DNA from: an uncultured Clostridia bacterium
GTDB taxonomy: Bacteria > Bacillota > Clostridia > Christensenellales > Pumilibacteraceae
Direction: 5' to 3'
DNA length: 33,645 bases
Assembly (NCBI GenBank): GCA_947589465.1
Contig: CANQAE010000014.1
Location: forward strand, 1 to 33,645
The translations under genes were made by a program, and so were the position numbers. Shown piece after piece: positions 1-33,645 of this stretch. The notes beneath the pieces were generated by a model that was not told where the DNA came from, made no database searches, and was given only the letters and a program-made list of their open reading frames with translations. The stretch's first letter is position 1. Each line of letters begins with the position of its first letter.

Positions 1-37
1 TGTGTGTTTCTTTCTCGTCTTCTTTATTCCTTTTGCC

Positions 38-50
38 AATGTGCCTGCCC
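38..50 (+). repeat. Copy A of a 13-bp repeat shared with 33072-33084
   Basis: AATGTGCCTGCCC occurs here and again at 33072-33084. With flanking bases 15 of 16 positions match (GCCAATGTGCCTGCCC against GCGAATGTGCCTGCCC). A 13-mer match within 33 kb is unlikely by chance, but two copies do not establish a repeat family. Confidence 0.4.
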
Positions 51-68
51 TCAAAGGACAGCCTTTAT

Positions 69-97
69 ATACTACCACAAGAGAAAACTTTTGTCAA
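69..97 (-). promoter_or_regulatory. Sigma-A-type promoter reading out of the left edge
   Basis: On the minus strand TTGACA (92-97) and TAGTAT (69-74) are separated by 17 bp. Transcription would start near 62 and run leftward out of the window, so the gene it serves is not visible. The leader can form a short stem, CTGTCC/GGGCAG, and contains a 13-mer that recurs at 33072-33084. Confidence 0.6.
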
Positions 98-209
98 ACG
101 TTTTTTTGCGGTTTATAAAACTTTTTTCAAAAAATTTTTGTGATTTAAGTTTCTATATTTTGAGCATTTGTTCGCCTCGGTTGCCGCTATATAATCATTT
201 TGCGTTTAC

Positions 210-238
210 TTGACGACCATTATTATTTATAGTATAAT
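210..238 (+). promoter_or_regulatory. Promoter of rqcP-ispDF
   Basis: TTGACG (210-215), a 17-bp spacer and TATAAT (233-238). The rqcP ATG begins at 245, only 6 nt after the -10 box, so the expected transcription start falls on or next to the start codon. No Shine-Dalgarno sequence is present, which suggests a leaderless message. Confidence 0.75.
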
Positions 239-244
239 TTTTAT

Positions 245-484
245 ATGCGTATAGATAAGTTTTTGAAAGTGTCCAGAATACTCAAACGACGCTCGCTCGC
301 CGTCGCCGCTTGCGACGTCGGCAAAGTGGCTGTAAACGGCAAACAAGTCAAACCGTCGTACAAACTCAAAATCGGCGACGTCGTGACAATAGAATTTTTG
401 AGCGGCACGCTCACCTTCCGCGTCAAAGACCTTAACGAAAAAGCCAACAAAGAGGAGGCAAGCAAACTGTATGAGATCTTATGA
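245..484 (+). CDS. rqcP: S4-domain RNA-binding protein, RqcP/YabO family
   Basis: 79 residues, essentially one S4 domain from the N-terminus (MRIDKFLKVSRILKRRSLA, then VAVNGKQVKPSYKLKIGD), matching the usual size and pattern of Bacillus YabO/RqcP. Known role of the family: RqcP binds the 50S subunit with RqcH at obstructed ribosomes and supports C-terminal alanine tailing in ribosome-associated quality control. The start at 245 is the only sensible one. It sits 6 nt after a -10 box and lacks a ribosome site, so translation is probably leaderless. The 3' end overlaps ispDF by 14 bp, implying co-transcription and possibly coupling. A general S4 heat-shock (Hsp15-like) protein is the alternative, but length and sequence favour RqcP. 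Confidence 0.85.
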   Translation: MRIDKFLKVSRILKRRSLAVAACDVGKVAVNGKQVKPSYKLKIGDVVTIEFLSGTLTFRVKDLNEKANKEEASKLYEIL

Positions 485-1580
485 TGCGACCGCGATAATT
501 CTTTGCGGTGGCAAAGGTACGCGAACGGGCAGCAAACTAAACAAAGTCCTATGCTATTTCGGCGCAAAGACTGCGCTCGAATATTGCCTCGACGTCGTTT
601 CGCCGTTTTGCAGAAATATAATAGTCACGACGGCTGACGACGACAGAGTCGAAATAACGGAGATCGCGAAAAAATACGGCGCGTCTGTCGTTCTCGGCGG
701 CGAAACGCGGACTCAAAGCGTAAAAAACGGATTACAAGCCGTCGGCGATTGCGACATCGTGGTTATTCATGACGGCGCGCGTCCTTTCGTTTCGGCGGAA
801 ACGGTGCGGAATTGTATCGAGTCGGCGTATAAGTACGGAAGCGGAATTGCCGCCGCAAAAGTCACAGACACAATAAAAAAAGTCGCGGACGGTATGATAA
901 CGAGCGAAATAGACCGCGACGAACTTTACTGTATGCACACTCCGCAAGCCTTCTCGGCAGCCGAAATAAAAAAAGCGTATAACTTGGTAAGCGGAACTTA
1001 CAACGACGACAGCGCCGTCTATGCCGCGGCAGGTTTTTCACCGCGCATCGTGCCCGATAACGGCGACAATAAAAAAATCACTTATCCGCAAGACCTTTTC
1101 AGCGTTCCACCATGTCAAAGAATAGGACTGGGTGTCGATTTTCATAGGTTTGCCGAGGGCAGACCGCTCATTCTGGGTGGAGTACATATCCCTTACGAAT
1201 ATGGGCTTATCGGCAACAGCGACGCCGACGTATTGACGCACGCCGTTATGGACGCTCTGCTCTCCGCGATCGGCGAACCCGACATAGGAGTGCTTTTTCC
1301 TTGCACGGACGAATTCAAAGGCGCGGACAGCATAGAATTACTGAAAACGGTCAAGGAAAAAATCGACCGCAAAAACCGCAAAATAATATGGATTTCGGCA
1401 ACCATTATGGCACAAGCGCCGAAAATGCGCGACTATATTTCCGATATGCGAAAACGCCTTTCGGAGGCGCTTTGCATAGACGTCGAACTCATAAATATTT
1501 CGGCGACGACCACCGAAGGGTTGGGCGTAATCGGCGAAGGCAAAGGGATCGCCTCGTCCGCCATGTGTCTTATTCAATAA
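471..1580 (+). CDS. ispDF: Bifunctional IspD-IspF (MEP pathway)
   Basis: 369 residues in two enzymes. Residues 1-210 are IspD (2-C-methyl-D-erythritol 4-phosphate cytidylyltransferase): nucleotide loop LCGGKGTR (11-18) with a lysine at 25, VIHDGARPF (98-106) and TPQAF (157-161). Residues 216-369 are IspF (2-C-methyl-D-erythritol 2,4-cyclodiphosphate synthase): metal ligands D223, H225 and H257, and TTTEGLGVIGEGKGI (346-360). The protein thus performs two non-consecutive steps of non-mevalonate isoprenoid synthesis. Fusions of this kind are known. AGGAGG at 453-458 lies inside rqcP and sets the start at 471. One oddity: the usual IspF FPDTD reads FPCTD (Cys278). Both active sites otherwise look intact. 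It is followed directly by a hairpin shared with the converging gene. Confidence 0.95.
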   Translation: MRSYDATAIILCGGKGTRTGSKLNKVLCYFGAKTALEYCLDVVSPFCRNIIVTTADDDRVEITEIAKKYGASVVLGGETRTQSVKNGLQAVGDCDIVVIHDGARPFVSAETVRNCIESAYKYGSGIAAAKVTDTIKKVADGMITSEIDRDELYCMHTPQAFSAAEIKKAYNLVSGTYNDDSAVYAAAGFSPRIVPDNGDNKKITYPQDLFSVPPCQRIGLGVDFHRFAEGRPLILGGVHIPYEYGLIGNSDADVLTHAVMDALLSAIGEPDIGVLFPCTDEFKGADSIELLKTVKEKIDRKNRKIIWISATIMAQAPKMRDYISDMRKRLSEALCIDVELINISATTTEGLGVIGEGKGIASSAMCLIQ

Positions 1581-1584
1581 CTAC

Positions 1585-1609
1585 AAAAGGCGAAATCGTC
1601 ACGCCTTTT
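1585..1609. terminator. Bidirectional terminator between ispDF and the MMPL gene
   Basis: AAAAGGCG (1585-1592) and CGCCTTTT (1602-1609) form an 8-bp stem with a 9-nt loop. T-runs follow on both strands. The stem overlaps the last codons of the converging MMPL gene, whose stop codon is at 1599-1601. Confidence 0.7.
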
Positions 1610-4316
1610 TTGTATCATTTTTTTCGTCAAATACCTTTACTCCGTCCCACGTCGTTCGCGTAATGAGCGGATCGAGAATATATAGCACCGACGGCAAAAG
1701 GAACAATATCAATAATATCGAAACTATCGTACCCGTGCCGAGCATAAAACCTATCGAATAAATGGGCATCACGCTCGAAACGAACCCTATAATAAACGAC
1801 GCGGCTGTCAAGATCAGTCCCGAAGTGACTATCGTCGGCATCGCAGTTTTGACCGATTCGATTATCGAATCCTTTCGGCCCATTTTTTCTCGATTGCGTC
1901 TGTAATTGCTCGCGATAAGTATTCCATAGTCGATTGTAGCACCCATCTGTATACATAGGCAGATTATATACGACATAAAGAATATCGGTTGACCTATTAT
2001 CGAGTAGATCGCCATCGTTATCCATATTGCGCCCTGAATTACCAAAACCAAAATAACGGGAAGCGAAACCGAACGGAACAAAACGCCTATAATAAGCAAT
2101 ATCGTCAATATAGTCATTAAATTTATTTTCAACAGATCGTTACCGAAAGCCGACGAGATATCCTTTATCGTCATGCTCTGCCCGGCTATGAGATTGTCGT
2201 CGCCGAAGCACTCGTTCGCCGCGGCTTTGAGCGCATCTATTGCGGCAAACGTTTCCTCTCCTTCTTCCGGCAAATCCAGAATGATTATTATTCTGCCGTG
2301 ACTTTTGCCCACGAAGTTGGTCCTTAACGCACCGAGCAACGTGTCAAGCGTGTCGCTAATGGCAGGCGCGAATTCGTCTTGTAGCATATCGGCTATGGTG
2401 CATATTCCCCATTCCATACTACCGTCGCCCGACTGTCTTACGTCATATATGTACTCTTTCAGCGTGCCGTCATACGAAGAAAGCGGCGCATCCATTATGC
2501 TACCGACAGTCTGCAACAGTCTGTAAATAAGGAACACGTCCAACTTTTCGTCGTCGAAAAGCAGTTTGCACAACTTTTTGAATATGCCTTCGGTATCTAT
2601 TTCGATATCAGCAAGGAGAGCGTCCTCGCCGTATTTTTCGGTCATGTTTTGCAATACAGGTGTTAAAATGCTCGCCGCCGCCCTGCCGAATTCATCACGA
2701 TTCCCGTTTATTATCTTCACTGCATCGATAACGTTTTGCGGCAACTTTTCTTTGATTACCGAACCGAAAGCGGAATCGGCTAAAAGGGCTATCCTTTCGA
2801 CCGTGCTGCCTACGGTGACCTTCCCGTTCGATCCTTTCAACAAACCGTATACGGTATCGACGTTTTGGTCTATCAAAAGCGCAAAAACCCCTTTGGGGAT
2901 TTCGAGCGCAAATATGTCATTTTGACAACCATCCCATATCGTAACGAGATCGCCTACGGTAGCGTCGCTTCCAAACATTGCCGTCAAATAAGGTTTGAGA
3001 TCACTTACGTCTATTTGCGATGAAAGTTCCTTGCTATCCACTTTAAGATCTGTCCAGGCGGATATTCTTTTTACAGCGGGTCTTTCATCCTCGGTAAGTA
3101 TCTCGGCAGCCTTTGACGTAAACCTGTCTTGCGCGTCCTTGTCGTCCGCATATTTCGCGTCAAAGAGCAAAACCGCTTGATTCGTGTACCCAAAAGTTTT
3201 TTCAATATCTTTTCCACCGAACGTGTCCCAGCCGCTGAACGAATAGACGTTGCCGAGTTGCAATATATACGCCCCGACTATTACCGCAACCATAAGCGCG
3301 GGCAACACAAAACGCGCCTTTACCGACGCATTGGCTATATGTCCGCCGCCGAGCGGAACCGGTTTGTGCCTCGTCTTTTCGAGCGGCTTGTCGAAAATCA
3401 TTATGAGCGCGGGCATAAGCAAAAATACGCTCAAAAGGCTAACCAAAATTCCTTTTGCCAGCACAATACCTATATCGAAACCTATCGAAAAACTCATAAA
3501 AAGCAAGGCAATAAGTCCCGCTATCGTCGTCAAACCGCTCGACGAAATGGGACGCATATTATATGCGAGCGCTTCGACGAGAGCCTGTTCCTTGTCCATT
3601 CCCGAACCGCCCCAACGCCGTTCCGAAAAGCCGTGCAAAAGGATAATCGAATAATCCATCGCGAGCGCAAGTTGCAATATGGCGGAAACGGCGAAAGTGA
3701 TATAACTTATCTCGCCGAATATTATATTGCTACCCATGTTTATCATCACGGCGCAAAACAGCACGCACGCGAACACCACAGGCTCGAACCAGGAATGGGA
3801 AGTAAACAACAAGACAAGCGCAATGACCACGATCGCGATTATCAATATTATCGGAATTTCGTAGCCGAGCGCATTTTCGAGCGCATAACTCGAAACGGCT
3901 CCCCCGCTCAGTTCGTAATTTTCGCCGTCAAGTAAGGTATGCAACTCGTCGATAACTTGTTTGCTCTTGTCGCCGTATTGATCGCCGTCGAGAGTGAGCA
4001 TAAACAAAGCCTTGCCGTCCTTGTATGAATCGAGGCTGACGAGCATAACGTTTGCTATGCCCGACAACTTGTTTTTGTATGCGTCTACGTCTGTTCCCTC
4101 GGCGTCTATCATAACAAGTATGATATTGTTAAGCCCAAATTCTTCCCCCATGACCGACATACCTTTTTTCGTATCGGTATTTTCGGGAAGATATTTGACC
4201 ATATCGTAGTTGCGGTTGACGAAAAAACTGCCGACTATGCCGGCAACAGTCAAAACAATAAAAAATATGGCGAAAAATATCCTGTATTTGACTATTTTTT
4301 GAGCAAGTTTAAGCAT
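1599..4316 (-). CDS. MMPL/RND-family membrane transporter
   Basis: 905 residues with the RND layout: one N-terminal membrane helix (11-33), a large outside loop (34-153), a helix bundle (154-310), a second large loop (about 365-700) and a second bundle to about 880. Each half carries the Asp-Tyr pair typical of MMPL proton relays, in LALAMDYSIILLH (D221) and GATIDYGILIASNYRRNRE (D796). The family exports lipids, siderophores or drugs using the proton gradient; the substrate cannot be read from sequence. The ATG follows the stop codon of the dehydrogenase gene by one base (ATGGAGTAAAATG), with TGGAG as ribosome site, so the two genes are coupled. The 3' end overlaps a bidirectional terminator. 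The sequence looks complete and undamaged. Confidence 0.9.
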   Translation of the reverse strand: MLKLAQKIVKYRIFFAIFFIVLTVAGIVGSFFVNRNYDMVKYLPENTDTKKGMSVMGEEFGLNNIILVMIDAEGTDVDAYKNKLSGIANVMLVSLDSYKDGKALFMLTLDGDQYGDKSKQVIDELHTLLDGENYELSGGAVSSYALENALGYEIPIILIIAIVVIALVLLFTSHSWFEPVVFACVLFCAVMINMGSNIIFGEISYITFAVSAILQLALAMDYSIILLHGFSERRWGGSGMDKEQALVEALAYNMRPISSSGLTTIAGLIALLFMSFSIGFDIGIVLAKGILVSLLSVFLLMPALIMIFDKPLEKTRHKPVPLGGGHIANASVKARFVLPALMVAVIVGAYILQLGNVYSFSGWDTFGGKDIEKTFGYTNQAVLLFDAKYADDKDAQDRFTSKAAEILTEDERPAVKRISAWTDLKVDSKELSSQIDVSDLKPYLTAMFGSDATVGDLVTIWDGCQNDIFALEIPKGVFALLIDQNVDTVYGLLKGSNGKVTVGSTVERIALLADSAFGSVIKEKLPQNVIDAVKIINGNRDEFGRAAASILTPVLQNMTEKYGEDALLADIEIDTEGIFKKLCKLLFDDEKLDVFLIYRLLQTVGSIMDAPLSSYDGTLKEYIYDVRQSGDGSMEWGICTIADMLQDEFAPAISDTLDTLLGALRTNFVGKSHGRIIIILDLPEEGEETFAAIDALKAAANECFGDDNLIAGQSMTIKDISSAFGNDLLKINLMTILTILLIIGVLFRSVSLPVILVLVIQGAIWITMAIYSIIGQPIFFMSYIICLCIQMGATIDYGILIASNYRRNREKMGRKDSIIESVKTAMPTIVTSGLILTAASFIIGFVSSVMPIYSIGFMLGTGTIVSILLILFLLPSVLYILDPLITRTTWDGVKVFDEKNDTKKA

Positions 4317-4317
4317 T

Positions 4318-5334
4318 TTACTCCATAGATACTCTGCTGAGGATAAACCTTTGAGTCGAATCCTTATGATTTTTGAAAACCGTATCTACTTCCGAAAAAG
4401 GAATTTCGGGCATATTGTCGAAATCGAGTTGCACCGTATGGTTTATGAGTGCATTTATCGCCGCCGAAAAATTATTGTTACTGCCGTTGATGCCTATCAT
4501 TTTGAGTTGCTTGTCGAGAACGGGTTCGACGTTGATTCCGTTTACTTCCACCGTATCTTCCCAACCTACAATAGCCACTCTGCCGCCCTTGCGAGCAAGC
4601 GGCAAAGTCTGATTGAACGGCAAGCCGCTATACGGTATATGAACCAGGGTTTCGCTCATTTTGCCGCCCGTTATGGTAAGTATTCGTTTGCGAACGTCGT
4701 CCTCAGCAAAATTGATTACATAATACACGTACTTTTCCGCAGCCGCGAGTCGTTCGGCGTCCACATCGACCACGATGGGAACAGCCTGTGCGTTCAACGC
4801 AAGTTGCGCTATAATTATACCGAGATACGACGCGCCGTTGATGACTATATGTTCACCATGCTCCAATTTAAGTTCGTTTATCACCGTGATCGCCATATCT
4901 ATGTGTTCGAGCAATATGGCGTTTTTCTTGTCTATTCGGTCTGGCAATTTGTAAACATCTTCGGCGTTGACTATCACGAAGTCGCACAAAAAACCGTCCT
5001 CGTTGCGCCCGTAAACGATCTTGTTTTCGCACAAAGACGGAATACCATTTTTGCACATAAGGCAACTGCCGCACGCCGAAAACGGTCTTACCGCGACTAT
5101 ATCGCCACGCACGACGTTTTTGACGCCTTCGCCTACCTCGGTTACCATTCCTATTCCCTGTCTGCCAGGAACGATCGGCGCTTCAAAAGGAACCTTGCCG
5201 CTGAACATCATAATGTCCGTTGCGCTTACGGCGCTGTACCTTAACTTGATTTTTACGCAACCACTGCCCACAGGTTGACTTTCCATATCGCAAAGTTCAA
5301 TCTGGTTAGGCGAACTCAATCTCCACGCTTTCAT
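4318..5334 (-). CDS. Zinc-type MDR dehydrogenase lacking catalytic-zinc ligands
   Basis: 338 residues, medium-chain dehydrogenase/reductase fold: N-terminal GroES-like domain, then a Rossmann domain (VINGASYLGIIIAQLA at 164-179). The structural-zinc lobe is intact (C88, C91, C94, C102). The catalytic-zinc ligands are not. The usual Cys in GxCGSD is Ser37 (YSAVSATD), and the GHE signature is GRQ (57-59), so His and Glu are Arg and Gln. The protein may still bind NAD(P) but probably does not do zinc-dependent alcohol oxidation. The start at 5334 is chosen because GGTGGAG lies just upstream and the reading frame further upstream runs into the promoter (-10 at 5411-5416). It is transcribed with the MMPL gene. 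Substrate unknown. Confidence 0.8.
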   Translation of the reverse strand: MKAWRLSSPNQIELCDMESQPVGSGCVKIKLRYSAVSATDIMMFSGKVPFEAPIVPGRQGIGMVTEVGEGVKNVVRGDIVAVRPFSACGSCLMCKNGIPSLCENKIVYGRNEDGFLCDFVIVNAEDVYKLPDRIDKKNAILLEHIDMAITVINELKLEHGEHIVINGASYLGIIIAQLALNAQAVPIVVDVDAERLAAAEKYVYYVINFAEDDVRKRILTITGGKMSETLVHIPYSGLPFNQTLPLARKGGRVAIVGWEDTVEVNGINVEPVLDKQLKMIGINGSNNNFSAAINALINHTVQLDFDNMPEIPFSEVDTVFKNHKDSTQRFILSRVSME

Positions 5335-5410
5335 ACTCCACCATCCATAAAAATACAAATAAAATTTTTTCGCATATAATCCGTCGCGAGAAAAATTCCC
5401 CTTTTTTATT

Positions 5411-5439
5411 ATTATAGCACCAATTAAATATTTTTTCAA
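5411..5439 (-). promoter_or_regulatory. Promoter of the dehydrogenase-MMPL operon
   Basis: Minus strand: TTGAAA (5434-5439), 17-bp spacer, TATAAT (5411-5416). Start of transcription would be near 5404, giving a leader of about 70 nt before the ATG at 5334. Confidence 0.7.
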
Positions 5440-5482
5440 CCGATTTTATTAAATAATTTTGCAATATTAGGCGCTTATTCGA

Positions 5483-5511
5483 TTGACATTTGTTTTTTAT
5501 TTTACTATAAT
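5483..5511 (+). promoter_or_regulatory. Consensus promoter upstream of tRNA-Arg
   Basis: TTGACA (5483-5488), 17-bp spacer, TATAAT (5506-5511): a perfect match. No protein gene follows before the tRNA at 5744, and no nearer promoter for the tRNA is evident. It probably makes a tRNA precursor with a leader of about 225 nt ending at the terminator at 5821-5850. Confidence 0.75.
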
Positions 5512-5581
5512 GGATAGGCTGATTGGTCGAGAGCCTCGTTCTCGTCGAGAACGTCCTCAGCGCGGCACAAAGCGAAAACTT

Positions 5582-5637
5582 TATGCGCCCTCAGCCGAGG
5601 AGCGTAGCAAAAAGTTAATATACGCCCTCTGCCGAGG
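5582..5637 (+). repeat. Two near-identical 19-bp direct repeats
   Basis: TATGCGCCCTCAGCCGAGG (5582-5600) and TATACGCCCTCTGCCGAGG (5619-5637) match at 17 of 19 positions, with a 37-bp period. Each is followed by short GC-rich hairpin-like sequence. Confidence 0.6.
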
Positions 5638-5679
5638 CACGAAGTGCCGAACGCCACGAGCCGCAGGCGAGTATTTGCT

Positions 5680-5721
5680 CAATTGTCAGCGCTATGCTAC
5701 GGAACCAAAGGCAAAAACTCC
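5680..5721 (+). pseudogene. Partial tRNA-Arg-like remnant
   Basis: CTACGGAACCAAAGG at 5697-5711 is identical to the anticodon loop and 3' stem of the tRNA at 5776-5790, 79 bp away and in the same orientation. Flanking CAATTG (5680-5685) and AACTCC (5716-5721) match the D-arm and T-arm of the tRNA in order. The acceptor stem and T-loop are gone, so it cannot be a tRNA. Either a decayed duplicate or an integration scar. Confidence 0.4.
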
Positions 5722-5743
5722 GTAAATTAAATATGTTATATAG

Positions 5744-5820
5744 GCGCCATTAGCTCAATTGGATAGAGCGTTGGTCTACGGAACCAAAGGTTGGGGATTC
5801 GAACTCCTCATGGCGCGCCA
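5744..5820 (+). tRNA. tRNA-Arg (anticodon ACG)
   Basis: 77 nt with a complete cloverleaf: acceptor GCGCCAT pairs with ATGGCGC, D-stem GCTC/GAGC, anticodon stem TTGGT/ACCAA around loop CTACGGA (anticodon ACG, read as inosine-CG), T-stem GGGGA/TCCTC around TTCGAAC, discriminator G and an encoded CCA. A strong terminator begins at the next base. Confidence 0.97.
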
Positions 5821-5850
5821 ATACCCCGTCGTAAAGACGGGGTATTTTTG
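5821..5850 (+). terminator. Terminator of the tRNA-Arg transcript
   Basis: Perfect 10-bp stem ATACCCCGTC (5821-5830) / GACGGGGTAT (5836-5845), loop GTAAA, followed by TTTTG. It starts immediately after the tRNA CCA. Confidence 0.95.
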
Positions 5851-5872
5851 TTGCGTCATGAGGGTGAGAATC

Positions 5873-5934
5873 CCTCTCGCAACAACGCTATAAGCCCATA
5901 AAATACGAATAACATATTGAATTGTTGCGAGAGG
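5873..5934. repeat. 13-bp perfect inverted repeat
   Basis: CCTCTCGCAACAA (5873-5885) faces TTGTTGCGAGAGG (5922-5934). Outside these arms the match continues with a one-base gap (GAATC / GATTC). The arms enclose 36 bp. Confidence 0.7.
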
Positions 5935-6025
5935 ATTCGCGGTGGCGAATGATTACGCTCGTCTCTTAACTTCCCGCTCCTCTCGCCTCTGGGTCGCGAT
6001 TATAAATCGCTCCCCGCTTTGGCTA

Positions 6026-6048
6026 CGAAAGCAACACTGTTGCTTTCG
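6026..6048. repeat. Palindrome with 10-bp arms
   Basis: CGAAAGCAAC (6026-6035), triloop ACT, GTTGCTTTCG (6039-6048). No T-run follows, so it is not a standard terminator. Confidence 0.6.
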
Positions 6049-6091
6049 CTTAACGCGTTGCGCCAAGCGAGCATAGCGAGCGCCACACCGA

Positions 6092-6103
6092 ATGGCGCGC
6101 CAA
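6092..6103 (+). repeat. Direct repeat of the tRNA-Arg 3' end
   Basis: ATGGCGCGCCAA is identical to 5810-5821, which is the 3' acceptor strand, discriminator and CCA of tRNA-Arg plus one base. The copies are 282 bp apart in the same orientation. Such 3'-end duplications are typical of tRNA-targeted integration sites, although 12 bp is short. Confidence 0.4.
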
Positions 6104-6323
6104 AAACACTCTTTCACGGCCAAAGGAGAGGAGGTCGCTTCGCTCCCTCGGTGACAAGTGTTGCTTCTTTCGTTTTTTCCTACTCTCTCCCTTTGTCACC
6201 GCGTACTCCTCATACTCCAAACCCCACTCTACGCGGGTGGGGGTCAAGAGTTTGAAAGTGCTGTACATGTCAAATGACGAGTCTATGACTTTTGCCCCGA
6301 AATCGGGTTGCGGATATTCGCCG

Positions 6324-6355
6324 AAACGGATTTATCGAATGGATCCGTTTTTATT
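6324..6355 (+). terminator. Terminator-like hairpin
   Basis: AAACGGAT (6324-6331) and ATCCGTTT (6343-6350) form an 8-bp stem with an 11-nt loop, then TTATTT. No plus-strand gene ends here, so its client is unknown. Confidence 0.45.
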
Positions 6356-6437
6356 TCAAAATCTCATTTTGATAAAACGACGGAAAAACGCGGAGCGCGA
6401 GAACAGCGCGGCGCAAATCGCTTTATTGCCCCGTTTT

Positions 6438-7511
6438 TCAATTTTGATTTATTATATCCAAATAACACATTTGTATAGTTTCGTATAGCCTATATTTATT
6501 GAACGTGATTTTGGATTTGCGCATGACCTTGAAAGTCCATTCCGCGGTGCGATCAGTGAGGGAATAGACAAAGGATGCGCTCGTGTGCTTATCTTCGCTG
6601 ATAAATCCGCCCTTGTTTTCGCCCAAGTCCTCCTCGTCTTGGGACGCCTCGAAAGCGCGTACGATCCAACCTTCTTCGACGAGATTGCGACTCATTTCAA
6701 TTACCGCGCTGTCTTCCCCCGCTTCCGCATGGAGAATGGCAAAGTCACATCCGCCCGAAGTCATTCTGAGGTCGGTCCCTGCCGGATATTGGATCTTCAA
6801 TTTGAAGGTGTCGCCATAGCCGTATTTTTCGTCTTTGCCGATAACGTTTTGGTTAAACTCATCCCAATTGTAGGTGACGGGCGTCTTTCCGCTGCGGGTA
6901 ACTGTAAACGTCAACATTTCGAGCGCGCCTTTTACATCGACGGCGGGTTCTGTTTCGTTGCCGTCGGCAAGGTGATCGCTGTTTTCATCCCAAAGCGTCC
7001 CGGTGTGCAGGTCGTACTGCGCGTCTTCCACTTGGAGAACGGGAACGCTCGCCTTTGCGTTGCCCGATTTACCTACGAATGTCGGCATGGAAATCGTTTT
7101 GTAGCACACATATTCTCCTTCCGCACCGGCGATATCGGTGGGGTTGCCTTGCTCGTAAATGGCGTATTCCTCGCTGAGATCGGAGACGGTTTCCGTCCAA
7201 CTTCCGTCCTCCGCCTCTATGGTAAACGTAACCGCTTTTACGGCATACCTCGGCTCGACATAAATTTCAAGATGCACGTCGCCCGTTGCGTCGCCGTTAT
7301 TCGGGAGAAGATCGTAGTACACTTGTGAATCGTCGCTATACGAAGTTGTTCCGTTTGCTACCAACTTAACGCCCGCAACGCCCGTGGGAAGATTCGTCGG
7401 CGTTTCGAACGTCGCATACAACGTGGGGTTGCCGCCGCATCCCGCGAAAACGACGAAACAGATCGCGAGCATCATCGTTGCCGATAAAACCGCGCAAAAA
7501 AGTCTTTTCAT
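6438..7511 (-). CDS. Predicted secreted lipoprotein, function unknown
   Basis: 357 residues. A hydrophobic signal peptide ends in the lipobox FAGC (22-25), so Cys25 would be lipidated and the mature protein anchored outside the membrane. The rest is acidic and soluble, without a motif I recognise; spaced beta-rich segments suggest Ig-like or sandwich domains. Start supported by AAGGAGGT (7517-7524), 5 nt before the ATG, and by a perfect promoter at 7584-7612. It is a single-gene unit pointing toward the tRNA-Arg locus. The last residues (about 345-357) look like a poorly conserved tail. Neighbouring genes suggest an accessory surface function rather than housekeeping. Confidence 0.8.
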   Translation of the reverse strand: MKRLFCAVLSATMMLAICFVVFAGCGGNPTLYATFETPTNLPTGVAGVKLVANGTTSYSDDSQVYYDLLPNNGDATGDVHLEIYVEPRYAVKAVTFTIEAEDGSWTETVSDLSEEYAIYEQGNPTDIAGAEGEYVCYKTISMPTFVGKSGNAKASVPVLQVEDAQYDLHTGTLWDENSDHLADGNETEPAVDVKGALEMLTFTVTRSGKTPVTYNWDEFNQNVIGKDEKYGYGDTFKLKIQYPAGTDLRMTSGGCDFAILHAEAGEDSAVIEMSRNLVEEGWIVRAFEASQDEEDLGENKGGFISEDKHTSASFVYSLTDRTAEWTFKVMRKSKITFNKYRLYETIQMCYLDIINQN

Positions 7512-7583
7512 AATTTACCTCCTTAAACATATTCCATGTTTTAATCATTTTAAGCATTTTCAAAACATCGGAATTCTTATAAA

Positions 7584-7612
7584 ATTATACCATACGGCAA
7601 TATTATTGTCAA
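7584..7612 (-). promoter_or_regulatory. Promoter of the lipoprotein gene
   Basis: Minus strand: TTGACA (7607-7612), 17-bp spacer, TATAAT (7584-7589), a perfect consensus. Leader about 65 nt. Confidence 0.85.
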
Positions 7613-7745
7613 CAAAATAAATTCTCATGCGGATTTTCGGCAGAATCAGCCGCCGCCGAGCGTAATAGAATATATGCATTTGCATCACCCATCCCCTATC
7701 GTTTACAGTAATTCTCGCTAAAAACCACACGCGAATACTTTCCGC

Positions 7746-7774
7746 TTGATTTTCGTATCGAATTATGGTATAAT
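7746..7774 (+). promoter_or_regulatory. Promoter of the small membrane protein-S41 operon
   Basis: TTGATT (7746-7751), 17-bp spacer, TATAAT (7769-7774). Transcription would begin near 7781, shortly before the ATG at 7808. Confidence 0.7.
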
Positions 7775-7807
7775 TGCTACAAAATCAATATTCGGTAGGA
7801 AAATGCT

Positions 7808-8149
7808 ATGAAAAATAAAGACAAAGTCAAAAAGGAAAAAACTTATTGGAACGTCAAGGAAAGTGATATTGACAAGACGTTGCTTGCAAAAATCAAGAAA
7901 AACACCTTAATACTCAATACGACCGTATTAATTTTTGTGCCTTGTTCCTTAATTAATGCAATATTGCAATTGTGCAGCAAATACATAAACAAAACCGCTC
8001 TTTTGGTTCTGTCGATAATTTTTATTGTAATATGTTTGGCTGTGATCGTCATAGAACTATTGACCACCCGAAATTTGCTCAGGTTAAAAAAAGAAGTAAA
8101 GAAAATTCAAGAAGCGCAGAAGACGGAAGAAGAAACAATATCGCAATAA
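7808..8149 (+). CDS. Small two-helix membrane protein, unknown function
   Basis: 113 residues: a basic N-terminus (about 1-30), two hydrophobic helices (about 33-56 and 63-88), and a charged, probably coiled-coil C-terminus (LLRLKKEVKKIQEAQK). An AGGA element precedes the ATG. A consensus promoter lies upstream, and the S41-type peptidase gene starts 20 bp after the stop, so the two are likely co-transcribed. The charged tails on both sides suggest both termini are cytoplasmic. No family recognised. Codon use is more AT-rich than in the core genes of this window. Confidence 0.7.
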   Translation: MKNKDKVKKEKTYWNVKESDIDKTLLAKIKKNTLILNTTVLIFVPCSLINAILQLCSKYINKTALLVLSIIFIVICLAVIVIELLTTRNLLRLKKEVKKIQEAQKTEEETISQ

Positions 8150-8169
8150 GCAGGAGATTCGCGAAAAAG

Positions 8170-9420
8170 ATGACAAAAACCGAAATAGCAAAAACAATAA
8201 TTGACATTTGTCAAAAGGACGCCTCATTCTGTTATGATATTAAAGGCGGCGATCCTCAATCTTTTTTATCTAAAATTTCCGACGATATGCCCGAAAGTGA
8301 TTTCTTGTTTTCGGTAGATCAATATTTGGCGGCTTTCAAAGTATGGGGACACCTCTACTTTTATAAAAAATGGCTACGCCCCTACATAGGCTTTCACGTC
8401 AGAAGATATGGCAATAGCCTATTCATCACCCATGCGGAAAAAGAATTGCCGTTTTCAAAAGGAGATGAAATCATCGCTATCGACGGCTTGGCGATCGAAA
8501 AAGTCGCTGAAAAATTTCCCGTTTTTTTTGATTGCGATCCCCCCGACCGTCAGGGCGAACGTTGGGAAAACATCATTAGTAATGCCAAAGTAGTTACCGT
8601 TCGCACCGAAAGGACTTTCGATTATTCCGTTCGCACAGATATTGAAAGAGAAATCGGAGAACCCTCTTGTGTATACAAGTTAATCAATAAGGATTGTTAC
8701 TACATAAAACTTACTAATTTTTTTGACGAGCAGGATATTTCGTCAATAATTGATTATGCCTCAAAAGACATTACTTGCACCAAAAATCTTATTATAGATC
8801 TCAGAAACAACTGCGGCGGAAGCGATACCGAATTTTTGCCGCTCCTAAAATTTTTGTTGACGAAAGATGATGAAATGTGCGGCAAACCGATTTTTATCGG
8901 AGAAGATGAGATACTTTATACCGAGCGTAATGCAGACGGGCGTATAAAAATCTATAAAGAATATCTCAAAAGCACCGCTTCCGACGAGATTCGTAGTTAT
9001 TTTATCGAGCAAATAGAAGAACAGACAAAAAACAAAAGAAAAGGATTTTTGCCTGCAAAATCAGATGAATTTTTGTTCCCGACAAGCGGCACGCGCTACC
9101 CCGAAAACGTCGTTGTCCTTACCGATTATTATTGCGCTTCTTCGGCGGAAAGTTTTGTGGAGATCGCTTCTCGTTTGCAAAAGGTGACGGTCATCGGTCG
9201 TCCCACAATGGGGGTAAACGATTATGCCAACCTTACATATTTCGACTTTGGAGAATATGTTTTACATTATCCCACATCACGCAGCAAAGCGATAGATTGT
9301 GGAAAAGGAACAAGAGGCAAGGGACTTAAACCCGATATATATGTTCCGTGGACGCCAAATCATATATTCGAAGATATTGATTTGTCTGTTGCATTAAATT
9401 GGCTGGATAAACTAAATTGA
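8170..9420 (+). CDS. S41-family (C-terminal processing/tricorn-like) peptidase
   Basis: 416 residues. A PDZ-like segment (about 73-125, with PFSKGDEIIAIDGLAIE) precedes an S41 core: IIDLRNNCGG (208-217), the nucleophile region CASSAESF with Ser325 two before Glu, GRPTMG (343-348) and a PDIYVPW tail (388-394). Typical CtpA/Prc enzymes have a general-base lysine in GxPTxGKG; here that site is Val349-Asn350, so the enzyme would need another base, as in tricorn-type members, or be inactive. There is no signal peptide from the chosen start, so it appears cytoplasmic, which is unusual for CtpA-like proteins. The start at 8170 is preferred for its AGGAG site (13 nt upstream); the frame is open further upstream, but only through the end of the preceding gene. 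Likely in an operon with the two-helix protein. Confidence 0.8.
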   Translation: MTKTEIAKTIIDICQKDASFCYDIKGGDPQSFLSKISDDMPESDFLFSVDQYLAAFKVWGHLYFYKKWLRPYIGFHVRRYGNSLFITHAEKELPFSKGDEIIAIDGLAIEKVAEKFPVFFDCDPPDRQGERWENIISNAKVVTVRTERTFDYSVRTDIEREIGEPSCVYKLINKDCYYIKLTNFFDEQDISSIIDYASKDITCTKNLIIDLRNNCGGSDTEFLPLLKFLLTKDDEMCGKPIFIGEDEILYTERNADGRIKIYKEYLKSTASDEIRSYFIEQIEEQTKNKRKGFLPAKSDEFLFPTSGTRYPENVVVLTDYYCASSAESFVEIASRLQKVTVIGRPTMGVNDYANLTYFDFGEYVLHYPTSRSKAIDCGKGTRGKGLKPDIYVPWTPNHIFEDIDLSVALNWLDKLN

Positions 9421-9520
9421 AGCAAAAGATTACAACGCGGCGGATCACAGCCCTACTTCTCGCGGAGTAACCGAACTCTACGAAGCGTGGGCGATCTTGG
9501 GCGTGATTTTATGCTACAAT
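9416..9520 (+). pseudogene. Possible gene remnant between the S41 and XRE-GNAT genes
   Basis: A short open stretch with no start codon reads DYNAADHSPTSRGVTELYEAW in part (broken into DYNAADHSPTSRG and VTELYEAWAILG). It looks protein-like and is richer in GC than its surroundings. No family recognised. It could equally be chance. Confidence 0.15.
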
Positions 9521-9536
9521 AATGGCATAAGGAGGT
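9512..9536 (+). promoter_or_regulatory. Extended -10 and ribosome site of the XRE-GNAT gene
   Basis: TGCTACAAT (9512-9520) is an extended -10 box without a convincing -35. AAGGAGGT (9529-9536) is a near-perfect ribosome site, 7 nt before the ATG at 9544. Confidence 0.5.
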
Positions 9537-9543
9537 CTGCTTT

Positions 9544-10305
9544 ATGGATCAAGTCAAGATTGGGCAATTTATTAAAGCCGTTAGGAAAGAGAGAAATTTA
9601 ACGCAACGGGAGGTCGCGGAAAAACTTTTCATTTCCGAAAAAACGGTTTCCAAATGGGAAACGGGAAACGGCTTGCCCGAAGTGAGTTTGATGAAACCTC
9701 TTTGTGATATGCTCGGTATCAGCCTGAACGAACTTTTTTCGGGCGAAAGACTTGACGAAAAACAATATTATAAAAAAGCAGAGCAAAATATCATGACCGT
9801 TGGCGCAAAAAATAAGGAAGCGGAAGATTTATTGATAAGCGAATATATGGAAAAATGTATCCTCAGGAACTTCGTTGCAAATTCAGAGGATATTGGATTA
9901 TTGCAAAAATTCTATTGTCCGAATATGCCTATAAAAGCAATCGAAAAAATGATAGGCGATTGGAACTCGCTCGACTATCAAGGAAAATACTTTGAAATGT
10001 TTGCAATCGTTCAAGCAAAAAAAGTTGTCGGGACTCTTTCATTGTACGAACATTCAAAGAGTGTGGTTTCTGTCGGTATTGAGTTGTTTTCGGGCTGTTG
10101 CGGAAAAGGATACGGTACGATCGCCATGAATAATGCGCTTGATATTTGCAAAGAAAAAGGCTATAAAATTGTCTATCAGCAAGTACGCACAGACAATATC
10201 GCAAGCATAAAACTTCATAATAAAGTCGGCTTTGAAACAGATAATTATATTTACAAAAATCAAAAAGGACAAGATGTGTATCTGTTTCTGAAAGCATTAG
10301 ACTAA
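9544..10305 (+). CDS. XRE-type HTH fused to a GNAT acetyltransferase
   Basis: 253 residues. Residues 5-65 are a clear Cro/CI-type helix-turn-helix (NLTQREVAEKLFISEKTVSKWETG, 18-41, in two parts, then LNELFSG). Residues about 105-252 are a GNAT domain: the acetyl-CoA loop CCGKGYGT (185-192), the following helix, and the DNIASIKLHNKVGFE block (217-231). This joins a DNA-binding module to an acyltransferase. Many XRE proteins of this N-terminal subtype carry membrane tails instead. It may acetylate a small molecule or protein and report on it transcriptionally, but that is inference. A strong ribosome site fixes the start, and a long hairpin ends the transcript. The AT-rich codon use matches the two genes upstream. 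Confidence 0.85.
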   Translation: MDQVKIGQFIKAVRKERNLTQREVAEKLFISEKTVSKWETGNGLPEVSLMKPLCDMLGISLNELFSGERLDEKQYYKKAEQNIMTVGAKNKEAEDLLISEYMEKCILRNFVANSEDIGLLQKFYCPNMPIKAIEKMIGDWNSLDYQGKYFEMFAIVQAKKVVGTLSLYEHSKSVVSVGIELFSGCCGKGYGTIAMNNALDICKEKGYKIVYQQVRTDNIASIKLHNKVGFETDNYIYKNQKGQDVYLFLKALD

Positions 10306-10330
10306 TATATTATATGCGGCGACAGGCGCA

Positions 10331-10357
10331 TCGTGCGAGATACTTGTACTCACACAA
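10331..10357 (+). repeat. Dispersed palindrome, copy 1
   Basis: TCGTGCGAG-ATACTTGTA-CTCACACAA. Copy 1 of a three-copy element (others at 17140-17166 and 33112-33138), preceded in all three by a GCGAC-containing stretch. The right arm has diverged, so the hairpin is weaker here. Confidence 0.6.
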
Positions 10358-10412
10358 AAAAAGCAAGGTTAGATAAAAAAGTTTTTGAGAATACCCCTAC
10401 CGATTCTTAAAG

Positions 10413-10458
10413 CAATAAAAAAATTCCGCGGACAAATATCCGTGGAATTTTTTTATTG
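10413..10458. terminator. Strong bidirectional terminator
   Basis: A 20-bp stem with one G-T wobble (10413-10432 / 10439-10458, loop CAAATA). The AAAAAAATTCC/GGAATTTTTTT core supplies T-runs on both strands. It separates the XRE-GNAT gene from the converging lipoprotein gene. Confidence 0.9.
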
Positions 10459-10503
10459 CCGACCTATAAAGTCGTATTATCGTCCGTTTGCGGCGACCCA
10501 TTA

Positions 10504-11121
10504 TCATCTGTTTGCTGGGGAGCCGTTTTCGTTTGTTTGCTGGGACTCATACTCGAAACTCATCACCGTCTTAACTGCGTATACACCCGCTTCGTAAGAG
10601 GTAACCAACTCGCTTATTTTAGCGTTTTTGGCATCCATCTCTATACTTATCGGCGAGGTAGGCGTTTCGAGGGCGCTTATGCTGAGAAAGTTTGCAGCCT
10701 TGTCGAGAGGTACTGTCGCCTTGAAAATTCCGCCTGAGAAAGTCGCATTCTCGAAGTAATTTTTACCGAACACGAGCGACGGCTCGAAGTCTTTTAGGAC
10801 ATACTTTTCTTTTCGTTCGGTCTTGACATATCCCTTGTTTTCGGGATCTTCCTCATCTTCGCTCGAAAGGTCCTTGCGTCGCCATTCGGTTATAATCGCG
10901 TCATAGCCGTCTTCGCCTTTCGTGATAAGCGTTTCGCGCTTAAACACGACGAACTCGCCGTCCTTTATTTCGGTTTTTTGGGTAATTTTTGTTGCCTCTG
11001 CCACCTGCTCGTAGTAGCCCTCCAATTCGGCATAATCAATACCTTGCATTATCGTATCACAAGCCGCCATTGATACGAGCGCGACGAGAACAGTCAAACA
11101 AATCAATACCTTTTTCATCAT
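10504..11121 (-). CDS. Predicted lipoprotein paired with the large repeat protein
   Basis: 205 residues. Signal peptide with the lipobox SMAAC (Cys21 counting from the first Met). The mature part is charged, with an acidic SSEDEEDPEN segment, and has no recognised family. The start region is ATGATG: the first ATG overlaps the stop codon of the upstream surface-protein gene by four bases (ATGA), with AAAGGAGGG just upstream, so the two are translationally coupled. The second ATG is equally possible. Tight coupling suggests a joint role in the cell envelope, for example as an anchor, chaperone or accessory factor of the giant protein, but nothing in the sequence specifies which. The transcript ends at the hairpin 10413-10458. 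Confidence 0.75.
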   Translation of the reverse strand: MMKKVLICLTVLVALVSMAACDTIMQGIDYAELEGYYEQVAEATKITQKTEIKDGEFVVFKRETLITKGEDGYDAIITEWRRKDLSSEDEEDPENKGYVKTERKEKYVLKDFEPSLVFGKNYFENATFSGGIFKATVPLDKAANFLSISALETPTSPISIEMDAKNAKISELVTSYEAGVYAVKTVMSFEYESQQTNENGSPANR

Positions 11122-14100
11122 AATAACCCTCCTTTCATAATGATATAAGCAAGCGAAAGCAATGCGCTAACTGTGGCGATCGTTTCCGCAAGCCACGATA
11201 TGGGAGCGTCGGCAACCATAACGGCCTCGGCAATGACCGCGTCGATATTCGTTCCGTTCCACTTATCCACGATGGCTTTGTAAGGCGCAATACGTTCTTC
11301 GCCATAGAACATCTCATCTTCGCTTAGCGTTTCGATAAGGTCTGCAAGTCGCTTTACTTTATCGAAATCTGCTGCCGTGAGATCTTCGGCGGTAAGTCCG
11401 TCGGCTACCGAAATTAACTCCTCTATAACCTTTTCGAGGTGCGCGGTGTAATTTTCAGCCGCTTCTGCCACGACTGTGAACTCCTTACTTCCCGAATAGT
11501 TTTTGCTTTCGACAGTGGCGGTTATCGTAAACTCGCCCACATCGTCTATCGTTTCGGGATCAACCTTGACGGTAACGTTGGCAGGCGAATCGCCCTCCAT
11601 AACAGCAACCGAAGCGGACACCGTGAGAGGTTCACCCGCGAAAGGCACTTTGTAAATTCCGTCCGTTATGCTCGGCTGAGAGCCGTTGACGAGCAGAACG
11701 AATAATTGGTCGCTCACGTCCTTTTTAGTAACCGTGTACTTGCCTTTTTTAGCGACAGTAACTTCGTAATTTTCGCTCGTCGAAGTGGCGTCGATTTCGT
11801 ACGTGTCAGCGTCTGCTCCGTCTTGCGGGGCGGTAAGCGTAACGGCAAGTTGCTCCTTTCCGTCATCGCCTACGAAACTTTGTCCCTCGGAGATATTCCA
11901 TGCGTCACTAACGAACGAATACTTTTTACCGAATCCGAACTCGTCGGTCTGGTCTTCGATTTCGATACTTATTTCTTTCTTTGCGACGTTATAGTTCGCC
12001 GTTTCTTTACTTAAAACAACGTTGTAGTTGCTTGGCTGAGTTTCTGAGAGTTTGAAAGTTATCGTGTATTCGCCCGCATTGCAATTTTCGGTTGCGTCCG
12101 TACTGCGATCAAGCCAACTGTCTATATCATTCTCCTCTTGCTCCTCGCCTTCCATTAATCCGCTTACGTCATAATCAAGGTCCTTTATGGCGTCACCGTA
12201 AACCGCATTTATGTCTTTCGGAGTGACGGTCACGGTTGCCTTTTCGATCTCGAAAGTTCCATTTGCCGAACCTTCGAAATTATTGCCTTTCGCCGTCACC
12301 GTAACGGTGGCTTCGCCTGCATTTGTATTAGCCGAGTATTCCGTTTCGTAATCGTCGTCCGTAAACGAATATCCTTCAAGCGTGATCGTCACTTTGGGCG
12401 TTTGCGCTTTGCCATTGTAGACTACCGTTTCCGCAACGGTAACTTTTGCACTTGCTATTGACTTTTTCGCAATATCGAAATTGAGCGTCTTTTCGCCGAC
12501 GAAATTTTTGTTTGCCGCAGTAACGGTAACAGAACCTGCGTCCTTACCTGCATTGACGTTTTCTCCGTACGAAACGCTGTATTCTTCGCTTTGAAGAACT
12601 ATTCCTTTTACCGTAACCGTAAGTTTATCTTTGCTCGGCTCGATTTTGTTTTGCGTATAGGTGTATTTTTCGCTGAGAACGATTTCGGCATCATTAAGGT
12701 CAAGCGTGTTTATAACGAATTTGTTTGTTCCGTCATATTCGGCAAGCGAATAGTTGCCCGCCTTTGCGCCTTCGAGAACTGCGGTAATGTTATAATTGCC
12801 CGCGTCGATCGCGCTGCCCGAAACAGTAAGTTTGACGGTCACGTCGTCACCTTCGACCACACCGTTAAGTTCGTAACTTTCGCTCTTGACGCTTTGTGCC
12901 TCGTGCGAGTTGCGGTTATAATCAACAGACTGCACCTTAATTTCCAAGTTGACTTGTTTTGCCGTGATTTTGAACGCTTCGACTCCGCCCTCGAATGTTA
13001 CTTCATAGTTGTCTTTGCCCTTGCCGTCTATCTTGCCCTCGATATTCGTAACGCCTACATCCGTTGCGCTTGCGGTAAGGGTAACGCTGATCTCGTCGCG
13101 CTCAATGAACGCGCCTTTGTCGACAGTGTAATCGGTACCCTTATTGCTCGTTGCCGAAAATGCCGAACCGTTATATTCGTTGCTCTGTTCATTGATATGC
13201 ACTATAACTTTTTTGGGCGAAATGACAAGTTTTGCAGTTATTTCCATCGTGTACGTCTGCCCGTTGTCGTGAGTTGCGCTTATCGTCGCCTTGATAGTGT
13301 AATCGCCTGCGTCTATAATGCTTTCCTTTTCCACCGACTGAGCGGTGCCATCACCCTTAAAGTACGCAAAAGAGAACTTTGCATTTTCGGGCGCATTGGA
13401 AATCTTCTTCTCGTCGAGGGTATGAGCAGTTCCGTCATATTCGACAGTTTCGCCCTCAAACTCTATATTCTGGAATATGGCTGCCGTAACGGTGTATTTT
13501 CCGTTCTTCGTTTCAACCGTGTAGTTATCCCATCCGTTCTGCGAGTCTTTAAGGAGCGTAACCACTATGTCATAAGTGTTCATCGTCTTGGTGAAGTCCT
13601 TATCATTGACTTCGAGTTTGTAATCGGTATCCTTGGTGAACTCATAATCATTGTCCACAACGCCGTCTATCTTCGCCGTAAGTTCGAGCGCTTCTTGCCC
13701 CACGGGCGAGTTTTTGTCATCGGCGGTGATCGTAACTTTCGCCTTTTCGATAGTGAATTTGGCTGCGAAAGTACCCGTAAAGTTGCGCTTTGCCTGGATA
13801 TTCACCGTGCCCTCGCCCGCGTTCTTGTTGTCGCCGTAGCCCGTTATTTCGTAATCTTCTTGCGTAAGGGTAAGATCGTTCGCCGTGATAGTCATATCCT
13901 CTTGTTGCGGCTCGAACTTTTGGTTAGCGTAAGTGTACGTATTTTTGAACACCACTTCGGGACTAATCGACGTAATATTGAGAGGATCTATGACGAACTT
14001 ATTAGTGCCTTGGAAATCAAAGATATAGTTGCCGCTCTTGTTTCCCGAAGCCGCGCCCTTTATGTCATAACTTCCGGCATTGGTCGCGCTGTCCGTCGAG

Positions 14101-16937
14101 AGCGTAAACGTAATTTCGCCCTTGTCTTTTCCGAAAACTTCGTCGTCTACCGACCACTTGTCGTCTTCGCTCGAAACGCTGTTTTTGAGATCTGTGCCGT
14201 TGTATGTCACTTTCTGCTCGTTAATGGTGATCGTAACGTTCCTTTTGTTTATAGTGAAAGTCTTGGTGACCTCGCCAGAATAATTGTCTTTGAAAGTGAC
14301 TTTTACGGTAGCATTGCCCGCGTCGGTATTCTTCTCGTACGTCACCGTATAGTCGGTGGTAATTTCGGGAAGCAATTCGTCGACAGTAACGCTGACATTA
14401 GGCGTTTTTTGCGTGCCGTCATACGTCAAATTGTCCGCATCGACAAGCGTAACATCGTTGTCAGTAACCGACCTGGGGTCGATTTTTACCTTTTTAGTTA
14501 CTTCGCCGTCGAAATTGTCCTTGCCCTTTATCTTTACTTTGAACGTACCCTTATTCGTGCTGTCGCCCTCGATCTCCAAATCGAAATCGCTTTCGGTAAG
14601 AACTGCACCGTTGAAGTTGATCTTGACTTGGGACTTCAAAAACGTTTCGTCGTATGCACTACCCTTATAGGTCAAATTGTCGAACTCCTCGACCATACCG
14701 TCATTCAAAGTGTACGGCTTAACTTCTATTTCGAAGGTGTGCGAAGATTCCAACTTGTACGCTTCTTCTGCGCCCGTAAACCAGAAAAATCCTTCGCCGA
14801 GGTTTACCGTGACTTGATGTGTGCCGACGTCTTTAAATTCTTTGTCGAAATTTACTGTTATTGCTTCCTCAATGCTCGAATAACCATCGGCATATAAACT
14901 ATTAAAAAGTCCTTTTATGTCGCTATCTTGAATATTTTCACCGTCGTAGACTAAATTACCCAACTTACCGTGTTCTTCGAGATATATTGCGACAGTGGCT
15001 TCGTCGGTTTTTTCACAACCCATTACCGTGCATTGACGGGTTATGGTCTGTACCGAATTATTATTGTGAGCGAGCAATGAATCTTTGTAGTCGTCCACGT
15101 TCCACTCATCAAACTGATCTTCTTCGTGATCCATAGCCCAACTGCCTTTGAGTCCGGTAGCCTCCGCGGTATGACCTTCGACATTGGACGCCAATTTTGT
15201 GAGATCGTACGAAGGTATACCAAAAGACGCGCCCATTTTAGACGTATATGTGCTATCCGCTTTAAGATCTACAAGTACGCTGTGCGCCGCATCGTATCCT
15301 CTCGCGGTAGCGCCGCTTCGAACCACTTTGTTGCAGTTAGAACCGCTCGTTCCGCCGTAAGTTTCGTCAGCCGAAACAACGGCGTCGGCTGTAAGGGTTA
15401 TCTTACCCTTATCGCCCTCGGTCTGCGCTACGCCGACAAACGTCGCTCCTTCTTTAATTTCGAGCGTGCCGTTTACAATAAGATTGCCGTGCGTAGAATA
15501 TCCGCCCGTCCTCAATTCGTCGGGTAATGGGTACCATTTTCCGCCCATTTTGTACGGAGCGGAATTGTTTGTGTCTGTACAGTCAAGACCGTCGTAAACC
15601 TGTAAGCCGCCCGTAGAACTCAAAACGCTCAAAGTAGCGCCTTCGCCTATCGTCAACGTCGCGCCCGGCAATATCCTTATTTTATTGGAAAATTCGTATT
15701 TGCTACCATCGCCATTGAGTTGTATATCATAGTTAAACGGTATCGGAAAAAATACAGGAGCAGTATCTATGGTAACGGCAGGGAAAAAGGCGAAAGAAAG
15801 TTTAATTTCCAATTTCATAGAATTGTACTTTGCGCCACCTTCGAATGTCATCGAGGTTTTTCCTACGACATTCGTATCGTTGGATTCGGGATTCGAAGTT
15901 ACCTTGTTCTCGTCAGTATATTTGACGGTAACCTTGGACGATTCGGTATTGAGGTAAAACATTGTTTCCTCTCCGCCTATAAGTTCAACTGTCGATTCGT
16001 TATGATTGCTACTTGCATACAATTGCACGTTTGCTTTGACGTGCGAACCGAAATATGCGGTATATCCTTTGTCGCATTGAATATTCGGCATCGTAAAACG
16101 GTTAAAAGGACATTCACTCCCTCCATATAAAGCGGTAGTAATAGTGCCTCCCATAAAGTCGCATACGACAAAAGGATGAAGTAACGTTCCCCCGCTCTTT
16201 ACTTCCACGCTGCCCGTGCCTTTAAGGAGCCCGTATACGTCAAGTTCACCGTTGCTTTCAATATTTATATCGCCGTTTACTACGAGTTTTGCATAATAAC
16301 TCGAAGTATGACCCTGCAAAGCGGGTTGACTTCCGTAATACATCATGCCTCCGACGCGTACCGTACCGTTTATCGTTAGACTACCGTTTATCGTAAGTTC
16401 GGAGTATAGATATTTGTCATCTGCCGCTTGCCAAGCGAACTTATATTGTTCAGCCGTACCTGTGGATGCTGTTGCTTTGAAATCCTTTTGTTCGTTGATA
16501 GGCAAAATAAGTTCTACGCCCGCAGGCACTTCAATATCTTCTGTGATAGTCGCCGTTCTCTTGTCGCCATTAGTCGCCTTTTCGCTGTCGGCAGTAAAAT
16601 AGAATTTATCTCCTGAACTTCCCGCTTGAAGTTGTTCGAAAAATTCTTCGCTTGTCGATATGGATTGTTCCTCTCCCGCATCGCCAGTCTTTTTATACCC
16701 AAAGGGCGTTGCTTCCGCTACTGCCATAGGTTCGGCGGCGGTTAGCGTTCGCTGAGATCCGACAAGAGGATCTTCGGTCTTGCTTTGCGTGACTTCGCTT
16801 GCATATGAATTACGATCGCAGACTTTGTCACTTTGCGGCAAAGCAATGGCAACAGATGCGCAAAGCATCAAAAAAACAGATAGGCAAAAAATAACCCATC
16901 TGCGAAATACGCCAAAATAAGCCTTGTATCTCATCAT
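11118..16937 (-). CDS. Giant repetitive surface protein with MBG-like repeats
   Basis: 1939 residues. N-terminal signal peptide (about 1-33, FCLSVFLMLCASVAIA), then a stretch of short beta-strands rich in NGDINIESNGELDVYG-type turns (about 150-560) suggestive of a beta-helix. From about 750 to 1790 there are roughly a dozen Ig-like repeats of 80-90 residues, each with a variant of TYNG/TYDG and closing DAGNYTI-like strands; these resemble the MBG family of bacterial surface modules. A helical stretch and one hydrophobic helix (last about 25 residues) follow. No LPXTG motif. The start at 16937 is chosen over an in-frame ATG at 16970, because that ATG lies inside the -10 box (TATAATG) and GGGGG sits 7 nt before 16937. 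Probably a cell-wall stalk or adhesin. Coupled to the lipoprotein downstream. Confidence 0.85.
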   Translation of the reverse strand: MMRYKAYFGVFRRWVIFCLSVFLMLCASVAIALPQSDKVCDRNSYASEVTQSKTEDPLVGSQRTLTAAEPMAVAEATPFGYKKTGDAGEEQSISTSEEFFEQLQAGSSGDKFYFTADSEKATNGDKRTATITEDIEVPAGVELILPINEQKDFKATASTGTAEQYKFAWQAADDKYLYSELTINGSLTINGTVRVGGMMYYGSQPALQGHTSSYYAKLVVNGDINIESNGELDVYGLLKGTGSVEVKSGGTLLHPFVVCDFMGGTITTALYGGSECPFNRFTMPNIQCDKGYTAYFGSHVKANVQLYASSNHNESTVELIGGEETMFYLNTESSKVTVKYTDENKVTSNPESNDTNVVGKTSMTFEGGAKYNSMKLEIKLSFAFFPAVTIDTAPVFFPIPFNYDIQLNGDGSKYEFSNKIRILPGATLTIGEGATLSVLSSTGGLQVYDGLDCTDTNNSAPYKMGGKWYPLPDELRTGGYSTHGNLIVNGTLEIKEGATFVGVAQTEGDKGKITLTADAVVSADETYGGTSGSNCNKVVRSGATARGYDAAHSVLVDLKADSTYTSKMGASFGIPSYDLTKLASNVEGHTAEATGLKGSWAMDHEEDQFDEWNVDDYKDSLLAHNNNSVQTITRQCTVMGCEKTDEATVAIYLEEHGKLGNLVYDGENIQDSDIKGLFNSLYADGYSSIEEAITVNFDKEFKDVGTHQVTVNLGEGFFWFTGAEEAYKLESSHTFEIEVKPYTLNDGMVEEFDNLTYKGSAYDETFLKSQVKINFNGAVLTESDFDLEIEGDSTNKGTFKVKIKGKDNFDGEVTKKVKIDPRSVTDNDVTLVDADNLTYDGTQKTPNVSVTVDELLPEITTDYTVTYEKNTDAGNATVKVTFKDNYSGEVTKTFTINKRNVTITINEQKVTYNGTDLKNSVSSEDDKWSVDDEVFGKDKGEITFTLSTDSATNAGSYDIKGAASGNKSGNYIFDFQGTNKFVIDPLNITSISPEVVFKNTYTYANQKFEPQQEDMTITANDLTLTQEDYEITGYGDNKNAGEGTVNIQAKRNFTGTFAAKFTIEKAKVTITADDKNSPVGQEALELTAKIDGVVDNDYEFTKDTDYKLEVNDKDFTKTMNTYDIVVTLLKDSQNGWDNYTVETKNGKYTVTAAIFQNIEFEGETVEYDGTAHTLDEKKISNAPENAKFSFAYFKGDGTAQSVEKESIIDAGDYTIKATISATHDNGQTYTMEITAKLVISPKKVIVHINEQSNEYNGSAFSATSNKGTDYTVDKGAFIERDEISVTLTASATDVGVTNIEGKIDGKGKDNYEVTFEGGVEAFKITAKQVNLEIKVQSVDYNRNSHEAQSVKSESYELNGVVEGDDVTVKLTVSGSAIDAGNYNITAVLEGAKAGNYSLAEYDGTNKFVINTLDLNDAEIVLSEKYTYTQNKIEPSKDKLTVTVKGIVLQSEEYSVSYGENVNAGKDAGSVTVTAANKNFVGEKTLNFDIAKKSIASAKVTVAETVVYNGKAQTPKVTITLEGYSFTDDDYETEYSANTNAGEATVTVTAKGNNFEGSANGTFEIEKATVTVTPKDINAVYGDAIKDLDYDVSGLMEGEEQEENDIDSWLDRSTDATENCNAGEYTITFKLSETQPSNYNVVLSKETANYNVAKKEISIEIEDQTDEFGFGKKYSFVSDAWNISEGQSFVGDDGKEQLAVTLTAPQDGADADTYEIDATSTSENYEVTVAKKGKYTVTKKDVSDQLFVLLVNGSQPSITDGIYKVPFAGEPLTVSASVAVMEGDSPANVTVKVDPETIDDVGEFTITATVESKNYSGSKEFTVVAEAAENYTAHLEKVIEELISVADGLTAEDLTAADFDKVKRLADLIETLSEDEMFYGEERIAPYKAIVDKWNGTNIDAVIAEAVMVADAPISWLAETIATVSALLSLAYIIMKGGLL

Positions 16938-16968
16938 TAATTTCCCCCATTCAATGATTTGTATGTTC

Positions 16969-16998
16969 ATTATACCATATTATTTTGAGCCAATGCAA
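16969..16998 (-). promoter_or_regulatory. Promoter of the giant surface-protein operon
   Basis: Minus strand: TTGCAT (16993-16998), 18-bp spacer, extended -10 TGGTATAAT (box at 16969-16974). Transcription starts near 16962, so the ATG at 16970 cannot be used. Confidence 0.65.
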
Positions 16999-17337
16999 CA
17001 AAAATTATATATAATTTAAAAAATATTTGGATTTCTTATTTCGTCACAAATTGTCACCAATTATAAAAAATAGAAGCGTAATGACTTTTAAACGCTTATT
17101 CTTGCTTGCACTTACGAAAATAAAGCGACGATAGCCGCCTTGTGCGAGATACTGTACTCTCGCGAATTATGAATCCCCTCAGTCTGCTTCGCAGACGGCT
17201 CCCCTTGTTAAGGGACGCCAATAAGGTGCGGCGGTTGCCGCTGTATGCGTTTTCCTATGCTTTTCCAAAAGCATATTACTTTTTACACTTTTATTTTCGA
17301 CAATATACAATAAAATCGAATTTACATAATTTAAAAT
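16999..17337. other. Gene-free stretch with hairpins and a dispersed repeat
   Basis: No gene seen. It holds dispersed palindrome copy 2 (17140-17166), a hairpin GTCTGC-TTC-GCAGAC, a small stem CCCTT-GTT-AAGGG, a stem GCGGC-GGTT-GCCGC, and a palindrome ATGCTTTT-CC-AAAAGCAT (17257-17274). Confidence 0.6.
17140..17166 (+). repeat. Dispersed palindrome, copy 2
   Basis: TTGTGCGAG-ATACTGTA-CTCTCGCGAA, preceded by AATAAAGCGACGATAGCC. It matches the copies at 10331 and 33112 with a one-base deletion in the loop. Confidence 0.6.
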
Positions 17338-17366
17338 TTGACAAAATAATTTGTTAGGTGTATAAT
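17338..17366 (+). promoter_or_regulatory. Promoter of iorA-iorB
   Basis: TTGACA (17338-17343), 17-bp spacer, TATAAT (17361-17366), perfect consensus. GGAGG (17387-17391) follows, 5 nt before the ATG at 17397. Confidence 0.9.
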
Positions 17367-17396
17367 ATTATTTAAGTATAAGACTTGGAGGTTATA

Positions 17397-19190
17397 ATGT
17401 CTAAACAACAACTTATGACTGGCAACGAAGCAATCGCGCGCGGCGTATACGAAGCGGGCGTACGCTTTGCCGCCGCATATCCGGGCACGCCCAGCACCGA
17501 AATTCTCGAAAACATCGCTTTACATAAGGAAATTTCGGCTCAATGGTCGCCCAACGAAAAAGTCGCTCTCGAAGTTGCCTACGGCGCCTCGATCGGCGGA
17601 GCGCGAAGTTTCGCGAGCATGAAGCACGTAGGTTTGAACGTCGCCGCCGATCCGTTTTTTACCATAGCCTATACGGGCGGCAATGCGGGACTCGTGGTAG
17701 TCACCGCCGACGAACCGGGACAACATTCTTCGCAAAACGAGCAGGACAATCGCAACTATGCGCGACACGCGAAAGTTCCCATGTTCGAGCCTTCCGACTC
17801 CGCTGAATGTAAGGCAATGACTAAATTCTCTTTCGAGATGAGCGAAAAATACGAAACACCCGTACTTATCAGGGTAACAACCAGAGTATGCCATTCGAAA
17901 AGTTTGGTCGAACTCGAACCGAGAGAAGAAAAGCAAATCGTTCCGTACGTAAAAAATGCCACCAAGTATGTTTGCGTACCCGCAAACGCACGCGTTCGTC
18001 GCGCCGAAGTCGAAAAGCGTCTTGACGCGCTCAAAGAATATTCGAACAACTGCGAGTGGAACGTCATTACCGACAACGGCAAGGACGTCGGCGTTATCGC
18101 AAGCGGTATGGCTATCAACTATGCGCGCGAAGTGTTTGGTAGCGACGCTAATTATCTCAAAATAGGATTCAGTTATCCCCTTCCCTTGAAACTTATCCAA
18201 AAGTTCGCAAAGGGGCTCAAAAAATTATACGTTATCGAAGAAAACGACGAGTATATCGAGGACGCGGTAAAAATGGCGGGATTTGGCAACATTTGCTACG
18301 GCAAATACGCCCCCGACGGAAGCAGATTCTTGCCCGCGTTCGGCGAACTCACTTCCGACGTTGTCCGCAAGACGGTTACGGGCAAGGAAATTCCTGCGGC
18401 GTCTTTCGACCGCTCGAAGGTAATAGGCAGACCCCCCGCTCTTTGCGCAGGCTGCCCGCACAGAGGTTTCTTCTTCGAACTCGGTAAGCGCAAGGACGTT
18501 ATCGTTTCGGGCGATATCGGCTGCTATACCCTCGGCTTCGCGGCTCCGTACAACGCCATGGACTGCAACTGCTGCATGGGCGCGTCGGTCAGCGGCGCTA
18601 ACGGTATTCAAAAAGTCCTCAATATGGTCGAAGGCAGTACAAAACGAGTTGTCGGCGTACTCGGCGATTCCACTTTCTTCCATAGCGGAATGACGTCGCT
18701 ACTCGACATAGTTTACAACAAGGGCAACTGCATAACCGTCATTCTCGACAACCGCATCACAGGTATGACGGGACACCAGCAAAACCCCGGCACGGGCTAC
18801 ACCGCGCAAGGCGACGAAACGGTGGCTGTCGATATCGAAGGCATTGTCAAGGCTTTGGGCATAAAGCATATCAGAGTTATCGACCCCAACGACCTCAAAC
18901 TCGTGCGCGAAACTCTCGATTGGGCTATCGGGCTCGACGAACCGAGCGTTATCATTACAAGATATCCTTGCGTACTCAAAAAGATGAGCCTTATGGACAA
19001 GAGCGAGTGGCCTGACGCATATCACAACAAATGCACGGTGGACAAGGACGTTTGCATAGGTTGCAAGGCTTGTCTGCGCAGCGGCTGCCCCGCTATTTCG
19101 GTCAAAAACAAGAAAGCCGTTATTGACGACACTATGTGCGTCGGCTGCACTGTGTGCAAGCAAATCTGCCCCAAAGCGGCAATCAAATAA
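17397..19190 (+). CDS. iorA: Indolepyruvate ferredoxin oxidoreductase, alpha subunit
   Basis: 597 residues. With IorB it oxidatively decarboxylates aryl-pyruvates (from Trp, Phe, Tyr) to aryl-acetyl-CoA, passing electrons to ferredoxin in the cytoplasm of anaerobes. The N-terminal half has the pyruvate-oxidoreductase signature (TGNEAIARGVYEAG, then AAYPGTPSTE). A later TPP-binding region shows GDIGCYTLG and GDSTFFHSG with LDNRITGMTGHQ. The C-terminus holds two [4Fe-4S] ferredoxin motifs: C553, C556, C559, C564 and C581, C584, C587, C591. The start is the ATG at 17397; an in-frame TTG 12 nt upstream is inside the ribosome site. The gene ends 11 bp before iorB. All expected motifs are present and the length is normal for the family. 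Confidence 0.96.
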   Translation: MSKQQLMTGNEAIARGVYEAGVRFAAAYPGTPSTEILENIALHKEISAQWSPNEKVALEVAYGASIGGARSFASMKHVGLNVAADPFFTIAYTGGNAGLVVVTADEPGQHSSQNEQDNRNYARHAKVPMFEPSDSAECKAMTKFSFEMSEKYETPVLIRVTTRVCHSKSLVELEPREEKQIVPYVKNATKYVCVPANARVRRAEVEKRLDALKEYSNNCEWNVITDNGKDVGVIASGMAINYAREVFGSDANYLKIGFSYPLPLKLIQKFAKGLKKLYVIEENDEYIEDAVKMAGFGNICYGKYAPDGSRFLPAFGELTSDVVRKTVTGKEIPAASFDRSKVIGRPPALCAGCPHRGFFFELGKRKDVIVSGDIGCYTLGFAAPYNAMDCNCCMGASVSGANGIQKVLNMVEGSTKRVVGVLGDSTFFHSGMTSLLDIVYNKGNCITVILDNRITGMTGHQQNPGTGYTAQGDETVAVDIEGIVKALGIKHIRVIDPNDLKLVRETLDWAIGLDEPSVIITRYPCVLKKMSLMDKSEWPDAYHNKCTVDKDVCIGCKACLRSGCPAISVKNKKAVIDDTMCVGCTVCKQICPKAAIK

Positions 19191-19201
19191 GGAGGGATAT
19201 T

Positions 19202-19777
19202 ATGACTAAAAATATTCTGCTCGTGGGCGTTGGCGGTCAAGGTACGATCCTTGCAAGCAAGATTCTCACGCTCGGCTTGCAAAAGGCAAATTACGATGTT
19301 AAAATGAGCGAGATCCACGGTATGAGTCAGCGCGGCGGCTCGGTTACTTCGCATATCAGATATTCGGAGGACAAAGTTTACTCACCCGTTATCGAAATAG
19401 GAAATGCCGACGTCATCGTCGCGTTCGAAAAAATGGAAGCGCTTCGCTACCTCGATTATCTCAAAAAGGACGGCAAGGTGTTCGTAAACGATTTCGAGAT
19501 CCCCGGTATGCCCATTACTTCGGGTCAAGTCGAATATCCCGAAGGCATAATCGAAGAACTCCGTAAACACGCCGACACTACCGTCATAGACGCAGACAAG
19601 GAAGCCGAACGCATTGGCAATCCCAAGGTTATGAATATGATACTGCTCGGTACTATCATAGGGTCGATGAACCTTACGCATATTGATTGGGATACGATTT
19701 TGAGCGAAAACGTCAAACCTCAATTCGTCGAACTCAACAAGGCGGCGATAAGACGAGGAATAGAACTCGCAAAATAA
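19202..19777 (+). CDS. iorB: Indolepyruvate ferredoxin oxidoreductase, beta subunit
   Basis: 191 residues, the pyruvate ferredoxin oxidoreductase gamma-type domain: GVGGQGTILASKIL at 8-21 and SEIHGMSQRGGSVTSHIR in the middle. It partners IorA. GGAGGG lies just before the ATG at 19202; although the frame is open further upstream into iorA, this start matches the family N-terminus (MTKNILLVGVGGQG). A strong hairpin terminator follows within 25 bp. Confidence 0.95.
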   Translation: MTKNILLVGVGGQGTILASKILTLGLQKANYDVKMSEIHGMSQRGGSVTSHIRYSEDKVYSPVIEIGNADVIVAFEKMEALRYLDYLKKDGKVFVNDFEIPGMPITSGQVEYPEGIIEELRKHADTTVIDADKEAERIGNPKVMNMILLGTIIGSMNLTHIDWDTILSENVKPQFVELNKAAIRRGIELAK

Positions 19778-19797
19778 TTTATTTTAAGCGAAATACA

Positions 19798-19830
19798 AAA
19801 ACGGTTCGGTACTTTCCGAGCCGTTTTTTT
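19798..19830 (+). terminator. Terminator of iorA-iorB
   Basis: AAAACGGTTCGG (19798-19809) / CCGAGCCGTTTT (19816-19827) with one wobble pair, loop TACTTT, then a T-run. Confidence 0.92.
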
Positions 19831-19877
19831 AATACATCCCCCGCCCTTTTTGTTTTGCCGCGCAGTATTCCAAAATA

Positions 19878-19914
19878 AACAAAAGCGGCTCCGAAACATT
19901 GTTTCGAAGTCGTT
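19878..19914 (-). terminator. Terminator of the lipoprotein pair
   Basis: Read on the minus strand, a stem of about 16 positions (arms ending AAACA / TGTTT, one mismatch and some wobbles) is followed by TTTTGTTTATTTT. It lies 43 bp beyond the stop of the 19958-20311 gene. Confidence 0.65.
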
Positions 19915-19957
19915 TGGGACCTTTCAAATATTCCTTTGCCGCTTTGTATCGTCGATA

Positions 19958-20311
19958 TTAGATTAAATTAACAGATTCTTCGTCACCAAATATGACGGCA
20001 TTGCCTTTCTTTGCAACCTTGCCGTACTTGCTGTCTTTGATACTGTTATAGTAATCGGATGCGTCGTTACCTTCTTTGAACGCTATAACGAAAACGGTAT
20101 TGGTGAGTTTCGTTGCCATGAACGCGTAATCTATCTCTGCGTCCTCGGCTACGGATATGCCGTATTTCTGCAAGTCCTTTGCTTCCAAAAGAACTACACC
20201 ATATTTGTTATCCTCAAATTTCTTTTTGAGATCATCGGACGACGGGGTGCAAGCGCACATTGCCACGATACCGATAGCCAAAACAGCCATAATAATAGCA
20301 ATCTTCTTCAT
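19958..20311 (-). CDS. Small predicted lipoprotein, unknown function
   Basis: 117 residues. Signal peptide with Cys21 in the sequence AMCAC, so lipidation is likely. The mature part (about 96 residues) contains KYGVVLLEAKDLQKYGISV and a second similar KYGKV segment; no family recognised. The ATG at 20311 is preceded by AAGGAGGT with a 7-nt gap; the in-frame TTG two codons upstream is less likely. It follows the gene at 20327-20731 by 15 bp, sharing its promoter. Both products should sit on the outer face of the membrane. Confidence 0.75.
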   Translation of the reverse strand: MKKIAIIMAVLAIGIVAMCACTPSSDDLKKKFEDNKYGVVLLEAKDLQKYGISVAEDAEIDYAFMATKLTNTVFVIAFKEGNDASDYYNSIKDSKYGKVAKKGNAVIFGDEESVNLI

Positions 20312-20326
20312 AAACAAACCTCCTTT

Positions 20327-20731
20327 TTATATTTTTGTATATACACCTGCAATTTCTTCACTGCCGGGTACATCCATACTGCCTAAAATCGTCAATTTGC
20401 CGTCCTTCAAAGTGGCGTTTGCATTGCCGTTAGCATATCCGTTTTGCGCCGCCTTGTAAAAAGAAAACGTAATGACTATTATTTCGTCATCTACGCCGAA
20501 ATTGCCCTTTATGACATTGAACCTGTCGCTGTCGAACGGACCGCCCTTATAACTCGATGAATCGCCGAATTTTCGCTCGAACAAAAACGAACCCGACGCG
20601 TCGAGAGTTATCGTATACGTTACGTCGTGCCCATTGCGAACATATTTGCCCGCATAGTTGTTATACTTGCCGCAACCGAAACAAAAAGCCGCAAGCACAA
20701 GCACGATCATTATCGCCGCAACACGCTTCAT
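20327..20731 (-). CDS. Small predicted lipoprotein, unknown function
   Basis: 134 residues. Signal peptide and lipobox CFGC (Cys20). The mature sequence is a small beta-rich domain (YAGKYVRNGHDVTYTITLD, then a glycine/asparagine-rich NGYANGNANATL), similar in style to lipocalin-like small-domain lipoproteins, but I cannot assign a family. The start is the ATG with GGGAGGG 5 nt before; a longer frame upstream runs through the promoter and is rejected. First gene of a two-gene operon. Confidence 0.75.
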   Translation of the reverse strand: MKRVAAIMIVLVLAAFCFGCGKYNNYAGKYVRNGHDVTYTITLDASGSFLFERKFGDSSSYKGGPFDSDRFNVIKGNFGVDDEIIVITFSFYKAAQNGYANGNANATLKDGKLTILGSMDVPGSEEIAGVYTKI

Positions 20732-20752
20732 TGAGTCCCTCCCGACCGTAAA

Positions 20753-20781
20753 ATTATAGCAATCAAACAAATTATTGTCAA
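20753..20781 (-). promoter_or_regulatory. Promoter of the lipoprotein pair
   Basis: Minus strand: TTGACA (20776-20781), 17-bp spacer, TATAAT (20753-20758), perfect consensus. Leader about 15 nt. Confidence 0.88.
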
Positions 20782-20879
20782 GCATAATGGGCGGCAATTT
20801 TTCAAAAATAAAAATCACATCGTCGGGCTTTAAAGAATATTATTATACAGAGCCGCATTAATAACCAAAGGAGTTAATT

Positions 20880-21167
20880 ATGCAAGAAAAAACAAGATTG
20901 AGCGGAGCCAAATTTATACTTATGGACTGCCATCACGAGCAGATCATGTGCATAAAAACGGACTCCAACGGCGAAGCGATCATAGATTGCTTGCCGTACG
21001 GCAAATACTATCTGCGCGAAGCGGAACCCCCTCAGGGCTACCACCGCTGCTGCGAAGAAGTCGAAATAGTTATTGACGAAAACAACGACCACCGCTGTGT
21101 CGAATTTATCAATAAGCGCAAGACGGGTAGCATAAAGATAATCAAATACGGCATAGAATGTCAATAA
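20880..21167 (+). CDS. Stand-alone SpaA/Cna-B-like domain protein
   Basis: 95 residues, almost entirely one prealbumin-like (SpaA/Cna-B) repeat as found in pilins and adhesins: LSGAKFIL (7-14), DSNGEAIIDCLPYGKYYLRE (28-47), PPQGY (50-54) and VEFIN (74-78). In family terms E47 and N78 fit the isopeptide Glu and Asn, but the first strand, which normally brings the isopeptide Lys, is cut short; a strand of that type (GSIKIIKYG) appears instead at the C-terminus (83-91). There is no signal peptide, cell-wall motif or neighbouring sortase. Seven Cys and four His are unusual for this fold. AAAGGAG lies 7 nt before the ATG, and a hairpin terminator follows. It may be an excised repeat from a larger adhesin or a cytoplasmic self-assembling protein. 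Confidence 0.75.
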   Translation: MQEKTRLSGAKFILMDCHHEQIMCIKTDSNGEAIIDCLPYGKYYLREAEPPQGYHRCCEEVEIVIDENNDHRCVEFINKRKTGSIKIIKYGIECQ

Positions 21168-21196
21168 CAAATACTTAAAGAAAAAAGTCGGCTGTT

Positions 21197-21238
21197 GTCG
21201 AAGGCGTCGAGTACTCGGCGTCTTCGACATAGTTTTTG
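21197..21238 (+). terminator. Terminator after the SpaA-like gene
   Basis: A 15-bp stem (21197-21211 / 21214-21228, two wobble pairs) with a TA loop and CGAGTACTCG at its tip, followed by a short T-run at 21233. Confidence 0.8.
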
Positions 21239-21240
21239 AT

Positions 21241-21269
21241 TTGACATTTGCAAAATAAAATGCTAAACT
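21241..21269 (+). promoter_or_regulatory. Promoter of the small hydrophobic protein gene
   Basis: TTGACA (21241-21246), 17-bp spacer, extended -10 TGCTAAACT (box 21264-21269). The ATG at 21276 lies 6 nt after the box, so the message is probably leaderless. Confidence 0.75.
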
Positions 21270-21275
21270 GTCGTT

Positions 21276-21545
21276 ATGAACAAGATCATTCCGATTGCGA
21301 ATATTGTCGTAAGTATCATAGCAGCCGTCGTTTCGGTCTGCGGCTTGGTTTTTACCGCCCTCTCGAAAGCGATCGCGCCGTTTTCGGCATTCGCGATAGT
21401 CACTATAATAACGGCTTTTATTATATCCGTGGCAAACTGCGGATTTTCGCTCGCGTTTATAAAAAGCAAAATTTGCATAGTCGGTTGCATTATTTCGCTA
21501 CTTTCCGTAATCTTGTGCATAATTTCATTTGTAATATTGCTGTAA
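21276..21545 (+). CDS. Small three-helix hydrophobic protein, unknown function
   Basis: 89 residues, nearly all hydrophobic: helices at about 4-30, 36-62 and 66-89, joined by short loops. No motif recognised. No ribosome site precedes the ATG, which falls at the expected transcription start of a clear promoter, supporting a real, leaderless gene. The downstream hairpin at 21594-21632 would end the transcript. It converges on alaS. Confidence 0.6.
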   Translation: MNKIIPIANIVVSIIAAVVSVCGLVFTALSKAIAPFSAFAIVTIITAFIISVANCGFSLAFIKSKICIVGCIISLLSVILCIISFVILL

Positions 21546-21593
21546 AATTCGATTTTCGTACCCCATATGGCAAAAATCGACATAAAAAATATA

Positions 21594-21632
21594 GGCGCAA
21601 CGACGATAACATCGTTGCGCCCGATTTTTTTT
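21594..21632. terminator. Bidirectional terminator beyond alaS
   Basis: GGCGCAACGA (21594-21603) / TCGTTGCGCC (21612-21621), loop CGATAACA, followed on the plus strand by CGATTTTTTTT and on the minus strand by TATATTTTTT. Serves the metK-alaS operon and the small hydrophobic gene. Confidence 0.9.
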
Positions 21633-21643
21633 GAGTTCGCGGT

Positions 21644-23416
21644 TTATTCGAGAACGGCTTTTATGCGCCTTACTCCTGCGCCCGACGACTGCTCTTTAAT
21701 TATGCGAAATTTGCCGAGATCGCCCGTTCTGCTTGCATGCGGACCGCCGCATATCTCTTTCGAATAGGTACCCATGGTGTACACTTTGACGCGCTCACCG
21801 TACTTGGACGCAAACAAACCTATTGCGCCCTGTTTTCGCGCCTCATCCACCGTCATTTCTTCGCAAACTACGGGTACGTCCGCCGCGATCGCCTCGTTGA
21901 CTTTTGCTTCCACGGCGGCGATCTCCTCCTCAGTCAAAGCCCTTCCGAACGTGAAGTCGAAACGCAACCTTTCCTCGGTAATGTTGCTTCCCTTTTGATT
22001 TACGTCGGGGTCGTTGAGAACGCGTTTGAGCGCGGTGTGCAAAAGATGAGTGGCGGTATGCAACTTGGTGATGGTTTCGGTATGGTCGGCAAGTCCGCCC
22101 TTAAATTTCTGTTCCGCGCCCGTATGACTCTTTTGCTGATGCTCGCGATAAGCCTCATGGAATCCGTCCGTATCTACTTTGAGTCCTTTTTCACGCGCCA
22201 ATTCGACTGTCATTTCGACGGGGAATCCGTACGTTTCGTACAGCCTGAACGCCGCTTTGCCGCTTATCGTATCGCCCTTTTGATAGAACACGAGTTTTTC
22301 GAATTCCTTTATTCCCGTAGCAAGCGTCTTTTCGAATCGTTCTTCCTCGGCGCTTATTTCGTCGAGAATTTTTGTCGAAGCCGCGACGAGTTCGGGATAG
22401 ACGTCCTTATATATGTCGATAACCGTTTTGGCGATTTCGACTAGCGCGCCGCTCGCGAGTTCGAGTTGTCTGCCGAACCTTATCGCACGCCTTAAAAGCC
22501 TTCGCAAAATATACCCCTGATCGACGTTCGAGCAAGTAACGCCGCGTTCGTCGCCTATGATGAACACAGATGTGCGGATATGGTCTGCAATTATTCGCTC
22601 TGCCTTTATGTCGGAAACGGCGGCAAGCGACCGTATCTTTGCCATGATCGGCACGAAAATATCTGTGTCATAGACACTCTTTTTGCCCTGCAAAATACAC
22701 AAAGTGCGTTCCAGCCCCATGCCCGTATCGACGTTTTTCTGTTTGAGCGGCTCGAACTTTCCGTCCGCGGTCTTGTTGTATTGCATGAACACGTCATTCC
22801 ATATTTCGAGATATTTGCCGCAGTCGCAGTCCGGTCCGCAACTATCCGAACAGTCTTTCACGTCCGAGATGAAAAACATTTCGCTGTCAGGTCCGCAAGG
22901 TCCCGTTATTCCCGCCGGTCCCCACCAATTGTTGGATTTCGGCAGATAGAAGATATGTTCTTTTTTTATGCCGCATTCCATCCAAAGTTTTGCGCTTTCC
23001 TCGTCGCGCGGACAATCTTCGTCGCCCGCAAAGACGGTCACCGCAAGCCTATCGGGATCTATGTCGAGATATTCCGGGCTCGTCAAAAATTCATAACTCC
23101 ATGCTATCTGCTCCTTCTTGAAGTAATCGCCGAGCGACCAATTGCCGAGCATTTCGAAAAACGTGCAATGGCTCGCGTCGCCCACCTCGTCTATGTCGCC
23201 CGTGCGAACGCATTTCTGCACATCGGCAAGTCGCGTGCCGCCCGGATGCTTCGCGCCGAGCAAATAAGGAACGAGCGGATGCATTCCCGCCGTGGTGAAA
23301 AGCACCGTCGGATCGTTTTCGGGAATGAGCGACGCCGAACTTATCACGGTGTGACCCTTTTCGGAGTAAAATTTAGTCCACATATTTCTGAGTGTATAAC
23401 TGTCTATGTTCTTCAT
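21644..23416 (-). CDS. alaS: Alanyl-tRNA synthetase, short form without C-Ala domain
   Basis: 590 residues, against about 870 for the usual bacterial enzyme. The class II catalytic core (SASLIPENDPTVLFTTAGM, 27-45), the tRNA-recognition helices and the editing domain are present. Editing zinc ligands H453 and H457 (HTATHLLH), C556 and H560 (CGGPH) are in place, so mischarged Ser/Gly-tRNA could still be cleared. The protein ends soon after VRRIKAVLE with a normal stop; the C-terminal oligomerisation/tRNA-elbow domain (DHHA1-like C-Ala) is absent rather than frameshifted, since no remnant is seen downstream. The ATG has GAGGT upstream and lies 7 bp after glnS. Last gene of the metK operon. It charges tRNA-Ala in the cytoplasm. 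Confidence 0.93.
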   Translation of the reverse strand: MKNIDSYTLRNMWTKFYSEKGHTVISSASLIPENDPTVLFTTAGMHPLVPYLLGAKHPGGTRLADVQKCVRTGDIDEVGDASHCTFFEMLGNWSLGDYFKKEQIAWSYEFLTSPEYLDIDPDRLAVTVFAGDEDCPRDEESAKLWMECGIKKEHIFYLPKSNNWWGPAGITGPCGPDSEMFFISDVKDCSDSCGPDCDCGKYLEIWNDVFMQYNKTADGKFEPLKQKNVDTGMGLERTLCILQGKKSVYDTDIFVPIMAKIRSLAAVSDIKAERIIADHIRTSVFIIGDERGVTCSNVDQGYILRRLLRRAIRFGRQLELASGALVEIAKTVIDIYKDVYPELVAASTKILDEISAEEERFEKTLATGIKEFEKLVFYQKGDTISGKAAFRLYETYGFPVEMTVELAREKGLKVDTDGFHEAYREHQQKSHTGAEQKFKGGLADHTETITKLHTATHLLHTALKRVLNDPDVNQKGSNITEERLRFDFTFGRALTEEEIAAVEAKVNEAIAADVPVVCEEMTVDEARKQGAIGLFASKYGERVKVYTMGTYSKEICGGPHASRTGDLGKFRIIKEQSSGAGVRRIKAVLE

Positions 23417-23423
23417 AATTACC

Positions 23424-25046
23424 TCACTGTTTTTTGTAACTGTCTTTTAGCCCGACTACGAGATTAAAGACGGGCTTTTCGCTTTTTACATCTCGGCAAA
23501 AATATCCCTGTCGCAAAAATTGATATGATTTGAGTTTGGGTGCATCGGCAAGATAACTTTCCGCTTTCGCATTCAACACTTTGAGCGAATTAGGATTCAT
23601 CCTCTCCGAAAAGTCTATCTTTTCGTCGGTGTCCAAAAGCAAGTAATCGTACATTCTCGCTTCGATATCCACCGCCGTCTTTGCGTCCACCCAATGTATG
23701 ACGCCTTTGACCTTTATGCCGCTGCTATCTTCGCCCGACTTCGTTCCTTCAACTATCTCCGCCTTTATGAGCGTGACTTTGCCGTCCGTTTCTTCATAGC
23801 CCACCGCTTTTATTATATAAGCGCCTTTGAGCCTTACCATTCCGTCCGGAACAAGTCGCTTGTATTTGGGGGGCGGAACGACCTCGAAGTCGGCTCTGTC
23901 GATATACAACTCGTTGGATATCGTAATTTTGCGCGTTTTGCCGTCGCCGAGAGTGGGATTTATCTCGAAATCGAGTTGTTCGCAGTAATCGTCGTCGCGA
24001 TTGACAATTTCGACTTTCACGGGGTCGAGGACTGCCATCGCGCGCTCGGCTGTATTATTGAGTTCGTCGCGGATACAACTTTCGAGCAAACCCGTTTCCA
24101 CTTCGCTGTTGGCTTTGCTCACTCCTATCTTCTCGCAAAAGTCTATAAGACTGCTCGGCGTATATCCTCTGCGCCTCAGTCCCGCTATCGTCGGCATACG
24201 CGGATCGTCCCATCCGTCCACCGCTCCCGTGTCCACCAACTTTTTGAGATATCTCTTGCTCATTATCGTTCGCTCAATGCTGAGCCGAGCAAATTCGTAC
24301 TGATGAGGCGGATTTTCGAATTCACATTCGCGAACTATCCAATCGTAAAGCGGTCTGTGATCCTCGAATTCAAGTGTGCATATGGAATGCGTTATTCCCT
24401 CTATCGCGTCCTCGATGGGATGAGCGAAATCATACATCGGATAAATGCACCACTTGTCGCCCTGCCTATGATGAGTTTCGTGCAATACTCGGTAAAGTAT
24501 AGGGTCGCGCATATTGATATTCGGACTCGCCATATCTATTTTGGCACGCAAAATGAGCGCGCCGTCCGCCACAAGTCCGTTCTTCATATCCTCGAAAAGT
24601 TTAAGACTTTCCTCTATGGGACGATTGCGATTCTTGCTTTCCTTTCCCGGCTCCGTAAGCGTGCCGCGTGTGAGTTTGACTTCCTCGGCGGACATATCGT
24701 CCACATAAGCCTTGCCCTTTTTGATAAGCAGTACGGCACATTCGTACATTTTGTCAAAGTAATCGGACGCGAAAAGCACGTGCGAAGTATCCGCTCCGAG
24801 CCACTTGACGTCTGCGATTATCGACTGAACAAATTCGTCATCCTCTTTTGCGGGATTTGTGTCGTCGAAACGCAAGTTGAAACTCCCGCCGAATTTCACG
24901 GCGGTGCCGTAGTAATTTAGACAAATGCTCTTTACGTGCCCGATGTGCAAATAGCCGTTCGGTTCGGGCGGAAAACGCGTAATAACCTTTTTGCACCTGC
25001 CCTTTTCAAGATCTTCGGTGATGATGTCCTCGATAAAATTACTCAT
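23424..25046 (-). CDS. glnS: Glutaminyl-tRNA synthetase
   Basis: 540 residues, class I synthetase: HIGH motif in FPPEPNGYLHIGHVKS (25-40), KMSKS equivalent MSKR (262-265), glutamine/tRNA-binding core, and the paired beta-barrel anticodon-binding region at the C-terminus. It attaches Gln to tRNA-Gln directly. The presence of this enzyme means the organism need not rely only on the GatCAB amidation route for Gln-tRNA. The start at 25046 has AAGGAG upstream and matches the family N-terminus; a longer open frame upstream overlaps the preceding gene and is rejected. It sits between the GNAT-like gene (10-bp gap) and alaS (7-bp gap). Confidence 0.95.
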   Translation of the reverse strand: MSNFIEDIITEDLEKGRCKKVITRFPPEPNGYLHIGHVKSICLNYYGTAVKFGGSFNLRFDDTNPAKEDDEFVQSIIADVKWLGADTSHVLFASDYFDKMYECAVLLIKKGKAYVDDMSAEEVKLTRGTLTEPGKESKNRNRPIEESLKLFEDMKNGLVADGALILRAKIDMASPNINMRDPILYRVLHETHHRQGDKWCIYPMYDFAHPIEDAIEGITHSICTLEFEDHRPLYDWIVRECEFENPPHQYEFARLSIERTIMSKRYLKKLVDTGAVDGWDDPRMPTIAGLRRRGYTPSSLIDFCEKIGVSKANSEVETGLLESCIRDELNNTAERAMAVLDPVKVEIVNRDDDYCEQLDFEINPTLGDGKTRKITISNELYIDRADFEVVPPPKYKRLVPDGMVRLKGAYIIKAVGYEETDGKVTLIKAEIVEGTKSGEDSSGIKVKGVIHWVDAKTAVDIEARMYDYLLLDTDEKIDFSERMNPNSLKVLNAKAESYLADAPKLKSYQFLRQGYFCRDVKSEKPVFNLVVGLKDSYKKQ

Positions 25047-25056
25047 AATATACTCC

Positions 25057-25428
25057 TTATTTGCCGCAAATGCTGCCCTTGAAAACGATCTCGTCGCTTC
25101 GGACATACATATATCCGTCTTTTGCCTCGGTAAAACCGAACGACTTAAAATACTCGCTCTTTTCGACACGCACCATTATCGGCAACTCGAAAAGATTGAT
25201 GAGATTGAGCGTCGAGCGCGCAAGCAGATCGTAATATGCGAACGGTCTGTTTATGGCGGCGACGGCTCGAATTTCCACGACCGTCTTGTCAAGCCCTATT
25301 ATAGACGCGCCGACTATCTCGCCGTCCTCGTCCATAACGAGCACTCGCTCGTCGGGCGAAAGATTCAAATTGAGTTTTTTTACGGCGGGTTGTGCCTCGT
25401 CAAACGTATATTCTTTTACAGTAACCAT
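25057..25428 (-). CDS. Small GNAT-like protein, function unknown
   Basis: 123 residues. The end (VEKSEYFKSFGFTEAKDGY) and the central beta-strand pattern (VLVMDEDGEIVGASIIG) look like a reduced GNAT fold, but the acetyl-CoA loop (Q/RxxGxG/A) is not clear, so activity is doubtful. It starts 5 bp after the recD2 stop codon and ends 10 bp before glnS, fully embedded in the housekeeping operon. No strong ribosome site is visible except GGGG near the recD2 end, so coupling with recD2 is likely. Confidence 0.6.
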   Translation of the reverse strand: MVTVKEYTFDEAQPAVKKLNLNLSPDERVLVMDEDGEIVGASIIGLDKTVVEIRAVAAINRPFAYYDLLARSTLNLINLFELPIMVRVEKSEYFKSFGFTEAKDGYMYVRSDEIVFKGSICGK

Positions 25429-25433
25429 GTTTT

Positions 25434-27629
25434 TTATACCCCATATAGTATTTTGTTATTCTCGAACATTTCGATCAAAAACGATTTCATTCCGCTGTAA
25501 CGCTTCGCGATATAATTGTTGTCCACCATTCTTTTCAAGTAATATTCGTCGCCGATAAGAGCCACGAACTTTGTGGCGCGCGTAATCGCCGTATACAAAA
25601 GATTGCGCGTCATTATCATAGGACTACCGCCTATTATGGGCATGATAACGCCGATATACTCCGAACCTTGACTTTTGTGTACCGTCACGGCGTATGCGGG
25701 CATAAGTTGTCCGCGCACGTCCGCGGGATACGTTACGTTTCGTCCGTCGTCAAGCAGCACGTATAGTTCGCCCGTTTCGGTATTTACGTCGGTTATGACA
25801 CCCATATCCCCATTAAATACTCCTTCGCCCGTTTCGTAATACGGATATCTTCGCACCCAGGCGAGTTGATAATTGTTGGCAATGTGCATAACTTTGTCGC
25901 CCACTCTGTAAATCGTATCGCCGAACTTGACTTCCTTTCCGCTCGGATTCAAGACCTGTTGCAGGCGATTATTGATAGCGACCGTTCCGCAAATTCCGTT
26001 TTTAACGGGGCAAAGCACCTGCAATTTGAGCGGATCGACGTCGAGGTATTTCGGGATCCTTCGCGCCGCCATATCGACTATAGTATCGGCTATCTGTTCC
26101 TGCGTCTTTGCCTTTATGAAAAAGAAGTCCTTGTCCTTTCTGTCTATATTCGGCATTTTGCCTTCGTTGACGAGATGCGCGTTGGAGGCAATGAGGCTCT
26201 CGTCCGCCTGTCTGTAAATGTGCGTCAGCATAACGACGGGTATGAGTTCGCAAGCGATAATGTCCGCAAGCACGTTACCCGCTCCGACGCTCGGCAACTG
26301 GTCTTTGTCGCCCACGAGAATGAGCCTTGTGCCGCTTGCAAGCCTACGCAACAACGAATTGAGCAAAAATACGTCTACCATGGACACTTCGTCAACTATG
26401 ACCGCGCCGCATTTGAGAGGCGAAACGGCGGTTCTGTAATCTTGCCCGACGTCGCGCATAAGCGCCCTGTGAATAGTGGTGGCTTCTCTGCCCGTGCTTT
26501 CGCTCAATCTTTTGGCTGCTCTGCCTGTGGGCGCCATGAGCATAGATTCCACGCCCTGCTTGTCGAGAATGTCGATTATGCATTTGACGACGGTGGTCTT
26601 ACCTGTGCCCGGTCCGCCCGTTATGACCGAAACGCCGCTGTTTATAGCCGAATCGACGGCGTCCTTTTGATTGTCGTGCAAAGTTACGCCGCTCAGTTCC
26701 TCGAATTGCTTTATGTCGTCGCGCGTATCGTAAACCACCTTGTTCGATTCGTTGATGAGCCTTATGAGATCGACCGACGCGCCGCGTTCGGCTTGAAACA
26801 CTTGCCTGAGATAGATCGCTTCCGTATCGTCGATATCGACGCGTTTGAGTTTGCCGTCGATTATAAGCACGTCCGTTTCTCCGCTCAAAGGTTCGACCTC
26901 GCAACCGAGAAGTTTGGCGGTATCTTCAAGCAACTTTTCGTGCGGCAAATAAGTATTGCCGTCGTCGCCGCCCATCGCCAAAACATGAAGCAATGCGGCG
27001 CGCATCCTGAACGGGCTGTCCTTGGGTATACCCTGTTTTGCGGCTATCCTGTCCGCAGTGATGAATCCTATTCCGTCAATGTCCTCTATCAGCCTGTACG
27101 GATTTAACGATACGGCGGAAACGGTGTCTTCACCGTAAAATCTGTAAATTTTCAGCGCCGTCCCTATGGGAATATCCTGCGACTGCAAATACATTACGGC
27201 GTCCTGCATACTCTTGTTTTTAATGTATTCCTCATGGATCGCCATAGCCTTGGACGGCGAGATCCCGCGTATGACTTTGAGGCGCGACGGATATTTTTCA
27301 ATAACTTCGAGGGTATCCTTTCCGAAAGCGCCCACGAGTGCGAATGCGGTTTTCGGTCCGACGCCCTTTATGAGTCCGCTGCTCAAAAATCTTATTATTC
27401 CGTCAAGCGTATCGGGCGCGACTTTTCGGACGTCCGTCGCCTTAAACTGCCTGCCGAATTTGTTGTGGATCACAAAGTCGCCGATAAGTTCGACGTTTTC
27501 GCCCTCGCTGACAGGCGGAAACGTGCCGACAGCCACCACCGGATCTCCGTCCACGTCGAGAACCGTTATGGTATAACCGTTTTCTTCGTTTCGAAAACGT
27601 ATTTCGTCAATGCTGCCGACAAGTTTCAT
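25434..27629 (-). CDS. recD2: RecD2-type ATP-dependent DNA helicase
   Basis: 731 residues. N-terminal OB-like and helix-hairpin-helix region (about 1-200, [18 protein letters not shown]), then SF1B helicase: Walker [10 protein letters not shown] (338-346), Walker B VDEVS (412-416), [13 protein letters not shown], and the C-terminal [12 protein letters not shown] motif with LYTAITRA. RecD2 is a 5'-3' helicase of bacteria lacking RecBC; in Bacillus it aids replication fork progression and mismatch-repair-related processes. The start overlaps the metK stop by four bases (ATGA), so translation is coupled. The length is normal. Confidence 0.94.
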
Positions 27630-28801
27630 TTGATATACTTTCTAATCTCCTCTGTTTTGTCCGTCTTTTCCCACGGCAAACCTTCCTTGCCGAAATGTCC
27701 GTAGTTGGTCGTTAGTGCGTAAATGGGTTCGCGCAAACCGAGATTTTCGATTATGGAGTACGGACGGAAATCGAAATGAGCACGTATAATGTCAATAAGT
27801 TCTTCGTCCGAAACTTTGCCCGTGCCGAATGTGTCTATGTTGAGTGAAACGGGTTGCGCCTTGCCTATGGCGTACGCTATTTGGAGCATTGCCCTGTCCG
27901 CAAGACCCGACGCGACTATATTTTTGCACACATAGCGGGCGTAATATGTCGCCGACCTGTCGACCTTTGTCGGATCCTTACCCGAAAACGAGCCGCCACC
28001 GTGCGGGCACATTCCGCCGTATGTATCAACTATTATCTTTCTGCCCGTAAGCCCGCTGTCGCCGTTAGGTCCGCCGATAACGAATCTTCCCGTGGGATTT
28101 ATCAAAAACTTGGTCTTGTCGGTAATAAGACGCTTGTCCACCGAGTGAAGGATCACGTTTTTGATTATGCCGTCGCGCAACTTGTCCATTTCGGCGTCGG
28201 CGTTATGCTGAGCGGAAACGACTATCGTATCCACGTAAGACGGTTTACCGTCCTCGTAGGCGACGGTGACCTGAGCCTTGCCGTCTGGACGAAGTTCTTT
28301 CATTATCCCCTGTTTGCGTACTTCGGTCAGTCTATGCGTAAGTTTATGAGCGAGCGAAATGGGCAGCGGCATAAGTTCGGGAGTTTCGTTGCAAGCGTAC
28401 CCGAACATCATTCCTTGGTCGCCCGCGCCTATGCGGTCGGCGGGATCGCTCGAATTTTTGCTTTCGATAGCGTCGCTCACTCCCAAAGATATATCTTGCG
28501 ATTGCTCGTTGATGTACGTCAAAACGGCACAATTGTGATAGTCAAAACCGAGCGCGGGATCGTTATAGCCTATTTCTTTGACGACTTTCCTTACGACGCG
28601 CGGAATGTCGATGTATTGTTCGGTGGTGAATTCACCCATAACAAGCACCATACCCGTACTGCAACAAACTTCGCACGCAACGCGCGACATCGGGTCGCCT
28701 TTCAGCGCTTCGTCGAGAATATGATCGGCAATGGCGTCGCAAATTTTGTCGGGATGCCCTTCCGTTACGCTTTCGCTTGAAAACAATTTGAACTTATCCA
28801 T
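27626..28801 (-). CDS. metK: S-adenosylmethionine synthetase
   Basis: 391 residues. It makes S-adenosylmethionine from methionine and ATP. Family motifs are intact: [11 protein letters not shown] (8-18), [12 protein letters not shown], and [17 protein letters not shown]. The ATG at 28801 has TGGAGG 6 nt upstream; an in-frame upstream start is part of the leader. A consensus promoter (28838-28866) gives a leader of about 30 nt, too short for a SAM riboswitch. First gene of a five-gene operon with recD2, the GNAT-like gene, glnS and alaS. Confidence 0.97.
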
Positions 28802-28837
28802 AATAGCCTCCATTGATAAAACAAACTTTGACGCTTA

Positions 28838-28866
28838 ATTATACAATAAACGACCGTATTAGTCAA
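28838..28866 (-). promoter_or_regulatory. Promoter of the metK-recD2-glnS-alaS operon
   Basis: Minus strand: TTGACT (28861-28866), 17-bp spacer, TATAAT (28838-28843). Confidence 0.85.
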
Positions 28867-28896
28867 GAGTTTGAGGTCTGTTTCGCGCGCAAAGAA

Positions 28897-28902
28897 TATA
28901 CT
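28897..28902 (+). promoter_or_regulatory. Putative -10 box of the bofA-like gene
   Basis: TATACT lies 7 nt before the ATG at 28910. A TTGAGG is 20 bp upstream of it, too far for a normal -35, so the promoter may be weak or use another sigma factor. Confidence 0.35.
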
Positions 28903-28909
28903 ATGTCGT

Positions 28910-29146
28910 ATGGAAACCGTTTTGTTATTTTTGTGCGGCGCGGCTGCGTGCGCAGTCCTCGCTCTCGTATTCGCTTGGACGAAAGGAATTTTCGGCGTCG
29001 CCGTAAGACTAATTGCGGGCGCTTCGGTCGTCGCCTTTCTTTCGCTCGCCCACTGTCTGCCGTTCAACGCGCTTACCGCGGCGACGGTTGGCGTGCTCGG
29101 CGTGCCGGGACTTATCGCGGTATACATAATAACCGCCTTTTTTTAG
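28910..29146 (+). CDS. BofA-family small membrane protein
   Basis: 78 residues, three hydrophobic stretches, ending in the family-type block LPFNALTAATVGVLGVPGLI. In Bacillus, BofA inhibits the SpoIVFB protease that processes pro-sigmaK during sporulation; homologues are widespread in Clostridia, including lineages where a role is not shown. The start at 28910 was preferred over the TTG at 28871 because the upstream extension (MRSVSRAKNILCR) covers the likely promoter. There is no ribosome site, so translation would be leaderless. It lies divergent to metK and 76 bp before proS. Confidence 0.65.
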   Translation: METVLLFLCGAAACAVLALVFAWTKGIFGVAVRLIAGASVVAFLSLAHCLPFNALTAATVGVLGVPGLIAVYIITAFF

Positions 29147-29164
29147 TTTGCCGAGTTGTTTTGT

Positions 29165-29193
29165 TTGACATTTGAGCAAAAAAACGCTAAAAT
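29165..29193 (+). promoter_or_regulatory. Promoter of proS
   Basis: TTGACA (29165-29170), 17-bp spacer, TAAAAT (29188-29193). The upstream half resembles the promoter at 21241 (both TTTGACATTTG). Confidence 0.8.
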
Positions 29194-29222
29194 GGCTACA
29201 TTAATTCGTTACGGAGTTTTTT

Positions 29223-30662
29223 ATGGCAAAGGACAAAGAATTTGTAAAAGAAATAGCAGATATCCGCGAGGACTTTCCTCAGTGGTATACCGACGTCGTA
29301 CTCAAAACGCAACTCGCGGACTACGGACCCGTCAAAGGAACCATGGTTATTCGTCCGTACGGTTACGCCATATGGGAACTTATCCAAAAGCAAATGGACG
29401 AACGCTTTAAGGCTACGGGACACGAAAACGCCTATTTTCCTATGCTCATTCCGTACAGTTACCTCACCAAAGAGGCTGAACACGTCGAAGGCTTCGCACC
29501 CGAAGTCGCGACGGTAACGCGCGCGGGTCAAAGCGAATTGCCCGAACCGCTTGTAATTCGCCCCACGAGCGAAACGATAATTTGCGAAATGTACTCGAAA
29601 TGGGTGGAATCTTATCGCGATCTGCCCATGCTCATAAATCAATGGGCGAACGTCGTACGCTGGGAAAAGACGACCCGCCCCTTCCTCAGGACGAGCGAAT
29701 TCCTTTGGCAAGAAGGTCACACCTTGCACGCCACCGAAGAAGAAGCGAAAGAGGAAACGTTGAAAATGTTGCACGTTTACGAAGAATTTGCGCGAAACGT
29801 TCTCGCCATACCCATGTTTATGGGGCAAAAGAGCGAAAAGGAAAAGTTCGCGGGTGCGCAAGCCACCTACTCGATCGAAGCGATGATGCAGGACGGCAAA
29901 AGTTTGCAATCGGGCACGACCCACTTCTTCGGCACAAATTTCTCGGCGGCTTTCGGAATACAATTCCTCGACCGCGACGGAAAACTCAAAAATCCCTATC
30001 AGACATCGTGGGGTACTTCGACGAGGCTCATCGGCGCGATAATCATGGCGCACGGCGACGAACGCGGACTTTGCTTACCCCCGAAAGTAGCACCCATACA
30101 GGCGGTAATTATCCCCGTAGCCATGCATAAGGGCGGCGTTGTCGAAAAGTGCGAGGAAGTGTATGGCGAACTCAAAAAATCATTCCGCGTCAAACTCGAC
30201 GACCGCGATTACAGCCCCGGCTGGAAGTTCAACGAGTACGAAATGAAGGGCGTACCCGTTCGTATCGAAATAGGTCCGCGCGACATAGAAAACGGCGTTG
30301 CAACTCTGGCTCGTCGAGATGTCGAGGGCGGCGACAAAATTCAAGTGCCTTTTGACAAATTAAGCGAAGTTTTGGGAGAACTGCTCGACAAAATTCACGA
30401 AAATATGTACAACAAAGCCCTCGCCTTCCGCGATTCGCATATTAAACAAGTCAACAATATCGACGAATTAAAGGAGGCCGTGGACGGCGGCAACTTCGCG
30501 CTCGGTATGTGGTGCGGCGACAGGGCTTGCGAAGATAAGATCAAGGAACTTACCAACGCTTCCACGCGCAATATGCCGTTTGACCAAACCCCGTGCGGCG
30601 ACAAATGCGTCTGTTGCGGCAAAAAAGCCTCAAAGAAAATATATTTCGGCAAGGCATACTGA
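29223..30662 (+). CDS. proS: Prolyl-tRNA synthetase, archaeal/eukaryotic type
   Basis: 479 residues, class II: IRPTSET and RTSEFLWQEGHTLHAT in the catalytic core, GTSTRLIGAIIMAHGDERG as motif 3, then an anticodon-binding domain (from about 285) and a C-terminal zinc-binding region with cysteine pairs (CGDRAC, CGDKCVCCG) and the conserved last residue Tyr. This is the archaeal-type enzyme, lacking the inserted editing domain of standard bacterial ProRS; it is common in some Bacillota. ACGGAG sits 6 nt before the ATG. The leader is too short (about 25 nt) for a T-box. A hairpin terminator follows directly. Confidence 0.96.
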   Translation: MAKDKEFVKEIADIREDFPQWYTDVVLKTQLADYGPVKGTMVIRPYGYAIWELIQKQMDERFKATGHENAYFPMLIPYSYLTKEAEHVEGFAPEVATVTRAGQSELPEPLVIRPTSETIICEMYSKWVESYRDLPMLINQWANVVRWEKTTRPFLRTSEFLWQEGHTLHATEEEAKEETLKMLHVYEEFARNVLAIPMFMGQKSEKEKFAGAQATYSIEAMMQDGKSLQSGTTHFFGTNFSAAFGIQFLDRDGKLKNPYQTSWGTSTRLIGAIIMAHGDERGLCLPPKVAPIQAVIIPVAMHKGGVVEKCEEVYGELKKSFRVKLDDRDYSPGWKFNEYEMKGVPVRIEIGPRDIENGVATLARRDVEGGDKIQVPFDKLSEVLGELLDKIHENMYNKALAFRDSHIKQVNNIDELKEAVDGGNFALGMWCGDRACEDKIKELTNASTRNMPFDQTPCGDKCVCCGKKASKKIYFGKAY

Positions 30663-30678
30663 GATAATATTCCAAAGA

Positions 30679-30713
30679 AAAAAGTCGGGTACATACATTG
30701 TACTCGGCTTTTT
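30679..30713 (+). terminator. Terminator of proS
   Basis: AAAAAGTCGGGTAC (30679-30692) / GTACTCGGCTTTTT (30700-30713), loop ATACATT, wobbles allowed. It shares the 15-mer AAAGAAAAAAGTCGG upstream with the terminator region at about 21178. Confidence 0.88.
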
Positions 30714-31079
30714 CGTTATCCATATATGGGTCATTTCGGTACGATCGCCCAACGGTACGAGGGCTCGAACGTAAAATGTTCGATATACAATCTTGCTTCC
30801 TATGCATAATTTACGGAAAGATTACCCCCGTACCTAATTAAGGCAAATGTAAAAATCAACAGAATACTCAATAACTCTTTCTTTTGCAATTGAATATAAC
30901 TCTCTTTTTATCGCACCTCCTTTTTCATTTATTTTTTATTGGTCGGCTGATTTTGTAAACTAATTTTCGAGATATTTTCTTTAAGAAGTCCTATGGCGGC
31001 GGCTAACCGTCCTATCTAACTGTATCATCTTACACTCCAAATAATGTATCTATCTCACACAGAATAAAAAATCTCTTAT
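30714..31079 (-). other. Region behind the operator-controlled promoter, no conventional gene
   Basis: Transcription from the minus-strand promoter at 31080-31109 would cross this stretch. It holds a 15-codon frame with GGAG upstream (30981-31028), and a very strong ribosome site (CCTCC at 30916-30920 on the plus strand, read as AAAGGAGG) that serves only a 6-codon frame (MKKEVR) or a 25-codon frame with a non-standard ATA start (from 30911). A 6-bp inverted repeat TCGAAC/GTTCGA lies at 30765-30783. The region may be a decayed cro-like gene or a small-peptide locus. Confidence 0.4.
30981..31028 (-). CDS. Possible 15-residue peptide under XRE control
   Basis: Reads MIQLDRTVSRRHRTS, stop TAA. 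TTGGAG is placed 6 nt before the ATG, and the promoter-operator lies 52 bp upstream. Four of fifteen residues are Arg. Nothing similar is known to me, and such a short frame could be chance. Confidence 0.25.
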   Translation of the reverse strand: MIQLDRTVSRRHRTS

Positions 31080-31109
31080 ATTATATACTAACTGTTGGTT
31101 AGTAGTCAA
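31080..31109 (-). promoter_or_regulatory. Divergent promoter with operator in its spacer
   Basis: Minus strand: TTGACT (31104-31109), 18-bp spacer, TATAAT (31080-31085). A 17-bp dyad occupies almost the whole spacer (31087-31103), so a bound repressor would block RNA polymerase. Confidence 0.75.
31087..31103. promoter_or_regulatory. Operator dyad O1
   Basis: ACTAACTGTTGGTTAGT: half-sites ACTAAC and GTTAGT separated by 5 bp, typical of a dimeric XRE repressor. Likely bound by the product of 31147-31356. Confidence 0.65.
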
Positions 31110-31115
31110 GCAAAA

Positions 31116-31128
31116 ACTAACCATTAGT
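31116..31128. promoter_or_regulatory. Operator dyad O2
   Basis: ACTAACCATTAGT: half-sites ACTAA and TTAGT around CCA. It lies just upstream of the -10-like TATATTAT (31131-31138) of the XRE gene, placed for autoregulation. Confidence 0.55.
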
Positions 31129-31146
31129 TATATATTATCAAAATGT

Positions 31147-31356
31147 ATGAGAGATATTATAAAAAAACGCCTTAAAGAAGAACTTAAAAACAGCAAACTT
31201 ACTTCCGCCGAAATAGCACGAAAAGTCGGCGTTTCACCTGAAATGATAACCCAGTATATGACTACCGACAAACTCCCGAAACTCGAAACGTTTTGTAAAC
31301 TTTGCAAAGCGCTCGACCTTTCCGCAAATTATATCCTCGGCCTCACCGACTACTGA
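31147..31356 (+). CDS. Small XRE/Cro-CI-type repressor
   Basis: 69 residues, only a helix-turn-helix domain: KLTSAEIARKVGVSPEMITQ (17-36) and KLPKLETFCKLCKALDLS. There is no C-terminal dimerisation or effector domain, so it resembles phage Cro-like or minimal CI-like regulators. Two palindromic operator candidates lie directly upstream, one inside the spacer of a divergent promoter, implying autoregulation and control of the leftward transcript. No ribosome site precedes the ATG, and a -10-like TATTAT ends 8 nt before it, so the message may be leaderless, as is lambda cI from PRM. Confidence 0.8.
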   Translation: MRDIIKKRLKEELKNSKLTSAEIARKVGVSPEMITQYMTTDKLPKLETFCKLCKALDLSANYILGLTDY

Positions 31357-31433
31357 TGCATACTTTCCCGGACTCAACCCGCTTAAAAGCGCACGCAAAC
31401 ATGCAAGGAATACAAAATTAAGCGAACAATAAT

Positions 31434-32813
31434 CTATTCCAACTGTTGCATTTTGCCGAGTTTTTTCCAAATCCAAATCATGATCGGGACAGTCACGACG
31501 AAAGCGAACGCATCGGCAATGGGCGCAGCCCAAGCGACGCCCATTACTCCGAGCCCTATGGGAACAATGAGTGCGCAAACAATTACCGAAATGTCGCGCA
31601 GGAACGAAAGCGGCGCGGCGATTTTTGCAAGACCGATGGACTGCATAAAAATCGCGCAAACCTTTTGCAGACACGTAAGCACAATAAGCATAAGATAGAT
31701 ACGCAAGCAAGGTACGGCGAATTCCATATACAGTTGCGATTCCTCTCCGCCGCCCGCTCCGAACATTTCGATAAATATCCTCGGTATCGCCTCGAAAAAT
31801 GCGGTAAACAGCAGGCATATTCCCGCCGTCCAAAGCAAAATGAGTTTCAAAAGTTGTCGAACCCTGTCATACTTTTTAGCACCGTAATTGTACCCGACGA
31901 TAGGTTGCGCGCCCGCCGCGATCCCTATCGCGACGTTGAGGACGATTTGAAAAAGTTTCATTATTACAACAAACGCCGCGAGCGGAATATCCGCCCCGAA
32001 CTTGCTTTTAAGTCCGTAGTTGACGAACAACACATTGTTTACTACGGTTGTCGCGACGATACAAAGTTGAGTAAAAAGGCTCGACAGACCAAGCGCCATT
32101 ATCCTCGTAAGAATCTTGAAATCGGGCACAAAACTCCCCAATTTAAGTTTGAATGTCTTACTGCGGAACAAATATGCCGCGCAGATAACAAAACTCACAA
32201 ATTGTCCTATTATCGTCGCCCATGCCGCGCCCTGTATGCCGAGATCGAGCGCGTAAATGGCGATCGGATCTCCTATGATGTTCAAAACGGCACCCGTCAC
32301 CATTGCGAGCATCGCATATCCGGGCGCACCGTCCGCGCGAATAATTGCCGCAAGACAATTTTGCACGAGAGCGATCGGCATCATAGCGTATATAATTATT
32401 CCGTAATCGTACGCAAGCGAAACGTTCGCTTCCGTACCGCCAAGTAGCATTAACAGGTCAGCACCCCAAAGATACGCCACCAAAATGACGACGCAACCCG
32501 AAATAAAAGACGCCGCTATGGCATTGCCGACGCCCTTATGGATCTTGTCGTTTTTACCTTCTCCCAAAGAAACCGAAAGCCACGCCGCCGCTCCGTCGCC
32601 GAAAAAGAGCGACAAGCCCCAACCTACTACCGTTATGGGAAAAATTACACCCGTTGCCGCATTGCCGAGAAAACCGACTTTACTGTTTCCCACGAAAATC
32701 TGGTCAACTATATTGTACAGGCAAGATATGATTAGCGACAATATGCACGGAATTGCAAATTTCGCAAGGAGTTTGCCTATTTTTTCTTTTCCCAAATATT
32801 CGTTGTTTTCCAT
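31434..32813 (-). CDS. MATE-family multidrug/metabolite exporter
   Basis: 459 residues, twelve membrane helices in two MatE bundles: NAATGVIFPITVVGWGLSLF and GAAAWLSVSLG in the first half, GAQPIVGYNYGA around the middle, LPIADA-type C-terminal helices near the end (MGVAWAAPIADAFAF). MATE proteins extrude cationic drugs or metabolites using Na+ or H+ gradients; the substrate cannot be read here. The start at 32813 has TGGAGG 5 nt upstream (an in-frame extension would run into the attenuator and is rejected). Expression appears controlled by a 140-nt leader with alternative hairpins ending right at the ribosome site, suggesting induction by a translation-affecting or similar signal. Confidence 0.9.
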   Translation of the reverse strand: MENNEYLGKEKIGKLLAKFAIPCILSLIISCLYNIVDQIFVGNSKVGFLGNAATGVIFPITVVGWGLSLFFGDGAAAWLSVSLGEGKNDKIHKGVGNAIAASFISGCVVILVAYLWGADLLMLLGGTEANVSLAYDYGIIIYAMMPIALVQNCLAAIIRADGAPGYAMLAMVTGAVLNIIGDPIAIYALDLGIQGAAWATIIGQFVSFVICAAYLFRSKTFKLKLGSFVPDFKILTRIMALGLSSLFTQLCIVATTVVNNVLFVNYGLKSKFGADIPLAAFVVIMKLFQIVLNVAIGIAAGAQPIVGYNYGAKKYDRVRQLLKLILLWTAGICLLFTAFFEAIPRIFIEMFGAGGGEESQLYMEFAVPCLRIYLMLIVLTCLQKVCAIFMQSIGLAKIAAPLSFLRDISVIVCALIVPIGLGVMGVAWAAPIADAFAFVVTVPIMIWIWKKLGKMQQLE

Positions 32814-32821
32814 ATGTACCT

Positions 32822-32938
32822 CCAAAACAAAACGACACACAGATAACCGTATGTCGCTTTAAGTCAATAATAAACGACACTTGTATTCGCTTGCGTACCG
32901 TAATCAGATTTACGCGCATATGCGCCACATGTGTCGTT
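32822..32938 (-). promoter_or_regulatory. Putative transcription attenuator of the MATE gene
   Basis: Four segments, read on the minus strand: 1 = AACGACAC (32931-32938), 2 = GTGTCGTTT (32872-32880), 3 = AAAGCGACATAC (32849-32860), 4 = GTGTGTCGTTTT (32829-32840). 1:2 pairs over 8 bp, 2:3 over 9 bp with wobbles, 3:4 over 12 bp with two wobbles and loop GGTTATCT, followed by the U-rich GTTTTG just before the ribosome site. 1:2 plus 3:4 would terminate; 2:3 would prevent 3:4 and allow read-through. This is the arrangement of amino-acid and drug-inducible attenuators. Confidence 0.65.
32910..32930 (-). CDS. Possible leader peptide MWRICA
   Basis: ATG at 32930, six codons, stop TAA at 32910-32912, with AGAGG 11 nt upstream (32942-32946). 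It overlaps the sequence following segment 1, so a stalled ribosome would mask segment 1 and favour the antiterminator 2:3. An overlapping frame starting at the ATG at 32919 (MRVNLITVRKR...) is an alternative leader. Neither is proven. Confidence 0.3.
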   Translation of the reverse strand: MWRICA

Positions 32939-32961
32939 AAGCCTCTATTAAGTTCGATTTA

Positions 32962-32990
32962 ATTATATCAAATCCCCCGCGAAAAGTCAA
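32962..32990 (-). promoter_or_regulatory. Promoter of the MATE gene
   Basis: Minus strand: TTGACT (32985-32990), 17-bp spacer, TATAAT (32962-32967). The predicted start near 32955 gives a leader of about 140 nt. Confidence 0.8.
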
Positions 32991-32997
32991 ATCGAAA

Positions 32998-33070
32998 GCG
33001 GCGGCAGATAAAAAAATTTACTTATGCTCGTGAAGTCTTATGTACTTTTCACGAGTTGCGTCGCCGCCGC
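32998..33070. repeat. Nested inverted repeat (73 bp)
   Basis: Outer arms GCGGCGGC (32998-33005) / GCCGCCGC (33063-33070), inner arms CTCGTGAA (33027-33034) / TTCACGAG (33048-33055). It could extrude as a cruciform or form a stable RNA hairpin. No coding frame inside. Confidence 0.6.
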
Positions 33071-33071
33071 G

Positions 33072-33084
33072 AATGTGCCTGCCC
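33072..33084 (+). repeat. Copy B of the 13-bp repeat at 38-50
   Basis: AATGTGCCTGCCC, next to the nested inverted repeat and 27 bp before dispersed palindrome copy 3. Confidence 0.4.
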
Positions 33085-33111
33085 ATTCTAAAAATAAGCG
33101 ACGAAGTCACC

Positions 33112-33138
33112 TCGTGCGAGATACTAGTACTCGCACGA
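33112..33138 (+). repeat. Dispersed palindrome, copy 3 (best preserved)
   Basis: TCGTGCGAG (33112-33120), ATACTAGTA, CTCGCACGA (33130-33138): a perfect 9-bp stem whose loop contains the palindrome TACTAGTA. The preceding AATAAGCGACGAAG matches the flank of copy 2. Confidence 0.75.
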
Positions 33139-33150
33139 AAAGGAGCAATC

Positions 33151-33176
33151 AAAAAGGCGCGGCCATAGACCGCGCC
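33151..33176 (-). terminator. Terminator of the right-edge gene
   Basis: GGCGCGG (33156-33162) and CCGCGCC (33170-33176); on the minus strand the stem is followed by TTTTTGATTG. It ends the partial gene 76 bp upstream. Confidence 0.8.
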
Positions 33177-33252
33177 CCGACTTATTCGCTTTTCGTGGAA
33201 TTAAAAGTCCAAGTCAACTTAAAGTCTTTTTACTTTGCCGCTTTTTGCCTGA

Positions 33253-33645
33253 TTAAGGATTCATTTCGAGTCCCAAATCCTGCGCTCTGAGGAATTTCAT
33301 TTCGCTCCCCGTTTCCAAATTGGTCAAATACAATACGGGAACCAACGTTTCCTTGCCGTCGACCAAAATAGTTGCTCCGTCGGGTTGCAATTTCAACATA
33401 TAATATTCCATTGCTTCGCCATCATCGGTCACCACATAATAGCCGTTTTCGGCATCGCCAGACATTATAAAATAATAACTTTTGCCTAACATAAAATTCG
33501 TTTCATTGGAAAATTGTATGTATCTACCTTCACTTTCCCAATTGTCATTGACCTCATACCAACGAAATCCGCCGTTATAATATTCGGGAGCAACTTCAAA
33601 GTAATCGGGATTTTGGAAAATTCCGGATATCCACATATTATCAGT
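33253..33645 (-). CDS. C-terminal part of a gene cut by the window edge
   Basis: The frame is open to the last base of the window, so the N-terminus is missing; at least 130 residues are visible. The part is rich in Tyr, Asn, Asp and Glu with alternating beta-strand pattern (PEYYNGGFRWYEVNDNW, KSYYFIMSGDAENGYYVVTD), which suggests a secreted or surface beta-rich domain. No family recognised and no membrane helix at the C-terminus. A Met near the edge (33636) is probably internal. A terminator follows. Confidence 0.7.
   Translation of the reverse strand, partial: TDNMWISGIFQNPDYFEVAPEYYNGGFRWYEVNDNWESEGRYIQFSNETNFMLGKSYYFIMSGDAENGYYVVTDDGEAMEYYMLKLQPDGATILVDGKETLVPVLYLTNLETGSEMKFLRAQDLGLEMNP

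Follow-up and report, generated by a model that had tools for sequence, protein, structure and literature searches.

The window, i.e., the whole stretch of 33,645 nucleotides analysed here, carries on its minus strand an element that extends from 32955 to approximately 32825 and lies ahead of a gene for a MATE family efflux transporter (31434–32813, minus strand, start codon ATG at 32813–32811). The encoded protein of 459 amino acids matches Pfam MatE (7.7e-30) and scores above the cut-off of TIGR00797, with BH2163 as its nearest solved relative. The ribosome binding site of the gene, GGAGG, is located at 32819–32823, and a promoter of the form TTGACT-17-TATAAT with an extended -10 TG (11 of 12 consensus matches) occupies 32990–32962, all on the minus strand. 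Promoter-like boxes were also seen by eye ahead of the motif in relatives. Elsewhere on the same strand of the window, the open reading frame for alanyl-tRNA synthetase (21644–23416) comprises only 590 amino acids and stops shortly after its CGGPHASRTGDLG motif, so that the usual C-terminal domain of this enzyme seems to be absent.

Four segments with alternative pairing partners make up the element. Segment 1 (ACGACACATGTGGC, 32924–32937) constitutes the 5' strand of a conserved putative aptamer as well as the 5' arm of a competing hairpin 1:2, and its letters ACGACACAnGU are near-invariant among 53 type-1 members. Segment 2 (AAGTGTCGTT, 32873–32882) can pair either with segment 1 or, as an antiterminator, with segment 3, as indicated by duplex energies, constrained folds and the layout in 20 MATE-linked members. 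Segment 3 (AAAGCGACATACGG, 32847–32860), a mimic of segment 1, provides the 5' arm of a terminator 3:4 according to duplex energies, while sequence and folding identify segment 4 (CTGTGTGTCGTTTT, 32829–32842) as its 3' arm, after which a U-rich tract extends to 32825. The original prediction of an attenuator ahead of a MATE exporter gene, built from four segments whose pairings exclude one another, is borne out in this respect: both alternatives were folded, and all three pairings are confirmed by duplex energies of -18.3 (1:2), -11.4 (2:3) and -19.4 kcal/mol (3:4) for the minus strand of the window. The leader folds at -45.0, compared with -31.7 ± 3.2 for shuffled sequences (z -4.2), and none of 200 shuffles was as stable. 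The promoter at 32990–32962 places the transcription start upstream of segment 1, and the concern that transcription might begin downstream of this segment thus does not apply. In the minimum free-energy fold of the window leader, 1:2 and 3:4 are present together, so that 2:3 can win only before segment 4 is transcribed. When the aptamer was imposed in constrained folds of the window, 2:3 formed in a transcript ending at segment 3, and 3:4 prevailed over 2:3 at equilibrium once segment 4 was present; because of this higher stability of 3:4 we assume that the switch must be kinetic.

The conserved part of the element is an irregular hairpin of about 40 nt, ACGACACAnGUn-[hairpin]-rUAAAUCUGAUyACGG, and the same block, ACGACACAUGUGGC-[hairpin]-GCGUAAAUCUGAUUACGGUAC, accompanies MATE orthologues of 72–85% identity from the genus and family of the window (L003, L004, L005, L006). 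A pattern search detected the motif in 19 of 396 genomes of the order, compared with a single genome for the reversed-pattern control, while most of the matches listed for a looser pattern search of contigs were chance matches. With covariance models, the motif was found in 27 of 391 genomes of the class and, with a second model, in 8 of 398 genomes of the phylum, numbers that are expected to include some chance matches since E-values were calculated per genome with a limit of 0.01; nearly all of these class- and phylum-level matches precede one of three gene families. Among 60 copies, 57 lie directly before genes for membrane proteins, namely MATE transporters (27), DUF2798-like proteins (26) and DHA2-type MFS exporters (4), whereas two of the remaining three are situated at contig ends and one is unclassified. 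The term DUF2798-like is used because the Pfam matches of these proteins extend from a clear one (1.3e-13) down to scores under the cut-off. The three families are unrelated, and the element thus holds the steady position before functionally related, non-homologous genes that is characteristic of riboswitches. A second form of the motif, type 2, reads CGUGUGGC-[hairpin]-GCGUAAAUCCrG and has its own outer helix and U-run (L011, 1326–1460; L161, approximately 1490–1640; L152; L199; L245); it occurs in tandem in L011 and L161 and precedes MATE genes in L011, L161 and L199.

At the center of the conserved part is the inner hairpin P2, GCGC-AUAU-GCGC in the window (32914–32925, minus strand), for which 98% of the cells in the alignment are paired and 30 changes affect both sides, compared with 6.6 expected and a frequency of 0 in 500 shuffles; the alignment was fitted to the P2 stem, yet the invariant flanks allow little freedom. 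In a larger set, all four P2 pairs exhibit changes on both sides. Column analysis suggested further pairs nested around P2, i.e., C6-G70, G7-C69, C11-G64, A12-U63, G16-U61 and U17-A60, of which A12-U63 is replaced by G-C in five type-2 sequences and U17-A60 by C-G in L233. Over the whole model, 97% of cells are paired, and changes on both sides occur in 8 of 10 pairs (2.7 expected) and in 47 cells (9.1 expected; 0 of 500 shuffles), with the outer aptamer pairs contributing one to five compensatory sequences each and the support for A12-U63 being due entirely to the five diverged sequences of type 2. The compensatory changes that the original prediction had proposed to look for are therefore present, strong in P2 and weaker in the outer pairs, and the 5' leader combines a conserved aptamer sequence with a covarying structure as is typical of riboswitches. 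The helices are separated by near-invariant internal loops, ACA / AUUA and n / rUAA, which probably form a ligand pocket. Part of these letters belong to the conserved 3' strand GUAAAUCUGAUUACGG (32898–32913, minus strand), within which UAAAUCUGAUnACGG is conserved in 52–53 of 53 members with the exception of one Y/gap column and for which compensation in the outer pairs is weaker. A GUAA/UUAC hairpin within the core, taken from the minimum free-energy fold, was rejected as it is not kept in L005, L045 and L191, and the nested irregular hairpin fits the core better. As one idea, a guanidine-II-like ACGR-ACGR contact could be envisaged, for which L192 and L187 are the only informative sequences.

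The original prediction had further invoked a leader peptide, MWRICA, encoded by ATG TGG CGC ATA TGC GCG TAA (32910–32930, minus strand), on which a ribosome stalled by an antibiotic or by amino-acid shortage would induce the exporter gene. The letters exist in the window at 32930–32910, AUG and UAA flank the hairpin on either side, an AGAGG lies 11 nt upstream of the frame, and a Trp codon, TGG, is present in many members. Among 52 relatives, however, the position of the start codon is occupied by AUG in 42 cases, by AAG in seven and by ACG in three, i.e., the start codon is lost in 10 of 52, and the distances from this position to the conserved UAA are spread over all three frames (24/17/11). 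Moreover, L176, L192 and L231 read AUG-UAG, loop lengths vary by single bases, and a ribosome site is absent by eye from most class-level members. Leader-peptide attenuators of the trp and erm type are thus matched in the alternative pairings 1:2, 2:3 and 3:4 but not in a conserved start codon and reading frame, and we rejected the peptide, considering ribosome-mediated attenuation highly improbable. Since the pairs of the inner stem change together on both sides regardless of codons, the conserved letters AUGUGGC...GCGUAA are explained by RNA structure. The sensor is most likely the RNA itself in the form of an aptamer, not a stalled ribosome.

Changes at the former start codon position also bear on the relation between aptamer and terminator. 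In 41 of the 52 copies tested, the 5' strand of the aptamer is complementary to a segment further downstream whose end lies at a U-run (shuffle p<=0.01); shuffles reach this terminator-pairing score in 0.9%. As one strand is shared by both structures, aptamer and terminator are mutually exclusive, an arrangement known from riboswitch expression platforms and also reproduced by the constrained folds. Where AUG is replaced by AAG or ACG, the terminator strand is changed to match (L153, L191, L195, L196, L232), as exemplified by GACACAAGTAG with CTGCTTGTGTT in L195 and ACGACACACGTA with TACGTGTGTCGT in L232. In most relatives a U-run forms the end of hairpin 1:2, which is itself a terminator, and the MATE group possesses 3:4 in addition; in the window, this first U-run (UUUAUUAUU) is weak. 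The four-segment layout with a second terminator, in which segment 3 imitates segment 1, is shared by at least 20 MATE-linked members, at 2:3 energies from -7.6 to -15.0 kcal/mol. Each hairpin with its U-run would terminate on its own, and plain constitutive terminators or chance inverted repeats devoid of any sensor could be considered on these grounds. They are hardly credible as an explanation, since a plain terminator cannot account for loop letters that are invariant throughout the class or for the AUG/AAG/ACG compensation.

We therefore consider it likely that the element is an orphan riboswitch of a class absent from Rfam, operating as a terminator-embedded ON switch. Transcription would start about 18 nt before segment 1. 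In the presence of ligand, the nascent RNA would fold into a compact irregular hairpin consisting of segment 1, P2 and GUAAAUCUGAUUACGG, with the invariant internal loops as the pocket. As the ligand would hold segment 1 within the aptamer, segment 2 would remain free and capture the emerging segment 3, the terminator would fail and the exporter would be made. Without ligand, segment 2 would take segment 1, the 3:4 terminator would form and RNA polymerase would stop before the MATE gene. In the MATE group, 3:4 would thus act as a second gate controlled through 2:3 antitermination. From the sequence data we infer that a small molecule and not a protein is bound, that the ligand turns the switch ON and that all three exporter types accept this ligand as a toxic substrate. 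Protein-mediated antitermination, i.e., an RNA-binding regulator that recognizes the conserved hairpin and blocks the terminator, appears unlikely to us. An irregular hairpin with invariant internal loops could equally well be a protein site, and an overlap with the terminator is typically seen in RAT-type antiterminators as well. On the other hand, the motif is located, in numerous genera, ahead of genes from three unrelated families, and no regulator gene was noted in the loci inspected in an unsystematic check of neighbours. In addition, the tandem copies in L011 and L161, each equipped with its own terminator, are more usual for riboswitches, for which such tandem arrangements are known (PMC9481103).

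When the window and its relatives were compared with Rfam 15, no cis-regulatory family reached its gathering score and matches at E<10 were at chance level only, in agreement with the original statement that no known MATE-linked riboswitch is recognizable. In seven loci of the class, the same scan detected guanidine-I upstream of SugE, which serves as a positive control and demonstrates that the approach works. Guanidine-IV and its variant Gd4v are serious candidates for membership because both control MATE genes, and they share with the element a terminator-embedded ON logic (PMC7736828; PMC9788692; PMC12186494). Guanidine-IV (GGAM-1, mepA motif) resembles the element in its position upstream of MATE exporters and in its mode of switching (PMC7736828; PMC12186494), but its main gene is sugE and its published structure consists of two hairpins joined by a loop pseudoknot, the 3' hairpin being the terminator, without a conserved ACG trimer. 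The element, in contrast, is best described by a single nested hairpin with ACG conserved in both strands, and the distance of approximately 18 nt from the predicted start to the motif leaves no space for a 5' partner hairpin. Gd4v is an orphan that is enriched in the gut and has MATE among its genes, as does the element, but it retains guanidine-IV architecture and its main gene encodes the transaminase PRK07324 (PMC9788692). None of the 60 copies was found before sugE or the Gd4v transaminase, and SugE leaders of the class and of a Paraclostridium plasmid, when examined for guanidine-IV, contained either guanidine-I or nothing recognizable. Membership in guanidine-IV or Gd4v is accordingly very unlikely, with a small probability remaining as the comparison was made with published descriptions of architecture and associated genes.

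In its mechanism, the proposed riboswitch resembles the HMP-PP (thiS) riboswitch, where aptamer letters reside within the terminator hairpin and ligand binding blocks the terminator in an ON switch; in this comparison, made by description, HMP-PP (thiS) differs in being associated with thiamin genes (PMC8632094). The MATE-group element shares the 1:2, 2:3 and 3:4 alternatives with trp-type four-segment attenuators, in which a ribosome on a leader peptide controls segment 1, while here the aptamer would take over the role of the ribosome. What is new would be a candidate class, absent from Rfam 15 as the catalogue consulted, within a known kind (transcriptional ON riboswitches), to which the MATE branch would add double gating of an unusual type. 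On balance we favor a broader reading according to which a toxic small molecule is sensed in gut-type Clostridia by a novel class of riboswitches, which comprises two or more sequence types and activates three unrelated export systems. The DUF2798-like proteins would then constitute a new family serving the export of, or resistance to, this molecule, and the MATE branch would be doubly gated through a segment 3 that mimics the aptamer 5' strand. If this is true, DUF2798-like membrane proteins would receive their first hint of a function, and gut Clostridia would be shown to sense, by means of RNA, a compound which they expel. The toxicity of fluoride and of guanidine was likewise revealed through riboswitches that were formerly orphans. 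The compact aptamer, the clear terminators and the three exporter families make ligand screens with a simple reporter practical. A literature search of the main text of papers yielded nothing relevant on DUF2798 or on orphan MATE or MFS motifs.

Several observations concern single loci and neighboring gene groups. In L173 the motif is intact (1501–1551) and only a remnant of a DUF2798-like gene is found downstream. The surroundings of the motif in L042 (JAMPEJ010000005.1, titled Corallococcus sp. MAG) are identical to L164, a genome of the order to which the window belongs, and the L042 contig is probably a mis-binned clostridial contig. MATE orthologues of 43–44% identity in L009 and L010, and partly in L008, are devoid of the motif and have in common another leader block, GCAGUUUUCAGGUAGCUUU, close to which a terminator-like hairpin is situated. 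Distant DUF2798 homologues from other Clostridia (L246, L247, L249, L250, L251 and also L252–L254) are preceded by a conserved leader of another kind, UUGGAAACGnACAC-[hairpin]-GAUAACGAACAACAC, for which Rfam contains no match. Its covarying hairpin is flanked by ACG on each side, and this leader may be a distant relative of the motif.
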